DNA of 64,000 bases from Candidatus Bathyarchaeota archaeon A05DMB-3 (lineage in GTDB: Archaea > Thermoproteota > Bathyarchaeia > Bathyarchaeales > Bathycorpusculaceae): assembly GCA_019685555.1 (NCBI GenBank), contig JABFQN010000001.1:124001-188000 (forward strand). Direction: 5' to 3'. Position 1 is the first letter of the stretch. The number at the start of each line of letters is the position of its first letter. The notes below the pieces were generated by a model. The model saw nothing but the letters and a program-made list of their open reading frames with translations, made no database searches and was not told where the DNA came from. This document shows positions 1 through 64,000 of this stretch, in pieces. Made by a program: the position numbers and the translations under genes.

Positions 1-177
1 GTGTTCGGTGAAAAATACTTGGCTTTTATGCTAATTTGGAGTTTTCTACTGTTCTATTGCTCAATACGTCTTTTGAAATCATCCTTTTCACAAAATGATA
101 TAAGGAAAACGGAACGCATAATGACCATGTCCATGATTCTTCTGCCGTTAGCCCTCATAATCGAGGTAATAGCATGA
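1..177 (+). CDS. C-terminal end of a membrane protein (partial)
   Basis: The frame is open from the first base of the window to a TGA at 175-177, giving 58 residues; the start lies outside the window. The visible part has a hydrophobic stretch (LAFMLIWSFLLFYC), a short basic/polar linker (SIRLLKSS to RKTER) and a second hydrophobic stretch (MSMILLPLALIIEV), so it looks like the last two membrane segments of a transporter or lipid enzyme. The stop overlaps the ATG of the next gene (ATGA at 174-177), so the two are probably co-transcribed and translationally coupled. Too little remains to name a family. Confidence 0.6.
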   Translation: MFGEKYLAFMLIWSFLLFYCSIRLLKSSFSQNDIRKTERIMTMSMILLPLALIIEVIA

Positions 178-1658
178 AAAAAACTGAAAGCATATGCCCA
201 GAATGTCTTAAAAAAATCGAAGCAAAAATCCTTCGAAAAAAAGACAAAATGGTAATGTATAAAAAATGTAAGGAACACGGCTCATTCTTAATCCCCCATT
301 GGCAAAGCTCAAAAGTCTTCGATTTCGTCAAGAAATTCGACTTTTTCAAGTACTACTACGAGAAAAATGCAAATCCCGGCGACAGTGAAAATTGCCCCTT
401 TAAATGTGGGCTTTGCACCAACCACTTGTCAAAGACGGTGATCGCGGTTGTCGATCTAACAAAAAGATGCGACTTGGATTGCGCTATATGCTTCGCAAGT
501 TTCCCCGAAAACAACACAGAATACGAACCGGATGAACATGGAATCTTCAGAATGTTACAGTTTTTAAGCCGTCTTAATCCAAAGCCTCCAGCTGTATTAT
601 TTTCTGGAGGTGAGCCCTTGTTACGGGAAGACCTAAGCGAAATAATTGGGTTTGCGCATGGATTGGGATTTTTAACCATTCTGGCAACAAACGGTGTTAG
701 AATAGCCAAAAGTCCAAGCATAGCTGCTGAATTAAAGAAAAATGGATTAAACATTGTTTATTTACAATTTGACAGCCTAAACGGTGAAATCTACAAGAAA
801 CTAAGGGGAAGACAGCTCTTAGAAGAAAAATTGAAGGTCATAGAGATTTGCCGCAAATACGACATTGAAGTCATACTAGTACCTACGCTTATAAATGGAG
901 TGAACAACAATGAGGTGGGAGACATAATCAGGTTTGCCGCCGAAAACTCATATATCGTGAGGGGGGTTGTCTTCCAACCGATTGCTTTTACAGGGAGGGC
1001 ATCAGACGGCTATCTTATAGACGAGTGGACAGACTACACTTTCGCTGAGGAAGTGGAAAGGCAAACCTCCAACGAAATAAAAGCCAGTGACCTTTTCCCA
1101 GTCCCAATAATGACGCCGCCCATAATGGTTATGAGAAAATTCATGAAAAAACCTTGGCCTCTGTTTTCATGCAGTCCCCACTGTGGTATTGTGAATTGGA
1201 TATACGTCTCCAAGAATGGACGTCTAATACCTTTGAACCACATTATTAGCTTCGAAAAATTCTTTGGCGAACTTTTTAAGTTGTCTAAATCTATAGATTC
1301 GAGGGGAAAAATCCAAATATTGTTAACTTTGTTTTTCGCGGCTTTAAAATCCTTAAACTGGAACGTTGTTAGAAAGGAGATAGGTATACTCAACTTTTTC
1401 AAAACTGTTATGCGAGTTCACGTATCACCAACTTATAAATCGCTTGGCAACATTAGACGAAGAATATTTCTTTTAGGTTGTATGGCTTTTATGGACAGGT
1501 ACAATTTTGATGTAAACCGCGTCAAGAGATGCGTAATCCATTACATCACGCCTGATTTAAGGATAATACCTTTCTGCGCCTACAACAACATTTACAGAAC
1601 CTATGTTGAGAAAGAATACGCTAAAAAGGCTGTTGAAGTTGAGGTTAAGCCTCTATAA
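174..1658 (+). CDS. Radical SAM protein of the tetraether lipid synthase (Tes) family
   Basis: This 494-residue protein has the architecture of the Tes/MJ0619 family, which joins archaeal lipid tails to make tetraethers. An N-terminal metal-binding part has CPEC at 8-11, C32 with H35, and a CPFKCGLC cluster at 74-81. The radical SAM core follows, with CDLDCAIC at 99-106 (C-x3-C-x2-C) and the GGEP motif at about 145-148. The C-terminal end holds further cysteines (SCSPHCG and KRCVIHY...FCAYN), as expected for auxiliary iron-sulfur sites in this family. The ATG overlaps the stop of the preceding membrane protein. Glycosyltransferases lie just downstream on the other strand. Related family members make bridged (GMGT) lipids or act on other substrates, so the exact reaction is inferred; the family call is strong. 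Confidence 0.78.
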   Translation: MKKTESICPECLKKIEAKILRKKDKMVMYKKCKEHGSFLIPHWQSSKVFDFVKKFDFFKYYYEKNANPGDSENCPFKCGLCTNHLSKTVIAVVDLTKRCDLDCAICFASFPENNTEYEPDEHGIFRMLQFLSRLNPKPPAVLFSGGEPLLREDLSEIIGFAHGLGFLTILATNGVRIAKSPSIAAELKKNGLNIVYLQFDSLNGEIYKKLRGRQLLEEKLKVIEICRKYDIEVILVPTLINGVNNNEVGDIIRFAAENSYIVRGVVFQPIAFTGRASDGYLIDEWTDYTFAEEVERQTSNEIKASDLFPVPIMTPPIMVMRKFMKKPWPLFSCSPHCGIVNWIYVSKNGRLIPLNHIISFEKFFGELFKLSKSIDSRGKIQILLTLFFAALKSLNWNVVRKEIGILNFFKTVMRVHVSPTYKSLGNIRRRIFLLGCMAFMDRYNFDVNRVKRCVIHYITPDLRIIPFCAYNNIYRTYVEKEYAKKAVEVEVKPL

Positions 1659-2175
1659 CTTTTATGTTTAAAACGCAAAAATTGTCAGAAAATTCAAACT
1701 CATCCGTCTTTTCATTGTATATCCACAGTTCAAAAACCAAATGAAAATCACCTGTCTCGTTTATGACTAATTCTATGGGTTCCTCCCATTTCTCTCCATT
1801 GCTTATCACCATATCGTAGCTCATGTTGCCTTCTATTGGAAGGGGCATGGACAGAATTGGACTTTTAGTTATTTTTAGTAAAACCTTGCAGGATATACTT
1901 CTCTCCATATGATTTTCAATTACAACCCATAGGTAGCATGTATTGTTTTCACCGATGATAAGAAGCTCAGGATAATTTTTTGCCTCTTTCTGCTGGTCAA
2001 GTATGCTGAAGGAGATGAATTCGTTTGGTTTCATAAATGCAATATAGCTGTATATGAGGAGAACGGAAGCAATAGCTAATGCAATCGTTATTGATAATGC
2101 GTAATCGTTCTTTTCGTAAAATTTTAAGACTCGGATTAAGGTGCCCTTGACGCTTTTCTCTATGGTTTTTTTCAA
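1645..2175 (-). CDS. DUF1616-like membrane-anchored protein
   Basis: This 176-residue protein has one N-terminal membrane segment at about 30-48 (SITIALAIASVLLIYSYIAF). It is followed by an extracytoplasmic beta-rich domain with several N-x-S/T sites (ENNTC, EGNMS, INETG) and a C-terminal part resembling the DUF1616 ectodomain. The start is TTG, overlapping the stop of the upstream glycosyltransferase as TTGA (2172-2175), so the two are coupled. The 3' end overlaps the convergent radical SAM gene by 14 bases. Proteins of this type often accompany archaeal glycosyltransferases, which suggests a role in surface glycan or lipid glycosylation. The family assignment is tentative because the domain is short. 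Confidence 0.5.
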   Translation of the reverse strand: MKKTIEKSVKGTLIRVLKFYEKNDYALSITIALAIASVLLIYSYIAFMKPNEFISFSILDQQKEAKNYPELLIIGENNTCYLWVVIENHMERSISCKVLLKITKSPILSMPLPIEGNMSYDMVISNGEKWEEPIELVINETGDFHLVFELWIYNEKTDEFEFSDNFCVLNIKVIEA

Positions 2176-2852
2176 TCCTTTATTCCTCTAATGAGAACCT
2201 TAAATATTTCCAACCCCGCTTTTATTCTCTTAAGCTTAGATTTGCCGTAAGTTCTTGGTTTGTAAGATGTGGAAACCTCCACTATTTTGAAACCTCTTTT
2301 TACGAATTTAACCAACATTTCGGTGGCAAAAGCCATATCTCCCTCGAATAATTCAACCTTTTTAAGTACGGAACGCTTTATAACTCTAAAGCCAGACTGA
2401 CTATCAATAAGTTTTTGTTTATACAACAGATTAAAAACGAAAGTAACGATCCTATTTCCTACATAGTTTGCTATATCCATCGACTTGTCATATAATCCAT
2501 TCATCCGTGCGCCTAAGCATAGTTGCGCGTTTTCCCCAATCAAAGCGTCTATAAGCTTATTAACGTCTTTAAGCTCGTAGGTTCCATCTCCATCCACAAT
2601 AACTACTACATCGCCTTTTGCATGTTTTATTCCAGTTTTAAGGGCGACCCCATAACCTCTTTTTGGTTCTATTATTAACCTGCATTTTGCGTTTCTAACG
2701 ATTTCTTGCGTTTCATCCGTGGAGTTGCCGTCGACAACTATGATCTCATGAGGATATCTAACCTCTTTTTTTAGAAGTTTTATTGTACGTCCTATGGTGC
2801 CTGCTTCATTTAGTGTGGGAATCACCACTGAAACCATGTTTACCTTTGACAT
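2172..2852 (-). CDS. Family 2 glycosyltransferase (dolichyl-phosphate sugar synthase type)
   Basis: This 226-residue GT-A fold enzyme probably transfers an activated sugar to a polyprenyl/dolichyl phosphate carrier at the inner face of the membrane. The N-terminus reads VVIPTLNEAGTIGRTI, followed by VVDGNSTDET and the metal-binding VIVDGDGTYE. The acceptor-region motif LCLGARM and the DSQSGFRVI stretch are typical of DPM1-like enzymes. There are no C-terminal membrane helices, as in soluble DPM1-type proteins. The ATG at 2852 fits the family N-terminus. It lies between a GT4 enzyme and a DUF1616-like protein, all on the same strand. The donor sugar cannot be read from sequence. Confidence 0.85.
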   Translation of the reverse strand: MSKVNMVSVVIPTLNEAGTIGRTIKLLKKEVRYPHEIIVVDGNSTDETQEIVRNAKCRLIIEPKRGYGVALKTGIKHAKGDVVVIVDGDGTYELKDVNKLIDALIGENAQLCLGARMNGLYDKSMDIANYVGNRIVTFVFNLLYKQKLIDSQSGFRVIKRSVLKKVELFEGDMAFATEMLVKFVKRGFKIVEVSTSYKPRTYGKSKLKRIKAGLEIFKVLIRGIKD

Positions 2853-2898
2853 ACGCCACTGCTCGCCACAATAAACGGATTAGAGTTTCCAGCGACTA

Positions 2899-4059
2899 CT
2901 AAATAAATCCTTCGTAGATTTCAATAAGCCTTTTTACATTCTTGTTCCAGTCATATCTTTCTTCCACAATCTCTCTGATTCTTCTACTTTTAGATGAAGG
3001 GTCGCTGTTGGAAAATTCCAATACTGCTTTAGCAAGCGATAATGTGTTATCTGTCGGCACGATTCTCCCGCAACTTTCATCAACAACTTCGGGAGACCCC
3101 CCAACATTTGTCGCTATGACTGGGAGACCACATGCCATAGCCTCGAGGATAACAAGAGGTAACCCCTCTCCAGATTTTGACGGCAAAACAAACACGTCTG
3201 AAGCATTGTAATAAAGCGGGAGAAAAGCGTCGGAAACAAATCCTAGAAGCCTAAAGTTGTTTTCAAGTTTAAACTCATGTATTTTTAAGTTTATTTTTTC
3301 AAAATCTGGTCCGCTTCCAACCACCAAAAAGAGTAAACTGGGATTTTTCTTAACTGCGATTTTTGCGCTTTCCAATAGAAGGTCTATTCCATTTTTGTAA
3401 ACTAGACGTCGAACTGTTAAGACAATAAATGAATTCTTTGGAAATCCCAAAATTTTCCTAATCTCAATTTTTGACGCTGACAGTTTAAAACGTTCTAGGT
3501 CAACCCCGTTATACAGAACTTCTGTTTTCTGTTGGTCTGCGCCCAAGCTTAAAACGTAATTTAATGTAGCTTTGCTGACGGTTATTATCTTATCCGATTC
3601 TCGTAAAACCCTTCTGCCGATTAAAAGGTCATTTAATTTTTCAGCAAAATCCAAAAAGCCTCCATACTTTATGAAAGTGTTATGTTGAGTGAGCACTATA
3701 GGCTTAGAATATTTTTTTGCTAGTTTTACGGCAAGGTAGGATGAAAGATAAGGATGACCGTGCACATGCACTATGTCGCTAGCTTTAATGCAATTCAAAA
3801 ATGTTTCATAGCCGTTAGGTTTTGGAATACTGTAGGGTATTCCCAGTCTAAAACCAACTTTTAAAGTCGAGTAACAATGAACCTTTATGCCGTCGACCAT
3901 GTAGCTTTTTCCGGTTATATTGCTTGCATCGCTTGTAAGGATTATGGGTTCATAGCCCATCCACAGCAGACGCCTACCTTGCTCGTAGACTACCCTTTCT
4001 ATTCCGCCCACATGGGGTAAAAAAAGGTGTGTTACAATGCATATTTTTATGGGCTTCAT
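2899..4059 (-). CDS. Family 4 glycosyltransferase
   Basis: This 386-residue GT-B retaining glycosyltransferase starts with the typical acceptor-domain motif FLPHVGGIERVVYE. Its C-terminal donor domain carries LTVRRLVYKNGIDLL, VVGSGPDFE, the E-x7-E-like stretch GEGLPLVILEAMACGLPVIA and NVGGSPEVV. It is cytoplasmic and membrane-peripheral. It lies 46 bases upstream of the GT2 gene on the same strand, forming a small glycan or glycolipid cluster with the tetraether-synthase-like gene nearby. Donor and acceptor are unknown. Confidence 0.88.
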   Translation of the reverse strand: MKPIKICIVTHLFLPHVGGIERVVYEQGRRLLWMGYEPIILTSDASNITGKSYMVDGIKVHCYSTLKVGFRLGIPYSIPKPNGYETFLNCIKASDIVHVHGHPYLSSYLAVKLAKKYSKPIVLTQHNTFIKYGGFLDFAEKLNDLLIGRRVLRESDKIITVSKATLNYVLSLGADQQKTEVLYNGVDLERFKLSASKIEIRKILGFPKNSFIVLTVRRLVYKNGIDLLLESAKIAVKKNPSLLFLVVGSGPDFEKINLKIHEFKLENNFRLLGFVSDAFLPLYYNASDVFVLPSKSGEGLPLVILEAMACGLPVIATNVGGSPEVVDESCGRIVPTDNTLSLAKAVLEFSNSDPSSKSRRIREIVEERYDWNKNVKRLIEIYEGFI

Positions 4060-4114
4060 TTAACACACTACCGAATTCTACTTTCACTAAGTATAAAGCT
4101 TTGCCATGCCTTTT

Positions 4115-4771
4115 TCAAAGATTAACTTTCGTTATATCCAGAAACCAGTAATTATTAACCAATTTCTTTTCGAAACCCTCTATCGTTATGCTTTTTTTAA
4201 AAATTGGCCCATTGTATACGAAAGTGTGATATTCGCCCAGTTCTCCGCAAGGATTAACGTTTTTAAGTTGGCTGATGTGTTTTATGAATGCATTGTTTAT
4301 TTTACGTCCAATCCAGTTTTCATCAAGAAGATCTGCTTTTGCCTTTATCACGATGGCTTCAAAGCCTTCATTAACAAACTCCTTAAGTATTTTCAACGAG
4401 TTTCTGTGCCAAAGAGGTTTTATCAACGCTATATTCAATTCTTTACAAATGTTATCTACCCAACCTTCATGCGCTGGTATCTCGAATATGTCACCCACTA
4501 TTAGCTTTTCAACTCCCATTCTCTTTAGATCATTCAACGCCTTCCTAAATCCTTGTCCATAGGTTTCCCATGTTACCTTTCTTTGAATTAGCGGTATGCC
4601 AAGCGCCTTTGACTGGGCTAGAATCATTTTAGAATGGAGTCCATGTGACATGCACCTTTTATTTTTCGACGTGAAAGTTAGAAGGTTGGAAACCTTAAGC
4701 CCGTCTCGAAGAGCTTTGTATAGGGCTAGGCAGCTTTCCTTCCCGCCGCTCCAAGAAACTGCTGCACTCAT
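4115..4771 (-). CDS. DUF71/COG2102 ATP-binding protein, probable corrinoid-salvage subgroup
   Basis: This 218-residue adenine-nucleotide alpha-hydrolase-fold protein has the PP-loop SGGKES near the N-terminus and the C-terminal family motif NPCGELGEYHTFVYNGPIF. The family includes diphthine-ammonia ligase (Dph6). Published comparative genomics of DUF71 also proposed a second subgroup in B12 salvage, and the GExGExHT form seen here resembles that subgroup more than the GEGGEYET form of eukaryotic Dph6 (recalled, not aligned here). It is the last gene of a cobS-cobT-btuDCF operon, 9 bases after cobS, which supports the salvage reading. A diphthamide role remains possible, since dphB is present elsewhere in the window. 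Confidence 0.7.
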   Translation of the reverse strand: MSAAVSWSGGKESCLALYKALRDGLKVSNLLTFTSKNKRCMSHGLHSKMILAQSKALGIPLIQRKVTWETYGQGFRKALNDLKRMGVEKLIVGDIFEIPAHEGWVDNICKELNIALIKPLWHRNSLKILKEFVNEGFEAIVIKAKADLLDENWIGRKINNAFIKHISQLKNVNPCGELGEYHTFVYNGPIFKKSITIEGFEKKLVNNYWFLDITKVNL

Positions 4772-4780
4772 TTCTCAACC

Positions 4781-5539
4781 TCAAATGAAGCCTGTAGCCG
4801 TTAATGCCACAATGGAGAGCAGTGAAGTCATGCGGGTTAACTCGTTCGCGGCTCCCATAACATCACCCGTTACTCCATTGAAGTGGCGATTTGAAACCCA
4901 GAGCGTGACAAACGCCGCGGCTAGGCCTGCGACAATCGTGATTAAGCCAGCAGTTTTTAGCGCGAAAAAGGCGGTCCCAAACGATATTGCCAACGATATT
5001 ACCAATCTAAGCTTTCGATGATCACCATGCATGGCGTTAACAAAGTAAGTGTTCATTCCTTCGTGAGCTGATCGGCCACACCAAGCCAAAACAACCATTG
5101 CAAGCTTAGCAGAAACTTCAGAGGTTATCAGACTTTGAAGGATAACGTTTTGTTTTAGCTGTGAAATGCACGCGGCTATTGTCAAAACCGTTATTAGCCC
5201 TAACATGAAACCTCCTGTCCCAGTTTGTTTGTCATGCATCGCCTTGATTTTATTCTCAGGTGGACCTTGGCACATCAAGCCGTCCCCAAAATCTAGTAGG
5301 CCATCTGTGTGATGAAGCCCAGTAAGTAAGAGGATGAAGCCGCACGCCGCCACTCCCACTATTAAATTTGGGAAAAAATATGTTAAGGCTAGGGCGAACA
5401 ACCCCGCGATGAGACCGATTAAAGCTCCAAAGGCTGGAAACAAATACATGTAGTTCGCGGCGTCCACAAGACAGTCGTTAGCCATACCCACTGGGAAAAT
5501 GGTTAAGAATGCTAATAGATTTTTAATCTCCTTAATCAT
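4781..5539 (-). CDS. cobS: Adenosylcobinamide-GDP ribazoletransferase (cobalamin synthase)
   Basis: CobS joins alpha-ribazole (phosphate) to adenosylcobinamide-GDP, the last assembly step of cobalamin, in the membrane. The 252-residue protein begins IKNLLAFLTIFPVGM, has LLTGLHHTDGLLDFGDGLM at about 89-107 with the conserved acidic residues, GTGGFMLGL, and a C-terminal GVTGDVMGAANELTR motif. Several hydrophobic segments are visible and the length matches the family. The start overlaps the cobT stop as ATGA (5536-5539). It sits in the btuFCD-cobT-cobS-DUF71 operon. Confidence 0.93.
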   Translation of the reverse strand: MIKEIKNLLAFLTIFPVGMANDCLVDAANYMYLFPAFGALIGLIAGLFALALTYFFPNLIVGVAACGFILLLTGLHHTDGLLDFGDGLMCQGPPENKIKAMHDKQTGTGGFMLGLITVLTIAACISQLKQNVILQSLITSEVSAKLAMVVLAWCGRSAHEGMNTYFVNAMHGDHRKLRLVISLAISFGTAFFALKTAGLITIVAGLAAAFVTLWVSNRHFNGVTGDVMGAANELTRMTSLLSIVALTATGFI

Positions 5540-6642
5540 CGCTTGTCACTATGCATAAGCTGGCTATATGCTTTCTCAATTTCCAATAAAAGAGCATTTG
5601 TTGAAATGGAACATGCTGACTTGAGGATAGCAGCTATACAAGCCCCTCCAGCGCCAACACCTTCTTTCACCGCTCCAGCCTCGTAAGCTTTTAGACCTTC
5701 AAATTTTGAGTGGCTAAAGTCAAGGTTTATGGCTAAAACTGGAACATCAGCAACCTGAGCAACTATGCCTGCAAGATCTGCCTTCCCGTCTGAAAGAATC
5801 CATTTTGTGGTTCCTATTGCTGTATTGTCCAAAATTTCAGGGTTTAATGCCTTAATTATGGCAAGTATGGCACTCATTTGAGTGCCTCCAGCCATTAAAA
5901 CTGGAACTTTGTCAGCCGCTCCTATGACTAGACCTGTGAAGGCTGGCATCATAGGGTCTCCAACACATGCGATTGCCCTTAAAGGGTCTTTTGCAAGAGT
6001 CCCAAATTCTATTCCAGCAGCCCTCAAACCAGCCTTTACCGTTTCGATTTTAAGCTCATGGGGGTTGTTTGGCATGCTGCTACTAACCTTTCCTTCAGCG
6101 TCTATGCCCATGGCCAATAAAACGCCAAGAGCCGTTGTTGTTCCGCCGGGAATGCTTTCTCCAACGACAAGGTAATCAACAGTTTTGGCTAGGTTTTCTC
6201 CCACAACTTTAGCTCTTTCCACGACTTCCTCAACATTGTCAACGGCGTTTCCAGTTCTTATGTCTCTGCCAGGGCTGCCGCCAAGCTCTATAAAAGGGAT
6301 TTGGGGTTTAATCTTTAACCCGCCGCTTATAACGATGGCAGGTATGTCAGCAAGTTTAAGCGCAGCTCTTGTGATTAATGCTGGGGTTGGTATGCCTTCG
6401 GGGGTTACGGGAACCCCTGATATGCACTTACATTTTCCAAAAAGGAGAAGCTCAACGTCCGCCGAAGGCGTGTAATAGGTTAATTCCGGGTTTTTTCCCG
6501 CAGCTGATATTCCCGGAATTTTTGCAGTTTCAGTTACTCCAATTACGCAGGCAAATAAGGGTTTTTTACCTTTCAAGTGCTCCAAAAAAGTCTTTCCCTT
6601 GTTGACGTTGTAGGCTAAGATTATGTTGTTCAAGGTTGACAC
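5536..6642 (-). CDS. cobT: Archaeal CobT-like nicotinate-nucleotide phosphoribosyltransferase
   Basis: This 368-residue protein resembles the archaeal TIGR00303/CobT family, which activates the lower-ligand base of cobalamin. Visible stretches include FACVIGVTETAKIPGIS, the glycine-rich GESIPGGTTTALGVLLAMG, MPAFTGLVIGAADKVPVLMAGG and a final GVGAGGACIAA. The start is GTG at 6642. It is placed directly before cobS with a four-base overlap, and after the btuD fusion (11-base gap), so the operon couples corrinoid uptake with nucleotide-loop assembly. Substrate specificity of archaeal CobT proteins is less well established than that of bacterial ones. Confidence 0.85.
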   Translation of the reverse strand: MSTLNNIILAYNVNKGKTFLEHLKGKKPLFACVIGVTETAKIPGISAAGKNPELTYYTPSADVELLLFGKCKCISGVPVTPEGIPTPALITRAALKLADIPAIVISGGLKIKPQIPFIELGGSPGRDIRTGNAVDNVEEVVERAKVVGENLAKTVDYLVVGESIPGGTTTALGVLLAMGIDAEGKVSSSMPNNPHELKIETVKAGLRAAGIEFGTLAKDPLRAIACVGDPMMPAFTGLVIGAADKVPVLMAGGTQMSAILAIIKALNPEILDNTAIGTTKWILSDGKADLAGIVAQVADVPVLAINLDFSHSKFEGLKAYEAGAVKEGVGAGGACIAAILKSACSISTNALLLEIEKAYSQLMHSDKR

Positions 6643-6653
6643 TCTCTCAAGTT

Positions 6654-7928
6654 TTATGAAGGCGAAAGCTCATTCTCTAAATTCTTTAGAAGCGATGGAA
6701 CTTCATAATAGTTTTTTACGGTTACGGCTCCGCTGTTCTTTAATTTCATGTATAACTCTTCGGCTTTCCCTTTTGTAAAGTCTCTCTGCTGGATTGGTGT
6801 TTCCTCGACTATTATTACTTTTTTACCTCTTTCAACCGCATATAAAACGGCTTCCATATTTTTGAGGTTACCATGCCCAAAACATACATTGCTTAATATG
6901 ACAATGTCCGCTTGATTTACCATCCCTAAATTTTTCTCATGGTTCTCGTTTGTGATGGGAGAGAATGGAGCTTCACCCACTGTTGGAATTCCAAGCATCG
7001 AACACTCCTCGTAGTCACTGTCCAAAAGGTTCAAGACCCCCGCCGTAACGTAATAGCCTTTTCTATAAAGAATTTTGATTAAGGGGGCACCTGTTCCGCC
7101 GCCAGCTATAACGTGGACCTTGAAGTTTTTTGTTGGGATAATTTCTTGCAGTGGTGAAATGGGAACTATGTATAGAGAGTTTGTGATTGGATGCCTTCGG
7201 ACAATAACTTCCACGCTGAAGACCTTGCTTACATTCTCTTCGGTTAAAACTTCATCTGTTTTTCCTAGGGCGAAAATTTTTCCTTTATGGAGCAAAATCA
7301 CGGAATCACAGTATCTAGCAGCCAAGTTAAAGTCGTGGAAAACGGCTAGTGCAGCTATACCTTTTTCTTTGCAGATTTTCCGCAGCAAGTCCATTATTCC
7401 AATCTGGTTGTTTGCGTCTAGATGTGATGTTGGCTCGTCGAGAAGTAGCACTTTGGGGTTTTGCGCGAGGGCTCTGGCGATCATAACCAGCTGTCTTTCT
7501 CCGCCGCTCAATTCGTTTATTGGTTTTTCAGCCAGTTGCCATGTGTTGGTAAGCTTCATGGCTTCTTTGGCAATTTCCAAATCTGTTCTGTCTTCTCTTT
7601 CAAATCTGCGCATATGGGGGTGTCTGCCCATTAAAACGAGGTCTAAAGCGGTAAACTCAAACTCTAAACTTGAGCTCTGGGGGACAACAGCCATGTTTTT
7701 GGCTACATCGGAACTTTTCATGTTGTAAACGTCTGCCTCGTTCAACAACACTGTTCCAACTTTTGGCTTTAATGTTCTGCTTATAGCCCTTAGAAGGGTT
7801 GTTTTCCCAGAGCCATTTGGGCCAAGCAGTCCAACAAGCTCCCCCGCGTTAACTGAAAAACTGACGCCTTCCAGAACCTTTACAGAGCCATAGTAACAGT
7901 CTACACCGCACACCTTAAGAATGACCAA
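6654..7928 (-). CDS. btuD: ABC transporter ATPase (BtuD-like) with extra C-terminal domain
   Basis: Residues 1 to about 255 are a FepC/BtuD-type ABC ATPase: Walker A GLLGPNGSGKTTLL, signature LSGGERQLVMIARALA, Walker B VLLLDEPTSHLD and the switch histidine in AVFHDFNLAARYCD. It energises the BtuC permease next door. Residues about 265-424 form an additional domain with a glycine-rich loop (HVIAGGGTGAPLIKILY) and alternating hydrophobic strands (ADIVILSNV, KKVIIVEE), suggesting a Rossmann-like fold. It does not look like the CbiZ amidohydrolase found fused in some archaeal BtuD proteins. The start is TTG at 7928 with AGGTGA upstream. The fused domain's role is unknown. Confidence 0.85.
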   Translation of the reverse strand: MVILKVCGVDCYYGSVKVLEGVSFSVNAGELVGLLGPNGSGKTTLLRAISRTLKPKVGTVLLNEADVYNMKSSDVAKNMAVVPQSSSLEFEFTALDLVLMGRHPHMRRFEREDRTDLEIAKEAMKLTNTWQLAEKPINELSGGERQLVMIARALAQNPKVLLLDEPTSHLDANNQIGIMDLLRKICKEKGIAALAVFHDFNLAARYCDSVILLHKGKIFALGKTDEVLTEENVSKVFSVEVIVRRHPITNSLYIVPISPLQEIIPTKNFKVHVIAGGGTGAPLIKILYRKGYYVTAGVLNLLDSDYEECSMLGIPTVGEAPFSPITNENHEKNLGMVNQADIVILSNVCFGHGNLKNMEAVLYAVERGKKVIIVEETPIQQRDFTKGKAEELYMKLKNSGAVTVKNYYEVPSLLKNLENELSPS

Positions 7929-7938
7929 GGTCTTTCAC

Positions 7939-9027
7939 CTAAATCCTAATTTTCCCAGTTTTCTTAAGCAAGTAAATAAAGAATGGACAGCCAAGCATGG
8001 TAGTGATTATGCCCGTTGGAAGGGTTATAGGTCTAATTACGTTTCTGGCTATTGTGTCGCAGAGCACGAGGATAGTTGCTCCAGCTAGAGCTGAAGAGGG
8101 TAGCAGTATTCTATGGTCTGGACCCACCAAAATCCTCATTATATGGGGAATTATTAGACCTATGAAACCGATTATTCCGCTGATTGAGACAGCAACTGCT
8201 GTGATTACGGAGGAAACTATTAAAACTGTTTTTTTAACTTTTTCCACTTCAACTCCTAATTGTTTAGCTTGTTCCTCGCCTAGCAGTATTATGTTGAAAT
8301 CTTTTGCAAAAGCGTAAAGGATGACAAAGCCCATAATAACCGTTGGAGCAGCTATGTATATGTATTCCCATCTGCTTAGTGAAAAACCTCCGAGAAGCCA
8401 CATGTAAACTGTATGTAAATCTTCTCCAGCGAGGGCCATAATCACCGAAATTAAGGCGGAGAAAAAGCTGCTGACAGCTATGCCTGCAAGTAAAAGTCTA
8501 AGCACTGGAAGCTCCGTGCCAGTTTTAGCTATGCCATAGACTAAGAAAACCGTTGATATTGCACCTATGGAAGCCATAAATGGAATTGCGTATATTGCTC
8601 CGAAAAAGCTGAAACCAAGCCTTAATATCATGGCTAGGGAGGCGCCAAAACCCGCTCCGGAAGCTACGCCCAGCACATATGGGTCTGCCATCGGGTTTCT
8701 AAACAAGCATTGAAAAGCAACACCAGCCATTGACAATGCCACACCGACGATGACGGCTGAAAGAACCCTTGGAAGCCTCAACTGAACTATCACAGACTCT
8801 TCCGCACTTGTCCATCGGACTGGGATAAAATTGTCCAGTGGCGGAATTTGATGCAAAATTATGCTTAAAGCCTTGTCAACAGGTATAGACATTGGCCCTA
8901 TAGCTGTTGCCACTCCCATAGAGAAAAGCAAAAAAATGGATAGAGAAACTAGGATAAGCGACCATTTGGCAAACTTTTTCAAGTAATTTATCTCGACACT
9001 TGAACTTTCCATGTTTATCTTAGGCAC
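7939..9027 (-). CDS. btuC: Corrinoid ABC transporter permease (BtuC/FecCD family)
   Basis: This 362-residue integral membrane protein belongs to the BtuC/FecCD family. It shows the family stretches LRLPRVLSAVIVGVALSMAG, NPMADPYVLGVASGAGFG, the cytoplasmic coupling region LGVEVEKVKKTV and a GIIGFIGLIIPHIMRILVG motif near the C-terminus. About nine or ten membrane helices can be seen. The stop of btuF directly precedes the start (9027/9028), so the genes are tightly coupled. Corrinoid rather than siderophore or heme substrate is inferred from cobS and cobT in the same operon. Confidence 0.92.
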   Translation of the reverse strand: MPKINMESSSVEINYLKKFAKWSLILVSLSIFLLFSMGVATAIGPMSIPVDKALSIILHQIPPLDNFIPVRWTSAEESVIVQLRLPRVLSAVIVGVALSMAGVAFQCLFRNPMADPYVLGVASGAGFGASLAMILRLGFSFFGAIYAIPFMASIGAISTVFLVYGIAKTGTELPVLRLLLAGIAVSSFFSALISVIMALAGEDLHTVYMWLLGGFSLSRWEYIYIAAPTVIMGFVILYAFAKDFNIILLGEEQAKQLGVEVEKVKKTVLIVSSVITAVAVSISGIIGFIGLIIPHIMRILVGPDHRILLPSSALAGATILVLCDTIARNVIRPITLPTGIITTMLGCPFFIYLLKKTGKIRI

Positions 9028-10485
9028 CTAGCGTTTTCTGCTGGCAGCATATACTATGATGCATGTAATCGCCGATATAACTGCTATGGCAATTATGACA
9101 AGCCATAATGGAACAGGGGCGCTCCATAAAGGCGGTTGGCTTTCACCCATAAGCGCAAAACATGCCAAATGTGGAACGAAAGCTTCAACATAGTTTGCAT
9201 CCTTATTTACTGAGCTAATCAAAGGAAGCCATTTTTCCTCTTCAGAATTCCAGTAATAGATTTTCAAAGAGCCTTCATCGACTCCAAGGCTAGCTAGCTC
9301 GCTTTCACTGTAATAAATTCTCAGAACAAGCACTAAACCTTCAGGTGTGCTGCACTCGAGTTCAAGGTAGCTTCCCACAAGCTTCAGACCAGCAGAAACA
9401 GCTGGGCCATCCGATGTAACTGCAGCAATCAAGGTTCCATTACCAGTTGCCTTAAAAACAGTGATATCTGCCTTAACAAGACCAGCCACATTTAATGTTT
9501 GTGTGGAAGTTTTTAGAATTGTTGTGTTTAAGGCCAGTATGTTCGACGTGCCGAAGAGCTCTGGATGTAGAAAACGGGCTACTGCTTCAAGTCCCATAAC
9601 TATTCTTGGTCCGGGCCTAACCATTAGATTTTCATCGAGCAGATAGACTTTGCCGTTTTGCACAGCTTTTATTGACGTCCATCCATGCCGCTGCTTCATC
9701 TCTTCAAGAGTTGTAAAGTGCAGGTGCTGTGCGCCGTAAAGGCTTATTATAACGTCTGGATTTCTGGCTATAACATCTTCATCGGTCGTTTGGATGTAGT
9801 CTGTTGGAGCATCGCCGAAAGCATTGATACCTCCCGCAACCTTTATTATTTCATCACCCCAAGTGTTGGGGCCGAAAGTCCATGGTGGCGGATACCAAAA
9901 CTCAATGTAAACACTTGGTTTATCAGTAACGTTGCTTGTCTTATCCCTAATCTGGATTATTGTTTCGTTAAGCTGCGATGCGAGGGTCTCAGCTTCTTCG
10001 ATTTTCCCAGTGGCTTTACCCACCAGTCGTATGTCACTTATTATGTCGCTTAAATTTGTTGGTTTTAGGGCTATAACGTTAATGCCCAAGTTTTCAATCG
10101 CATCCACATTAGGATCTCCCGGGCCAAAAAACGAGTACATTAGCACCAGATCGGGGTTTAGGGCTGCAACTTCCTCGGGATTTGGAGTATAAATATCGCT
10201 TATTCTCTGTTTAGAAATGGCTTCTGGCGGATAGTCAGAGTATATGTCAACGCCCACAATTTTATCACCAAGATCAAGGGCATAAGCAATCTCAGTTGTG
10301 GATGGCACTATACAGACTATCCTCTGCGGAGGACCTGCGATGCTCACGGTCCTACCAATATCATCTGTGACTGTTACTGGAAAGGAGGCATCAGCCCTTT
10401 CAATCATGCCTAATTTCAGCACTCCAACTGCAACCGTTAGAATTATGGATAAATAGATTAAAGTTGCCTTCTTCATCTCCATCAC
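9028..10485 (-). CDS. btuF: Corrinoid-binding protein (BtuF-like) with C-terminal membrane anchor
   Basis: This 485-residue extracytoplasmic substrate-binding protein feeds BtuCD. A signal/anchor segment lies at about 6-24. The class III binding-protein domain follows, with RTVSIAGPPQRIVCIVPSTTE and DIYSDYPPEA at about 80-90. After it comes a beta-rich stretch of about 140 residues (from LNTTILKTSTQ to HLACFALMGE). A C-terminal membrane helix (VPLWLVIIAIAVISAITCI) ends in ARKR, so the protein is probably tethered at both ends or at the C-terminus after signal cleavage. The beta-rich insert is not part of bacterial BtuF. It is first gene of the leftward operon, with a TATA box about 30 bases before the ATG. 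Confidence 0.88.
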   Translation of the reverse strand: MMEMKKATLIYLSIILTVAVGVLKLGMIERADASFPVTVTDDIGRTVSIAGPPQRIVCIVPSTTEIAYALDLGDKIVGVDIYSDYPPEAISKQRISDIYTPNPEEVAALNPDLVLMYSFFGPGDPNVDAIENLGINVIALKPTNLSDIISDIRLVGKATGKIEEAETLASQLNETIIQIRDKTSNVTDKPSVYIEFWYPPPWTFGPNTWGDEIIKVAGGINAFGDAPTDYIQTTDEDVIARNPDVIISLYGAQHLHFTTLEEMKQRHGWTSIKAVQNGKVYLLDENLMVRPGPRIVMGLEAVARFLHPELFGTSNILALNTTILKTSTQTLNVAGLVKADITVFKATGNGTLIAAVTSDGPAVSAGLKLVGSYLELECSTPEGLVLVLRIYYSESELASLGVDEGSLKIYYWNSEEEKWLPLISSVNKDANYVEAFVPHLACFALMGESQPPLWSAPVPLWLVIIAIAVISAITCIIVYAASRKR

Positions 10486-10588
10486 ATTTGGATGGATTAT
10501 CCGACCAGAATATATAAATTTTGCTCTAAGACGTGCGAAAGATTAATTTGGATAGATAAACCAACCAGTAAACGCATAAAGCCAAGAT
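10486..10588. promoter_or_regulatory. Divergent control region with 23-bp direct repeat
   Basis: The region lies between leftward btuF and the rightward radical SAM gene. Read leftward, TTTATATA (within 10510-10517) is a good archaeal TATA box about 25-30 bases before the btuF ATG. Two direct copies of ATTTGGATnGATnAnCCnACCAG lie at 10486-10508 and 10546-10568, offset by exactly 60 bp and matching at 19 of 23 positions. The first copy covers the expected btuF transcription start, and the second lies just before the rightward gene. This looks like a pair of operator sites shared by both corrinoid operons. Confidence 0.55.
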
Positions 10589-11482
10589 GTGAGACATATG
10601 GCACTATTTAGAAGGGTTCCATTTCTGACCTGTGAGGTGAGCCCCCGTAGAAAAGTGAAGATTAATTTGTCTGGTTGCAATTTCAGCTGCAGAGGTTGCT
10701 TTGCCATAGCAAAAAAGGAGTGCGGGAGAAGTCTATCAGTTGAGAAACTTCTTGAATTGTTAGTTAAATCTTGCCGCATGATATATGGCGAATTGGTTGA
10801 CGATGCGCAAATGACAGGCGGCGAACCGCTAACTGACCCAGATTATTTGTTCTCCCTAATCCAAGGGTTAAGAAGTTATGGTGTCGAAAAAATTGGCATA
10901 TCAACTAACGGCTACATGCTCAACGAGGATGTAGTGGATAAGCTTAGAGCGCTCCTTGTTAATTATATTAAGTTGGATTTGAAAGCCTACAGCAAAGGTG
11001 TACACATGTGGTATACTGGTAAAAGCAATGCGAGGGTTTTGAGGGCTGTAAAACTACTTCACGAATATGGCTTGAACTTTTATGTTCGAACCATAGTGAT
11101 TCCAAACATAGTGGATGCTGCTGAAGTGGAGAAAATTGCGAAATTCATAGGTTCCATAGATGAGAACATACTTTATAGGCTATATGAATTTGCTCCAGAG
11201 CAGTTGGAATATAAGCTCTCGAGAAAGCCGACTGAAGATGAAATGGTGAAAGCATATAATGCTGCGAGAAAACACCTAAAAAACGTGGAATTTTTCATAT
11301 ATAAGCCCTCGAATCCCTCCATTTATAAGACTGCTTACGACCCAAATTACAAGGTTGTGGAAGTTCGAGCTGATGAACTTTTAGAGACTTTTATGAAAAT
11401 TGATAAAATAGCAAAATCGGCTGACCCAGAGTGGAACGTTCAATTTTTCACCATGAATCAGATTTTGAAAGAGGCAGCATAA
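10589..11482 (+). CDS. Radical SAM protein (PflA/COG1180-like), corrinoid-operon associated
   Basis: This 297-residue radical SAM enzyme binds a [4Fe-4S] cluster through GCNFSCRGC (C-x3-C-x2-C, about residues 29-36). It has MTGGEPL for SAM binding and IKLDLKAYS, a motif shared with glycyl-radical activases. No extra ferredoxin-like insert is seen. The start is GTG at 10589; ATG at 10598 is an in-frame alternative. Its stop abuts the ATG of a BtuF-like gene and then cobZ, so it belongs to a corrinoid operon divergent from btuFCD-cobTS. The substrate is unknown; a role in corrinoid or lower-ligand chemistry is a guess from context. Confidence 0.8.
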   Translation: MRHMALFRRVPFLTCEVSPRRKVKINLSGCNFSCRGCFAIAKKECGRSLSVEKLLELLVKSCRMIYGELVDDAQMTGGEPLTDPDYLFSLIQGLRSYGVEKIGISTNGYMLNEDVVDKLRALLVNYIKLDLKAYSKGVHMWYTGKSNARVLRAVKLLHEYGLNFYVRTIVIPNIVDAAEVEKIAKFIGSIDENILYRLYEFAPEQLEYKLSRKPTEDEMVKAYNAARKHLKNVEFFIYKPSNPSIYKTAYDPNYKVVEVRADELLETFMKIDKIAKSADPEWNVQFFTMNQILKEAA

Positions 11483-12325
11483 ATGCCAAAAATATTCAAT
11501 GAAATACTAAATCAGTGGGTATGCGTCCCTCACAAACCTAGAAAGATTGCAAGCCTATCTCCTTCAGTCACAGATACAATAGTCGAATTAGAGCTTATCG
11601 GAAAAATAGTTGGAGTTTCCAGCTGGTGCACGCCATACCTAAAAGGGGCAAAAAAGCCAGTTTTAGCCTCTGTAGATAAAGCTAATTATAAGCTACTGGA
11701 AAAATTGGAGCCAGACATCATACTAACTACCTCCGGCATTCATTTAAAACTGGCTAAAGAGCTCCATTCAAAAGGGTATAATGTGTTTCCTGTACAATTA
11801 CCTAAAAATGTTTTCGAGATAATCAGTAACATGCTTATAATAGGCACAATTACAAACAAGCAAAGAAAGGCAAGAGAATTAGCGGCTAACCTAACCCTAC
11901 AATTGGAAAAATTAAGAAACACATCGGTAAAGCTTAAAAAGAGACCGAAAGTTTATGCTGAAGTGTGGCCGGATAAATTCTCCATAACCTTTGGAGGCTT
12001 AACGTTCACCAACGACTTTATACATTTTGCTGGAGGACATAACATATTCTCCGGAAAACCTCTCGATTATTTTACGGCAGACTTCAAAGAAGTTAAGGCA
12101 TTAAACCCAGACATCATGATTTTTGTTTTTGAAAATTTGAAAGATATGGAGCAAACCAATATTTCGTTATTAGTAAAAAAGAGAGGATGGGAAGATGTTA
12201 AAGCCTTTGAAACTGGAAAAATAATAACAGATTTACAAAAGGATCTACCTTTAACCCATTCAGGACCGTCATTTATGAAGACCATCAAATTGTTGCTTGC
12301 AAAATTTGAGAAACTTGGTTGCTAG
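11483..12325 (+). CDS. BtuF-like corrinoid-binding fold protein without signal peptide
   Basis: This 280-residue protein has the BtuF fold signature: RKIASLSPSVTDTIVELEL, KIVGVSSWCTPY, LEKLEPDIILTTSG, and near the end KKRGWEDVKAFETGKII. Unlike the other BtuF-like protein in this region it has no signal peptide, lipobox or membrane anchor: the N-terminus is MPKIFNEILNQW. It is therefore predicted to be cytosolic. The gene starts immediately after the radical SAM stop and is followed by cobZ. A cytosolic corrinoid-binding partner or sensor is a reasonable inference. Alternatively it may be exported by an unrecognised route. Confidence 0.8.
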   Translation: MPKIFNEILNQWVCVPHKPRKIASLSPSVTDTIVELELIGKIVGVSSWCTPYLKGAKKPVLASVDKANYKLLEKLEPDIILTTSGIHLKLAKELHSKGYNVFPVQLPKNVFEIISNMLIIGTITNKQRKARELAANLTLQLEKLRNTSVKLKKRPKVYAEVWPDKFSITFGGLTFTNDFIHFAGGHNIFSGKPLDYFTADFKEVKALNPDIMIFVFENLKDMEQTNISLLVKKRGWEDVKAFETGKIITDLQKDLPLTHSGPSFMKTIKLLLAKFEKLGC

Positions 12326-12381
12326 CAGATTATTTAAGCATGCTCATGAAAGTATTCTTAACTGCAAGTGAGGGAACAAGT

Positions 12382-12888
12382 ATGAGGATAAAGTCCAAAA
12401 AAGATGAACCGCCATTGCTTAAATATCTAGAGGAAAGGGGAATAACCTTACGAGATTTGGTGGATACTGCTTTAGAGTTGTTTGTTCCTCACCCCGGTGT
12501 TGAAGACAAAAGGAAGGCTACTGAACTTCTAAGAGAAGAGTTTATCGAAACTTTGGCTGACGTGAACATTTCTTGCATAGAAGTAGCATGCTTCTGTTTG
12601 GAGAAAGAAGCGAAAAAGGGACTTGTTCCTGGATTAACCGTTGAAAGGTTCACTGGACGCCCAGGACTGGTTATAGATGAGCTTCTTGGGATGACCATTG
12701 CCAATTACGTTGCTGGAGCCCGGGGAATTTTTGAGTTTATAAGATTCGACCAAACCAAGCCTGGAATTCTGAAGAAGCTTGGCCCCATTACTAATGATGC
12801 TATTGGAGGATTGGTCGCCGGGGTTTCCTCAAACATGTATACCAAAGCCTTAGAAAGGGTTAGCCGCTCTATTAGGTCTCAGGAATAA
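12382..12888 (+). CDS. cobZ: Alpha-ribazole phosphatase (CobZ, PgpA-like family)
   Basis: This protein of 168 residues from the chosen start matches archaeal CobZ, which removes the phosphate from alpha-ribazole phosphate or the cobalamin phosphate in nucleotide-loop assembly and is related to phosphatidylglycerophosphatase A. Matching stretches are KATELLREEFIETLADVNIS, LTVERFTGRPGLVIDELLGM and ITNDAIGGLVAGV. The ATG at 12382 has purine-rich AGTGAGGGAACAAG upstream. In-frame starts at 12319 (TTG, overlapping the previous gene), 12340 and 12346 are possible but add residues not expected in the family. It completes a CobT-CobS-CobZ set within 8 kb. Confidence 0.82.
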   Translation: MRIKSKKDEPPLLKYLEERGITLRDLVDTALELFVPHPGVEDKRKATELLREEFIETLADVNISCIEVACFCLEKEAKKGLVPGLTVERFTGRPGLVIDELLGMTIANYVAGARGIFEFIRFDQTKPGILKKLGPITNDAIGGLVAGVSSNMYTKALERVSRSIRSQE

Positions 12889-12964
12889 ACATTTGGCACA
12901 TAAGTTTTTATTGTTAATACGTATGTTTGGCTATTTATATGGATACATTTTGAGAATTCGCTAC

Positions 12965-12976
12965 CTTTATTTATAT
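12965..12976 (+). promoter_or_regulatory. TATA box of the coiled-coil protein gene
   Basis: CTTTATTTATATA at about 12965-12977 fits the archaeal TATA consensus and sits about 45-50 bases before the ATG at 13017, leaving a leader of some 20 bases. The leader contains AAAGCGGGAGAAAAG just upstream of the start. Confidence 0.5.
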
Positions 12977-13016
12977 AGAAGGCATTGAATAGGTTGAAGA
13001 AAGCGGGAGAAAAGCC

Positions 13017-13568
13017 ATGTCAAAGAAAGCTCCGTCTAAGGATGATGCGTTAGAAGCCCTAGACTTTATTATTAATGTTTTAAGGGAGCATGAGAAAGAC
13101 TTAGACCGCCTCATAAATGAATTGGGCAAGATAACCGAGAGGTTGGGTGAAGCGGGCGAGTTAAGCGGTAAAATAGAGAATGTAGAAGAGAGACTGACAA
13201 ACCTACAGGGAGAAATATCCAACCTCATCTCTTACCTTTCAACATCACATGAAGCCCCAAAAGAAACTGCACCGACGATACAGGTGCAGAAGCCTCAGAC
13301 CGTTGTTGCTGAAGTACGGGGTCCACCTGTAATTTTGCGTTGTAAACATTGGGAGGACTTTCAAACTTTAGCCCATCAAGCCCAAACGCTTTCGTTTCTA
13401 TACAAGGAGGCAGATAAGACTTTTCAAGCGGACGCCCTTAAAAACAACCAGATTATAACTTACAGTGGAGAGTTGCCGAAACCCACAGCACTTTTGAAGA
13501 CTTGGCTTTCTAAAAAGCTAGAGGTTCCAGAAGACATGATTCTTGAAGGTATTTTGGCTGTCGGTTAG
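13017..13568 (+). CDS. Coiled-coil protein of unknown function
   Basis: The 183-residue protein is not recognised. Residues about 8-75 are a charged, heptad-rich coiled coil (LDFIINVLREHEKDLDRLIN, then EERLTNLQGEISNLISYL). A proline/threonine-rich linker (EAPKETAPTIQVQKPQ) follows, and then a compact C-terminal domain with CKHWEDFQTLAHQAQTLSF and a predicted helix-strand pattern to the end. There is no signal peptide or membrane segment. It has its own promoter and is followed by a region with two possible tiny genes. Composition (acidic helix plus a globular tail) would suit a chromatin- or scaffold-associated protein, but this is not evidence of function. Confidence 0.7.
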   Translation: MSKKAPSKDDALEALDFIINVLREHEKDLDRLINELGKITERLGEAGELSGKIENVEERLTNLQGEISNLISYLSTSHEAPKETAPTIQVQKPQTVVAEVRGPPVILRCKHWEDFQTLAHQAQTLSFLYKEADKTFQADALKNNQIITYSGELPKPTALLKTWLSKKLEVPEDMILEGILAVG

Positions 13569-13661
13569 GATACTGTTTTGAAGTTGTATGTTCGTGTTAT
13601 TCAGTAATGTTTTTATATCTGCACGAGTATTAAGTCTTACGATGCAGTATGGGGGTTGAGG

Positions 13662-13778
13662 TTGAAGGCTGAACTAAAGCAGCCTGAATCGTTTTTTCCG
13701 TTTTCGAAGCCTTCTCCTTTCTCCTCGATGACGGAAATGGCTGCTTTTCAGCCAAAAAGCGATGAGGACCCCTATTGA
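13662..13778 (+). CDS. Possible 38-residue small protein
   Basis: A TTG-started frame follows the strong purine-rich leader GGGGGTTGAGG and a TATA-like box at 13611. The product (LKAELKQPESFFPFSKPSPF, then an acidic C-terminus) is rich in Pro, Ser and Phe. It resembles a short linear-motif peptide more than a folded domain. No family is recognised. The start position and promoter support it; length and start codon argue for caution. Confidence 0.3.
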   Translation: MKAELKQPESFFPFSKPSPFSSMTEMAAFQPKSDEDPY

Positions 13779-13791
13779 GGTTTAAGTGTTG

Positions 13792-13953
13792 ATGGAAGGT
13801 TTGGAGATGGAGGAGGGTAGAAGGACTGTAGAAAGGCTTTATGAAGAGTTTGCTAAGTTTGAGAAGACGATGGAGGAGTTGCGTTTTTTGAAGCTTGTTG
13901 CTCAGGATTTGAAGAGTTTTAGAAAGATGTTAAGGTTTAGGAAATACGATTAG
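13792..13953 (+). CDS. Possible 53-residue charged helical protein
   Basis: The frame encodes an amphipathic, heptad-like helix (RTVERLYEEFAKFEKTMEEL, then LVAQDLKSFRKMLRFRKYD). ATG at 13792 is used here; GTG at 13786, five bases after GAGG, is an in-frame alternative that may fit the ribosome binding site better. It follows the 38-residue frame by 13 bases, so the pair could be one transcript. No family is recognised. Confidence 0.4.
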   Translation: MEGLEMEEGRRTVERLYEEFAKFEKTMEELRFLKLVAQDLKSFRKMLRFRKYD

Positions 13954-14015
13954 AGGTTTGCCCGTAAAGTAAAGCCTTTAAGCCTTTTCGCCATTATTCC
14001 TTCGGAGAACATGAA

Positions 14016-15455
14016 ATGAGAAATCCTAAGGGGGACATATACCTTTTCAACACCTTAACTAGGAAAAGGGAAAAGTTTGTTCCTATAGAGAAGGGAAAAG
14101 TTCGCATGTATTGTTGTGGCCCGACGGTTTACTGGTATGCTCACATAGGCAACTTCCGAACATACATTTTCGAAGATGTCTTGCGAAGGGTCTTGGAATT
14201 TAACGGCTTCGAGGTGAAGCATGTAATGAACATCACGGATGTTGGGCATTTAACATCAGACGCCGATACTGGCGAGGACAAGATGGAGGTTGGCGCTCAG
14301 AGGGAGCGAAAAACCGTTTGGGAAATAGCGGATTTTTACGCTGAGAAGTTTTTTGAGGATTCTGAAAGGCTTAACATTCTCAGGCCGACAATAGTTTGTA
14401 GAGCAACAGATCACATTGCGGACATGATTGAGTTTATCCGTAAGCTTGAGGAGAAGGGTTACACTTACATAATTGATGATGGCGTGTATTTTGACACTTT
14501 AAAGTTGAAGAACTATGGAAAACTTACGGGAATGAACTTTGAAAGGTTAAATGAAACGCTGAAGGCTGGGGCGAGAGTTGAATACAATCCTAACAAGAGA
14601 AACTTGACCGATTTCTGTCTTTGGCGTTTTTCTCCGAAGGATAGGAAGAGGCAGATGGAATGGGACTCTCCTTGGGGTGTGGGATTTCCTGGATGGCACA
14701 TAGAGTGCACTGTTATGGGAATGAAGTATCTAGGCGAGCATTTTGACATCCATTGCGGCGGCATAGATCATATACCAATTCATCACACAAATGAGATTGC
14801 ACAGGCTGAAGCTGCCACTGGCAGGCCTCCGGCAAATTATTGGCTGCATGGGGCCTTCCTTGTGTTTGGCAAGTCGATGAAGATGGCGAAGTCAGCTGGA
14901 GAAATAATTACGGTTCAGACCATCATGGATGAAGGTTTTGATCCGTTGGCTTTTAGATATTTATGTTTGACGGCTCATTATCGGTCGGAGCTTGTTTTTA
15001 CGTGGGAGAGTTTGCAGTCTGCCCAGAACGCATTGTCCACTTTGAGAGAGCATGTTAGAAGCCTAGCTGAAAACTTGGAAGGCAGTGTTAGCAGAAGCCC
15101 GAAATTTGAGGAATATTATGAAAAGTTTCTTGAAGCGGTAAATGATGATTTGAACATGCCGAAAGCCTTAGCCCTAACATGGGTTTTAGTTAGGGAAGAG
15201 AAAATGTTGACTAACCGTGAAAAGTATGACTTGCTCATGGAATTCGACAAAGTCTTCGCATTAGATTTGGCGAGAAACGTGCAAAGGGAGGAAAAACTGC
15301 CTCCTGAGGCTGAGGAACTTATCAGAAAGAGGGAAGATGCCAGAAAAGCCAAGGATTGGACGGCAGCTGATAAGATTAGGGAGCAGTTGCGTGCTATGGG
15401 TATAATAGTTGAGGATACGCCTCAAGGAGTGCGGTGGCGGATAGAAAAACGCTAG
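14016..15455 (+). CDS. cysS: Cysteinyl-tRNA synthetase
   Basis: This 479-residue class I synthetase charges tRNA-Cys. It shows the zinc-binding cysteine and HIGH motif in [19 protein letters not shown], the [12 protein letters not shown] and [15 protein letters not shown] zinc-site region, and MKMAKSAGE as its KMSKS loop (here KMAKS). The C-terminal DALR-like and linker helices are complete ([20 protein letters not shown]). Its length is usual for the family. The ATG at 14016 follows GGAG. Presence of CysS means this archaeon does not depend solely on the SepRS/SepCysS route. Confidence 0.96.
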
Positions 15456-15570
15456 CACAATTGGCACTTATTTTTGCTGTTCGCCTTTTCGAAATTGTTA
15501 TAAGAGTTGTTGACTGCTGTTTTTGCGTTTATGTGCTTAGCTCGAAGAGGTGAAAGTGGAATAATGGACG

Positions 15571-17685
15571 GTGGCGATGGTGAAGAGTCAGAACAGCGGC
15601 TTGGAGTTTCCAAGCGTTGGCGAGATTTCGAGCTGGGCTCTGCCAAGCAGCGAAGAGATTTTAACGCTTCCTGTTGATGAGCTACTTGCCCGATTAAAGA
15701 CTTCTTTGACTGGGCTTTCTTCTGAGGATGTGGAAAGGCGTCTTGAGATATTTGGGTATAACGAACTTGTTAAGAAAAGAAAAAGGACTGCTATATTCGA
15801 TTTTCTTTCCCATTTTCGAAGCCCCTTGATTATTATACTTTTGATTGCCGGGTTAATTTCCGGTTTCTTTGGAGAAGCTCCAAATGCAATTATCATATTT
15901 TCAATTGTAACACTTAGCGTTGTCTTAGACTTCTACCAAGAGTCTAAAGCTGAAAGAGCAGCGGAAATGCTGAGGCAAAGGGTGGCCACGACAGCTACAG
16001 TTTTGAGAGATGGCATTAAAAAGGAAGTTAGACTCGCTGAGATTGTTCCCGGCGACATCATATTTCTTTCAGCCGGCGACATTGCGCCTGCAGATGCTAG
16101 GGTTTTAACCGCGAAGGACTTATTCGTGAATCAGTCAGCGTTGACTGGCGAATCCTTTCCCGTTGAGAAAACAGCCGCGCCTTTAAAATCTTATGAGCCG
16201 TCCATTACAGAATGGAGCAACTACCTTTTCATGGGCACGTCGATTGTGAGCGGAACAGCAACAGCCGTTGTAGTGAAGACGGGGAACCTAACAGAGTATG
16301 GGAAAATTGCAAAGAGATTAGTGGCAAGAGAGCCTGAAACAGAATTCCAGAGGGGGATTCGAAGTTTTGGCTACATGATAATGCAGGTGACTTTTCTTCT
16401 CGTAGTTTTTGTCTTTTTCATTAACGCTCTCTACATGCGCAGCGTGCTTGATTCCCTCCTTTTCGCGGTGGCTTTGGCTGTGGGTTTGACTCCGGAGCTT
16501 TTGCCAATGATAATTTCAGTTAATCTTTCTAAAGGCGCCATTGCCATGGCTAGAAAAGGCGTTATTGTCAAGCGTTTGGCTGCCATACAAAATTTTGGAA
16601 GCATGGATGTTCTCTGCGCTGACAAGACTGGAACCTTGACGGAGAACCGGATAAGGCTTGTGCTTCACGTGGACATCAACAGTGAAGAAAACGAGAAGCT
16701 GCTGTTGTACTCGTATCTTAACAGCTACTTTCAAACAGGGTTAAAAAGCCCATTGGATGAGGCTGTTCTAAAGTTTAGAGACATAGATGTGAAGGATTAC
16801 AGGAAAATTGACGAGGTGCCATTTGACTTTGTACGTAAACGCCTCTCCATAGTGGTGGAATTTCAGAACCAGAGGTTCATGATAACCAAAGGTGCTCCAG
16901 AAGAAATTGCAAAGGTTTGCGCTTACTATGAGGTTGGAGAGGTTGTAGCTGACGTAACGGACGAGATGCGTAGGAAAATCGAGCAAAAATACGTTGAACT
17001 CAGCGCCGAAGGCTATAGGGTTTTAGGTGTTGCCTACAAACGCTTGAGAGAGGACAAGCCCATATACACTGCTGACGACGAAAATGAAATGGTGTTCTTA
17101 GGGTTTATAGCTTTCCTCGACCCGCCGAAAGAAACAGCCAAAGAGTCGCTGCAGCTCTTGAAGAACGCTGCTGTGGAGCTTAAAATTCTGACAGGCGACA
17201 ACGAGCTTGTAACAAGAAAAATTTGCGAATATCTGGGTTTTGAGATTAGGGGGATTGTTACCGGGAGCGAAATAGCGCAGATGCACGACGATGCCCTTGC
17301 AAGGGTTGTGGAAGAAGTAAACGTTTTCTGCAGAGTTACGCCAGCACAGAAAGACCGCCTTATAAACGTGTTAAAGAATAACGGGCATGTGGTAGGTTTT
17401 TTGGGCGATGGGATAAATGATGCTCCTTCACTTAGAAGCGCAGATGTTGGCATATCAGTGGATAATGCTGTTGATGTTGCAAAAGAATCCGCGGACATAA
17501 TCCTTTTGCAGAATGATTTGACAGTGCTTCACGACGGTATCTTGGAAGGTAGAAAAACTTTCGGCAACACCATGAAGTACATTATGATGGGTGTGAGTTC
17601 AAACTTTGGAAAACATGTTCAGTGTAGCTGGAGCATCGTTGTTTCTGCCGTTTCTACCCATGCTGCCTATACAAATACTTCTTAA
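15571..17685 (+). pseudogene. mgtA: MgtA-type P-type ATPase, N-terminal 2/3 (frameshifted)
   Basis: The product is a P3B-type Mg2+-importing ATPase: cation N-domain (LTGLSSEDVERRLEIFGYNE), TGES actuator motif in QSALTGESFPVEK, phosphorylation site DKTGTLTEN, nucleotide-binding KGAPEE, and the hinge GDGINDAPSLR. The frame reads correctly to GVSSNFG and then diverges into an unrelated tail (KHVQCSWS...). Removing one A from the AAAA at 17610-17613 restores NMFSVAGASLFLPFLPMLP in the next frame, which continues in the following entry. The start is GTG at 15571, or ATG at 15577. A real mutation, programmed slippage and a sequencing or assembly error are all possible. Confidence 0.85.
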
Positions 17686-18583
17686 CAACCTTCTCTATGA
17701 TTTTTCGCAGTCAACAATACCTACGGATGAAGTTGACCAAGAATACATTGAAAAGCCTAAAAGGTGGGACATACATTTCATCAGACGGTTTATGATGTTT
17801 CTAGGGCCAGTAAGCTCCCTCTTCGACTTCCTAACATTCTTTATAATGCTTTTCATCTTCAACGCCTCTGAGCCGCTATTCCAAACAGCATGGTTCATTG
17901 AATCCCTTTCCTCGCAAACCCTTGTAATTTTTGTGATCAGAACAAAGAAGTCGCCGTTCTGGAGGAGTAGACCAAGCAAGCTCTTACTTCTGGGCAGCAT
18001 GGCAATAATTGCATTTGCGTTGATACTGCCATACACACCGTTAGGAACAATTTTCCAGTTTATGAAACCTCCAGCAACTTTCTTTATAGCCTTAGCCGCT
18101 ATTCTTGGCGCCTACATAGTCCTAGCTGAAATTGTCAAAAGCTGGTTTTATAAGAGGTATAGCTACAGGCTAGAACAGACTCTGATACCGCCAAGGAAAA
18201 TTGGCATTTACTTGAGCAAGACCGCCAAGTTGGTGCAGAACATGGTTGCCGTAATATGTTTACGCTTTGAAAGCGAAATTTCAATAGACTCTCTCGTTGA
18301 AGATTTGAAGGAATGTTTAGGTTACGCATTAGATGCGGAGCAGATTTTCCACAACCTAAACTACATACGCCGCAGTGGATTAATTAGCATAAATTGGCAT
18401 GAGAGAACCGTGAAGCGAGAGAAAGCCATGAAAGACTATGTGACGAGACATGTGATGGGCGAATTGTGGCCAAAAATAGCTGGGGACTGGCAGAGGGCTA
18501 GCGAAATTTTAGAAGCAAAATATGGAAGGCTTAACAGCGAATACCTAGAGCTTTTGAATAGGCAACTTTACCCTACGGCTTGA
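17606..18583 (+). pseudogene. mgtA: MgtA-type P-type ATPase, C-terminal third plus extra cytosolic domain
   Basis: This frame continues the ATPase after the one-base frameshift. It holds the terminal transmembrane bundle (FLPFLPMLPIQILLNNLLYD, MMFLGPVSSLFDFLTFFIM, FIALAAILGAYIVLAEIVKS). Normal MgtA proteins end soon after the last helix. Here about 130 more residues follow (from RYSYRLEQTLIPPRK to the end), with a winged-helix-like pattern (EISIDSLVEDLKECLGYALD, LNYIRRSGLISINW) and a charged helical tail. The joined product would be about 1,000 residues. The 3' end overlaps the convergent lipoate ligase gene by 11 bases. Confidence 0.8.
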
Positions 18584-19379
18584 CCGACTGGCAAGGCTCT
18601 TTTCCGCACAAGTTCCATTCTGTTGTGGCGTACTTTTCTTTGTAAAGTTTTTTTACTAGCTCCGTCTCGTAGGCTATTAAATCGCCGTTTTCAAGCCTTG
18701 TTTTTAGCGCTTTCTGGAAGCCTTTGATTAGAGCTTTGTGAACTGTTTCAAGTGAAACGGTTTTGCCAAGTTCAGTTTTTATTGAGGTTATTTTGTTTTT
18801 TGCTACGGGCACAATTTCCATGCAGGTTTTTGCCCATGGAACTTTTAGGTAGGTGAACATTTTTTCGAGGTTGACATCGACAAGTATTGTGCCGTGTTGT
18901 AGGACTATGCCAGTTTTGTGGCATTGGGCGCTTCCCGAAATTTTTTTGCCTTTTATTGTTAGGTTTGGGCATGCTCTTTCGTCGCCCTTGTTAAAGTCCG
19001 CTTTTAATCCTAAGATTTTTAGGGCTTCAACTATTCCAGCATAGATTTTCGTGTAAACCTCTGCTATGTCTTTGGCGTCCAAGTCTTCTTTGTTTGCGAT
19101 TACGCTGTAGGTTATTTCGCCTTCCGCGTCGTGGTAAACGGTGCCTCCGCCAGTTATGCGTCTAACAACGTCTACGCCATGTTTAAGGCAGTTTTCCAAG
19201 TAGACTTCGTTTTCTATTTTTTGGAATTTTCCAATGGAGACTGTCGAAGGGTTCCAGCGGTAAAAGCGCACGGTGTTGGGCACAAGCCCCTTTATTCTTG
19301 CATTTAATATGGCTTCGTCTATTGCCATATTCATGTAAGCGTTGTATGTTTCAAATTTCAGCAGTCTCCAACCAGCCAT
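18573..19379 (-). CDS. lplA: Lipoate-protein ligase A family protein
   Basis: This 268-residue member of the biotin/lipoate protein ligase fold attaches lipoate (or octanoate) to lipoyl domains such as GcvH or E2 proteins. Family motifs are NMAIDEAIL, RFYRWNPSTVSIGKFQ, the lipoate-binding RRITGGGTVYHDAEGEITYS, and KKISGSAQCHKTGIVLQHGT with the catalytic-loop lysine. It has a short C-terminal extension beyond the catalytic domain. It stands alone, convergent with mgtA. The lipoate-synthase-like radical SAM pair at 35.5-38 kb would supply the pathway's sulfur insertion step. Confidence 0.88.
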   Translation of the reverse strand: MAGWRLLKFETYNAYMNMAIDEAILNARIKGLVPNTVRFYRWNPSTVSIGKFQKIENEVYLENCLKHGVDVVRRITGGGTVYHDAEGEITYSVIANKEDLDAKDIAEVYTKIYAGIVEALKILGLKADFNKGDERACPNLTIKGKKISGSAQCHKTGIVLQHGTILVDVNLEKMFTYLKVPWAKTCMEIVPVAKNKITSIKTELGKTVSLETVHKALIKGFQKALKTRLENGDLIAYETELVKKLYKEKYATTEWNLCGKEPCQSVKP

Positions 19380-19515
19380 TTGAAAACTTCCGCCTTTAAC
19401 TTTAAACTTGTCTTTTGGATTTTTGTGTTTTTCTGAAAATTATGTTATTTTGGAGTGTTTTTAAGCCAATACGGGTCTCCCTCTCTAGGTTTTCTGCGAT
19501 TTATGCTTCGTTCAG

Positions 19516-19525
19516 TTTAAATATT
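19516..19525 (+). promoter_or_regulatory. TATA box of the rps12-rps7 operon
   Basis: TTTAAATATT matches the archaeal TATA consensus. It lies about 49 bases before the rps12 ATG at 19565, predicting a leader of roughly 20-25 bases that contains the AGAGG ribosome binding site at 19558-19562. Confidence 0.6.
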
Positions 19526-19564
19526 AGAGTTGTGAATAGACGTAGCGAGAGGAAAATAGAGGCT

Positions 19565-20005
19565 ATGGGTTCAAAGTCTCCTAGGGGCGAGTTCGCTGCA
19601 AGAAAACTAGCTGAAAAAAGGAAACGGTTCCGTTGGAGTAGCATGTACTATAAAAGGCGCATGTTAGGCTTGGATGTTAAGGCTGACCCGCTGGAAGGCG
19701 CGCCAATGGCGAGGGGCATAGTTCTCGAAAAGGTCGGCGTAGAAAGCAAACAGCCCAACAGCGCCATAAGAAAATGTGTTAGAACACAGCTCATCAAGAA
19801 TGGAAGAGTTATAACGGCATTCCTTCCCGGAGACGGAGCCCTAAACGTTGTGGATGAGCACGATGAAGTGATAGTGGAAGGGATTGGCGGCTCCCGTGGA
19901 AGAAGCATGGGCGACATTCCAGGAGTGCGCTGGAAAGTCATAATGGTTAACGGTGTATCCTTAAAAGAGCTTGTGCTTGGAAGAAAACAGAAACCAATGC
20001 GGTGA
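19565..20005 (+). CDS. rps12: Small ribosomal subunit protein uS12
   Basis: This 146-residue uS12 of the archaeal/eukaryotic type (S23e-like N-terminus) is part of the decoding centre. Characteristic stretches are [40 protein letters not shown] and [20 protein letters not shown]. The ATG at 19565 with AGAGG upstream gives the normal archaeal length. The open frame continues 50 codons upstream, but that part is not ribosomal protein. The stop overlaps the rps7 start. Confidence 0.97.
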
Positions 20006-20604
20006 GAATTTTGAGCAAAGAACAGAAAAAGGAAGGAAAAAGCGAAGTAAAACTTTTCGAAAAATGGAGTTTTAAAGAAGTTGAAGTCAAGGATTTAGGC
20101 TTACAAAGGTATATATCGCTTAAACCAATTGCGGTTCCCCACACTATGGGACGCCACGAACACAAACGTTTTGGAAAGGCAAACGTAAACATTGTGGAGA
20201 GGCTTGTAAACAATCTTATGCGCCCAGGGAAAAACGCTGGTAAAAAGGCTAAAGCCATAAACATTGTTAAACACGCCTTCGAAATTATTCATTTGCGCAC
20301 TGGAAGAAACCCCATAGAAGTCCTTGTGAGGGCTGTTGAGAACTCCTCTCCATGTGAGGACACTACGCGAATATCTTACGGTGGAATCGTTTACCACTTG
20401 TCCGTTGACGTTTCTCCCCAGAGGAGAATTGACTTAGCTTTGAGGCACATATGTGAAGGCGCAAGGCAAGCAGCCATGAATAATCCCCGCTCAATTGAAG
20501 AGTGTTTAGCTGAAGAGCTTATTTTGGCAGCTAACCACGACATGAAAAGCTACGCGGTTTCAAGACGCCACGAACTGGAGAGAATAGCCCAAGCGTCCAG
20601 ATAG
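20002..20604 (+). CDS. rps7: Small ribosomal subunit protein uS7
   Basis: This 200-residue archaeal uS7 nucleates the head of the 30S subunit. Family stretches include [40 protein letters not shown] and [20 protein letters not shown], ending in [19 protein letters not shown]. The start is GTG at 20002, overlapping the rps12 stop (GTGA); TTG at 20011 is an in-frame alternative. No EF-2 gene follows here, unlike many archaeal str operons. Confidence 0.97.
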
Positions 20605-20616
20605 CCTTCGTTACGC

Positions 20617-21810
20617 TTATTTTGTATGGATTTCAACTATGTCGCCGTCTTCAAGCGGGAAGGTGGCACCTACCTTTTGGGGGCTGAAAACTAGGCGTTT
20701 AGCCCAAACCCTCGCATAAGCGAAATTCTCGCTGAAGTCGCTGTGGATGCTTTTCGCCAAATCGTAAACCGTTGATCCTTTCTTCAAAACGAAGGGTTTC
20801 TTCGAAAAATCTTTTTCACTTGGCTCCTTGGTGTAGACGCGGATCAGATCCAAAGTTTTGAATAGAGCTTCGCCAATTTTTTCTAAACTTTGCCTTGTCT
20901 TACATGAAACTGCAATTATTGGAAGTTGTCCACCCACATAAGCCTCTAAAAGTTTTAGGTTTGCCTCTGCGCCGTCTACGTCAATCTTGTTTGCAACTAT
21001 TATGGCTGGCTTGTAAGCTGTGCTTTCGAAAATTGCGTCTTCAACCTCATCTAACGTGGCTTCACCATAAATTTTGACAATAGCGTCGGTAACCCTATAG
21101 CTTTTGAGAAGTTCCTCAACATCTTTAAAAGTGCAGCCGAAAAGCCTTCCAAAAACGATTATGCGTAAGCCTGCACCAATAAACTTACGCTCAATTTCCA
21201 CACGCGCCTTAGGCTTACTCACTAATATCCGAGTCTTCTCCAACTCACCTATAATAGCGGATAACTGCCCACACGGGTTCTGCATCAAATCCACCATAAG
21301 CATTAAGCCGTCAGCGTTCCTAGCCAAAGCTAAAGTCTGAAGACCCCATGCTTTTCCGTCCGCTGCCCCCTTCATCAAGGCTGGAGCTTCAACAATTTGA
21401 AATTGAATATCCTCGTAGGGAAGCATGCCTGGAACAGGCTCTTTGGTTGTATAGGGCGCGGGTGAAACTTCAACCTTAGCGTTTGTAGCCGCTGCGAGAA
21501 GGCTGCTTTTCCCCACATTCGTCAACCCTAAAACAGCGATTTGAGCTGCACCTTCCTTTTCAATGAAAAATTTTGGTCCGCCTCTGCCAGCTTTTCTTCG
21601 CTTTCCCTCCTCAATTTCCCTTCGCAGAACAGCCATCTGCTTCTTAACTTGTGCACAAAGTTTTGCAGTGCCTTTATGTTTTGGAACAAAGCTTAGAAAC
21701 TCCTGCATAAGCTGAAGCTTCTCTCTGGGATTTCTCGCAGCTGAAACCTCAGCCCATTTACGCTTGGCTTCAGCAGGCAAATTTGCAGGCATAAACCGTC
21801 CACTTCCCAA
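20617..21810 (-). CDS. DRG-family (Obg-like) GTPase with C-terminal TGS domain
   Basis: This 397-residue GTP-binding protein of the DRG/COG1163 type is a translation-associated GTPase. An N-terminal helical region contains AEAKRKWAEVSAARNPREKL. The G domain follows, with G1 GLTNVGKSSLL, G3-equivalent region VEAPALMKGAADGKA (lacking the classical DxxG) and G4 NKID, with an inserted helical segment. A TGS domain closes the protein (from DLIRVYTKEP to DGDIVEIHTK). It converges on rps7 from the opposite strand and diverges from EF-1A, so it is embedded in a translation gene neighbourhood. The substitution in G3 is unusual for GTPases and worth noting. Confidence 0.85.
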   Translation of the reverse strand: MGSGRFMPANLPAEAKRKWAEVSAARNPREKLQLMQEFLSFVPKHKGTAKLCAQVKKQMAVLRREIEEGKRRKAGRGGPKFFIEKEGAAQIAVLGLTNVGKSSLLAAATNAKVEVSPAPYTTKEPVPGMLPYEDIQFQIVEAPALMKGAADGKAWGLQTLALARNADGLMLMVDLMQNPCGQLSAIIGELEKTRILVSKPKARVEIERKFIGAGLRIIVFGRLFGCTFKDVEELLKSYRVTDAIVKIYGEATLDEVEDAIFESTAYKPAIIVANKIDVDGAEANLKLLEAYVGGQLPIIAVSCKTRQSLEKIGEALFKTLDLIRVYTKEPSEKDFSKKPFVLKKGSTVYDLAKSIHSDFSENFAYARVWAKRLVFSPQKVGATFPLEDGDIVEIHTK

Positions 21811-21892
21811 AACCCTAATTCAAAATCAACGCTAATATCCATTTCGAAAAGACGGAAGGCAATAAACTGAAAACCTAGAAAGGAAGGGAGAG

Positions 21893-21970
21893 ATGAAAAT
21901 AAAAGCAGAAAACGGCAAAATTCCAGAGGGGATATTCAATTTTAGCGGTGGTTTAACCGCAAAATCTTGA
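21893..21970 (+). CDS. Possible 25-residue leader ORF upstream of EF-1A
   Basis: ATG at 21893 is directly preceded by AAGGAAGGGAGAG, a strong ribosome binding site, and the frame ends at TGA 21968-21970. The product contains KIKAENGKIPEGIFNFSGG. Its 3' end coincides with a small hairpin, GCGGT/ACCGC, at 21945-21960. It lies in the 284-bp divergent region between the DRG GTPase and EF-1A. It could be a leader peptide, part of the EF-1A 5' region, or chance. Confidence 0.22.
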   Translation: MKIKAENGKIPEGIFNFSGGLTAKS

Positions 21971-22094
21971 TTCTGTACACCTAAAAGTTTTGAGCGCCAT
22001 TATCATAAACTTAAAATAATCGAATGAACAGTTGTGTAAACGAATCCACTAAAAATAGGGAAAATTTGAAGAATTAAAATATGGAGGAAAAAGA

Positions 22095-23402
22095 ATGAGC
22101 AGACCGGAAAAACCCCATTTAAACCTAGTGATAATGGGACATGTCGACCATGGAAAGTCGACAACAACAGGGCACATGCTTTACTTGGCTGGGGCTGTTG
22201 ACGACAGAACAGTAAAAGCCTACGAGGAAGAAGCAAGGAAACTTGGCAAGGAAACCTTCAAGTTTGCATGGATTCTCGACAACCTTAAAGAGGAGCGGGA
22301 AAGAGGCCTAACAATCGACTTGCGGTTCTTAAAATTTGAAACCAAAAAATACTACTTCACTATCATCGACGCTCCAGGCCACAGAGACTTCGTTAAAAAC
22401 ATGATTACAGGCGCAAGCCAAGCCGATGGCGCCATACTATTTGTCTCCGCAAAAAGAGGAGAATTCGAAGCAGGCATAGGTCCAGGCGGACAAACCCGCG
22501 AGCACGCTTTCTTAGCCTTCACTTTAGGCGTTAATCAACTTGTCGTGGCCGTCAACAAAATGGACGACGCCTCAGTTAACTGGAGCGAGGAACGCTACAA
22601 CGAGGTTAAAAATGAAGTCAGCAGAATGCTAAGAATGGTGGGCTACAAAGTTGACAAAATCCCGTTTGTCCCCACTTCTGGATGGACAGGCGACAACCTA
22701 GTTAAGCCAAGCGACAAAATGCCATGGTATAAGGGACCAACCCTCATCGATGCATTAGACGATTTTGAGATTCCTCCAAAGCCTCTTGACAAGCCTCTGC
22801 GAATTCCAGTTCAAGACGTTTACAGCATAACAGGCGTTGGCACAGTCCCCGTAGGCAGAGTTGAAACAGGCGTCCTAAAAGAAGGTGACACAGTCATATT
22901 CATGCCGGCAAACAAGCAGGGCGAAGTCAAGTCTCTTGAAATGCACCACACAAGGATTCCGAGGGCTGAGCCAGGCGACAATATTGGATTCAACGTTAGA
23001 GGCATAGCGAAAACAGACATACGCCGAGGAGACGTCTGTGGACACTTAACCAACCCGCCAACAGTTGCAAGGGAGTTCATAGGTCAAATAATCGTCATAT
23101 ACCATCCCACAGCTTTGGCGGCTGGTTACACGCCAGTCCTCCACTACCACACGGGACAAATTGCATGTCGATTCACAGAACTCATAAGAAAAATTGACCC
23201 GCGTTCAGGACAGGTTGTCGAGGAAAAGCCGTCATTTCTAAAGACAGGCGACGCCGCGCTGGTGAGAATGGAACCGCTGCGTCCAATAGCCATTGAAACC
23301 TACGCGGAGTTTCCAGAGCTTGGAAGGTTCGCCGTAAGAGACATGGGCACAACAATAGCTGCTGGAATTGTGAAAGAGATAACGAAAAAGGGACTGCAGT
23401 AA
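22095..23402 (+). CDS. tuf: Translation elongation factor 1A (EF-1 alpha)
   Basis: This 435-residue archaeal EF-1A delivers aminoacyl-tRNA to the ribosome. Motifs are G1 GHVDHGKST, switch I ERGLTIDLRFLKFE (the more usual form is ERGxTID), G3 DAPGH, G4 NKMD, and beta-barrel domains 2 and 3 ending in GRFAVRDMGTTIAAGIV. The ATG follows ATGGAGGAAAAAGA, a strong ribosome binding site. The TATA candidate is CTTAAAATAA about 75-85 bases upstream. A T-rich stretch after the stop (CCCTCTTTTTATTT) could terminate transcription. Confidence 0.97.
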   Translation: MSRPEKPHLNLVIMGHVDHGKSTTTGHMLYLAGAVDDRTVKAYEEEARKLGKETFKFAWILDNLKEERERGLTIDLRFLKFETKKYYFTIIDAPGHRDFVKNMITGASQADGAILFVSAKRGEFEAGIGPGGQTREHAFLAFTLGVNQLVVAVNKMDDASVNWSEERYNEVKNEVSRMLRMVGYKVDKIPFVPTSGWTGDNLVKPSDKMPWYKGPTLIDALDDFEIPPKPLDKPLRIPVQDVYSITGVGTVPVGRVETGVLKEGDTVIFMPANKQGEVKSLEMHHTRIPRAEPGDNIGFNVRGIAKTDIRRGDVCGHLTNPPTVAREFIGQIIVIYHPTALAAGYTPVLHYHTGQIACRFTELIRKIDPRSGQVVEEKPSFLKTGDAALVRMEPLRPIAIETYAEFPELGRFAVRDMGTTIAAGIVKEITKKGLQ

Positions 23403-23544
23403 ACCCTCCATCCCTCTTTTTATTTCAAGACAAACCTAGCAAGCCTTAACATGCTCTGCTTTTGAAAACTTTTCAAACTCTTTCCGAGGTAACCGTAAGA
23501 GAAAATAGCATCAAAGTTTTAGGATACACTTTAGAGTTGATGGC

Positions 23545-24252
23545 ATGTCTGGAGCGGAAACACTTCTTCCATACTTGAAGGAAAAGAAAGGCGGCGAGCA
23601 AGAGCCCATGATAATTGTTGACAGCCGTGAGGCAGGCAGTGCCGCCAAAGTTGTTAAGGGACTTAGGGAACGCGGCGTCAATGTGAAAATTGAGGCTTTA
23701 GAAAAGGGAGACTACATTCTATCCGATGTGTGTGCAGTGGAGCGGAAAAGAGTTCAAGACTTTGTTTACACGCTTACCCACCGCTACCTTTTCGAACAGC
23801 TCTTCAAGCTGAAGGAGGCTTATCCCAAAGCGCTAATCCTCTTGGAAGGCTACATGCCCATAATCTACAAGTTCAGTAGAATAAAGCCTGAATCCGTTTG
23901 GGGAGCACTGTTTAACCTTGCTAAAAATGGAATAGCCATAGTAAACACCACATCTTACAAGGAAACCGTTGACTTCCTCTACATTGCCGCCCGCCAAGAA
24001 CAAATAGTGGAAAAGCGAATTCCAACAGTGCATCCGGTTAAGAAATGTGAAACATTGGGGGACGCACAAATCTTCTTTGTGGCAAGCCTTCCAAACATTG
24101 GAAGGGAAAAAGCCATAGCAATCCTTAAATCCTATCAAACACCGTTAAATGCCTTCTTAAACGTGGATGAATGGTCAAAAACAGTTTATGGTCTTGGACC
24201 AAAGATAAGCAGCAGAGTTAAAGAAGTGTTGAACACGCCGTTTAAGGGATGA
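23545..24252 (+). CDS. xpf: XPF/ERCC4-type structure-specific nuclease (short form)
   Basis: This 235-residue nuclease cleaves branched DNA such as flaps and forks. The ERCC4 domain carries IIVDSREAGSAAKVV, GDYILSDVCAVERKRVQDFV (GDY plus V-ERK-x3-D catalytic signature) and TLTHRYLFEQLFKL. A C-terminal helix-hairpin-helix pair (VASLPNIGREKAIAILK, VYGLGPKISSRVKEVL) binds DNA. There is no helicase domain, so it is the crenarchaeal-style short XPF that normally works with PCNA. No clear PIP box is seen at the C-terminus, which ends at NTPFKG. Confidence 0.9.
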   Translation: MSGAETLLPYLKEKKGGEQEPMIIVDSREAGSAAKVVKGLRERGVNVKIEALEKGDYILSDVCAVERKRVQDFVYTLTHRYLFEQLFKLKEAYPKALILLEGYMPIIYKFSRIKPESVWGALFNLAKNGIAIVNTTSYKETVDFLYIAARQEQIVEKRIPTVHPVKKCETLGDAQIFFVASLPNIGREKAIAILKSYQTPLNAFLNVDEWSKTVYGLGPKISSRVKEVLNTPFKG

Positions 24253-24258
24253 AGGCGT

Positions 24259-24624
24259 ATGGATGTGGAAATCGCCACAACAAAAAAGGTTAGCGTCTTG
24301 GGTTTAGACAAGCGTAATGTAGGCGACATTGCATGGTGCGCCACTACCTATGGTGCAAGTAGGCTTTACTGGATAGACGGCTATTTGCTGTGCTTAGAGG
24401 TTTATGAGAAATCCTTTGAACACGAACTGAAAAAAAAGGAGTTTCCTATAAGCCAAATCTGCTACGCTGAGTTTCCAAAATACGAGAAAATCTACGAAGT
24501 GGACAAAAGCCTCCAAATCCCAATAGTGAACGTTTCAGACATGAAAATATTCAAAAACGTATTGAAGGCGATAAAGGAAAAAGCAGAAACCGAAAAAGGA
24601 GAACAGCAAGCCCAAAAGAGCTGA
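24259..24624 (+). CDS. Conserved-looking small protein of unknown function
   Basis: The 121-residue protein is not recognised. It has alternating strands and helices (KVSVLGLDKRNVGDIAWCAT, SRLYWIDGYLLCLEVY, KSLQIPIVNVSDMKIFKNVL) and a charged C-terminal tail (KEKAETEKGEQQAQKS). It starts 6 bases after the xpf stop, so it is probably co-transcribed with the nuclease. There is no membrane segment or signal. A DNA-repair-associated role would be guilt by association only. Confidence 0.7.
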   Translation: MDVEIATTKKVSVLGLDKRNVGDIAWCATTYGASRLYWIDGYLLCLEVYEKSFEHELKKKEFPISQICYAEFPKYEKIYEVDKSLQIPIVNVSDMKIFKNVLKAIKEKAETEKGEQQAQKS

Positions 24625-24630
24625 AAGACT

Positions 24631-25236
24631 TTAGGCTTCCAACAATTTTTTAGCGTGGTTGTAGCCAAGGTTAAAAGCCTTAACGTTCATTTCCACATAT
24701 TTAGCTGGAACAAGCTCCTTCAAAGCCTCAAGTAAACTATCCTCCGCCATGGGAAGTTTTCCCGTAGCTGCCAAAGCTCCGAGCAAAACTGTGTTTTGCA
24801 TTATAATGTTTCCAGCTTCCTTCGCCAACCTTAAAGCTTCGACAATTATGACATTTTTAGAAAACCGCCTTATCTTTTCCAATATTTCATTCGTTTGCGG
24901 ATAGTTTTCACCTTTCAATGTCAGCCCTGGCGGCGGAATCTTTTCATCTCCCATAATTATAAGGGTCTTTTCAGAGGCATACCTTATGTTTCTCAAAGTT
25001 TCTAGGGGTTCAAACCCCAAGATGACATCTGCCTTTCCCTCCAAAATCATGGGAGAAAGAACATTTTCGCCTATTCTAACTGTGGAGACTATGGCTCCGC
25101 CCCGTTGAGCCATGCCGTGGATTTCCCCAACACGAACGTTTAAGCCTTCTTTAACAGCGGCTGTTCCCAGAATTTCAGCAGCCAAAAGTATACCTTGCCC
25201 GCCCACACCAGCCAAAACTATGTTAAACTCTTTCAT
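24631..25236 (-). CDS. iorB: Indolepyruvate:ferredoxin oxidoreductase beta subunit
   Basis: This 201-residue gamma-type domain subunit partners with IorA to oxidise aryl-pyruvates (from Trp, Tyr, Phe) to aryl-acetyl-CoA with ferredoxin reduction. Motifs are NIVLAGVGGQGILLAAEIL, GEIHGMAQRGGAIVSTVRIG and LGFEPLETLRNI. The ATG at 25236 with GGAGGTGG eight bases upstream is chosen; the open frame extends 45 codons further into iorA but is not family sequence. It follows iorA after 11 bases. Confidence 0.92.
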   Translation of the reverse strand: MKEFNIVLAGVGGQGILLAAEILGTAAVKEGLNVRVGEIHGMAQRGGAIVSTVRIGENVLSPMILEGKADVILGFEPLETLRNIRYASEKTLIIMGDEKIPPPGLTLKGENYPQTNEILEKIRRFSKNVIIVEALRLAKEAGNIIMQNTVLLGALAATGKLPMAEDSLLEALKELVPAKYVEMNVKAFNLGYNHAKKLLEA

Positions 25237-25247
25237 CCGCCCACCTC

Positions 25248-27134
25248 CTAACATGGTTTCGCTGGTTCTATAGCCTTGTAGGGACACACATAAGCGCAAA
25301 GTCCACATCCCGCACAGAGGTTTTCGTTTATGAGTACTGTCTTTCCTTCTTTGAGAATTATTGCTGGACAACCAAGAAGTTTAACGCAAGCCATACAGTT
25401 CGTGCATTTCTCATTCACTTTGAAGGGTATAATCTCTAAGCCTTCCCGTCTTTTCTCCCTTAGAAGCATTAAGGTACATGGTGCCCGAAACACTATAAGC
25501 GAGGTTTCCGGAAACTGCAGAGCCTCTTTTAAAGCGTTTTCAGCCTCTTTAACATGGAAGGGGTTGACAACCATAACAAGTTTGACACCGCAGCCTTCAG
25601 CCACTTTTTCAATGGCTAGCCTTTCGGTGGCGGTTTGCATACCAGTGACACCAGTTCCAGGGTGGGGCTGATGTCCTGTCATGGCTGTTGTTAAATTGTC
25701 TAAAACGGCAACCACAAGCTTATGCTTGTTGTAGACGGCGTTTAAGAGCCTTGGAATTCCAGCGTGGAAAAACGTTGAATCTCCAATTATGGCGATGGTG
25801 TTCACTTCTGTGGCTTTGCTTATGCCTTGAGCTGTCCCTATCCCAGCACCCATGCATACAAGGATGTCGCCAACCTTCAATGGCGGGGCTGCTCCCAAAG
25901 CGTAGCAGCCAATGTCTGTTGGGTAAATCGTATTTTCACCAGCAACCCTCTTTATAACATAGAAGGAAGCCCTGTGGGGGCATCCAGCACACAAAACTGG
26001 AGGTCTCAGCGGAAGCCCTTCTGCAACTTCAGCATACTTCTCATCGGCGGATTCCAAGTCCACGGGTATTTTTCTTCCAGCAATGCTGGCTAGTCCCCTT
26101 AAAACTTTACGTGTTGAAAGTTCACCCGTTCTTGGAAAGTACTGCTGTCTTATTTTGCCATAAACCATTGTGGTGGGCGCGTAGTCTTTGGCTATAGTCT
26201 TAACATGCAGTTCCAAGTAAGGTTCAAGCTCCTCAACCACTATGACTTTAGCGTGCTCTTGCAAAAACTTTCCAATTATTTTTTCTGGAAGGGGATGCGT
26301 CATGCCGAGTTTCAAAATGTCAATGTCTAAGCCTAAGAGTTCGGCGGCTTCCACAGCATAGTTGTAGGCTGAGCTTGAAGAAATTAAGCCATATTTTTCG
26401 TCTTTGCCCTTATGGGTTATCAAGTTATACGGGGAAGCCTCAGTTATCTTTTTTGCCTCCTCCATTTTCCGCAGCAAAACATCGTGTTGAGGTCTGGAAT
26501 TCGCTGGAACCATGACTAAACGCTTAACATCCCGAATAAATTCGCCTTTTAAGTGGGGTTTTGCAAGCTTTCCGTAGATGACGGGTGCTCTCGTGTGGCT
26601 TACGCGTGTGGTTGTTCTTAAAATGACTGGTAACTCAAGTTTTTCAGAAAGCTCCACAGCTGAAACCACCATGTCCTTCGCCTCCTGAGCGTTCGAAGGC
26701 TCCAAACACGGCAGATTCGAAAGCAAAGCATACAGACGACTGTCCTGCTCGTTTTGCGAACTATAACATTCAGGGTCGTCGGCAGCCACAATAATTAGTC
26801 CTCCTTTAACGCCAGTATAAGCCAAGGTCATAAGAGCGTCTGCAGCCACATTCAACCCCACATGCTTCATGGCGGCAAGAGCTCTAACGCCGCAGTTTGC
26901 AGCCCCGCCAGCAACCTCAACAGCAACAATTTCGTTAACGGAATATTCCATGTAAAGGCCTGCTTTTTGAGCTATAGCAGAAATAGAATCTCCAATTTCT
27001 GAGGCTGGAGTGCCTGGATAAGTGGTGACAACGCTTATGCCGGCTTCTAAAACTCCTCGGGCAATAGCCTCATTGCCAAGCAGAAGCACACGTTTTCCAA
27101 CTTGATTCTTCAACAATATGTTAGGGTTTGGCAT
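25248..27134 (-). CDS. iorA: Indolepyruvate:ferredoxin oxidoreductase alpha subunit
   Basis: This 628-residue thiamine-diphosphate enzyme subunit carries an N-terminal pyrimidine-binding region (GISVVTTYPGTPASEIGDSI) and a TPP-binding region (RPPVLCAGCPHRASFYVIKR, TDIGCYALGAAPPL, GDSTFFHAGI). Two C-terminal [4Fe-4S] motifs (CTNCMACVKLLGCP and CAGCGLCAYVCP) complete it. The ATG at 27134 preceded by GGAGAAGG is preferred; an upstream ATG at 27218 adds 28 unrelated residues. It lies next to genes for acyl-CoA degradation, consistent with amino-acid fermentation. Confidence 0.94.
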   Translation of the reverse strand: MPNPNILLKNQVGKRVLLLGNEAIARGVLEAGISVVTTYPGTPASEIGDSISAIAQKAGLYMEYSVNEIVAVEVAGGAANCGVRALAAMKHVGLNVAADALMTLAYTGVKGGLIIVAADDPECYSSQNEQDSRLYALLSNLPCLEPSNAQEAKDMVVSAVELSEKLELPVILRTTTRVSHTRAPVIYGKLAKPHLKGEFIRDVKRLVMVPANSRPQHDVLLRKMEEAKKITEASPYNLITHKGKDEKYGLISSSSAYNYAVEAAELLGLDIDILKLGMTHPLPEKIIGKFLQEHAKVIVVEELEPYLELHVKTIAKDYAPTTMVYGKIRQQYFPRTGELSTRKVLRGLASIAGRKIPVDLESADEKYAEVAEGLPLRPPVLCAGCPHRASFYVIKRVAGENTIYPTDIGCYALGAAPPLKVGDILVCMGAGIGTAQGISKATEVNTIAIIGDSTFFHAGIPRLLNAVYNKHKLVVAVLDNLTTAMTGHQPHPGTGVTGMQTATERLAIEKVAEGCGVKLVMVVNPFHVKEAENALKEALQFPETSLIVFRAPCTLMLLREKRREGLEIIPFKVNEKCTNCMACVKLLGCPAIILKEGKTVLINENLCAGCGLCAYVCPYKAIEPAKPC

Positions 27135-27272
27135 TAACGCCTTCTCCAATACTTGAGAAAACCCAATAATCCTTAGCTTCAGATATAACTTTTGGTGACT
27201 AAAAGCCGTTGCATACATAGCAAAAATCGAAACCTAAAAAGGATGGAGAGTGACGCGCCCAGCGCTTGTCCA

Positions 27273-28055
27273 CTATCTACCTTTAAACGTTGGCTTCCGT
27301 TTTTCGATGAAGGCTGAAACACCCTCTTGAAGGTCTTCTGTGGAGGCTACAACGCCGAAGCCTTCCCTTTCTAAGGCTAATGCTGCATCCAAACTTATTT
27401 CTGCACCCTTATTTATCAAGGCTTTAGCCACTTTAAGGGCTACTGGAGCCTTCTGGGCAATTTCAAGGGCGAATTGGCGCACAGCCTCCCTAAACTTGTC
27501 TGGAGACACGACCATGTTCACGATTCCAAGCTGTTCAGCTGCTTTTGCGTCAATCATCTTGCCAGTGAAAATAAGCTCTTTGGCTTTTGTTGCCCCTATT
27601 AGACGTGTCAGCCTTTGAGTTCCACCCCAGCCTGGAATTAGACCGATGTTTATTTCAGTCTGTCCCATCCTAGCGTTTTCAGAGGCTATGCGGAGGTCGC
27701 ATGCCATTGCTACTTCCAAGCCGCCGCCCAACGCGTAACCGTTTATAGCTGCTATAACTGGTTTTTCAAGGTTTTCTAATGCTGTGCAAATTTTTTCGCC
27801 CATTTGGGAAAGCGCCCTTGCCTTTAATGCGTTCATTCCCTTCATGGTTTTAATGTCCGCTCCAGCGGAAAACGCCTTTTCTCCAGCGCCAGTTAAGACA
27901 ACAACGCGTGTGTTTTCATCTGTTTTCACGTCTTCAAGCGCTTGAAGAATTTCGCTGACAACCTCAGCGTTGAAAGCATTAAGCGCCTCAGGACGCTTTA
28001 TCGTTATTGTTGCTACGCCTTCGCTTTTTTCGTATAAAATGTATTTGAACTCCGT
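27273..28055 (-). CDS. Enoyl-CoA hydratase/crotonase, apparently non-ATG start
   Basis: This crotonase-fold enzyme hydrates short-chain enoyl-CoA. Motifs are KAFSAGADIKTMKGMNAL, the oxyanion-hole/active-site GYALGGGLEVAMACDLRIA and INIGLIPGWGGTQRLTRLIG. The first canonical start in frame is GTG at 27929, which would remove about 42 residues of conserved N-terminus (EFKYILYEKSEGVATITIKR). The frame is open back to the hbd stop at 28071-28073 with no ATG, GTG or TTG. GGAGG lies just after that stop, and ACG at 28053-28055, where the family expects methionine, gives the normal 260 residues. Either ACG (or the preceding CTC) is used, or the base is mutated or mis-sequenced. Confidence 0.85.
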   Translation of the reverse strand, partial: TEFKYILYEKSEGVATITIKRPEALNAFNAEVVSEILQALEDVKTDENTRVVVLTGAGEKAFSAGADIKTMKGMNALKARALSQMGEKICTALENLEKPVIAAINGYALGGGLEVAMACDLRIASENARMGQTEINIGLIPGWGGTQRLTRLIGATKAKELIFTGKMIDAKAAEQLGIVNMVVSPDKFREAVRQFALEIAQKAPVALKVAKALINKGAEISLDAALALEREGFGVVASTEDLQEGVSAFIEKRKPTFKGR

Positions 28056-28070
28056 GAGCCTCGAACCTCC

Positions 28071-28934
28071 CTATTTTTGTGTCCAATCGTAAAAGCCCTT
28101 CCCAGTTTTTCTTCCAAGCATATTAGCCTTAACCATCTGCTTTAAACCGTTGTGTGGATGAAACTTTGGGTCAAGCTCTTTCTGGAGAACTTCGGCTATG
28201 GCTAGGGTTGTGTCCGCCCCTATATAATCCAAAAGCATCAGTGGTCCCATAGGCCAGTTTAGTCCAAGCTTTACGGCTTTGTCTATGTCGTCTCTGTCTG
28301 CCACGCCTTCCCAGTATAATGCTACAGCCTCGTTTAAGGCGGGTATCAGTATGCGGTTAACAATGAAGCCTGGACAATCCTTTTTGACTAGGACTGTTTC
28401 TTTCTGCATTTTGTGGGCTACATCCAAAACTGTTTGTATTGTTTCGTCTGAGGTTTTTGCGCCCTTTATCACTTCAACAAGTTTCATTAGCTGTGGCGGG
28501 TTGAAAAAGTGCATACCACACACTTTTTCTGGACGTTTTGTAGATGAGGCAAGCTCTGTTATGCTTATAGAAGAGGTGTTAGACGCAATTATCACATGGG
28601 AAGGTGCAAGCGTGTCCACTTCGCGGAATGTTGCTTTTTTCAGTTCAACATTCTCTGGAATAGCCTCAATAATAAAGTCGGCTTTGGAAACAGCTTCCTT
28701 CAAATCTGTTGTGGGGTGTATACGTGTTAAGGTTTCGTTAAACTCCGCCTCGGTTATGTTTCCCTTGCTGAGAAATTTCTGTAGGCTGTTGCGAATCATG
28801 CTCATGCCACTGTCAACGAACCGCTGTTCAATATCCCGCAGATAAACCTCATATTTACCCACTTGGGCTGCCACTTGCGCTATGCCATGTCCCATCAAAC
28901 CAGCACCCAAAACAGCAATAGTTTTAACTTCCAA
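28071..28934 (-). CDS. hbd: 3-hydroxybutyryl-CoA dehydrogenase
   Basis: This 287-residue NAD-dependent dehydrogenase oxidises or reduces 3-hydroxyacyl-CoA. The Rossmann motif is IAVLGAGLMGHGIAQVAAQ. Catalytic-domain stretches are IASNTSSISITELA, GMHFFNPPQLMKLVEVI (catalytic His) and KKDCPGFIVNRILIPALNEA. The start is TTG at 28934 with GGAGGG six bases upstream; TTG at 28958 is an alternative. It lies 15 bases upstream of the crotonase gene in the same operon, so the two catalyse consecutive steps. Confidence 0.93.
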   Translation of the reverse strand: MEVKTIAVLGAGLMGHGIAQVAAQVGKYEVYLRDIEQRFVDSGMSMIRNSLQKFLSKGNITEAEFNETLTRIHPTTDLKEAVSKADFIIEAIPENVELKKATFREVDTLAPSHVIIASNTSSISITELASSTKRPEKVCGMHFFNPPQLMKLVEVIKGAKTSDETIQTVLDVAHKMQKETVLVKKDCPGFIVNRILIPALNEAVALYWEGVADRDDIDKAVKLGLNWPMGPLMLLDYIGADTTLAIAEVLQKELDPKFHPHNGLKQMVKANMLGRKTGKGFYDWTQK

Positions 28935-29022
28935 ACTTTTCCCTCCAAATTTTGACAAAGCGTTATAGAGTTTGCCGAAAAACCACTATTAGCGTTTTTG
29001 GTGTTTAAGGCAATTCTCAATG

Positions 29023-30003
29023 TTAAATGCTCTTAACTCTGAACATAGCCGCAGCGCTGAGAAGGATTAATCCGACACCGAAATAGCGAATTAAGGGAAT
29101 ATACTGTTGGAAAAGGAGCACTGCCCATAAGTTATGCAGCAAAGGGTCCAAAAGCAGAATAGTTCCCTCTGTTGTGGGAGAAACCTCACTTGGTTTGACA
29201 AAATTTAACAAGCCGTAGGGAAGGGTTGTGCTGAAAGCGGCAAATAAAGCCAACAAAGCAAGCTGATAAGAATCCAACATTGAAAACCCTACGAAACTTG
29301 GGTTTACTGTGAAAAGCCTTAACACTGAACCTAAAAGCAAAGTGCACGGAGCAGCAAACAAAAACGTGTTAAACAACCCTTGAAGAGGCGAATAGCTTGT
29401 TTTCCTAACCCTTTTAAGATAAAGATAAACGGCGTAAAGGAAGCCCGCTAGAAAAGCGAATCCCACACCGCCAACGTTAAGATTTGACAAAGGCTCCGTT
29501 ATCAATCCACTTACAAACAAAACTCCTAAAAATCCAACAACCACTATCCCAAGCTTCTTCAATGTTATCCTCTCTTTCCCAAAAATTGCAGCCAACAACG
29601 CTGTGAAAAGGGGTTGCGTATAAATCAAGGCTACGGAAACGGCTATAGGACAGCCAAAAACTATTGAGGATAGGGCTGAAAGAAGAAAAGCGGAAAAAAC
29701 TAAGCCTATAGAAGCAAAATATTGCAGTTCCCCCTTTTCAAGCTTGAATTTTCCCCTAATCAACAGAAATATTAAAGGGAGAGCCAATATTATGCGATAA
29801 AAAACTTGTTGCAAGCTGGAAACTCCAGCATTTTTGAGCATTGTTGAAAAGACAAGGATGAAGCTGAAACTGAAGCTTGCCAGAACCAGCAATCCATGAC
29901 TTTTTGTAAAGCCCAAAATTTTCCACCATTTTAGATGCTTTATCGCCGAATTAGTGTGGCAGTCTCTAGACCTTCTAATAGGATTTTGGCAATCCCAGCA
30001 CAT
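29023..30003 (-). CDS. EamA/DMT-family permease
   Basis: This 326-residue drug/metabolite transporter has about ten membrane helices in two EamA repeats (GLLVLASFSFSFILVFSTML at the first helix, RYFGVGLILLSAAAMFRV at the last). The repeats share IYTQPLFTALLAAIFGKERI and LLLDPLLHNLWAVLLFQQYI, the usual paired motifs. The start at 30003 overlaps the end of the acyl-CoA dehydrogenase gene by 29 bases; a later start is possible because the first 25 residues are not membrane or family sequence. It may export amino-acid-derived acids or other metabolites, but substrates of this family cannot be read from sequence. Confidence 0.82.
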   Translation of the reverse strand: MCWDCQNPIRRSRDCHTNSAIKHLKWWKILGFTKSHGLLVLASFSFSFILVFSTMLKNAGVSSLQQVFYRIILALPLIFLLIRGKFKLEKGELQYFASIGLVFSAFLLSALSSIVFGCPIAVSVALIYTQPLFTALLAAIFGKERITLKKLGIVVVGFLGVLFVSGLITEPLSNLNVGGVGFAFLAGFLYAVYLYLKRVRKTSYSPLQGLFNTFLFAAPCTLLLGSVLRLFTVNPSFVGFSMLDSYQLALLALFAAFSTTLPYGLLNFVKPSEVSPTTEGTILLLDPLLHNLWAVLLFQQYIPLIRYFGVGLILLSAAAMFRVKSI

Positions 30004-31141
30004 GTTGCCCTATGAAGGCTAATGCCATTTGGTGGGTAACCGGCGCCAGCCTTATGAGGTTTACTTCCCTCCACCATCTTTCAACGTCATATTCCACAGC
30101 ATAGCCATACCCGCCGAAAGTCTGCATTGCATGGTAAACCGCTTCGGTTCCAGCTTCAACAGCCGCCACCTTTGCCATGTTGGCTTCTGCTCCACATTCT
30201 TGTCCACGGTCAAAAAGCCACGCAGCCTTATAATTTAGAAGTCTAGCCGCTTCAATTTTGGCTTTGGCTTCCGCCAATGGGAACTGTATGGCTTGATGTG
30301 CTCCTATAGGAGCCTCAAAAACCTTCCGTTCTTTTGCATACTCCACAGCCTTTTTAATGGCTAAAAGCCCTAAACCGCAAGCTGCAGCAGAGAAGGACAT
30401 CCGCTCTGGGTTAAGTGTGTCGAGCAGTAAATACCAGCCTTTATCCACTTCGCCTAAAACGCTTTCTCGGGGAACCCGCAAATCGCTGATGTAAACTTCA
30501 AAGGTTTTTGAATAGTTTATGCCATGCTTTTCTATGGGAATTATCTCGACGGCGGGGTTTGGCAAATCCACAAGAAAAAGCGTCAAACCCAAAGTTCTTT
30601 TAGGAGCCTTTTCAAGAGGCGTTGTCCTAGTTACAAGAAGCATTCCTTTGGCTCTGTCGGCTCCAGAGATGAAGATTTTCTGACCATTAACCACGTAGTC
30701 GTTTCCATCCTCGACAGCTAGCGTTTTAATGTTGAGAGTGTTGGTTCCAGCGTCCGGCTCTGTAAGGGCTAGGCAAAACTCCATACCCTTCGCGATTCTA
30801 GGCAAATATTTCTCTTTTTGAGCATCGTTGCCATGTTTTGTTATGGATAAGCCTCCAAAAACTGAAGACAAGCACAAGAACCATTCTCCAGCTAGTCCAC
30901 AACCCTCGGAAACAAGGGTTTCCATGGCTAGAAGCATCTCAAACATGCCCATGCCGCCCCCGCCGTATTTCTCCGGAATCACTATGCCCGGAAAACCAGC
31001 TTCTGCAAGGCTTTTCCAGAAATCCTCTGGAAACTCGTGGTTTTTGTCTTTCTCCCGCCAGTATTCTGGACCATAGTCGTGGGCTATTTCAGCGGCTGTT
31101 TCAACTATCATTTTCTGTTCAGCAGTCAACTCAAAATCCAT
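29975..31141 (-). CDS. Acyl-CoA dehydrogenase
   Basis: This 388-residue flavoprotein oxidises acyl-CoA to enoyl-CoA. It shows EQKMIVETAAEIAHDYGPEY, the FAD/substrate motif LALTEPDAGTN, KIFISGADRAKGMLLVTRTT, the helical C-terminal domain with QAIQFPLAEAKAKIEAARLL, and MQTFGGYGYAVEYDVERWWR. The ATG at 31141 is chosen; the open frame extends 37 codons upstream but those residues lie outside the family. With hbd and crotonase it forms a beta-oxidation or fermentation module. No electron-transfer flavoprotein genes are visible in the window. Confidence 0.92.
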   Translation of the reverse strand: MDFELTAEQKMIVETAAEIAHDYGPEYWREKDKNHEFPEDFWKSLAEAGFPGIVIPEKYGGGGMGMFEMLLAMETLVSEGCGLAGEWFLCLSSVFGGLSITKHGNDAQKEKYLPRIAKGMEFCLALTEPDAGTNTLNIKTLAVEDGNDYVVNGQKIFISGADRAKGMLLVTRTTPLEKAPKRTLGLTLFLVDLPNPAVEIIPIEKHGINYSKTFEVYISDLRVPRESVLGEVDKGWYLLLDTLNPERMSFSAAACGLGLLAIKKAVEYAKERKVFEAPIGAHQAIQFPLAEAKAKIEAARLLNYKAAWLFDRGQECGAEANMAKVAAVEAGTEAVYHAMQTFGGYGYAVEYDVERWWREVNLIRLAPVTHQMALAFIGQHVLGLPKSY

Positions 31142-31266
31142 AATACCCCAACCGGACTTTAACACATATTCAAAACGGTTCGTATAAAATCCTTTCCTCT
31201 TAATGATTAGACAATTCATGGTTAAATACCTCATCTCATCTTTTCTGCTCATAGGGTTACCGCAAC

Positions 31267-31731
31267 ATGGAAAATGCGGAGAAAAACATGTTAAAAGAGA
31301 CTATGGATATGCTCGCTAGATATGCGTACAAAATCCGCTATGTTCCACACGAAATCATAGAAGATTATAACGCAACATACAACGTAAACTACGAAAACCA
31401 GCACATCACAACAAACGCGGCAAAAGTGATAGGAGTTCCTCTTAATGAGATATGGATTTCTGAAATGTGGAAACCCTATGAAAAATACATTCTCTTCCAC
31501 GAGTTAAGGGAAATACACCATCGAGCAAAAGGACTCAGCAGAAACAACGCCCATGAAAAGGCCATGCAAGATGGGTTCACTCTATGGAAAAACGACCCCA
31601 TGTTCCAAAAGTTCATTAAGGAAATCAAGTCAATGAACAGCAGAAAGGAAAAAGGGATAACCCGTTTTAAAATTTTGAGAACTTTATCCCTGTCTTGGTA
31701 TGTATATTCCATGGGGGTCTATTGCCCTTAA
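31267..31731 (+). CDS. Small zincin-like protein with HELREIHHR motif
   Basis: The 154-residue protein is unnamed. A helix with HELREIHH at 78-85, followed by AHEKAMQDG at 95-103, resembles the metal-binding helix of small archaeal and phage zincin-like proteins (HExxE form rather than HExxH). The preceding stretch EIWISEMWKPYEKYILF fits the pattern of such domains. There is no signal peptide. It diverges from the acyl-CoA dehydrogenase and its 3' end overlaps the convergent CoA-transferase gene by 48 bases. Proteolytic activity is not established. Confidence 0.65.
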   Translation: MENAEKNMLKETMDMLARYAYKIRYVPHEIIEDYNATYNVNYENQHITTNAAKVIGVPLNEIWISEMWKPYEKYILFHELREIHHRAKGLSRNNAHEKAMQDGFTLWKNDPMFQKFIKEIKSMNSRKEKGITRFKILRTLSLSWYVYSMGVYCP

Positions 31732-32475
31732 AATGACGAGTTCCTCATAGGTAGGCGGTTCCGTGGTGGGCACATTCTCCGGCACTATCAAGTCGAAGCC
31801 AATGTTATCCAAAATCTGCTGCAGTGTCACGCCGGGATGAATGGTTGCAAGCCTAATGCGCTTTGTTTCTGGGTCAAAATCCATTTGGCAAAGGTTAGTA
31901 ACAACAAGGGACGGACCGCCGCCAAGCAAGCCAGCTTTTTCTCTGGCTTTTGGTCCGTCTAGAAAGCCTGGGCTTGTTAGGTAATCAAGCTTTTTCACCA
32001 TTTTCCTTTTTTCATGAGTCATTATTATTACAATGCGTTTTGCTGATGAGACTATGTCGTTTCCGCCGCCGCTTCCTGGAAGCCTTACTGTTGGATTTTC
32101 AAAATCGCCTATGTATGTGGTGTTTATGTTTCCATACTCGTCTATTTGGGCGGCTCCCACGAAGCCTACGTCTACGTGTCCTCCCTGCAGTAGCAGCCCA
32201 AGAGTTTCGATTAGGCCTATGGCTGCTGAAGCTCTATAGCCAAGCCTCGAATCGGCTATTGATAGGGCTATGTCTATAGCATTTGAGTCTATAAAACCGG
32301 CTTCGTAAACTATTTTGGCGTTGGGCGCGTGGGTTCGCTTAGCCAGCATCGCTGCAATCATGGGTAAGCCTGTTCCAACAAAGACTACTTCGCCGTTTTT
32401 GATGGCTCTGGCTCCGCAAACTGCCATAAGCTCCAGTGTCGTGAACTCGCCAAGTTTTGCATAATTTTTATCCAT
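31684..32475 (-). CDS. CoA-transferase family I, beta subunit (glutaconate CoA-transferase type)
   Basis: The 263-residue subunit carries the family's catalytic-subunit features: LMAVCGARAIKNGEVVFVGT, GLPMIAAMLAKRTHAPNAKI, VGFVGAAQIDEYGNINTTYI and RLPGSGGGNDIVSSAKRIVI. The C-terminal half ends with LDNIGFDLIVPENVPTTEPP. It is 13 bases downstream of the alpha subunit. Together they move CoA between acids, for example acetate, glutaconate or aryl-acids. In the glutaconate enzyme the catalytic glutamate lies in the beta subunit; here the equivalent position carries GAAQID, so the identity of the nucleophile should be examined. Substrate is unknown. Confidence 0.88.
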   Translation of the reverse strand: MDKNYAKLGEFTTLELMAVCGARAIKNGEVVFVGTGLPMIAAMLAKRTHAPNAKIVYEAGFIDSNAIDIALSIADSRLGYRASAAIGLIETLGLLLQGGHVDVGFVGAAQIDEYGNINTTYIGDFENPTVRLPGSGGGNDIVSSAKRIVIIMTHEKRKMVKKLDYLTSPGFLDGPKAREKAGLLGGGPSLVVTNLCQMDFDPETKRIRLATIHPGVTLQQILDNIGFDLIVPENVPTTEPPTYEELVILRAIDPHGIYIPRQG

Positions 32476-32488
32476 TCTTATTCGCCTC

Positions 32489-33409
32489 CTAATAGGGGAA
32501 GGGTTTTTTAGCCCTAAGTTTCAATAGGCGTTCCATTCCAATTTTCTTGAGGAACTCCATGTGGTCTTCGACGCCGGTTATGTATTCTTCGCAGTATTTT
32601 TGCCATCCCTCTTCTGTTTTGCATTGTTGGTAATACATGCGCACATGTTCCATGTCGTAGTCGTAATAGTTGTAAACCATCATTGGATAGGCTCCCCATG
32701 GGCATTCAACAACGTAGTTGACGTAAATGTTGGGTATCGCCGTCTGGTCTGGCTGTGAACGTATAAACTCTGTGTCCACAATTTCCTCAGCTAAAACAAT
32801 TACTTTTTTGCCGGCTCTGGCGCCTTCCACATCTTCGCCTTTAATGCCGTCTATTTGGGCGTTGCCCTCTCTATCTACGCGGGAAACGTGGACTATGCTG
32901 AAGTCTGGGCGCACCGATGGCACAAGCACAACCTTCTCGCCAGTGAATGGACATGTTATAACTTCCGCCTTTTTCGGTCTAAACTTCGTCTTGGCAATGA
33001 GGTCTGTTCCAAGCATGCTTTTCAACGGCATAAATGGAACTCCCAATGCGCCGCCTAGAAAGCGTAACGCCATTGCTAGGTTTGTATAATCTTCGATTTG
33101 AATGGCTCCTTCGCGGATTCTTCGCTGAATGTTAGGGGCTAGTCCTATGCCCTCTATGGCGAAAAAGGCAAGCTCAAAACGCGAGACCACATAAGCTCCA
33201 GAAAGTATGTCGATATCTATTTCTGAACCGCAAGTGTAAACGGTTAGGTTCCGTTTTTTCTGCCTCACAAGTTCGTGGGCAAAAGCCATGGGAGGTCGTT
33301 GAAAGCCGAAGCCTCCCCAGAAAAGATGCGCCCCGTCGGGGATGAGTTTAGCTGCCTCTTTAAGGGTTATCCGTTTATCTTCTATAGGTGCTTCAACCAA
33401 ACACGGCAC
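32489..33409 (-). CDS. CoA-transferase family I, alpha subunit (glutaconate CoA-transferase type)
   Basis: The 306-residue subunit has the family pattern KRITLKEAAKLIPDGAHLFW, GGFGFQRPPMAFAHELVRQK, VVSRFELAFFAIEGIGLAPN and GGALGVPFMPLKSMLGTDLI. It also shows VLVPSVRPDFSIVHVSRVDR and GNAQIDG. It is first of a two-gene unit with the beta subunit. Location in a cluster with acyl-CoA and hydroxyacyl-CoA dehydrogenases suggests use in fermentation of amino acids to organic acids. Confidence 0.88.
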   Translation of the reverse strand: MPCLVEAPIEDKRITLKEAAKLIPDGAHLFWGGFGFQRPPMAFAHELVRQKKRNLTVYTCGSEIDIDILSGAYVVSRFELAFFAIEGIGLAPNIQRRIREGAIQIEDYTNLAMALRFLGGALGVPFMPLKSMLGTDLIAKTKFRPKKAEVITCPFTGEKVVLVPSVRPDFSIVHVSRVDREGNAQIDGIKGEDVEGARAGKKVIVLAEEIVDTEFIRSQPDQTAIPNIYVNYVVECPWGAYPMMVYNYYDYDMEHVRMYYQQCKTEEGWQKYCEEYITGVEDHMEFLKKIGMERLLKLRAKKPFPY

Positions 33410-33462
33410 CTCGGATAACTATTGCTGGTTGTTTTAATTTAAACTTTTGAAGACGTTTCTGT

Positions 33463-34008
33463 TTAAAGTTCCAGCGGGACACCGTAAGATTCGTCGAAGA
33501 ATAATTCGTTGAGTGCCTTTCTAGGTTTTGGAGGGGGACTTTCATCTGGAACTCCCACTGGAAGGAGGGCTATCACCGCCATGTCCGCTGGAATTTTAAG
33601 AATCTTTTTAACTTCTTCCTCGTTGAAGGCTCCAATCCAGCATGTTCCATAACCAAGGGCTGTCGCCGCCAGAACCATATGCTCAACGGCAATCATCGGA
33701 TCTTGCATATATGGTATCCTTGTTGTGGAAAGCGTGTAAGGAAGCTTTGTTGGCGAAGCCTTAGGGTCGCCCAGTGCCACAATAACTGCGCCGGCGTCTG
33801 CAATAAACATCTGGTTGTTCGCCGCAGCAGCCAAAGCCTTTTTGGTTTCAGGTTTTCTTGCAATTATGAAGCGCCATGGTTGGCGGTTTCCACCAGACGG
33901 TGCCTGTCGTCCAGCTTCGAGAATTCTTTTAAGGGCTTCTTTTGGTATTGGGTTTGGCTTAAATTTTCTTATGCTTCTCCTTTTCTCTATAGCCTCAAAC
34001 AAGTCCAT
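33463..34008 (-). CDS. Nitroreductase family flavoprotein
   Basis: This 181-residue FMN-dependent oxidoreductase has the family N-terminus EAIEKRRSIRKFKPNPIP, followed by AGRQAPSGGNRQPWRFIIAR. The mid-region AVEHMVLAATALGYGTCWIG and C-terminal VIALLPVGVPDESPPPKPR complete the fold. It reads leftward behind a shared 100-base region with the rightward HMGL-like gene. The physiological substrate cannot be predicted; these enzymes reduce quinones, nitro compounds or enoates. Confidence 0.88.
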   Translation of the reverse strand: MDLFEAIEKRRSIRKFKPNPIPKEALKRILEAGRQAPSGGNRQPWRFIIARKPETKKALAAAANNQMFIADAGAVIVALGDPKASPTKLPYTLSTTRIPYMQDPMIAVEHMVLAATALGYGTCWIGAFNEEEVKKILKIPADMAVIALLPVGVPDESPPPKPRKALNELFFDESYGVPLEL

Positions 34009-34136
34009 AAAGGGCTCGCTCCATCCTTTCTGACGCGTTTCAGTTTGATAAATTGTTTAAAATGCTCAATTCTTATATAAGTGCTTGTGGAATAACAAAA
34101 TGCGCTTAACTCTTGCTTATTGGAATGTGGTGTTTA

Positions 34137-35468
34137 ATGCGGAAAACAATATTTAAAAAACTTGAGGCGCAAGGATTAATCGCCAATTACAATCGTTTGA
34201 GGAAAAATCTGCCGCCGAAGCTTCCTGAAAAAGTTTTCATTTGGGATGAAACCTTAAGAGAAGGCGTCGAAACCCCAACTGTATTTTTGACCTATGTGGA
34301 GAAGGTTAAGCTGGCTAAGCTGTTAGACGAAGCTGGTGTTTCCATCATAACTGTTGGTTTTCCAGCGCTTTCCGAAGAGGAAAAAAACAATGTTAAGAGA
34401 ATTGCCAACGAAGGGTTTCAGCAAGCCAGCATAGCCGCCTCAGCACGCGCCGTCAAAACCGACATAGACGCTTGTCTCGACTGCGGCATAAGAGAAATCC
34501 CCATTTTCACCCCATTTAATGGACTTAACCTTCAGTATAGGCTTAAAATGTCGAAGGAGCAAGTTCTAAAGAACACTGTTGAATGCATAGAATACGCGAA
34601 AAGGCACGGCGTCACCGTTGACTTTGTCTTGGAAGACGCCTCACGCACTCCATTGGAGGATATTCTGCAGATTTTTGAAGCTGCTGTAAAGGCTGGGGCT
34701 GATAGGCTTGTAATCGCCGACACTGTTGGATTTCTTAGGCCACTGTCAACCCGCTATTTGGTTTCTCATGTTAGGGATGGACTTCGACAAGTGTTTAAAC
34801 GCGATATCCCACCGCTTTCAATTCACTGCCATAACGATTTCGGCTTAGCCACTGCAAACACGCTGGCGGCGGTGGAGGAAGGTGTAGCCCATGTGCACAC
34901 TTGCATAGTTGGGTTCGGCGAAAGGGCTGGCGTTGCTCCCTTGGAAGAGGTTGTCGCCGCTTTGGAACTGTTATATAACATCGACACGGGCGTTGACATG
35001 AAAAAGCTTTTTAGGCTTGCACAGCAAGCGGAGAAAAGCTTCGCACTGCCAATCCAGTTTCATAAACCAATAGTTGGCGAAAACGCCTTCGCCTACGAAG
35101 TCGACGAACATGTTGAAGGAATGCTATCCCATCCATTAATATATGAGCCCTTCCCGCCGGAAATTATTGAGAGAGAAACACAATTTTATATTGGTAGAAG
35201 CGGTGGAAGACAGCTTGTTGCAAAACGCCTTGAAACCGCTGGGATAAAAGCCACAAACTGGCAAATAGAGGATATTGTTAGAAGGATTAGGGGTTTGCAG
35301 GAAAGCCTAGACAAAGGCGGAACCCAAATGACCTTCTATCAAATTAAGAAGCTCATGAAGGAGCTGCGGAAGGGCTTAACCGAAGAAGATTTCTGGCGCA
35401 TTGTTGAACAAGTAACAAAACAGAAACCGAAAATTCCCGCAGCCCCGATGAAAATGGAGGAGCCCTAG
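34137..35468 (+). CDS. HMGL-like carboligase (homocitrate/isopropylmalate synthase family, divergent)
   Basis: This 443-residue TIM-barrel enzyme belongs to the pyruvate carboxyltransferase superfamily. The active-site start is WDETLREGVETPTVFLTYVE (family consensus DxTLRDGxQ, here ETLREGVE). The metal ligands are in SIHCHNDFGLATANTLAAVE, and GFGERAGVAPLEEVVAAL follows. The C-terminal region lacks an obvious LeuA regulatory domain. It resembles the homocitrate-synthase-like branch but with substitutions around the DGxQ motif. The ATG at 34137 after GGTG is chosen. A TATA box (TTCTTATATAAG) lies at about 34071-34082. It converges on a lipoate-synthase-like gene with a 4-base overlap. The acceptor substrate is open. 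Confidence 0.75.
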   Translation: MRKTIFKKLEAQGLIANYNRLRKNLPPKLPEKVFIWDETLREGVETPTVFLTYVEKVKLAKLLDEAGVSIITVGFPALSEEEKNNVKRIANEGFQQASIAASARAVKTDIDACLDCGIREIPIFTPFNGLNLQYRLKMSKEQVLKNTVECIEYAKRHGVTVDFVLEDASRTPLEDILQIFEAAVKAGADRLVIADTVGFLRPLSTRYLVSHVRDGLRQVFKRDIPPLSIHCHNDFGLATANTLAAVEEGVAHVHTCIVGFGERAGVAPLEEVVAALELLYNIDTGVDMKKLFRLAQQAEKSFALPIQFHKPIVGENAFAYEVDEHVEGMLSHPLIYEPFPPEIIERETQFYIGRSGGRQLVAKRLETAGIKATNWQIEDIVRRIRGLQESLDKGGTQMTFYQIKKLMKELRKGLTEEDFWRIVEQVTKQKPKIPAAPMKMEEP

Positions 35469-36487
35469 ATTATGCCTAACTCTTCGGTCGCCTTTATTGT
35501 TTCTTCCCTGCTCATGGGCTTTGGATAATTATAGATTGGACCGCTGGGCTTTTCATTGTAGTAAGGCCTATTGCAGTTTGGACATCCGGATGTTAGGAAA
35601 GGCTCGCCAGAACGGATAATTCGTTTTAAGGTTTGTTTGTCAACGCCGAAGCTTGTTATGTGGCTTTCTCCATCAAAGCTCATGGCTTCAATCCTTGCCA
35701 TCTTGTTGAATATTAGGTGTCTAGCCAACTGTATCCGCCTGTACTGCTGGATTGGCGGTTGCTTATGGTTCTCTAAGGTTGTTCCCGCAACTGGTGTGAA
35801 GGCGAAGAGCGCTGGCAAAACACCCATGTCAACGCATTTCTGAATCATAACCACCATTTCTCTTTCTGTTTCGCCAAGCCCAACGATTAAATGGGTGCTG
35901 ACCTTGCCTTTCCCGAAAACTTTCACCGCCTCTTGTAAGAGAGCCGTTTGTCTTTTCATGTCGTAGGGGCCTCCAGCCAAATTACCCTTAACTTTGTCGA
36001 AGATTTCCTCTGTTGCCGCGTCTAACGGTATGCCTATCCTTTCAGCGCCAGCTTCAGCTAATTGCCTTATGTTTTCAGGGTTTAAGGGTTGACATGACAC
36101 TGAGACTGGAACCTTCACATATTGAGAAACCATCTGGACAAGGGATTGTAAATGTGTGAAAACTTCAGGATAGTTTAAGGCTTGTATGCAAACCCGTCTT
36201 ATCTTGCCTTTTTTCACGGTTTCTTCTAATCCGTTGAGAACGCGGGTTGTGGCGAAGGCTGGCCATGAAACCCTTGAAAGCATGTCGGCTCTGCCTTGGC
36301 TTTTTCTTGCTTGGGGACAGAATCCACAGTTTGCAAGACATTTGTCACTTCGGTAAGTCATCAAGTAAGCTGTTGTAGGCGCAGCGTCAAGCTTTCCATT
36401 AAGCAAACCCAGCACTATCGCAGAGCCTAAGGAAACGCGAACTTTTTCGGGAATTTTCCCCTTCACTGTCAAGGCTTCACGCTTCAA
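35465..36487 (-). CDS. Biotin-synthase-like radical SAM protein, probable LipS-type lipoate synthase half
   Basis: The 340-residue radical SAM protein has its cluster site at 50-57 (CLANCGFC). It shows SCQPLNPENIRQLAEAGAER, HLIVGLGETEREMVVMIQKC, MSFDGESHITSFG and a C-terminal cysteine pair GCPNCNRPYYNEKPSG. It looks like a biotin/lipoate synthase relative without being BioB. Two such proteins, LipS1 and LipS2, act together as lipoate synthase in Thermococcus; this gene and the one at 37007 resemble such a pair. The start is TTG at 36487 after AAAGG. The gene is divergent from a winged-helix regulator. Confidence 0.68.
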   Translation of the reverse strand: MKREALTVKGKIPEKVRVSLGSAIVLGLLNGKLDAAPTTAYLMTYRSDKCLANCGFCPQARKSQGRADMLSRVSWPAFATTRVLNGLEETVKKGKIRRVCIQALNYPEVFTHLQSLVQMVSQYVKVPVSVSCQPLNPENIRQLAEAGAERIGIPLDAATEEIFDKVKGNLAGGPYDMKRQTALLQEAVKVFGKGKVSTHLIVGLGETEREMVVMIQKCVDMGVLPALFAFTPVAGTTLENHKQPPIQQYRRIQLARHLIFNKMARIEAMSFDGESHITSFGVDKQTLKRIIRSGEPFLTSGCPNCNRPYYNEKPSGPIYNYPKPMSREETIKATEELGII

Positions 36488-36504
36488 ACCTTTATTATTT
36501 TTAG

Positions 36505-36933
36505 ATGTGTTTGTGTTTTTCTGCTAATGATTCTGAATTCATAAATATTTTATCATATCCGCATTCTAACCAAGCCTTTAAGAGCGTGCAGGATTTGCGA
36601 AAATCAAAACTTGAAACTTATGAGGCTATTCTATCAGCCCTAGCGAAGAGACCATTAACCGTCGACAGCATAGCCTACAGAACCAATATGGAATGCACAA
36701 TTCTGGAGCAGTTTCTAAATTCCTTAATGAAGAATGGACTTGTCCAAGAGAGGTTTACAAGGAGAAAGAAAGTTTACGCCATAACGGAAAGGGGCATGTC
36801 AGTCTTCAGAGCCCTAAGCTTCCAAAGGTATTTGGATAAAATCGCGAAATCCATCAAAACTATGAGCACAACAGTTGAAACGGCTTCGCCGCCAACTATA
36901 CAAAGTGATGAAAGCAAGAAAAACGAGGAATAA
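36505..36933 (+). CDS. Winged-helix DNA-binding regulator
   Basis: The protein is 142 residues from the first ATG. A winged helix spans about residues 33-105 (KLETYEAILSALAKRPLTVD, LEQFLNSLMKNGLVQERFTR, KKVYAITERGMSVFRAL), as in archaeal PadR/MarR-like or DUF4364-like regulators, with a disordered C-terminal tail. GTG at 36586 (VQDLRKSKL) is a likely alternative start, since ATAAATATTTTATC at 36541-36554 looks like a TATA box placed inside the longer frame. It sits between two radical SAM genes and may control them. Confidence 0.65.
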   Translation: MCLCFSANDSEFINILSYPHSNQAFKSVQDLRKSKLETYEAILSALAKRPLTVDSIAYRTNMECTILEQFLNSLMKNGLVQERFTRRKKVYAITERGMSVFRALSFQRYLDKIAKSIKTMSTTVETASPPTIQSDESKKNEE

Positions 36934-37006
36934 ACCGTATAGACGCTGCTGGCAGGTTATAACGAAAGCTATTAAGCATACAGTGTAGCCCTTTTATAGG
37001 AGGAAA

Positions 37007-37990
37007 ATGGCGCAGTTTCCACCCGAAGAAATTTGGCACATGGCAGAAGAAGAGCTAACCAGACTTTTGGATAACGGTGTATTCTCCTCTATGCCAAGAA
37101 CTATTCGCTTTTACGCGCCAAGCTTCATGTATTATAGAACTGGCTATTTCTGCTCTTCTTCTAATGATTTTCCAACAATTTCTGTTACGGGTAAGAGTTG
37201 CGCCTTAAACTGTAAGCACTGCGGCGGAAAAGTTTTGGAAACCATGTATCCAGCTAAGAGCCCGGAAGAGCTTTACAGTTTATGCGCTAAGCTTAAACGG
37301 GAGGGAGCTTTTGGTTGTCTAATCAGCGGCGGCTGCCTTCCAGACGGTTCTGTTCCCTTGGATAGATTTGTTGAAGCCATCGAGAAGGTTAAGGCGGATT
37401 TGGGTTTAACGGTTTTTGTGCATGTTGGAATAGTAAGCCGTGCAAATGCTGAAAGGCTTAAGCAAGCAAATGTCGACGCGGCACTAATCGATGTGATAGG
37501 AGATAACGAAACCATCGGGGAAATTTACAATTTGAATGTGACGGTTAAGGATTATGAAAAAGCTTTGAAGGCTTTAAGCCAAGCTGGTTTACGTTTTGTT
37601 CCCCACGTTATTGTTGGTCTTCATTACGGAAAGCTGAACGGAGAATTATACGCTTTACAAATGATTTCAAAGTATAAACCTTCAGCGCTAGTTATAATTG
37701 CCTTCATGCCAATACATGGAACAGAAATGGCTTATGTGAAGCCACCGAATCCGCTGGACATAGCCAGAGTTTTAGCCACAGCGAGAGTTATGTTTCCAGA
37801 AACCCCCATAGCCTTGGGGTGTATGCGTCCAAAAGGAAGGCACAGAGCAGAAACAGATGTTTTAGCCATAAAGGCTGGTGTAGACGCAATAGCCTTTCCA
37901 GCAGAAGAAGCCATAAAATTCGCCGAGGCGCATGGTTGCAAAATAGGTTTTGCATCTTACTGCTGTTCACAGATTTATTCAGACTTTTAA
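37007..37990 (+). CDS. Radical SAM protein, probable partner half of LipS-type lipoate synthase
   Basis: The 327-residue radical SAM protein has its cluster site at 65-72 (CALNCKHC). The preceding RTIRFYAPSFMYYRTGYFCS is a distinctive N-terminal signature and ISGGCLPDGSVPL follows. Later stretches are IDVIGDNETIGEIYNL, HVIVGLHYGKLNGEL, GCMRPKGRHRAETDVLAIKA and a C-terminal CCSQ. This matches my memory of one component of the two-protein LipS1/LipS2 lipoate synthase, and the other component-like gene is 520 bases upstream on the other strand. An AGGAGG ribosome binding site precedes the ATG. The assignment needs a profile search. Confidence 0.68.
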   Translation: MAQFPPEEIWHMAEEELTRLLDNGVFSSMPRTIRFYAPSFMYYRTGYFCSSSNDFPTISVTGKSCALNCKHCGGKVLETMYPAKSPEELYSLCAKLKREGAFGCLISGGCLPDGSVPLDRFVEAIEKVKADLGLTVFVHVGIVSRANAERLKQANVDAALIDVIGDNETIGEIYNLNVTVKDYEKALKALSQAGLRFVPHVIVGLHYGKLNGELYALQMISKYKPSALVIIAFMPIHGTEMAYVKPPNPLDIARVLATARVMFPETPIALGCMRPKGRHRAETDVLAIKAGVDAIAFPAEEAIKFAEAHGCKIGFASYCCSQIYSDF

Positions 37991-37996
37991 AGGGTT

Positions 37997-38242
37997 TTAG
38001 CGCCAAGTGAATGCTGAAGCCTTTAAAGTGTTTATAATATCTTTTTTGAGTTTTGAATACCATGCGCTGAGCCTCTTCGCGTCTTTCCTTGCCATCCCCA
38101 TTTTGACCAGTTCTTTTTCAAAGGCTTTTCTTGCTTTCCTCACTTTCCAGCCGAAGCTTAGCCACAAAGCTAAAAGGCTTAGCAGTAAACGAACTGCATG
38201 GAGAATTACGCTAATTATGCTTGCTACGCTGCGGAGTTTCAT
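37997..38242 (-). CDS. Small basic membrane protein of unknown function
   Basis: The 81-residue protein has one hydrophobic segment at about 6-30 (VASIISVILHAVRLLLSLLA). A strongly basic helical tail follows (KVRKARKAFEKELVKMGMAR, then DAKRLSAWYSKLKKDIINTL). It lies 44 bases downstream of an acidic helical protein on the same strand, so basic and acidic partners may form a complex at the membrane. No family is recognised. Confidence 0.6.
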   Translation of the reverse strand: MKLRSVASIISVILHAVRLLLSLLALWLSFGWKVRKARKAFEKELVKMGMARKDAKRLSAWYSKLKKDIINTLKASAFTWR

Positions 38243-38286
38243 TTCTTTTTCCTACAAAGCTTAGCCAACAAGCCTTCTGGTTTAGC

Positions 38287-38697
38287 CTAATCCTCGTCGT
38301 CTTCGTCTTCCTCTTCCTCTTCTTCTTTTCCCGCTAAGCCTTTTTCAGCTAGCTTTTCCTTAATTCGCCTTGAAATTTCCTCTTCCAACTCTTTGCTTTT
38401 TATGCCCTTTTCTCCGCTCACAGCCTTTTTCATGACTTCGCCGAGGCTTGTAAATGCAGAAATATAGCCTTCAGTCATTTTTACGGCTACATCTTCTGGC
38501 ATGCCAGCTTCTTTAAGCTCTTTGTAGAAGGCGGCTGCTGCTCTGCCCATGTCTCTTCCTGCTTCTTCGGAGAAAATGCTTGCAATTATCCCTTTGATTA
38601 AGGCTGGAACTTCTTTGGAGACTACGCTTAGGACTTCTCTTAATTCTTCAACGTCTTCAACTTCTTCTTTTTTCCTTTTTTCCTTCTCTTCAGCCAT
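38287..38697 (-). CDS. Acidic helical protein of unknown function
   Basis: The protein is 136 residues from the ATG at 38697, which follows AAAGGAGGTGAAACC. A charged N-terminus (EEKEKRKKEEVEDVEELREV) precedes a helical core (GIIASIFSEEAGRDMGRAAA, GMPEDVAVKMTEGYISAFTS). The C-terminus is an uninterrupted acidic run of Glu and Asp (last ~15 residues). The core resembles a family often seen in archaeal genomes, but I cannot name it. It is paired with the small basic membrane protein downstream. Confidence 0.65.
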   Translation of the reverse strand: MAEEKEKRKKEEVEDVEELREVLSVVSKEVPALIKGIIASIFSEEAGRDMGRAAAAFYKELKEAGMPEDVAVKMTEGYISAFTSLGEVMKKAVSGEKGIKSKELEEEISRRIKEKLAEKGLAGKEEEEEEDEDDED

Positions 38698-38736
38698 TTT
38701 GGTTTCACCTCCTTTTCTATTTAGCCCCGAAAGCAA

Positions 38737-38967
38737 TTAACGGTTTTGGCATCTGCGAGCAAACAATACTGCTTGACTCTTTCTAATTTCAGCTTTCAGC
38801 AGAGCTTCTTTTACAATATTGTTTGGATTGTTAAATTTTGGGTTTGACGATTTGCAAGGTTTAAGTTTCATTTTGTGATTCTTGTTTATGGGGATTATTC
38901 CGAACATTTTGCCTGTGAAGCTTTGAAGACCGTTTTTGACATGTGTTCCAATTTTGTTTAATTGCAT
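38737..38967 (-). CDS. Small basic protein of unknown function
   Basis: The 76-residue frame starts at ATG 38967 with a near-perfect ribosome binding site (GGGAGGTGG six bases upstream). The product is basic and Asn-rich (MKLKPCKSSNPKFNNPNNIV) with a C-terminal helix (KEALLKAEIRKSQAVLFARR). It is first of three same-strand small genes. No family is recognised. Confidence 0.5.
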   Translation of the reverse strand: MQLNKIGTHVKNGLQSFTGKMFGIIPINKNHKMKLKPCKSSNPKFNNPNNIVKEALLKAEIRKSQAVLFARRCQNR

Positions 38968-39043
38968 TTTTCCACCTCCCATGAGAATAAAGGGTGTGGC
39001 TAGTGGAGTTATTTATTCTGGGAAAAAGTGCTCAGTTGGGCGG

Positions 39044-39493
39044 TCACTCCACAAGCGTATAAACGTTTCCGTAGCCTTTTGCCTTTTGGACAACGCCTTC
39101 CTTTTCTAGACGTTTCAGCCTTTCCCTTATGATTCGCCTGGAGGCTTTTCCCCGCATTCTGTGAACTTGCCGTGTTATCGCGGATATGTTCAGCTTCTCA
39201 TTCACTGCTAAGGCTTGGACGATGCATCTTGAGATGTCGTCTTTGAGAATCCAGTCCTTTTTTAGATGTTTTTCAGCTGTTTTCAGCCTAGCAGCAAGTT
39301 TTAAGGGTTCTCCATATAAGCCTACTCCAAAACGGCTTAACCGTAGATATGGGGCTAGTTCAGCGTATTCCGGATTGCTCAGCATTAGGGTTTCCAAAGC
39401 TTCTAACCTTTTGATTATTAAATCGAGTTTTTTGCTTAACTCCTCTATGCTGGTGCTTGTTTCGCTGCCTTTTTTGTCGCTTTTGTTAAGCAT
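39044..39493 (-). CDS. Winged-helix regulator with coiled-coil N-terminus
   Basis: The 149-residue protein starts with a coiled coil ([20 protein letters not shown]) and ends in a winged helix ([48 protein letters not shown]). The coiled coil probably dimerises it. It lies upstream of small unknown genes on the same strand and diverges from a ferredoxin gene, so either side could be the target. Confidence 0.7.
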
Positions 39494-39606
39494 TCCCTTT
39501 CAAACAGTTAATTGCTGCGTAAACGAATAAAGCGTTTGCCTTTCCAAGACTATGGAAAGAATTAAAAGTGGAAAGCATCCAGAGTTAATGGCAAGGGTTG
39601 AAGGTT

Positions 39607-39810
39607 ATGCCGAAAGTTAAGGTTGATTGGAGCAAATGCAACGGCGACGGCGTCTGCGTTGAAATCTGCCCAGTAAACGTTTTTGAACTTAAGAAATTGC
39701 CGGAGTACCCGGACACTCAGAAATCTGTGCCCGTTAGGGAAGGCGACTGCATAGCATGCATGGCATGTGTAACATCATGTCCAACGCAAGCAATAACGGT
39801 TGAAGAGTAA
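39607..39810 (+). CDS. Dicluster ferredoxin with an aspartate in one cluster motif
   Basis: This 67-residue electron carrier has a second motif (CIACMACVTSCP) that is a normal [4Fe-4S] site. The first motif, CNGDGVCVEICP, is C-x2-D-x2-C-x3-CP, with Asp replacing the second cysteine, as in [3Fe-4S]/[4Fe-4S] ferredoxins. An insertion between the motifs (ELKKLPEYPDTQKSVPVREG) is larger than in clostridial ferredoxins. ATG at 39607 is chosen; TTG at 39598 adds three residues. It could serve IorAB or acyl-CoA oxidation. Confidence 0.88.
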   Translation: MPKVKVDWSKCNGDGVCVEICPVNVFELKKLPEYPDTQKSVPVREGDCIACMACVTSCPTQAITVEE

Positions 39811-39816
39811 AGGCTG

Positions 39817-40596
39817 CTAAAACTTCCGCTTGATTCCTCTCATGAAGAAGTATTTTCTATACTGCTTAAACCCAACTTTTTCATAAACATGGATTGCAGG
39901 GGCATTTTCGCTTCGTACAAAAATTATCATGGATGAGTGCTCTGCTAAAAAGTTTTTAACAATTGTTGAAACCACTGAAGTTGCATAGCCCATGTTTCTG
40001 TGTTTTTCGCTTGTGGCAACAATCCCTATTAGGCTTACCCACTCTGTTGTCCACGCATTCCCTACTGAAACAAGCTTTCCGTCAATCTTTACTCCAAACC
40101 ATTTTGCTCCACGATTTAAACCTTCAACGATGCTCTGGTTTGTTACATCGCCCCAAAATTCCGAGTCCGCCGCCTTCATTATTGTGGCTATCTGTTCAGC
40201 GTCGGAGACATCTAACCCAACCACTGGATGTTTTATGTGAAGTTTTTCTTCTCCTTTGCGAAGAAGCATAACCATCATTCCATGAGTTGCCGTGGGTTCA
40301 TATTTCTCAAGGATGTAGGGTTTATGCTCTTCAAGAGCTTGAATTTCAGCCTTTTCCAGGTCCAGTTTCTCTAGGAGGGCTTTTGCGGCTTCGATGCTTC
40401 CTCTCAGATTTACTATTTCTCCTCTGTATATCAGCATCATTCCATCAATTTTGTCGCCGTCCAGTGCTAGCAGAATTTTCGTCTGATCTCTTCGGTGTTT
40501 CCAGTCGAAGGCGAAAAAGTAGTAGTGGGGGATGTCTCGACTTATTGTGTTCCAGAAAAGCGGCTCAAGGGATGGCTCCAAAGGAACAATTTTCAT
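39817..40596 (-). CDS. GNAT-family acetyltransferase
   Basis: The 259-residue protein has a C-terminal GNAT domain: VSLIGIVATSEKHRNMGYAT with the acetyl-CoA loop, VVSTIVKNFLAEHSSMIIFV and the final ENAPAIHVYEKVGFKQYRKY. The N-terminal half (about 1-130) is a second, degenerate GNAT-like half, as in FeeM/Eis-like or two-domain archaeal acetyltransferases. The acceptor is unknown. It converges on the ferredoxin gene with 6 bases between the ends. Confidence 0.82.
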   Translation of the reverse strand: MKIVPLEPSLEPLFWNTISRDIPHYYFFAFDWKHRRDQTKILLALDGDKIDGMMLIYRGEIVNLRGSIEAAKALLEKLDLEKAEIQALEEHKPYILEKYEPTATHGMMVMLLRKGEEKLHIKHPVVGLDVSDAEQIATIMKAADSEFWGDVTNQSIVEGLNRGAKWFGVKIDGKLVSVGNAWTTEWVSLIGIVATSEKHRNMGYATSVVSTIVKNFLAEHSSMIIFVRSENAPAIHVYEKVGFKQYRKYFFMRGIKRKF

Positions 40597-40657
40597 GTTT
40601 TTCCAAAACAGAAGTTAAAAAATAAGCAATCTTTTAAGATTTTCCGGAAGTTTGATG

Positions 40658-41611
40658 CTAAGTTATGTGGTTGAATGTTTCTAGGATGAATGCTGTCGCG
40701 GCTATAGCCAACATGATGAGGCTCCAAGCCCTTGTTATTTTGTGGCTTCGCCTATTCATTGCATACAAAACAAGCGTCACGAGGATCATGAAGGGAACTG
40801 TTGTCAAAATCTCTTGCAATGTTACTGTGAAAGACCTTATTAGGGCGACTATTCCAAAGACCAATGTTATCGTTATGATATTGTCGCCTATAACATTGCC
40901 TATGGATATTTCCTGTTCACCGTGCAGTGCGGCTGCCACTGAAACGGCTGTTTCTGGGACTACACAGCCTAAAGCCATTATTGTTAGTCCAGCGTAAAAT
41001 TGGCTTAAGCCGAAAATTTCAGCTATGGTTGTTGCGCTGTAAACAAGAAGGTATGTGCCAGCTATTAGGGCGACACCGCCTAAAAGCATAATGATGGCTG
41101 GTTTTGCTGCGCCAGCTTCTGGTTTGTCGTTTTGGTTTCCGTTCCCGTTTCCCTTGCGGATGGAATGGTAAATGAATATTGGGTATAAAGCTAAAAAGAT
41201 AAGCCCAATCCACTGGGTTACCATGCCGGTTGCAACCATTAAAATCGTGAGCAAAGCGGAAAGCCCTATCATGAGGATGCATTCCATGTTAATTGTGGAG
41301 TTTTTCATTTTAAATTCGCCTATTAAGCCACATATGCCTATGATTAATGGAACATTGTAGATGTTTGAGCCTATTATGTTGCCTAAAGCCATCTGTGAAG
41401 AGCTGAAAAGGGCTGCAATTATTGAACTGAAAAGCTCCGGAGCAGAGGTTACAGAAGCCACAAAAACCGTTCCGACGACAACTTTATGAATATTTAGACT
41501 GGAAGCTAACCGTGAGGCTGCGCCCACTATTTTTTTCGAGCCTATGTATAGGAGTAGCAAACTCGCTATGAAAGCTGCAACGCTCAGTAGCAAGGTCATA
41601 TGTAAACCCAA
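40658..41611 (-). CDS. Ca2+/Na+ antiporter (CaCA family, YrbG-like)
   Basis: This 317-residue membrane antiporter has two inverted repeats, each with the family ion-binding motif: VGTVFVASVTSAPELFSSII with ALGNIIGSNIYNVPLIIGI in the first, and ALGCVVPETAVSVAAALHG with SIGNVIGDNIITITLVFGI in the second. About ten helices are visible. The usual alpha-repeat GTSLPE is VTSAPE and VVPETA here. A glycine/asparagine-rich loop (RKGNGNGNQNDKPEAGA) lies between the halves. The start is TTG at 41611; ATG at 41599 is equally plausible. Confidence 0.87.
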   Translation of the reverse strand: MGLHMTLLLSVAAFIASLLLLYIGSKKIVGAASRLASSLNIHKVVVGTVFVASVTSAPELFSSIIAALFSSSQMALGNIIGSNIYNVPLIIGICGLIGEFKMKNSTINMECILMIGLSALLTILMVATGMVTQWIGLIFLALYPIFIYHSIRKGNGNGNQNDKPEAGAAKPAIIMLLGGVALIAGTYLLVYSATTIAEIFGLSQFYAGLTIMALGCVVPETAVSVAAALHGEQEISIGNVIGDNIITITLVFGIVALIRSFTVTLQEILTTVPFMILVTLVLYAMNRRSHKITRAWSLIMLAIAATAFILETFNHIT

Positions 41612-41702
41612 GCATTTTCGTTATCATTTTCCCCACAAACTTCAAAGACATAGATATAAACCTATCTGAGGTGGAAAGCCTTTTGTCAAATATGAGCTAG
41701 GC

Positions 41703-42815
41703 TTATTGGCGTGTTGGCGGAATGAAAACTCTAAGCCTATTCAAGGCGTTAAGCTTCTCTTTGTCGCCGAGTTTTGCATCTTTTACAGCTCTTCTGAGGA
41801 TTTTTATGGATTCATCCATGGCTTTTTTATCCACTGGGTAGGGGACGCCGTCTTTTCCTCCATAGGCGAAGGAGTATTTCACCGGGTCTTTCCAGCTTGG
41901 CTTCTCGCCGTAAACGAGTTCGGCTATTAGAGCTAAGCCTCTGACGGTGGCTGCGCCTACGCCTTTAAAGCCCAGCAGTTCCTCGTAGTTTCTGGGTTTA
42001 AACTCGTATATTTGTTGAAGGGCTTTCCAGTTGATGTTGGCTGGCATGGATAAAACGTCTATTGGGTAGTCTGCCCATCGGGTTTGGAGTGTTTTTGGAA
42101 GCCACTCTTCCAGCGACTTTTGATAGGCTGGTCTTATGGACATTATAAGCCTCATAAGTTTTTTGGGCGATTCGCAAGTCAAGTCTACAGAGGTTTTTCG
42201 GCAGCCTTCGCTTTCTTTGGCTGTCATGTCTAAGGCTATTTCTCGCCGTGTATCGCCGACGATGGCGTTGTGCGGCTCAACAACAAAACTGCTGACGTTA
42301 TCTGAAAGCCAGTGATAGCGCCTAGCAGTGCGGTCTTGGGGGCACATTCCCTGTTGGATTACAGTCCATCCGCCTTTTTCATCGACGAAGAAAGCATGAT
42401 GATAAAGCTCATTATCCACTTTTGCGCTCATCTTGCTTGCATATTGAAGACTTTCCACCTTATTGTCTGGAAAGCCGAACTTTTCGCCCACCAACCCAAT
42501 TTCCAGTGGCGTTTGCCTTGAAATTTTGCCTTTTCCGCCGCAGACGGCTATTCCATGCTCTTCGGGAATAACTGCTTGCTTTAACACACCGGTAACCACA
42601 GTTGTCACGCCTGAAGAGTGCCAGTCATACCCTAAAACACAGCCCAAAGCCTGAAACCAAAAGGGGTCGGATAGGCGTTTTAGAAAATTGCCAGTGCCAT
42701 ACTCGTCTACGATTATGGTTACTATTTCTTTTGCGAGTTTTTGCATGCGGACAACTAGCCACTTCGGCGCCCTTCCATAGTGAAGCGGAAGCTTTGCAAC
42801 GCCAGTTCTCTGCAT
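41703..42815 (-). CDS. DUF763 family protein
   Basis: This 370-residue protein of the DUF763 family is found mostly in archaea and thermophilic bacteria. Recognisable stretches are RTGVAKLPLHYGRAPKWLVV at the N-terminus, LGYDWHSSGVTTVVTGVLKQ, AVCGGKGKISRQTPLEIG and YHHAFFVDEKGGWTVIQQGM. A helix-hairpin-helix-like GFKGVGAATVRGLALIAELV follows near the C-terminus. The latter suggests nucleic-acid binding, but no activity is established. It stands alone behind a 265-base intergenic region rich in repeats. Confidence 0.85.
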   Translation of the reverse strand: MQRTGVAKLPLHYGRAPKWLVVRMQKLAKEIVTIIVDEYGTGNFLKRLSDPFWFQALGCVLGYDWHSSGVTTVVTGVLKQAVIPEEHGIAVCGGKGKISRQTPLEIGLVGEKFGFPDNKVESLQYASKMSAKVDNELYHHAFFVDEKGGWTVIQQGMCPQDRTARRYHWLSDNVSSFVVEPHNAIVGDTRREIALDMTAKESEGCRKTSVDLTCESPKKLMRLIMSIRPAYQKSLEEWLPKTLQTRWADYPIDVLSMPANINWKALQQIYEFKPRNYEELLGFKGVGAATVRGLALIAELVYGEKPSWKDPVKYSFAYGGKDGVPYPVDKKAMDESIKILRRAVKDAKLGDKEKLNALNRLRVFIPPTRQ

Positions 42816-43080
42816 TTTGCCCGTCTCCCGCCAAGCCTAACGTATGCTATGCCATAAGCCTTATTTTTACCTTGCCAAAAGTCAATTTTGTTGTTGGCGG
42901 ACTGCAAAATTGATAGCCTCTCTATAGTTTTTGGTAGCGTTTGGAAAATGGCGTTGTTTTCAGCTTTATTTTCTCTAGCCCCCTCCCCTTCTAGAGTTTT
43001 CGCCACTGGCTGAAGTCAAATTTCAAGCTGGAAAACTGATAAATTGGATACCCTCTCTAGATTTTCCAGTTTTAAGCGCG
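42816..43080. repeat. 265-bp intergenic region with repeated CTCTCTAG elements
   Basis: No ORF is supported here. AAATTG(G)ATAnCCTCTCTA occurs as a direct repeat at 42907-42924 and 43041-43059. A looser third copy around 42970-43000 has two CTAG cores, TCTCTAGCCCC and TTCTAGAGTTTT. An inverted repeat CTGGAAAA/TTTTCCAG (43028-43035 and 43062-43069) flanks the last copy. The region separates the VOC gene (stop at 43081) from DUF763 (start 42815), both leftward. It could hold the DUF763 promoter and a regulator site, or be a decayed element. Confidence 0.4.
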
Positions 43081-43455
43081 CTATTCGCTCTTTTTGCCAT
43101 ATTGGTAGAGTCCAAAAGCGTTTCCATCGGGGTCTGCTATTGTTGCCATGAAGTTTTCTCCTTCCCTTGTCTTTGGAGCGACGATTTTCCCTCCAAACTT
43201 GACGGCTTTTTCAAGGGTTTCGTCAATATTGTCCACCAAGATGTAGACGAGAACGCCTGTAGGCTTTTCTTTTGGCATTCGCCACATTCCGCCACCGGGC
43301 TTTTCGCCTGTGTCAATAAGCCAGTATGCCCAGTCCCTGTTTTCGTTGCTGCTGATTTTCCAGTCGAAGAGACTTCCGTAGAAGTTTTTGGCTTTTTCTA
43401 GGTCTCTAACCCTTATCTCAACCCAATTAAACCTATTAACCAAACAATCCCTCAA
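43081..43455 (-). CDS. VOC/glyoxalase-fold protein
   Basis: This 124-residue vicinal-oxygen-chelate protein shows FNWVEIRVRDLEKAKNFYGS, DWKISSNENRDWAYWLIDTG, VLVYILVDNIDETLEKAVKF and a final MATIADPDGNAFGLYQ. It is a single-domain form that probably dimerises. It resembles CFP-30-type uncharacterised VOC proteins more than true glyoxalase I, because the canonical glyoxalase metal residues are not all apparent. Substrate is unknown. Confidence 0.85.
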   Translation of the reverse strand: MRDCLVNRFNWVEIRVRDLEKAKNFYGSLFDWKISSNENRDWAYWLIDTGEKPGGGMWRMPKEKPTGVLVYILVDNIDETLEKAVKFGGKIVAPKTREGENFMATIADPDGNAFGLYQYGKKSE

Positions 43456-43502
43456 TGTCTAATTGAATCGTGGTTCTAAAATGCTTTTGCCTCTTTCGTC
43501 TT

Positions 43503-43988
43503 TTATGCAAACCTTTTTATTAGGCGTCCCTCTCGGTCTATTTCGCCTCTGCGGATTCGCGTTGTGGATATGGGCGCATGGTTTTCCGACGGAACCATGT
43601 CTATGACTATTATGTTTAAAGGTTCAAGCCCCCGTTTCTCCCGCTCTTCGTTTATTTTTTTGGCTGTGGGTTCTGTTTCTCTGCTTACTATTAAGGCTTG
43701 GAGGCATCCTCTTTGAAGCGTAACGCCGTAAGCATCGTTTAACGGGATGATTTTGGCTCTTTCAAGCAAGCCGTATCTTTGAAGAAAAACCTTCAGCTCC
43801 GCCAGTCTTTCCCTGTAAGAGGCGGTCACATGCGGCTTTCCCATTTTTGCGACAAACTCATCTGCGCACAAGCCTATTAAAACTTGTTCGCCAACTTCAA
43901 AAGCCTTCAAAAGCAGCGCTTTATGTCCCTTGTGGAGTTCGTCGAAAGTTCCGCCAACAGCTACAACCTTAAACCTTTTACCTGCCAA
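43503..43988 (-). CDS. coaD: Phosphopantetheine adenylyltransferase, archaeal type
   Basis: This 161-residue archaeal PPAT makes dephospho-CoA from ATP and 4'-phosphopantetheine. The nucleotidyltransferase motif is VAVGGTFDELHKGHKALLL (T/HxGH-type), followed by FEVGEQVLIGLCADEFVAKM and the C-terminal ISTTRIRRGEIDREG. It belongs to the COG1019 type, distinct from bacterial CoaD. It follows the pantoate kinase gene with 2 bases between them, placing two steps of CoA synthesis in one operon. Confidence 0.92.
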   Translation of the reverse strand: MAGKRFKVVAVGGTFDELHKGHKALLLKAFEVGEQVLIGLCADEFVAKMGKPHVTASYRERLAELKVFLQRYGLLERAKIIPLNDAYGVTLQRGCLQALIVSRETEPTAKKINEEREKRGLEPLNIIVIDMVPSENHAPISTTRIRRGEIDREGRLIKRFA

Positions 43989-43990
43989 TT

Positions 43991-44929
43991 TTATCCCAGC
44001 AGTCTTGCTCCTTGAAGGTCAACCTTCGCCATGAGAACCCTCTCTTCTGGAAGAATTCGCTTAAAAGCTTGAGCCACTTTCTCAGCATTTTCCAATGTTG
44101 TTAATGCGTGGACCGCCTCGCCAACCATGTTCTGAGCAGCGCCTATTGCTCCAGCATCGTCGGCAACCTTAAACAGTTGGCGAACCCGCTTTGTTGCGAA
44201 CCCAGTTTTTTCGGCAAATTCGCGGCAGCAAGCCAAAAAATTCGCAGGCGAAGGTTCTGCGAGAATTTTCTCAAGAGTTTGCCTACCCCACTTGTTGACC
44301 GCTGAACGCTTTTCAGGCGAAGACAAAACAGTTTTTGTCGGTATTGAGCCAAAAACTCCGGCAACAATAGCATAATCCCTGGTTATGGGGATGCGGTCAA
44401 TTATGGCTGTTCCAGGGGCGCCGGGCTCCAATGTGAGCAGGCAGCCTCCGCCTATCGTTAGCGGTGCAACAGTGCCCAAGCCAGTTTTACACTTCACCTC
44501 TGCAATGTGGGCGATTTTGCCAAGCTGATTGTAGGTTAAGTTTAAGCCCAAAGTCTTCGACAACGCTAAAGCTGTGGTTAATGCTCCAGCAGCGCTTGAG
44601 CCGAAACCAGCGCCTATAGGAACCTCAACCCAATGCTCGACATCAACATGGTATTTTTCGCTGGTTTTCTCGAGAAGCATATGCACAACAGTTCGCGTGG
44701 TTTCAGCTTCGGGAGCATTCCGCCCGTTAATGTAAATGTTTATGGTGTTTTCTTCAGCTTCTGAAAGGTTAACCTCTGTTGTTACGCCCTTCTGGATTCC
44801 GAAGCCTCCGCCTCTGGCGCCAACCTTTATAAGGTCTGTTATTGGTTTTCCGTCTGGCAGTGTGTCGCATATTTCGAAGAAGCTTGAAATTCCAGCGGGG
44901 CTGAAGGCTTTTGCGCTTTTCAAATTCAA
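43991..44929 (-). CDS. pok: Pantoate kinase
   Basis: This GHMP-family kinase phosphorylates pantoate to 4-phosphopantoate in the archaeal CoA route. Motifs are AFSPAGISSFFEICD, VGARGGGFGIQKGV, the ATP loop VEVPIGAGFGSSAAGALTTA and GTVAPLTIGGGCLLTLEPGA. The chosen start is TTG at 44929, overlapping the ECF gene stop as TTGA and giving 312 residues. An in-frame ATG at 44977 would add 16 residues and overlap by 52 bases. Same-strand neighbours are the PPAT gene downstream and an ECF S-component upstream. Confidence 0.88.
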   Translation of the reverse strand: MNLKSAKAFSPAGISSFFEICDTLPDGKPITDLIKVGARGGGFGIQKGVTTEVNLSEAEENTINIYINGRNAPEAETTRTVVHMLLEKTSEKYHVDVEHWVEVPIGAGFGSSAAGALTTALALSKTLGLNLTYNQLGKIAHIAEVKCKTGLGTVAPLTIGGGCLLTLEPGAPGTAIIDRIPITRDYAIVAGVFGSIPTKTVLSSPEKRSAVNKWGRQTLEKILAEPSPANFLACCREFAEKTGFATKRVRQLFKVADDAGAIGAAQNMVGEAVHALTTLENAEKVAQAFKRILPEERVLMAKVDLQGARLLG

Positions 44930-45669
44930 TCGCTCTTTTTCTCTGTTTGGGTCAACGATGGGAAGGCTTTGCGGCATGCCTTAATAATTGGCGGTCCAAG
45001 AGTTACGAGGAAGGGAATTTCTGTTGCAAAGGTCCAAACGAGCCATAAGAAACTGGCGTAAAAAGGCGCATTCCGTTCCCATCCAAGCGCCAGTGGAAGG
45101 GGAAACGCTTGGCTGTAAGCCCATAAACCGAACCCTATCCAGGCGCTGCCCACAGCAAGCCCTATCACCGAGGCAAATTGGTAGCTTTTCCATTCTGGCA
45201 TAACGTATCCAACGATAATGGCGATTGCATAGCAGCCGACGAATACTCCTAAAAACAGAAGCCCAACGTCAAGGCTTAATATGGCTCCATTAATTAAATA
45301 GGCAATCATTAGAACTATTACGCCGCAAGCGCCTAAACCAGCGGCAACATGTTTCCATTCAACATTTCTCTGACCAATATAGCCCAAGAGGAAGAACCCT
45401 AGAAAGTTCGATGGCACACCTACTGTGAGGCTTAAGAGGGCAATGCCATGTCCCGGATGAATCATGTCTGCGAAGAAAATTCCTATGGCTGCGCCTATCC
45501 CGCCAACCCATGGACCGAAAAGAACTGCAAAGACAGCTGGAACAATGACTGAAGGCCAGAATCGGACAACCCCAACTACTGGACTTACGATTCCTAGGTT
45601 CGTTAGGTAACCGACAATCGTGTATAGGGCTGCGCAAACCCCCATCATTGCAACATTTAAAGTTTTCAT
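44926..45669 (-). CDS. ECF transporter S-component-like protein, candidate pantothenate or precursor uptake
   Basis: The 247-residue integral membrane protein has about six helices. It shows the S-component-like N-terminus MMGVCAALYTIVGYLTNLG, PSVIVPAVFAVLFGPWVGGI, GIGAAIGIFFADMIHPGHGI and a conserved LSLTVGVPSNFLGFFLLGYI. S-components bind vitamins and dock on a shared ATPase module, which is not in this window. Its coupling to pantoate kinase and PPAT suggests pantoate, pantothenate or a related precursor. An energy-coupling partner elsewhere in the genome is required. Other substrates are possible. Confidence 0.68.
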   Translation of the reverse strand: MKTLNVAMMGVCAALYTIVGYLTNLGIVSPVVGVVRFWPSVIVPAVFAVLFGPWVGGIGAAIGIFFADMIHPGHGIALLSLTVGVPSNFLGFFLLGYIGQRNVEWKHVAAGLGACGVIVLMIAYLINGAILSLDVGLLFLGVFVGCYAIAIIVGYVMPEWKSYQFASVIGLAVGSAWIGFGLWAYSQAFPLPLALGWERNAPFYASFLWLVWTFATEIPFLVTLGPPIIKACRKAFPSLTQTEKKSD

Positions 45670-45750
45670 TTATCTCGCTTCTCCCACTCTAAAGTTTAAG
45701 TCTCAAGTCTCGTTGACTTTGCCTTTTCTAGATAAAAGTTTCCTATGGAT

Positions 45751-45770
45751 TGTTTAAACTTGTTTAAACT
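45751..45770. repeat. Two tandem 10-bp copies of TGTTTAAACT
   Basis: TGTTTAAACT occurs twice without spacing. Each unit contains the 8-bp palindrome GTTTAAAC, so the two sites lie on the same face of the helix. The position is 80 bases upstream of the ECF gene start and about 115 bases upstream of the first pilin gene, within their divergent region. It may be an operator for either gene or a pair of TATA-like boxes. Confidence 0.45.
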
Positions 45771-45808
45771 TTGGTTTTTTTGGGGGTTTTTGTTGAACTG
45801 TTGTACGG

Positions 45809-45834
45809 TTATGTGTAGCTTTGTTCTACGCACA
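45809..45834. promoter_or_regulatory. 26-bp palindromic element upstream of the first pilin gene
   Basis: TTATGTGTAGCTTTGTTCTACGCACA contains an interrupted palindrome TGTGTAG-N7-CTACGCA (45812-45832, one mismatch between arms). A TATA box ATTTAAAC follows 12 bases after the palindrome (45844-45851), and the ATG is at 45885. A nearly identical element lies at 46477-46502 in front of the next gene. The placement just upstream of the TATA box suits an activator site. Confidence 0.55.
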
Positions 45835-45884
45835 AACTATCATATTTAAACAAGGCGGATTTTTGTGCACGGAGCGAAAATAAA

Positions 45885-46403
45885 ATGAAACTGTTAAAGA
45901 ATAGGAAAGCGTTAAGCACAGTGGTAACAACGTTGATTATTCTAGTGGTTTCAGTGTTGCTGGCAACCGTTGTAACGTTCTACGCCATAAACGTGACAAC
46001 CACACGCGTACAAGAAGAAAGCCTACAAATAACGAACTTGCACGTATGGTGCAACCAAAGCGGAATAACCAGAGCAGCCTTTGTGATAACTAACACAGGA
46101 GGACGTGATGCAGTTATAGACAAAATAACAGTAAGAGGCGTTGCGGTTTCGGAGGTATGGTATAAGGTCGCTACTGCGATGGAAGACCCAGCCTATGCTA
46201 GTAACTCAAGCGAGTTGACTGGTTACGATGAACTCGCATCTGGCGAATCTTTAGTGTTGCCTTCTGGACAACGCATGGTCATCTACCTCTTTGGCTTAAC
46301 CCACATATCAACAAGCGACATTGGTGTACCCATCAGCGTTGTAGCTTTCACCGCTAACGCTCAATACTATAAGGAAACGAACGTTGAAGCCTACCTAGAG
46401 TAA
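45885..46403 (+). CDS. Pilin-like protein with class III signal peptide
   Basis: The 172-residue secreted filament subunit has the class III prepilin signal: basic KLLKNRKA, cleavage expected before LSTVV, then a hydrophobic helix (VVTTLIILVVSVLLATVVTF). The C-terminal head is beta-rich with three N-x-S/T sites (INVTT, CNQSG, SNSSE). It is first of the pilus-like operon and has its own promoter and T-rich 3' end, so it may be the major subunit made in excess. It could be called archaellin-like, but archaellum genes are absent here. Confidence 0.82.
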   Translation: MKLLKNRKALSTVVTTLIILVVSVLLATVVTFYAINVTTTRVQEESLQITNLHVWCNQSGITRAAFVITNTGGRDAVIDKITVRGVAVSEVWYKVATAMEDPAYASNSSELTGYDELASGESLVLPSGQRMVIYLFGLTHISTSDIGVPISVVAFTANAQYYKETNVEAYLE

Positions 46404-46407
46404 ACAC

Positions 46408-46432
46408 CCTCTTTTTCTTTTTTATTTTTTAT
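46408..46432 (+). terminator. T-rich transcription terminator after the first pilin gene
   Basis: CCCTCTTTTTCTTTTTTATTTTTT just after the stop at 46403 is a long T tract of the kind that ends archaeal transcripts. It separates the first pilin gene from the second promoter and would raise the pilin-to-machinery ratio. Confidence 0.6.
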
Positions 46433-46476
46433 AAAGTCTAATTGGAATTAGAATTTCTGATATTGAGTCCGTATTC

Positions 46477-46502
46477 TTATGTGTAGTTTTGTTCTACACA
46501 CA
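46477..46502. promoter_or_regulatory. Second copy of the 26-bp palindromic element
   Basis: TTATGTGTAGTTTTGTTCTACACACA matches the element at 45809-45834 at 24 of 26 positions. Its palindrome is perfect (TGTGTAG/CTACACA at 46480-46486 and 46494-46500). A TATA-like CTTATAAC at 46512-46519 follows after 12 bases, the same spacing as in the first copy. The start codon of the next gene is at 46576. Both promoters of the pilus locus should therefore respond to one regulator. Confidence 0.58.
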
Positions 46503-46575
46503 CTTTCTTATCTTATAACAGCCTTCAAAGGTTTTCATTGGCTAGCCGTCTGCAAGAGAGGAGACTGTTAAAAGA

Positions 46576-47403
46576 TTGCTGACAAAAACTTTAAGGAAGC
46601 TTGCAAGTTCAAGGAAGGCTTTGGCTATACCAGTCACTTACCTTATACTTTTTGCGTCGCTTATAGCCATAATTTCTGTCACTTACGGCTTTGCCATCAC
46701 AAAGATAAGCGCAAAAGGCGCCTTGCTAAAGGCTTCTGTTGCACGGCAGAACATGCAAGCTTTAGACGATGCAGCGCGTTCGGTGGCATGGAGCTTCGCA
46801 GCTTCAAAAACCATTTACATGGAAGACTGCGGTGGAATCTTCAAAACACAGCCAAACGCCAAAAGCCTCATCATAAACCTGACAGACGAAGAAACGTTTT
46901 CGCATGTAGTGTTCAACAGTTCTGTTGGGAAAGCCTTCTACGAGCTTGAGGCTTCAATGGAAAGCCAAGAAGGCACATTCGTTAGGGGAAATAGCCAAAC
47001 CATCATAAATCAAAGCGCTTACACTATGACACAGTTATACTTTGCAAGGGGCGACAGCGCCCAGCAACTAGTTTTATGCTATCGCCCTATGGCGACTGTT
47101 TTAGCCGCTGGCACAAGCAACGGCAAACCCCTAAACCTCATTCGCATATACATTATAAGCCTAAGCCCTTCAGACATGCTGACCATTAGCGGAAGCTTCC
47201 ACCTTAAAGTTTCAGCTTTAAACATTACATCAACAGTTCAGCTTTTCGAATTTAACAGTTCAGTCTCCTCCTTGGCTTTGAAGGCAGTCTCCGAAAATGC
47301 CCAGAGCACTGTTTGGCTTCCAATAGAAAGCACAACAGAAGGTGCCGTTGTAAGCCTAGAAACCCTTGTCTGCAACATAAAAATCCAAAGGGTGAACCCC
47401 TAA
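46576..47403 (+). CDS. Prepilin-like protein of the pilus operon
   Basis: The 275-residue protein has a class III signal (SSRKA, cleavage expected before LAIPVTYL) followed by a hydrophobic helix (YLILFASLIAIISVTYGFAI). A large extracellular head carries several N-x-S/T sites (INLTD, FNSSV, INQSA, LNITS). The start is TTG at 46576 downstream of GAGAGGAGAC. The head is larger than in the first pilin, so it may be a minor or tip subunit. Its stop abuts the next gene. Confidence 0.78.
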   Translation: MLTKTLRKLASSRKALAIPVTYLILFASLIAIISVTYGFAITKISAKGALLKASVARQNMQALDDAARSVAWSFAASKTIYMEDCGGIFKTQPNAKSLIINLTDEETFSHVVFNSSVGKAFYELEASMESQEGTFVRGNSQTIINQSAYTMTQLYFARGDSAQQLVLCYRPMATVLAAGTSNGKPLNLIRIYIISLSPSDMLTISGSFHLKVSALNITSTVQLFEFNSSVSSLALKAVSENAQSTVWLPIESTTEGAVVSLETLVCNIKIQRVNP

Positions 47404-47865
47404 ATGCCAACCATAACGCCAAGCTACCTTTACACGTTTTTCGCCGTAATAGCCGTAACCAGCATCCTACTAGTCTCCTTCATAGGCTACGCCAACGCCA
47501 TACGCTTTTCATCGGAAACGCGGAAACTGAAAAACCTCATAGATTATGTTGCAGCGAAAACAACAGAACTCGTAACGCTGGCATCAGCAACGAACGCTTC
47601 AGCAGAAGCTTTTCTTCAAGCGCCAACAGCCATAGGAGACAAGTTGTATTGGCTTAGATTAAGAAACGATTCGGTAAAGGCTTGGCTGGAAGGCGGCTTA
47701 GGAAACACGCCAACAGAGGCAATGGGACTGCGCGTCTACCTTCCAAGCAAAGCCTTAGCTTCGGGCTATTATGTTAGCGGCTACGGCGCAATTCGCATTG
47801 CATGTTCCGTAAATGCGGATGTTATCCAAATCCAGCTTTCAAGCTCAAGCCCGAATGGAGGCTAA
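47404..47865 (+). CDS. Pilus-operon protein with N-terminal membrane helix
   Basis: The 153-residue protein has an N-terminal hydrophobic helix (YLYTFFAVIAVTSILLVSFI) right after a short uncharged start (MPTITPS) and a small extracellular domain. No clear class III cleavage site is seen, so it may be a membrane-anchored component like archaellum FlaF/FlaG or a pseudopilin. It begins directly after the previous stop. Confidence 0.7.
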   Translation: MPTITPSYLYTFFAVIAVTSILLVSFIGYANAIRFSSETRKLKNLIDYVAAKTTELVTLASATNASAEAFLQAPTAIGDKLYWLRLRNDSVKAWLEGGLGNTPTEAMGLRVYLPSKALASGYYVSGYGAIRIACSVNADVIQIQLSSSSPNGG

Positions 47866-47869
47866 AGAA

Positions 47870-49471
47870 TTGAAGTTCGCCTTAAAGCTTAAGAAAAGTG
47901 AAGCCGCACAAGCGGAATTCAAAGATTTAATGAGGGAAGAAGCCGAATTAGCAGGTTTACTGGAAGTTCAGAAGTGGAGTGTCCCCGAAGGCTTTTTAGA
48001 GGTGGAGTATTACCCCCTAAAGCCTCCTTTCTCATACGCGGCAGTAATTCAAAACGAAGAAACACTAGAGTACCTATACGTTCTAGACGAGCTTCCCCTA
48101 GCAAAGGAAGAGCGGGAAGGCTATTTTAGGCTTAGAAACATCTTAGAGTTTGAACTTCAAGCCCCAGAAGGCGAAGAAACCCTAGCAGAATCCTTTAGGC
48201 GGCAAATGCCAGCCATCCTCGCAAGGCACAAAAAAGTTCTGGAAGGCATATCGCCCGTCGGAGTGCGAAAAATCCTCTATTACCTTGAAAGAGACATTGT
48301 GGGCTATGGCAAAATAGATCCGTTAATGTATGACGATTATGTTGAAGACGTTGGATGCAGCGGCGTCAACAAGCCAGTCTACCTGTGGCACCGCAAATAC
48401 GAGAACATCAAAACCAACATTGTTTTCAGAGACGAACAAGAGCTTGAAGACTTTGTCATGCGCATGGTCCACAAGTCTGGAAAACACGTGAGCATAGCCT
48501 TCCCAATAGTGGACGTGACACTGCCCGAAAAACATCGGTTGGCGGTTTCTTTCGGAAAGGAGACAACCCCCTATGGCACGGCTTTCACCATCCGCAAGTT
48601 CCGCAAAGACCCCTTCACAATAATTGACCTAATAGAAAATGAAACCATAAGCGAAAGCATAGCCGCCTACTTGTGGCTTTTAATGGAAAACAAAATGTCA
48701 GTCATGATTATAGGGGCAACAGGTGCTGGAAAAACCACAGCCCTAAACGCCATTGCATGCCTCATAAAACCCAACTATAAAATCATCTCTGTGGAAGAAG
48801 TTGCCGAAATAAATCTACCGCACGAAAACTGGACATCCACCATTGCACGGTCCGGCTTCGGAACGGAAAGCGAAGGCGAAATAACCCTATACGACCTCAT
48901 CAAATCCGCTGTCCGCCACCGCCCAGACCTAATAATTGTAGGCGAAGTCCGCGGAGAAGAAGCCTACGTGCTTTTCCAAGCACTGGCAACAGGACACGGA
49001 GGCTTATGCACCTTACACGCTGAAGATGTGGACACAGCCATGAAAAGGCTGACACAGCCGCCCATGAATATTCCCACATCCATAATTCCACTAATGAACT
49101 GTGTAATCACAGTTAAACACGTTAGAACCCCTGTTTTCCTCGAATCCGGAAGAAGGCTTTCAAGCAGAAAGTTTGTAAACGTTACAGAAATAAAGGATTA
49201 TAACAGTTACCAGGAAGTTTTCAATTGGAACCCGTCTACAGACATGTTTAAGGAAAACCTTTCTGAAAGCCACCTTCTAAGGAAAATGGCTTCAAGCCTT
49301 GACATACCAGTTGAAAGGCTTATAGACGAATTGGAATATCGTAAAAGGGTTTTAGCCCACATGGTGGAACACGGCATCCGCGACTATAGAAGCGTAAACA
49401 AGGTGTTAAGCAAATACTACAACAACCCAGAGCTTTTCCAGAGGGAGTTCCTCGAAAAAGGTGGATGGTGA
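47870..49471 (+). CDS. Type II/IV secretion system ATPase (pilus assembly, TadA/ArlI-like)
   Basis: This hexameric cytoplasmic ATPase drives filament assembly. It is 533 residues from TTG 47870, which follows GGAGG by 8 bases and lies after the previous stop; ATG 47855, overlapping the previous gene, is an alternative. The N-terminal regulatory region contains RHKKVLEGISPVGVRKILYY. The ATPase core has Walker A MIIGATGAGKTTALNAI at about 282, Walker B LIIVGEVRGEEAY at about 355 and the His box TGHGGLCTLHAEDV. It assembles the pilins of this operon through the membrane platform encoded next. Confidence 0.92.
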   Translation: MKFALKLKKSEAAQAEFKDLMREEAELAGLLEVQKWSVPEGFLEVEYYPLKPPFSYAAVIQNEETLEYLYVLDELPLAKEEREGYFRLRNILEFELQAPEGEETLAESFRRQMPAILARHKKVLEGISPVGVRKILYYLERDIVGYGKIDPLMYDDYVEDVGCSGVNKPVYLWHRKYENIKTNIVFRDEQELEDFVMRMVHKSGKHVSIAFPIVDVTLPEKHRLAVSFGKETTPYGTAFTIRKFRKDPFTIIDLIENETISESIAAYLWLLMENKMSVMIIGATGAGKTTALNAIACLIKPNYKIISVEEVAEINLPHENWTSTIARSGFGTESEGEITLYDLIKSAVRHRPDLIIVGEVRGEEAYVLFQALATGHGGLCTLHAEDVDTAMKRLTQPPMNIPTSIIPLMNCVITVKHVRTPVFLESGRRLSSRKFVNVTEIKDYNSYQEVFNWNPSTDMFKENLSESHLLRKMASSLDIPVERLIDELEYRKRVLAHMVEHGIRDYRSVNKVLSKYYNNPELFQREFLEKGGW

Positions 49472-50979
49472 AAAATTTGCAAGTGCCATTCAAAGGACCT
49501 AAAATTTTCGGTAAAATGTTAAACCGCCTTTTTGAAGAGGATACCAGCGAAATAAACCGTGAGCTTCCCTTTGCCGCGTTGCTTTTCACTATATTGGCGG
49601 CCAGTGAGGTGGCTTTATACGAAAGCTGGAGAAAACTCTGCAGCATAGACCACTTGCCAATGTTTCAGAAAGAGGCTAAAGAAGTTGTCAGACAAGTAGA
49701 GGTTTTAGGCTACGACCCTTTAACGGTCATGCAGAAAAGAGCTGAAAAAACAAAGTCGAAAAGCTACCGTGAATTTCTAATGGGCTACGTTTCAGCAGTT
49801 AGAAGCGGTGGAAACATTGTAAACTATCTTAAAAGCAAGTTGCGTTCAATCTTTGAGATTCAAAGCGCCGCCGCCATCCGCTCCATTGAAAGGCTTGGAA
49901 CCCTTGTAGAAGCCTATGCGGTTATGCTAATTGTAACCCTATGCTCCTACATCCTCTTCATAGTGTTCTCAGCAACATCGATATTTGAACCCATGAAAGC
50001 CACTGGAACACCAGGTATATCCACTCCCGTTGTCTGCCTCCTCATATTCCTCTTAACACCGCTTATATCGGTTGTCTTCATGGTTGTCGCCCACCTAGAG
50101 AGGAAAAGCAACCTTGTAGGCCTTAAAAGACCATATCAAGTGGCTCTTATAGCTGGAGTCGCTGCATGCTGTCTCCTAGCCCTGATATTCATGGCTCCTC
50201 AACTTCAATATTTGACAAGCCCGCAAATTTTACCGCTTGTGGTGACAGCTTGTCTTCTAACAATTTCGATACCAGCGGCAGGAGTCTACATAGACATCGC
50301 CAGAGTAAATAATGCCGCTGAAAACGCCATACCAAGCTTCTTAAGGGATGTGACGGAAGCAAGAAAAACAGGACTTTCACCAGAGAAGAGCATAGTTCAC
50401 GCTGCGAAACGTCCAGGCTATGGAAAATTCGCCGAAGTATTGGCTCTGATTAGAAGCCAGATGGAATGGGGAGTTCCACTTCGAAAAATTTTCGGAAGCA
50501 TCAAAAGGAAAATCCAAACGTGGCCGGTTCTCGTCAACTTCCTCATACTTGTCGAGACAATAAAAATGGGCGGAGGCTCTAGCGTAGCCCTAGAAATTTT
50601 GACGGAATACAGCGAAAAACAGAAAGACGTGGAAACCAACAAGAAGTCTCTTTTGAGGCCCTACGTGATTTTAGCTTTCATATGGAGCGTCCTCATAGCC
50701 TTGACAACCACGATGGTGGCTTTGACTGTTTACACGTTAACGCAGCTGTCGCTTCCAGGATCGGCGCCAATGCCTCTTGTTGTGATGCAAGAGCAGATGA
50801 ACCTCTTTTCGCTTGGCATATTGTTGCAGTGTTGGCTTTCAGGCTTTTTCGTGGGAAAGGTTAACGAGGGCACCTTCGCAGCTGGCTTCAAATATTCAGC
50901 TATGCTTGTTCTAACGGCACATGTTTCTCTTGCGCTTTCCCAGAGCTTGCTGAGCAGCATGTTCGGGCTTGTGTCATAA
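49465..50979 (+). CDS. Pilus assembly membrane platform protein (TadC/ArlJ-like)
   Basis: The 504-residue integral membrane protein has two T2SSF-type domains. The first cytoplasmic helical domain (INRELPFAALLFTILAASEV, LMGYVSAVRSGGNIVNYLKS) is followed by membrane helices. The second (FLRDVTEARKTGLSPEKSIV, NFLILVETIKMGGGSSVALE) is followed by more helices. This is the usual partner of the ATPase immediately upstream, with a 7-base overlap of the frames. It has an archaeal rather than bacterial layout. Confidence 0.9.
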   Translation: MVKNLQVPFKGPKIFGKMLNRLFEEDTSEINRELPFAALLFTILAASEVALYESWRKLCSIDHLPMFQKEAKEVVRQVEVLGYDPLTVMQKRAEKTKSKSYREFLMGYVSAVRSGGNIVNYLKSKLRSIFEIQSAAAIRSIERLGTLVEAYAVMLIVTLCSYILFIVFSATSIFEPMKATGTPGISTPVVCLLIFLLTPLISVVFMVVAHLERKSNLVGLKRPYQVALIAGVAACCLLALIFMAPQLQYLTSPQILPLVVTACLLTISIPAAGVYIDIARVNNAAENAIPSFLRDVTEARKTGLSPEKSIVHAAKRPGYGKFAEVLALIRSQMEWGVPLRKIFGSIKRKIQTWPVLVNFLILVETIKMGGGSSVALEILTEYSEKQKDVETNKKSLLRPYVILAFIWSVLIALTTTMVALTVYTLTQLSLPGSAPMPLVVMQEQMNLFSLGILLQCWLSGFFVGKVNEGTFAAGFKYSAMLVLTAHVSLALSQSLLSSMFGLVS

Positions 50980-50999
50980 GCATTTGAAGGTGAAGCGTT

Positions 51000-52067
51000 A
51001 TGCCAGCGATATCCATCGACACCTTTTTCGCATGCTCCCTAACGGTTTTGCTTGTGCTTTCAGCCATGACTGCCACTGCAAAGCTTCTACAGCCTTTAAT
51101 AGCCAGCCCTTTAGAGACTGAAGCCGCCAAAAGATATGGCGAAATAGCCAAATATATGATGCTGAACGTTGGAAAGCCTTTTAACTGGGGTCAAAACAGC
51201 CAGACTTTTCCAGAAGAGTTCGGCTTAGCTGAGGCAAACGCCCAGAATCCCTACGTGCTTGACGTTGACAAGGTTTCAAGGCTGAATAGTGAAAGCCTTT
51301 ACGCGTTAAGCTACGCCCAAATATTTACAATCCTCAAAGTTTCCGATGTATCCTTTAGGTTGGAGATAAAGCCTCTTTTCGACGTAGGCGTAAACTTGAC
51401 GGCGACCTTTGAAAATGTGGACGAAACAGTTTACGAGTTTGAAGTGGTAACAGAAAAAAGCGGCGCAGAAGTTCCTACGGATATAAAGTTCTATGTTGTT
51501 GCAGAAGACTTCCTACAAGCGTCAAACATTTATAACTCCGATGGAAGAAGGCGCTTCAATGCCACTATTCCAAACAGCGTTAACGGACCAGCCTTACTCG
51601 TGGTATTTGCAAAATCTGCATTTAACGCTGGATTAAGTTCTTTTGCCGCTTACGCCTTTGCCCACAACTCCAGCGAACCAGCGTCTAGAGGCAATTTTTT
51701 GAGGCTTTCTCCGTTGAACTACACTTTAACAGTGTTGCCCCTTAGCCTGAACAAGGCTTTGTCAACGGCTTACGCCTTAACCTTCAACTATGCAGCGAAG
51801 CTGACGCAGATTGCAAGCGACAACCAAACCGCCACATTTAGCATTCCAAGGTTTGCAGACGCAAGCCCCACAGTACTTGTCGTGACGGGATGGAACTCCA
51901 CACGGTTTTTTGTGGAATGGACTGCTTATCCGCAGATACCCCTAGAAATAGGCGTTGACTTCACAAAGGCGTCCAGTCTTTCAGATGTTTTCGCTTATGA
52001 CTATCTTGTCACTATAGGCTCAGCAATTTACAAATGCACAGTCTGGCTTGGAGGACCAAAAACATGA
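51000..52067 (+). CDS. Large pilus-operon protein with N-terminal membrane helix
   Basis: The 355-residue protein has an N-terminal hydrophobic helix (DTFFACSLTVLLVLSAMTAT) and a large beta-rich extracellular region with N-x-S/T sites (NLTAT, FNATI, HNSSE, LNYTL, DNQTA, WNSTR). The start codon follows GGTGAAGCGTT by a few bases. It is probably a minor filament or adhesive subunit. Its stop overlaps the next ATG (ATGA at 52064-52067). Confidence 0.72.
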   Translation: MPAISIDTFFACSLTVLLVLSAMTATAKLLQPLIASPLETEAAKRYGEIAKYMMLNVGKPFNWGQNSQTFPEEFGLAEANAQNPYVLDVDKVSRLNSESLYALSYAQIFTILKVSDVSFRLEIKPLFDVGVNLTATFENVDETVYEFEVVTEKSGAEVPTDIKFYVVAEDFLQASNIYNSDGRRRFNATIPNSVNGPALLVVFAKSAFNAGLSSFAAYAFAHNSSEPASRGNFLRLSPLNYTLTVLPLSLNKALSTAYALTFNYAAKLTQIASDNQTATFSIPRFADASPTVLVVTGWNSTRFFVEWTAYPQIPLEIGVDFTKASSLSDVFAYDYLVTIGSAIYKCTVWLGGPKT

Positions 52068-52486
52068 AAAGCCAAAATAAAGGGCAAATCCGAATAATTG
52101 AGGCTTTCTTAGCCGTTTTCATAGTTTTCTCCGCCTTAACCATTTCATCAAGCCTAACAACAAGCCACATCAACATAGAAAACAGCGGCTTAGCCTCTGT
52201 TGGAATGCAAGCCCTCCTTCAATTAGATTCGGATGGAAGCTTAAGCGCTTTTATAGACGCTGGAAACTGGGCGGAACTGCGGGAAGCCTTAAGCCTTCTA
52301 TTGCCCAAAGGCGTATCCTTCAATTTGACAGTTTACAATGAGGAAATGCAGCAAATAAACGAGGAAATAGTTTCCAACGGAGGCTTCAACAGCCAAGAAG
52401 TAACTTTTGTGGAATACCTATGCGTAAGCCAAAACCCAGCCTTCCATTACTACATAATCCACTTGCACTTGGCGGTGGCAAAATGA
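52064..52486 (+). CDS. Prepilin-like minor subunit
   Basis: This small secreted protein of 140 residues has the class III-like signal KSQNKG before QIRIIEAFLAVFIVFSALTI, a good prepilin motif followed by a hydrophobic helix. ATG 52064 overlaps the previous stop as ATGA and follows GGAGG. The head is short (about 110 residues). It is coupled to the next gene by another ATGA. Confidence 0.72.
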   Translation: MKSQNKGQIRIIEAFLAVFIVFSALTISSSLTTSHINIENSGLASVGMQALLQLDSDGSLSAFIDAGNWAELREALSLLLPKGVSFNLTVYNEEMQQINEEIVSNGGFNSQEVTFVEYLCVSQNPAFHYYIIHLHLAVAK

Positions 52487-53253
52487 AAAAGCCTAACAAA
52501 ATCTTTAGGACTAAAAGCTCCGGGCAGCTTCTCATAGTGGCTGCTCTAGCCATAGCCATCCTAGTCGCTTCAACAACAGTATACGTTTATGAACTGGCAG
52601 GGGAAAAACAAAACACTGAAGATCATTCCCTCAGCGACTTTGTTTTAGCCTTAAAACTGGGCTCAAAAAACGGTGTTATAAGTGCGCTTGCAAACGCTTC
52701 AAACGGCGGAGAAAAAACCGTTTTGGCTAACAATCTTGAAACTCTTTCAAGCGCTTCCAAAAGCTTTTGTAAGCATGGACTATGGCGATTGTCCTACATG
52801 CTTTTAAACAGCTCAGGATACGAGGATGGCATAAGGCTTTCATGGAACCCCAGCGGATTGGGAGTTTCAAGCGCCTATGCAGTTTTTTCGCTTAGGTTTT
52901 TTGGCTTAACATCTAATGTTACAGCGAACTACGCCATCAACATCACAACAGCCTTGATGCTTTATGGCTATTACGCTGGTAACGAAGCGGAGAAAACCGT
53001 AAACTTGACATGTCGAGTATTTAACGATGGAAAGCCAGCCCAAGTCGAAAACATAGCCTTATACTATGAAGACTTTGGAGTTTGGTTTCCAGTCGGCGAA
53101 TCCAACAACCTTTCCATAACAGATTATGGCAACGGCACCTACACCATATCCTTCACAGCTGCCATATCTTCAGACACGGTGCGGGTTTCAGCACACGTCC
53201 ACGATTTACGCAATGTATTCGTCATGGCAAACATAACATGCCCTAAAGCCTAA
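52483..53253 (+). CDS. Prepilin-like minor subunit
   Basis: The protein has 256 residues. The N-terminus has basic KKPNKIFRTKSSG followed by QLLIVAALAIAILVASTTVY, a prepilin-like hydrophobic helix. A beta-rich extracellular region carries N-x-S/T sites (ANASN, LNSSG, VNLTC, NNLSI, ANITC). ATG 52483 overlaps the previous stop. It ends the pilus-like operon. Confidence 0.7.
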   Translation: MKKPNKIFRTKSSGQLLIVAALAIAILVASTTVYVYELAGEKQNTEDHSLSDFVLALKLGSKNGVISALANASNGGEKTVLANNLETLSSASKSFCKHGLWRLSYMLLNSSGYEDGIRLSWNPSGLGVSSAYAVFSLRFFGLTSNVTANYAINITTALMLYGYYAGNEAEKTVNLTCRVFNDGKPAQVENIALYYEDFGVWFPVGESNNLSITDYGNGTYTISFTAAISSDTVRVSAHVHDLRNVFVMANITCPKA

Positions 53254-53330
53254 ATTTTAACGCCTCGGCAAGTTTCGTGCTCCTTAAATATGTATAACGC
53301 CATTCTAATTGAAAGGAGCAAGGGTTAGCA

Positions 53331-54020
53331 ATGAGTGAAAAGCAGAGTTGGCGCCACATCTACACACTTTTAAAGTTGGCTGAAATGGGAGCCCACAGAA
53401 GAACCGCCAAAATCTCCACAGAATTTTTGGCGAGGAAACTTGGTGTTTCACAGCAGTCAGCCTCCCGCCACCTAATAGAGCTGGAGCACAGAGGCTGGAT
53501 TAAAAGGACAACAACTCCAGAAGGATGCTTGATAAAAATCACAGACGCTGGCGTTGGAGAACTGAAGAAGCTTTACGCAAGCCTACACTTTTTGATGGAA
53601 ACCGCCTACCCACCCTCAATCACCCTTGAAGGCGTCGTTTTCACTGGATTAGGCGAAGGCGCCTACTACGTTACAAGAGACCCCTACCGGCGGCAGTTTA
53701 TGGAAAAGCTGGGTTTCAACCCCTACCCTGGCACGCTTAACCTAAAACTCGTAACAGACTACGACATCAAAACCCGTTCAGAACTTGAGGCTTACCCAGC
53801 AATAGAAATCGAAGGCTTCAAAAACGAGAACCGCACCTTCGGACCCGTAAAATGCTATCCGGCAATAATAGAGAACAAAGCCAAAGGCGCCCTTGTCTCA
53901 GCCCTCAGAAGCCACTACGACTCCTCGGTGATAGAATTAATCGCCCCAATATGCCTAAGAAAGCATTTAGCCCTAAAAGACGGACACAAAGTGAAAGTTG
54001 AAGTTTTAACCCTTCCATAA
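53331..54020 (+). CDS. rbkR: CTP-dependent riboflavin kinase with N-terminal winged helix (RbkR)
   Basis: This 229-residue fusion combines an N-terminal winged helix at about 10-85 (ARKLGVSQQSASRHLIELEH) and a C-terminal archaeal riboflavin kinase at about 95-229. The kinase carries GVVFTGLGEGAYYVTRDPYR, NPYPGTLNLKLVTDYD and IIENKAKGALVSALR. RbkR uses CTP to make FMN and, in studied archaea, also regulates riboflavin genes by binding DNA. Here it faces ribL. The start ATG follows GGAGCAAGGG. Confidence 0.92.
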   Translation: MSEKQSWRHIYTLLKLAEMGAHRRTAKISTEFLARKLGVSQQSASRHLIELEHRGWIKRTTTPEGCLIKITDAGVGELKKLYASLHFLMETAYPPSITLEGVVFTGLGEGAYYVTRDPYRRQFMEKLGFNPYPGTLNLKLVTDYDIKTRSELEAYPAIEIEGFKNENRTFGPVKCYPAIIENKAKGALVSALRSHYDSSVIELIAPICLRKHLALKDGHKVKVEVLTLP

Positions 54021-54037
54021 AACCGCATCGGTTAAGT

Positions 54038-54514
54038 TCATCTCTTATAATGTTCAATAATTTTCTGCTTAATTTTGGAAGAGCTGTCCAGTTCATCTTC
54101 CCCAAACTTTCCGATTCGCACAACTTTCACTTTCAGCCCCTTTTCCCGGACATAGTCCTTAACAGCTTTTTCCATTCCATTTTGGTCGTGGCCGACGGCT
54201 ATCACGTCAGGCTTAATCCTTTCTATAACCTTACCCATGTTGAAGTCTTCATAACCCAAAATCGCCTCATCCACAACCTTCAAAGACTCCACCAAGGCTC
54301 GGCGCTGGTTTTCCGGTATGACAGGCTTGGAGCCTTTTCTTTTTTCAACAGTGCTGTCTCTGGCTACTATAACGATTAGCTCGGCGTTTTTTCCTCCAGC
54401 TTTTTTGGCTTCCTCTAGGTAACGCACATGCCCCAAGTGTAGAAGGTCAAACACTCCAGAGGCTAAAACTACCTTTCGCTTTTTACTTGGCTTTTCTCCC
54501 TTCTCGCAGACCAT
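54038..54514 (-). CDS. ribL: FAD synthetase, archaeal type
   Basis: This 158-residue nucleotidyltransferase adenylates FMN to FAD. The motif is VVLASGVFDLLHLGHVRYLE, followed by LIVIVARDSTVEKRKG, PENQRRALVESLKVVDEAIL and VIAVGHDQNG. Together with the facing rbkR gene it converts riboflavin to FAD. It is the last gene of the DphB-DUF357-RibL unit and overlaps DUF357 by 46 bases. Confidence 0.92.
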   Translation of the reverse strand: MVCEKGEKPSKKRKVVLASGVFDLLHLGHVRYLEEAKKAGGKNAELIVIVARDSTVEKRKGSKPVIPENQRRALVESLKVVDEAILGYEDFNMGKVIERIKPDVIAVGHDQNGMEKAVKDYVREKGLKVKVVRIGKFGEDELDSSSKIKQKIIEHYKR

Positions 54515-54765
54515 TCAAATTTCACGGCTCCCAACATTTTTAACGCATCTAATAAGCCCTCACAGTAAGCCACAGAAGCAAGGCTCACCTCAAACCGCTT
54601 ACTGTCCCTATAATATTTTGCATCTTGCAAATAGGCTTTTGCAGACTCAATAACCGTTTGGACGGAATCCTTAAACAAGCATGGACTACTCTCGACAAGT
54701 TTTAACTCGCATAGGGCTTGCTCTGCAGAGGCGATATACTTCGAAACAAGCTCTTCTAGGCTCAT
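54469..54765 (-). CDS. DUF357 family protein
   Basis: This 98-residue all-helical protein of the DUF357 family is widespread in archaea. Stretches include KYIASAEQALCELKLVESSP, VIESAKAYLQDAKYYRDSKR and SLASVAYCEGLLDALKML. It is coupled to dphB by ATGA (54762-54765). Function is not established. The HEPN-like four-helix look and repeated clustering with dphB and nucleotide-metabolism genes are noteworthy. Confidence 0.82.
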   Translation of the reverse strand: MSLEELVSKYIASAEQALCELKLVESSPCLFKDSVQTVIESAKAYLQDAKYYRDSKRFEVSLASVAYCEGLLDALKMLGAVKFEWSARREKSQVKSER

Positions 54766-55565
54766 TCAACAAACCGCCTAACGCTTAAAGGAGCCCATGC
54801 AAAGGCTATTAGGGCTTCAGCCTCCATAAAATGAAGCTTTCCAGGGAAGACTAGGCTGTAGGGCGGACCGCCAAAATCGTAACCCAAAAGCTCCCTAACA
54901 GAACCAGCCTTAACTTTGGGGTTTGAGCTTCCAGCTCTAGCTACTCCAACAGCCAGCGTTTCATTGGTTACGATGTTCATCCGCTTTTTCTCTTCAACCG
55001 TTAAAAGCATTTCAAGCGCCTCTCGAAGGCTTAGGTGACGGTTTCCCTCAGCGTCTATATCTAATAAACACAGTGTGTGAAGCCCGAGTTTTTTGTTTTG
55101 AGCAACAACCATGTAAGGAGTTTCTGAGAAATTGCTTGGAAACGGAATGGTTACACTTTTGCCAAACTTGTAGTTGTGTAAGCCGCATAAGCCTATAACA
55201 GCCGATATAATAGATGCAGCGTGAACTATGCGGGTTCTAACCCCACGCTTTGCAGCCTCCAACCTAAGCGCTACATGAGTCGTTGCAATAAGCGGGTCTC
55301 CGGGAACCAGCAAAACAGCCTTACCCCTAACAGCAGCGTCTAAAACAACTTTCCCATTCTCATCTTCAAGCTGCCTCCTCGAAACAACATGAATTTTCTT
55401 CCCAACAACTCTTTCAAAACCTTCAACAGAAAAGTTTGGCATAAAACTTGTGTAAAGCTCTATGAAAACCGCGTCTGCACTTTCAGCCTCCTCCAAACCC
55501 CTTAGGCTAATCCCTTTCTCGTCGTGCAATCCCAAACCAACAAACACAAGCTCACCCAAAACCAT
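54762..55565 (-). CDS. dphB: Diphthine synthase
   Basis: This 267-residue SAM-dependent methyltransferase modifies the EF-2 histidine toward diphthamide. It shows LVFVGLGLHDEKGISLRGLE, FIELYTSFMPNF, LLVPGDPLIATTHVALRLEA, IVHAASIISAVIGLCGLHNY and CLLDIDAEGNRHLSLREAL, all typical. Its substrate EF-2 is not in the window. It leads a leftward DphB-DUF357-RibL operon and diverges from the tRNA-Lys gene. Confidence 0.95.
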   Translation of the reverse strand: MVLGELVFVGLGLHDEKGISLRGLEEAESADAVFIELYTSFMPNFSVEGFERVVGKKIHVVSRRQLEDENGKVVLDAAVRGKAVLLVPGDPLIATTHVALRLEAAKRGVRTRIVHAASIISAVIGLCGLHNYKFGKSVTIPFPSNFSETPYMVVAQNKKLGLHTLCLLDIDAEGNRHLSLREALEMLLTVEEKKRMNIVTNETLAVGVARAGSSNPKVKAGSVRELLGYDFGGPPYSLVFPGKLHFMEAEALIAFAWAPLSVRRFVE

Positions 55566-55671
55566 CCCTCACCTAACAAAACACCAGAAAACTTAAAACC
55601 ATTTGCCAAAAACGCCTAACCGCACAACTTATTAACATCATCTAAAATGCATATTCTAGAAAATACGCCAT

Positions 55672-55777
55672 GGGCCCGTAGCTCAGTAAGGTAGAGCGGC
55701 GGACCAAACCGCTGCATGGGGTTGGGTTGAGGCTCTTAACCCGTAGGTCCCGGGTTCAATTCCCGGCGGGCCCGCCA
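55672..55777 (+). tRNA. tRNA-Lys(CTT) with a 29-nt non-canonical intron
   Basis: Acceptor GGGCCCG pairs with CGGGCCC; the D-stem is GCTC/GAGC and the T-arm CCGGG-TTCAATT-CCCGG; discriminator G and encoded CCA end the gene. The anticodon loop CTCTTAA with CTT at 55735-55737 and 3' stem CCCGT require GCGGG on the 5' side, but the DNA has GCGG then 29 extra bases (55703-55731) before GCTC. Removing them restores the stem. The splice site forms a full bulge-helix-bulge: outer helix AGAG/CTCT, bulge GGA, central helix CGGC/GTTG, bulge AGG, inner helix CCAA/TTGG. The intron lies between positions 30 and 31, not at 37/38. Confidence 0.85.
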
Positions 55778-55837
55778 CACGAGGAACCAGTAAACTTTTT
55801 AGAAGGTGCTTTCTTGTTTGTGGTGGTTTTGAGTGAT

Positions 55838-57022
55838 ATGACTGATGTTGACGGATTAATCGACGCAATAGTTTCGAAAAATCCAATGGTTTCAAGGGAC
55901 AAGCTTTTGAAGAGGCTTGAAGAGGAGCGGAAAAAGTCTGGGGGTTTAATTTCTGATGAGGTTTTGTTGCGGATGGTTGCAGCCGAGTTCGGCGTTGAAA
56001 TTTCACATGAAACCTTTACGCCTTCTACGCCTTTAATAGCAAGCCTTGTTCCAGGCTTAAATGACGTGACTGTTGTCGGAAGAGTCATCGCTGTTTTTCC
56101 AGCTAAAATTTCCGATAAAAAGAATAGGCGGGTAAGATTTGCAAGTATGATTGTCGCCGATAAAAGCGGCACAATGCGGGTTGTCTTATGGAATGACAAG
56201 GCTGAATTTGCGGACCCAGACAAAATAAGGGTTGGGCAGATTGTAAGGTTTTCCCACGGATATACTAAGGAGGGACGTCTGGGACATGTGGAACTTCACA
56301 TAGGCGAAAAAGGAGAAGTTGACGCTAACCCAAAAGGCTTTAAAGCTGACGATTACCCGACAATTAAGGAACTTTCAACAAAAATTGGGGCAATCACCAA
56401 CGCTTTCAAAAACAAGAGGGTGAACCTCATAGGAGAGGTTAGGGAAATCTTCCAAGAATCCACTTTTGAGAGGAAAGACAAAACCATAGGAAAAGTTGCA
56501 CGCTTTATTTTAGCAGATGAAACAGGTGAAATTCCCGTTGTGGTTTGGAACGAGAAAGTCGACGAGGTTAAGGAAATCCTCAAAAAAGGGTTTAAACTAC
56601 AAGTTGTGAACGCCAAGGCAAAAAAGGCGTTAAACGGAAAAATGGAAATTCACGCAGATAATGAAACCTACATAGACCTTTTCAAACATGAAAAAAGTTT
56701 CCAGAAAATAGCCAATCTAAAAGAAGGAATGAAAAACGTTAACGTGGAAGGCGAGGTAATAACCAAACCAATTTTAAGGGAAGTGAAAACATCCAGAAAC
56801 GAAACCGTAAAACTGGCGGTTTTTGAGATAAAAGACGAAACGGGAAGAATCTGGGTTTCAGCATGGCGCAAAAACGCCGAAAAAACCACAAACCTAAAAC
56901 TTGGCGAAAAAATAATCATAAAAAACGCCTACGTTAAGAAGGGGTTTGGAGATCAACCTGAAATATCAACAAGAAACACATCAGCAATAGAAATTCTTTC
57001 AAGAACAAGAATTAAAACCTAA
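55838..57022 (+). CDS. rpa: Replication protein A (single-stranded DNA-binding protein)
   Basis: The 394-residue ssDNA-binding protein has three OB folds: about 65-165 (DVTVVGRVIAVFPAKISDKK, MIVADKSGTMRVVLWNDKAE), 180-275 (RVNLIGEVREIFQESTFERK, FILADETGEIPVVVWNEKVD) and 290-390 (VNVEGEVITKPILREVKTSR, FEIKDETGRIWVSAWRKNAE). An N-terminal helical region precedes them. The ATG at 55838 is chosen; the frame extends upstream into the tRNA gene, which is not coding. No zinc finger is seen. The tRNA-Lys gene lies 60 bases upstream. Confidence 0.9.
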   Translation: MTDVDGLIDAIVSKNPMVSRDKLLKRLEEERKKSGGLISDEVLLRMVAAEFGVEISHETFTPSTPLIASLVPGLNDVTVVGRVIAVFPAKISDKKNRRVRFASMIVADKSGTMRVVLWNDKAEFADPDKIRVGQIVRFSHGYTKEGRLGHVELHIGEKGEVDANPKGFKADDYPTIKELSTKIGAITNAFKNKRVNLIGEVREIFQESTFERKDKTIGKVARFILADETGEIPVVVWNEKVDEVKEILKKGFKLQVVNAKAKKALNGKMEIHADNETYIDLFKHEKSFQKIANLKEGMKNVNVEGEVITKPILREVKTSRNETVKLAVFEIKDETGRIWVSAWRKNAEKTTNLKLGEKIIIKNAYVKKGFGDQPEISTRNTSAIEILSRTRIKT

Positions 57023-57056
57023 CCGTGCTGATAATTATTTTAGGAGAACAACATCT

Positions 57057-57476
57057 TTGCAAGCCTTAAACAAACTCATCCTTATACAGTTCACAATTTA
57101 TGCAGCTATTTGTATGTTGGGATTCATTTCATGGATGCTAGCCCTTACTGACAACTTGGCGATTCTTGAGAGAATTGTCGGCGAGTATTTTCATGGGCAC
57201 ATTGTAAGATGGACTGGGCAATTTCCTCTTTGGGGAATCTTAGCGCTAATAAGCGCCTTCTTATCAATTTTCGCCGCATACCTCTTATGGCATTTAAAGC
57301 GGGAAGGAGCATACTTCGGCATAGTTTCCTTCCTTTTAGGATTTGCAACCAACCTACTCTTTGCCCAAAACATACTTGTCCACACCCTCATAGGAATCCT
57401 CATCGGCTGGACACTGCTAGCGCCCCTCGCAGTTGCATGGAGAAGTTTGAAAAGGAAGGAAAACAAAGGCAGCTAA
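57057..57476 (+). CDS. Small four-helix membrane protein of unknown function
   Basis: The 139-residue protein has about four hydrophobic helices (LILIQFTIYAAICMLGFISW, FPLWGILALISAFLSIFAAY, YFGIVSFLLGFATNLLF, LIGILIGWTLLAPLAVAW) and a basic C-terminal tail (RSLKRKENKGS). The start is TTG at 57057 with AGGAG about 12 bases upstream. It follows RPA after 34 bases and ends 11 bases before the 3' end of the convergent tRNA-Met gene. No family is recognised. Confidence 0.65.
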   Translation: MQALNKLILIQFTIYAAICMLGFISWMLALTDNLAILERIVGEYFHGHIVRWTGQFPLWGILALISAFLSIFAAYLLWHLKREGAYFGIVSFLLGFATNLLFAQNILVHTLIGILIGWTLLAPLAVAWRSLKRKENKGS

Positions 57477-57487
57477 GCTTAAGGTGG

Positions 57488-57599
57488 TGGTGCCGGGGGC
57501 GGGATTCGAGCCCGCGACCTCTGGACATAAGGCGCTATGCCCCGTTCGTGTTCTCCAGATTATGAGTCTGGCGCCCATTCCAGGCTAGGCTACCCCGGC
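57488..57599 (-). tRNA. Elongator tRNA-Met(CAT) with a 34-nt intron in the variable region
   Basis: Read on the minus strand: acceptor GCCGGGG/CCCCGGC, anticodon arm CCAGA-CTCATAA-TCTGG with CAT at 57562-57564, T-arm GCGGG-CTCGAAT-CCCGC, A discriminator and encoded CCA. Between the anticodon arm and T-arm there are 34 extra bases (57519-57552). Splicing after TCTGGAG to GTC gives a normal AGGTC variable loop. Central helix CTGG/CCAG with three-base bulges AGA and AGG and inner helix ACA/TGT support a splice site at position 45/46. The acceptor stem suits elongator Met, not initiator. Confidence 0.83.
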
Positions 57600-57643
57600 A
57601 ACTTTTTTGACTGCCCCGATACACTTTCACATGCGCTTCCTAA

Positions 57644-58243
57644 AAAACATTAAGTCGTCTTTTTGGCAAACGTATTCGAACCCTGCCTCCAGGAACATAC
57701 AACGTCAAAGTTAGAGCACAAGACTCCTATGGTGCTTGGAGTGGTTGGTCTTATCCCTGTGTAGTGAATATAGAATTCAAACAAACCTATTCGCTGACAG
57801 TGCTTGCTTATAATCAGTATGGTTACTCCGGCTATGTACCGCTTTATATAGACGGCCAGTATGTTGGAACCACTGGCTACACATACACCGTAACAGCGGG
57901 AGACCATCAGATCTACGTTGAAAGTCCCCTCTACGAAGGCTGCTTGATCCATGTTTTCCAATGTTACTATTACGACGGTAACTGTGACTACAACCATGTT
58001 TCCCGAGGGTTTGCGCAAAAACTAAACATGGACAATAACCTTCCATATACCGAGAAAGACTTCCAAAATGCCTTAAGGCTTATAGACTGGAATGCTGAAG
58101 TTATCCTTTTCCCGCCTTCTTGTCTGCTTAAGCTTGAAAGTCTCACCTGGTTTCACCCGGTTTCTGTTTGCACTTTAGAAACCGGGGTGGAAGAAAATAC
58201 TTTAACCAGACGAGTTCGCCTGCAAAGTCGCGAAGAGTATTGA
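57644..58243 (+). pseudogene. Fragment of a surface protein with Fn3-like and PEGA-like domains
   Basis: The frame is open from 57644 with no start codon for the first part; GTG at 57764 is only an internal candidate. The first part reads like the end of a fibronectin/PKD-type repeat (GTYNVKVRAQDSYGAWSGWS, YPCVVNI). A PEGA-like domain follows (YSLTVLAYNQYGYSGYVPLY, IDGQYVGTTGYTYTVTAGDH, QIYVESP). After about 58010 the sequence no longer resembles that protein. It lies between two tRNA genes and just before an integrase remnant, so it is best read as debris of an inserted element. Confidence 0.6.
58156..58186. repeat. Strong hairpin in the tRNA-Met/tRNA-Pro interval
   Basis: CCCGGTTTCT (58156-58165) and AGAAACCGGG (58177-58186) form a perfect 10-bp stem with an 11-base loop. 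It lies inside the decayed region between the surface-protein fragment and the integrase remnant. It could be a terminator or a recombination-associated structure of the lost element. Confidence 0.5.
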
Positions 58244-58325
58244 TGAAGTTAAAGAGCTTGTGGAGGCTGGATTCGAGTATGTATGCGACTACAATGAGTT
58301 CAAGGTTTTCAGGAAACGCAAGTAG
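58206..58325 (+). pseudogene. C-terminal remnant of an archaeal tyrosine integrase
   Basis: A 39-codon open stretch after a TAA at 58203-58205 encodes PDEFACKVAKSIDEVKELVE, then AGFEYVCDYNEFKVFRKRK, and ends at TAG 58323-58325. The ending GFEYV...FRKRK is what I associate with the C-terminus of archaeal phage/plasmid integrases. No catalytic domain precedes it. The stop is 30 bases from the 3' end of the tRNA-Pro gene, a usual integration target, so this is likely the scar of an element integrated there. Confidence 0.6.
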
Positions 58326-58355
58326 GCCATAAAAGAATGGGGATGCTGGGTTTCG

Positions 58356-58455
58356 TGGTGGGGTAGCTGGGATTTGAACCCAGGACCGCCAGCGCTCTGG
58401 ACAGCAAGCCGCGTTCCCCAGGCTGGTATCCTTGACCAAGCTAGACGACTACCCC
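58356..58455 (-). tRNA. tRNA-Pro(GGG) with a 21-nt canonical intron
   Basis: On the minus strand the acceptor is GGGGTAG/CTACCCC, with anticodon stem CCAGC/GCTGG, loop C-T-GGG-G with anticodon GGG at 58417-58419, T-arm CTGGG-TTCAAAT-CCCAG, discriminator A and encoded CCA. The intron (58395-58415) lies between positions 37 and 38. The splice site has central helix CTGG/CCAG, three-base bulges GGA and AGC and the anticodon stem as outer helix: a textbook bulge-helix-bulge. Confidence 0.92.
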
Positions 58456-58562
58456 GCTATTCGTACAAATACACAGACTTTCTTCTTATTTTTCTTTTTC
58501 ATATTCATGTTTGTTTGGCTTTGAAAACCGTCAATAGCGCCTCTATCCTCTAATTTTCAGTT

Positions 58563-58889
58563 TTAGTGCGCTTTGTTGCTGTTGTTTTCTTTTTGGACTG
58601 GTTTTGTTGATATCTCCCTTATTAAGGGTTCTTGTTTGCCGCCTTCTATCTCTATTTTTGCGTTTGGATATTGCCTTTCAAGCTGTTTTCTAAGCGCGTT
58701 TACATCTGTGTCTTTGTCGACTTTGGCTCTTACTTTTGTGCCTTCTGGGGTTTGGATTACGCTTATGGAGTAGCCGCTTGTGAAGGTTTCTTCTGGAAAA
58801 TCTTTGAAAAAGTCTTCTATGTCGCTGAAAATGGAGCCTTCGAAAAACTCGTCTATGGGGCTACGTCTCCGTCTTTTTTCTGTTGGCAA
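58563..58889 (-). CDS. Small protein of unknown function
   Basis: The 108-residue protein has a basic start (PTEKRRRRS), an acidic aromatic helix (DEFFEGSIFSDIEDFFKDFP), a strand-rich part (SGYSISVIQTPEGTKVRAKV) and a segment DVNALRKQLERQYPNAKIEI. The C-terminal tail is disordered. The arrangement resembles small archaeal proteins related to Hsp20/GvpH-type folds, but I cannot name it. The start is TTG at 58889 with GGTGG upstream. It diverges from purE. Confidence 0.6.
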   Translation of the reverse strand: MPTEKRRRRSPIDEFFEGSIFSDIEDFFKDFPEETFTSGYSISVIQTPEGTKVRAKVDKDTDVNALRKQLERQYPNAKIEIEGGKQEPLIREISTKPVQKENNSNKAH

Positions 58890-59003
58890 GACGCACCACC
58901 ATTAAAATGAAAGGTTAGGGGCGTGCTTAAAAACTTAACCAGTGAAGGCTTTATGCTAAAGGTTAATAAAGGCTTTAGTTAAATGCCTAATTCGTGAGGT
59001 TAG

Positions 59004-59486
59004 ATGGTTGGAAAAGTCGCCATTTTGATGGGTTCTGAGAAAGACTTGGAGTTTGCAAGAGAAATTGGCAAGTATTTGGAGGCTTTCGGTTTGGCCTACG
59101 AACTCCGAGTGGCTTCAGCCCATAAAACGCCGGAAAAAGTTCTGAAGGTTATAAGCGAATATGAAGATGAAAATGTTGTTTATATTACGGTGGCTGGTAG
59201 ATCTAACGCTTTAAGTGCTTTTGTGGATGCTAACACCGTCAAACCTGTTATTGCTTGTCCGCCGTATTCGGAAAGGTTTGCTGGCGCCGACATTTTCTCT
59301 TCGCTGAGGGTTCCCAGCGGCATAGGCTCTGTGGTTATTCTTGAGCCTGAAGGTGCCGCTATAGCCGCGGCAAAAATCTTTGCTTTGCAAGATAAGCGGT
59401 TGGCTGAGCGCATAGGCAAGTATCAGCTGGAAAAGAAGAGGGAACTTGAAAAGGCGGATGAGGCTGCAAGAAAGCTTAAGAAGTGA
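59004..59486 (+). CDS. purE: PurE: phosphoribosylaminoimidazole carboxylase, class II-like
   Basis: This 160-residue PurE shows AILMGSEKDLEFAREIGKYL, RVASAHKTPEKVLKVISEYE, VAGRSNALSAFVDANTVKPV and GADIFSSLRVPSGIGSVVIL. The motif AGRSNALS, instead of the class I AGGAAHLPG, matches class II enzymes that carboxylate aminoimidazole ribotide directly with CO2. No purK is seen nearby, consistent with that. It is followed by purC with overlapping or adjacent starts. Confidence 0.9.
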   Translation: MVGKVAILMGSEKDLEFAREIGKYLEAFGLAYELRVASAHKTPEKVLKVISEYEDENVVYITVAGRSNALSAFVDANTVKPVIACPPYSERFAGADIFSSLRVPSGIGSVVILEPEGAAIAAAKIFALQDKRLAERIGKYQLEKKRELEKADEAARKLKK

Positions 59487-59497
59487 GAGGCGTCCCA

Positions 59498-60550
59498 ATG
59501 GGCAGTGTTAAAGATTTAGAAGTTGTTAAGAAGCCTACGAAAACTCGGATGGGTGTGGGGCGTTTTCATTTTTCAGACCGCTACTCAGTTTTTGACTGGG
59601 GGGAAATGCCAGACCATATCGACGGGAAAGGTGCAGCCCTATGCTTAATGGGGGCCTACTGTTTCGAGAGGTTGGAGGAAAAAGGCATAATGACTCACTA
59701 CCGAGGCTTGGTGGACGACAAGGGGCGGGTTGTATGTTTCGACGAATTGGATAAACCAACAAACGTTATGGAATTCCACATGGTGAACGTTTATAGACCA
59801 AAGGCTTATGTGGAAAGTGGTGTGCTGAAATACGATTACAGCGTTTACAAGCCTTCGCTTAAGAACTTTCTAATTCCGCTGGAAATAATTTATAGAAACG
59901 GCTTACCAGAAGGCTCATCAGTTTTCAAAAGGCTTGAAAAAGGATTGGTTACGCTGGAGGAGCTTGGCTTAGACCATTACCCAAAAGCCGGCGAAAGACT
60001 TGCCAAACCAATTTTTGATGTGAGCACAAAGCTTGAGGAAGGAGACCGTTACATAACATGGCGGGAAGCCCAGCAGCTGGCGGGCTTAACAGACAGCGAA
60101 CTCGAAGAGGTTAAAACCGTGCTTTTAAAAGTTGACGAGACGATTACGGAGATTGCCTCAAAAGCGGGTTTAGTGAATGAAGACGGCAAAATCGAGTTAG
60201 CCTTCGACGATAAGAGAAGGCTTATGGTGGCAGATGTTGTCGGCACGTTAGACGAGTGCCGATTCACCTATCAAGGGCTTCATGTAAGCAAGGAAATAGC
60301 CCGCATATATTATAGGCGAACGGAATGGGCGAAAGAGGTGGAAAACGCCAAGCAAAAGGCAAAAGAACAAGGCTTAGAAGACTGGAAAAGGCTGGTTAAG
60401 ACGAAAACGCCAAAACTAGAACCAAAACTGAAAATGTTGATAAGCCAAATGTATATGGCAACAACAAACGAAATCACTGGGAAAAAACTGTTCAAAGTAC
60501 CAAAACTTCCGGAAATAATAAGAAAATTACAAAAAGTTGAAGCAGCTTAA
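59498..60550 (+). CDS. purC: SAICAR synthase
   Basis: The protein is 350 residues from ATG 59498, which follows GAGAGGCG; GTG 59483, overlapping the purE stop, is an alternative. It ligates aspartate to CAIR. Stretches are GRFHFSDRYSVFDWGEMPDH, EFHMVNVYRPKAYVESGVLK, IPLEIIYRNGLPEGSSVFKR and VADVVGTLDECRFTYQGLHV. It is longer than bacterial PurC and of the archaeal branch, with a helical C-terminal extension (TEWAKEVENAKQKAKEQGLE onward). It catalyses the step after PurE. Confidence 0.92.
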   Translation: MGSVKDLEVVKKPTKTRMGVGRFHFSDRYSVFDWGEMPDHIDGKGAALCLMGAYCFERLEEKGIMTHYRGLVDDKGRVVCFDELDKPTNVMEFHMVNVYRPKAYVESGVLKYDYSVYKPSLKNFLIPLEIIYRNGLPEGSSVFKRLEKGLVTLEELGLDHYPKAGERLAKPIFDVSTKLEEGDRYITWREAQQLAGLTDSELEEVKTVLLKVDETITEIASKAGLVNEDGKIELAFDDKRRLMVADVVGTLDECRFTYQGLHVSKEIARIYYRRTEWAKEVENAKQKAKEQGLEDWKRLVKTKTPKLEPKLKMLISQMYMATTNEITGKKLFKVPKLPEIIRKLQKVEAA

Positions 60551-60551
60551 T

Positions 60552-61226
60552 TTATTGGCTTGTTGTTCTTTTTTGGTATTCTGAGAGGAATGCTTCCAAA
60601 AATTTCTCAATAGTCTTTCTGAACTCTTTCAGTTCTTTGGATATGTCCCCATATTTTTCAGCCATATCCTTAAAATTTTTGTTTGTATCTTCTCTGAAAC
60701 CCTTCAACTCGTCGCCAAAAACCTTCAGTTCCTTCGATGTATTTTCGTATTTTTCAGCTAATTCCTTAAAACTTACGTTTGTATCCTTCCTAAAACCTTT
60801 CATTTCATCTCTAAAACCAACAAAATATAATTTACCAAACTCGTGGTCTTCGAGGGTTGCCCTTTCGAAAATTGAAAGCTCTTCTACGCTATAGTCTATT
60901 TCAAACTCTTTATATGGTTTCCATGCAGGCTTATAATTTGGGTCTCCTTCAAAAAAGCATTTAATCTCTGAAACGTTAATGCTCAGAAAATCTTCGGGTT
61001 TGGCTTTTCTGTCAATTTTCTTCAAAAACTCTTCAATCTTGTTTTTTGAGCCTTCACAGAAGATCTCCACCTTTGTATCCTCTAAATTCCTAACCAACCC
61101 CTTCAAACCCAACTGTCTAGCAATCTGTTTAACTAAGGCTCTGTAACCGACACCTTGAACAACTCCATCGACAGCAATTCTAGCCTTAACCAACCTAACA
61201 ACCAGCTTCAAAGGTTTCAAAGCCAA
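60552..61226 (-). CDS. Acylphosphatase fused to a coiled-coil repeat region
   Basis: Residues about 14-105 of this 224-residue protein are an acylphosphatase domain: RIAVDGVVQGVGYRALVKQI with the catalytic Arg, and GLVRNLEDTKVEIFCEG with the catalytic Asn. A linker with EFEIDYSVEELSIFERATLE follows. A coiled-coil region of repeated 32-residue units (FRKDTNVSFKELAEKY, then FREDTNKNFKDMAEKY) completes the protein. The start is TTG at 61226; TTG just before VKARIAVDG is a possible later start. Single-domain acylphosphatases are about 90 residues, so the repeat tail is an addition. Substrate is unknown. Confidence 0.85.
   Translation of the reverse strand: MALKPLKLVVRLVKARIAVDGVVQGVGYRALVKQIARQLGLKGLVRNLEDTKVEIFCEGSKNKIEEFLKKIDRKAKPEDFLSINVSEIKCFFEGDPNYKPAWKPYKEFEIDYSVEELSIFERATLEDHEFGKLYFVGFRDEMKGFRKDTNVSFKELAEKYENTSKELKVFGDELKGFREDTNKNFKDMAEKYGDISKELKEFRKTIEKFLEAFLSEYQKRTTSQ
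60628..60819 (-). repeat. 96-bp tandem repeat within the acylphosphatase gene
   Basis: Two diverged 96-bp copies (about 60628-60723 and 60724-60819) encode the paired 32-residue coiled-coil units. Both read TTCAGTTC at the start, with long matching runs such as ATTTTTCAGC and CCTTAAAA. The repeat is in frame, so copy number changes would lengthen the coiled coil without breaking the protein. Confidence 0.6.
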
Positions 61227-61274
61227 TAATATAACATTTTCCTTTTTGAAAAATGAGAGGTTTTAGGCAAAAGC

Positions 61275-62708
61275 CTATGTTACTAGTTCGTGGAGTTGGT
61301 TTGTTTTCCATGCGCGTCTGATTTCTAGGGCTATGCGGTCTCCTGTGCTCATTCGCCGTTTATATTTTGCATTTGCGTATTGGGAGCCTATTCCCATGTG
61401 GACGTTGGTTCCTCCTCCGTGGCGTAAGGCTACGTCTTGGGTTACTGGTATGTGCATGTAGGGGTCTCGGGCTTCTGGCACATCATATAAGCCGTAGTCT
61501 GCTGCGGTTTTGGCTTCCACTCCGCTTGTGAAATCCAACTTAACTGTTGGTTTTAGCTCGTATTTGCTAACACGGTCCCATGTGATAAGCGTCTGCAAGC
61601 ACCATGCGCCTATTATGCCTGGATAGGCGTGTTCTCTGCATGCCAGCAAAAAGCGGTCGGCGTAGCGTTGCACATCTTTCAGCAACGATTCTCTTAGGCT
61701 TAGAATGGCGTGGGCTGTAACCTCGAAGGAGGGAATCTTTTTGATTTTCTGCTGGACATCTGATGGAAGCCTCTTTAATCCGTCTAGGATGGTTTCTCTC
61801 CGCTCGTCTATGGACAGAAACTGGTTTGCCAAGCAAGTTCTGGCTTCTTCAAGGCTTACGTTATACAGTTTTGCAAACCAGTCTTCCACGTCTCCCCAAT
61901 CGCTTTTAGCGTCTAACGGTGAGAAGAAGAAGTTAAAGTTAGCGTGGGGACCCAAAACAATCTGTTCCACCCGCGCGTTTTTCAGCGACTCCTCGTTGAG
62001 GTTTCCAGCTTTGACTTCTCTTGCAACTTTCTCCTCCAAGTCCCGTGAGTCTGCAGCGAAAATGAATTCTCTTTCAAACACTCTGTGGGCGTGTTCAGCC
62101 TTCAAAAGCATAGGCTCTTCAATGAACTCTTTAAAGCTTATTCCGTCCTTGTGGACCTCATACTTGTAGGATTTTGGATAAGGAATGTCAGCTTGCTCTG
62201 CAAACCAGTAGTAGTCCTTTTCAATTTCGCCACGGTTCTCGATTTTTAGAAGGGTTCTGGAGCCCACAATTGGCACTGCAAACTGGTTTTCAATTACACT
62301 GCAGTGTTCGTCTCCGCCTACATAGACGGAGAATGCCCTATTTGGAATCTGCAAACACTCAAGTTCTACAAGCTCGTCAACGTATTTGACAATGTCTGAA
62401 TACTTGTCTAGTATTAAAATCACGCTTTTCCAGTCGCCGTTCTTCTTTACATCCTTCAAGTCGTTTACAACGCGTAAGTCTCGCCTAACAAGGCTCGGCA
62501 AGTCTTCAATAAGCTCGTCTGGTTTCCCCACCATAGGGTTCTGAAGGTATATTCGCGCTCTTCCAGGCGTCGTGTAAATTATGCTTCTTAATCCGTAGTT
62601 GCGTTGTCCCTGCCAAGCATCCAAAGCCGAATGGGAACCAAGGTTAAGCCCAATGGGTTCTTCATATTTTTTGGCTATTTCCTGCATTTCCTCTCTGCTT
62701 ATGACCAT
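61275..62708 (-). CDS. purP: FAICAR synthetase PurP (ATP-grasp)
   Basis: PurP formylates AICAR with formate and ATP in archaeal purine synthesis. The N-terminal domain shows LNLGSHSALDAWQGQRNYGL. The ATP-grasp core contains EEPMLLKAEHAHRVFEREFI, QIVLGPHANFNFFFSPLD and LPSDVQQKIKKIPSFEVTAH. The C-terminal stretch VALRHGGGTNVHMGIGSQYA and closing GDRIALEIRRAWKTNQLHEL match the family. At 477 residues it is longer than the 360-residue Methanocaldococcus enzyme, so it may be one of the longer paralogues with a modified role. It is convergent with nothing and lies 47 bases upstream of the acylphosphatase fusion on the same strand. Confidence 0.85.
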   Translation of the reverse strand: MVISREEMQEIAKKYEEPIGLNLGSHSALDAWQGQRNYGLRSIIYTTPGRARIYLQNPMVGKPDELIEDLPSLVRRDLRVVNDLKDVKKNGDWKSVILILDKYSDIVKYVDELVELECLQIPNRAFSVYVGGDEHCSVIENQFAVPIVGSRTLLKIENRGEIEKDYYWFAEQADIPYPKSYKYEVHKDGISFKEFIEEPMLLKAEHAHRVFEREFIFAADSRDLEEKVAREVKAGNLNEESLKNARVEQIVLGPHANFNFFFSPLDAKSDWGDVEDWFAKLYNVSLEEARTCLANQFLSIDERRETILDGLKRLPSDVQQKIKKIPSFEVTAHAILSLRESLLKDVQRYADRFLLACREHAYPGIIGAWCLQTLITWDRVSKYELKPTVKLDFTSGVEAKTAADYGLYDVPEARDPYMHIPVTQDVALRHGGGTNVHMGIGSQYANAKYKRRMSTGDRIALEIRRAWKTNQLHELVT

Positions 62709-62810
62709 TCAAACCACGTGGCTAAATTCAAAAAAGTAGGTTTTAAACCTTTTTGACAAGAGCTTGTATAGTCAATAGAAGTTTTTTCCATATACAATTA
62801 TAAGGAGCGG

Positions 62811-62849
62811 ATGAGGTTTTCCTTTCGGGGAGAAAGGAGAGACGCATAA
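62811..62849 (+). other. 12-codon mini-ORF with an internal hairpin, in frame with the next ORF
   Basis: ATG 62811 follows TAAGGAGCGG and encodes MRFSFRGERRDA before TAA at 62847-62849. The next ORF starts TTG at 62850 in the same frame. A perfect 7-bp stem TCCTTTC/GAAAGGA (62820-62826 and 62832-62838) lies inside and buries the AAAGGAGAG that would serve the TTG. The arrangement could be a leader peptide, a translational switch or a split gene. Confidence 0.3.
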
Positions 62850-63041
62850 TTGTCTGAATCCTACGGCTGGCTCTTCATCGACTTCATTCCACTGCTTTAT
62901 GAAAAACGAAGAGTTGCAAGGCAACTTCAAGTGGAAACTTGGCTGGATTTAACCCAACTTTTAAGCGAGTTAAGGCTTGAATTGGCAGATGGAGGAACAA
63001 GCACGCAAAGTAATGGAGCGAAAGTTGATTACATCGTTTAG
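62850..63041 (+). CDS. Small protein of unknown function
   Basis: The 63-residue frame (SESYGWLFIDFIPLLYEKRR, then ARQLQVETWLDLTQLLSELR) starts at TTG after AAAGGAGAGACGCATAA. It has an aromatic N-terminus and an amphipathic helix. The C-terminus is polar (DGGTSTQSNGAKVDYIV). No family is recognised. Its stop overlaps the stop of the convergent kinase gene by 4 bases. The preceding mini-ORF in the same frame suggests translation control. Confidence 0.45.
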   Translation: MSESYGWLFIDFIPLLYEKRRVARQLQVETWLDLTQLLSELRLELADGGTSTQSNGAKVDYIV

Positions 63042-63826
63042 AGTTCGCAGACTTTTAGCAGTTTTTCAAAGTTTTGGCGTTTTCCGTCAGCCTTATACTG
63101 CCTTAAAGCTTCTATGACAGCCTCTTTGTCTTTGCCGCCGAGTTTTTGGGCTATTTTCTCTGCAACGGCGCCGCTGATGAAGAGAAACTGGGTAATAGAT
63201 GTGACGTTGGAAGGTTTTCTGTTTAAGCTTGCAGTTTCAAAGTCCACTAGGAATGGTTTGCCTTCGCCATCAATTATTATGTGTTTTGGGGCGTGGCTTA
63301 ATTCGCCATGGTCTAAACCCGCCTTATCCAAACGCCAACACTGCTCCAAAACATCCCTCAGAACCCTTTTCAAAAGAGCCCTTTTTCTACACTTTTCCAG
63401 CCACTGCGGAAGCAAACCGCCATCTATAAACTGCATCAAAAGAAAATTGTCGCTAAAGCCTAAAAGCTTCGGTCCAACACTTACCGAATTAGCCACTTTA
63501 AGCATTTCTGCTTCCCGCTGCATCCCAGCGCGGTCAGCGTCAACCCTTCGAATTTTTAAGGCTAACTTTTCATTATTCCGGTAGGCTTTTACAACAACGC
63601 CCACACAGCCTTTCCCCAAAACAGGCACATTAAAAGCCTGTTTTTCTCCGCCGAATTCTAGGGCTGAAACGCCAAGCCTCTTCAATTCCCCTAAACGTTT
63701 TTGCAGTTCAGCCTTGCTGGACTTAGGATAGCACATAATAGAAGCGTATGGCTCTTCGCAAAGCCTTTCAAGAGAAATTAACAAGCTTCCAGTGCCCATT
63801 TCAAACTGGCATATCCTACTCAACAT
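63038..63826 (-). CDS. Predicted Ser/Thr protein kinase (COG2112 type)
   Basis: The 262-residue archaeal protein has a kinase fold: glycine-rich loop VLGKGCVGVVVKAYR, the VAIK-like lysine in LALKIRRVDADR, catalytic loop LDHGELSHAPKHIIIDGEG (HGE in place of HRD) and the magnesium loop LVDFETAS (DFE for DFG). An N-terminal region of about 65 residues precedes it. It resembles Bud32/RIO-related archaeal kinases. The neighbours are a metallo-beta-lactamase-fold gene upstream (8 bases) and a small ORF facing it. Confidence 0.82.
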   Translation of the reverse strand: MLSRICQFEMGTGSLLISLERLCEEPYASIMCYPKSSKAELQKRLGELKRLGVSALEFGGEKQAFNVPVLGKGCVGVVVKAYRNNEKLALKIRRVDADRAGMQREAEMLKVANSVSVGPKLLGFSDNFLLMQFIDGGLLPQWLEKCRKRALLKRVLRDVLEQCWRLDKAGLDHGELSHAPKHIIIDGEGKPFLVDFETASLNRKPSNVTSITQFLFISGAVAEKIAQKLGGKDKEAVIEALRQYKADGKRQNFEKLLKVCEL

Positions 63827-63834
63827 TTAAACCT

Positions 63835-64000
63835 TTAAAGACTGATTTTCATTCCGTCATGGGCAAAAATAATGTTACTTTGCTGGTGCTGTTTTTCTAT
63901 GGTTTTATAGTCATCATAGCTTTTACCCCACTCTTCTTCGATATGGGTGAAAATGGTTTTTCTTGCTTCCAAACATTTTATAAGTTCCAAAGCTTCTTCC
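63835..64000 (-). CDS. C-terminal part of a metallo-beta-lactamase-fold protein (partial)
   Basis: The minus-strand frame runs off the window end and terminates at TAA 63835-63837. It reads EEALELIKCLEARKTIFTHI, then EEEWGKSYDDYKTIEKQHQQ, and ends SNIIFAHDGMKISL. The late THIEEEWGKSYDDY and ending AHDGM-type motif are what I see in PhnP/ElaC-like metallo-beta-lactamase-fold hydrolases of archaea. The metal-binding HxHxDH region is outside the window. It is probably the first gene of a pair with the kinase. Confidence 0.55.
   Translation of the reverse strand, partial: EEALELIKCLEARKTIFTHIEEEWGKSYDDYKTIEKQHQQSNIIFAHDGMKISL

What the first reader, a model, noticed from the sequence alone, without database searches (positions are those of the whole stretch)
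55672..55777. tRNA-Lys with an intron between positions 30 and 31
The 29-base insert restores a perfect GCGGG/CCCGT stem when removed and forms a complete bulge-helix-bulge whose outer helix uses D-arm bases (AGAG) paired to the anticodon-loop region (CTCT). Introns at this site are unusual and imply a splicing endonuclease with broad specificity.
Basis: seen in the sequence. Interest (0 to 1): 0.6.

Follow-up and report, generated by a model that had tools for sequence, protein, structure and literature searches.

The report
Lysine tRNA with anticodon-stem intron
In an uncultured bathyarchaeal genome the gene for the lysine tRNA that reads AAG carries a 29-base intron in its anticodon stem; the intron is real and shared by many relatives, but it is a known kind of archaeal intron at a known position.

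Summary
Window 55672-55774 (+CCA to 55777) is tRNA-Lys(CUU) with a 29-nt intron (55703-55731) exactly between positions 30 and 31. It forms a complete bulge-helix-bulge with outer, central and inner helices of 4 bp each, the only such placement in the gene; shuffled introns give it in 0.05% of trials. The window comes from a Bathyarchaeia MAG. At least 44 of 257 genomes of the class carry an intron at this site; at least 47 have an intron-free gene, two with exactly the junction predicted here, and one intron-free ortholog sits beside the same dph5 gene. All 56 distinct 30/31 introns compared across the phylum pair fully in the central helix (1.2 expected). The genome encodes a catalytic EndA alpha with the Crenarchaea-specific loop, an EndA beta, and RtcB. 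Position 30/31 is a published non-canonical site, and split tRNA-Lys(CUU) genes of Nanoarchaeum and Staphylothermus break at this same site. The addition here is a reason for recurrence: mature tRNA-Lys already contains the outer helix (21-24 with 32-35). The motif is strict, so this intron alone does not imply a broad-specificity endonuclease. New member of a known kind.

The parts
55672..55774 (+). tRNA-Lys(CUU) gene, positions 1-73
   Evidence: Rfam RF00005 53.4 bits; all four stems complete after removal of the intron
55775..55777 (+). encoded 3' CCA
   Evidence: sequence
55672..55702 (+). 5' exon, positions 1-30
55703..55731 (+). 29-nt intron between positions 30 and 31
   Evidence: intron-free orthologs
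55732..55774 (+). 3' exon, positions 31-73; anticodon CTT at 55735-55737
55693..55696 (+). outer helix, 5' strand AGAG (positions 21-24, D arm)
55733..55736 (+). outer helix, 3' strand CTCT (positions 32-35, anticodon loop)
55697..55700 (+). central helix, 5' strand CGGC (positions 25-28)
55726..55729 (+). central helix, 3' strand GTTG (intron)
55701..55703 (+). 5' bulge GG^A, predicted cut after 55702
55730..55732 (+). 3' bulge AG^G, predicted cut after 55731
55704..55707 (+). inner helix, 5' strand CCAA
   Evidence: partner-preserving changes in relatives
55722..55725 (+). inner helix, 3' strand TTGG
   Evidence: partner-preserving changes in relatives

Best explanation
An ordinary protein-spliced archaeal tRNA intron at the non-canonical site 30/31 of tRNA-Lys(CUU). 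The precursor folds positions 21-24 onto 32-35 and 25-28 onto the intron to make a strict bulge-helix-bulge. The genome's EndA, predicted to be an (alpha-beta)2 tetramer, cuts after position 30 and before position 31, and RtcB joins the halves; the D stem and anticodon stem then form. Shown here: the motif, its conservation, intron-free orthologs, and the genes for EndA alpha, EndA beta and RtcB. Inferred: actual cleavage and ligation, and the tetramer. The site recurs because mature tRNA-Lys already holds the outer-helix complementarity, so any insert able to pair with positions 25-28 becomes removable (inference).
For: Unique 4/4/4 BHB, 0.05% in shuffled introns. 25 intron-bearing orthologs including the window gene, all with complete stems and 4-bp outer and central helices. 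In the class, 44 genomes with the intron and 47 without, with the reversed pattern giving none. Two intron-free genes (G201, G202) read exactly AGAGCGGCGGGCTCTTAACCCG, the junction predicted for this gene after splicing. The intron-free gene of G042 lies beside dph5 as here. 56 of 56 distinct introns pair fully in the central helix, expected 1.2, with G-C, C-G, A-U and G-U exchanges. EndA alpha has Y122/H130/K161 and loop K39-P40-K41 aligned with A. pernix K44-P45-R46; beta lacks the His. One RtcB gene, E 5.8e-179. It is the only CTT gene found.
Against: No RNA data were available. Free-energy folding does not favour the BHB: it scores -9.4 against -18.7 kcal/mol for another register of the 44-nt segment. 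However, that register is intact in only 7 of 35 distinct introns while the BHB central helix is intact in all 35. The inner helix is short or broken in some relatives.
Confidence: 0.95

Rival explanations
1. A pseudogene: a tRNA-Lys interrupted by a meaningless insertion, with another gene reading AAG.
For: ARAGORN does not call it.
Against: All stems are complete after removal; it is the only CTT gene found; the insert sits at one site in dozens of species and always keeps the BHB.
Confidence: 0.02
2. The boundaries are shifted, for example 29/30, because one G is repeated at both ends.
For: The mature sequence is the same whether the cut is placed at 29/30 or 30/31.
Against: The 29/30 reading leaves 0 outer, 1 central and 0 inner pairs; relatives with A31 and intron ends AA^A remove the ambiguity in favour of 30/31.
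Confidence: 0.02
3. Real intron, but removed through the alternative, more stable fold (5-bp outer helix AGAGC/GCUCU with an internal loop) rather than the BHB.
For: It is the minimum-energy fold of the local segment.
Against: Intact in 7 of 35 distinct introns, against 35 of 35 for the BHB central helix.
Confidence: 0.03

Closest known systems
Archaeal non-canonical tRNA introns, 30/31 site (listed in PMC4090602)
   Same: Position, BHB motif, short length, presence in Thermoproteota with two-subunit EndA
   Different: No published account of Bathyarchaeia tRNA introns was found in the library searched; otherwise nothing
Split tRNA-Lys(CUU) of Nanoarchaeum equitans and Staphylothermus (PMC3218864)
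   Same: Same isoacceptor, same join 30/31, strict hBHBh'
   Different: There the two halves are separate genes joined in trans; here a single gene with an intron in cis
Canonical archaeal tRNA introns at 37/38
   Same: BHB, EndA and RtcB pathway; nine other tRNAs of this genome are predicted to have one
   Different: There the outer helix is the anticodon stem itself; here it is D arm with anticodon loop, so the D stem cannot form at the same time

Membership tests
Archaeal BHB tRNA introns | Two 3-nt bulges separated by a 4-bp helix, cut sites in the bulges | tested here: met
Archaeal BHB tRNA introns | Removal restores a normal cloverleaf | tested here: met
   stems 7/4/5/5; identical intron-free junctions
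Archaeal BHB tRNA introns | Genome encodes splicing endonuclease and ligase | tested here: met
Archaeal BHB tRNA introns | Excision and joining observed in RNA | not testable with these tools
   no transcript data
(alpha-beta)2 splicing endonuclease with Crenarchaea-specific loop | Separate catalytic and structural subunits; Lys-Pro/Val-basic motif in the loop of alpha | tested here: met
   K39-P40-K41 against A. pernix K44-P45-R46; no catalytic His in beta; assembly itself not tested
Split (trans-spliced) tRNA-Lys(CUU) | Two separately encoded halves | tested here: not met
   both exons lie in one gene 29 nt apart

The most novel reading that the evidence does not exclude
Position 30/31 of tRNA-Lys(CUU) is a recurrent disruption site across Thermoproteota, set by complementarity already present in the mature tRNA (21-24 with 32-35). 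The split tRNA-Lys(CUU) genes of Nanoarchaeum and Staphylothermus would then descend from, or parallel, intron-bearing genes like this one.
Probability: 0.5. Interest if true: 0.5.

Novelty: new member of a known kind. Interest (0 to 1): 0.3.

Why it matters
It shows that the site where tRNA-Lys(CUU) is split in Nanoarchaeum and Staphylothermus is the site where intact genes across much of an archaeal class and in other Thermoproteota families carry a cis intron, with closely related intron-free genes for comparison. That bears on whether split tRNA genes arise from introns, and it suggests a simple structural rule for why this site recurs. It also warns that ARAGORN, run as here, misses the gene.

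Tried and rejected
My tRNA caller reports false 10-13 nt introns in Leu and Ser long variable arms and at position 49; these are artefacts and are not counted. Twelve loose-pattern strings were left out of the 56 as chance matches or short gaps; none has a complete BHB. RPA synteny was informative only for L042; dph5 synteny was better. Paper look-ups for '30/31' failed on the slash. The A. pernix paper PMC3241643 is not held.

Full report
What is there. The gene at 55672-55774 (+), with encoded CCA to 55777, is tRNA-Lys(CUU). Rfam finds it at 53.4 bits; ARAGORN misses it. Removing 55703-55731 (ACCAAACCGCTGCATGGGGTTGGGTTGAG) gives complete acceptor, D, anticodon and T stems of 7, 4, 5 and 5 pairs. 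Around the cuts lies a bulge-helix-bulge: outer AGAG/CTCT, central CGGC/GTTG, inner CCAA/TTGG, bulges GG^A and AG^G. Shifting the boundary by one base in either direction destroys it. It is the only 4/4/4 placement in the gene, and shuffling the intron reproduces it in 0.05% of trials.

Comparative evidence. The window lies in a Bathyarchaeia MAG: the neighbouring replication factor A gene matches Candidatus Bathyarchaeota records at 49-63% identity, and the best of these (L042) has the same intron-bearing tRNA just upstream. In a search of 60 relatives, 25 intron-bearing orthologs (window gene included) carry introns of 25-34 nt after position 30, with complete tRNA stems and intact outer and central helices. 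Across 257 genomes of the class, an exact pattern found the gene in 91: 44 with an insert and 47 without, and none with the reversed control pattern. Two of the intron-free genes (G201, G202) have exactly the sequence predicted here after splicing; most intron-free genes instead have A31-U39 in place of G31-C39. The intron-free gene of G042 lies next to dph5, like the gene here and most intron-bearing relatives, so it is the orthologous locus without the intron. Two-intron genes also exist: G047 carries 30/31 and 37/38 introns together.

Conservation of the motif. Among 56 distinct 30/31 introns from the class and from five other families of the phylum, all 56 have four central pairs, against 1.2 expected with shuffled introns. 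The second central pair occurs as G-C, G-U, C-G and A-U, and the inner helix also varies with pairing kept in most cases. The counts are of distinct sequences, not of independent events; both listings hold only introns of up to 30 nt, and the listing was truncated.

Energy caveat. ViennaRNA prefers another register of the local segment (-18.7 against -9.4 kcal/mol for the BHB). That alternative is fully paired in 7 of 35 distinct introns, the BHB central helix in 35 of 35, so the comparative evidence favours the BHB.

Splicing machinery. The genome has two EndA genes. One (185 aa) best matches crenarchaeal catalytic subunits, keeps Tyr122, His130 and Lys161, and has K39-P40-K41 aligned without gap to K44-P45-R46 of Aeropyrum pernix, the loop tied to broad specificity (PMC12397907). 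The other (184 aa) matches EndA but has Thr where M. jannaschii has its catalytic His. This predicts an (alpha-beta)2 enzyme. One RtcB ligase gene is present. Other introns of the genome have weaker motifs, for example tRNA-Met at 57491-57599.

Relation to known systems. Position 30/31 is in the published list of non-canonical archaeal intron sites (PMC4090602). Split tRNA-Lys(CUU) genes of N. equitans and two Staphylothermus species join at exactly 30/31 with a strict hBHBh' (PMC3218864). The present gene is the cis counterpart at the same site of the same tRNA.

Why this site. In the mature tRNAs of this genome, a cut is flanked by a ready-made 4-bp outer helix at 37/38 and 59/60 in all 39 tRNAs examined. 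At 30/31 this is so only in Lys(CUU), Lys(UUU) and one Met. 37/38 is the canonical site and 59/60 is a published intron and permutation site (PMC4090602, PMC3218864). This suggests, without proving, that pre-existing complementarity helps decide where introns and splits can settle. Against a simple rule: the Met, Arg and Gly non-canonical introns here do not sit at such sites.

Verdict. Observation confirmed, interpretation partly supported, new member of a known kind. Not shown: transcription, cleavage and ligation.

Noticed in passing
window 57491-57599 (-): tRNA-Met(CAU) with a 34-nt intron in the variable loop (about 45/46) and a relaxed motif (central 4, inner 3, no outer pairs), also missed by ARAGORN.
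   Followed up: partly
window 58359-58455 (-): tRNA-Pro(GGG) with a canonical 37/38 intron of 21 nt.
   Followed up: partly
L036 (G000:C4:79368-79463) and L021 (G000:C19:24785-24874): tRNA-Gly(UCC) with an insert near 29/30 and tRNA-Arg(UCU) with a 15-nt insert in the D loop region; exact sites not settled.
   Followed up: partly
L082 (G047): tRNA-Lys(CUU) with two introns, at 30/31 and 37/38, both with complete bulge-helix-bulge motifs.
   Followed up: partly
relatives: Presence of the intron goes with G31-C39 (40 of 44 genomes) and absence with A31-U39 (44 of 47), which may reflect how the intron was lost or the gene replaced.
   Followed up: no
window 54762-55565 (-) and relatives: dph5 (diphthine synthase) is divergently paired with tRNA-Lys(CUU) across much of the class.
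   Followed up: yes
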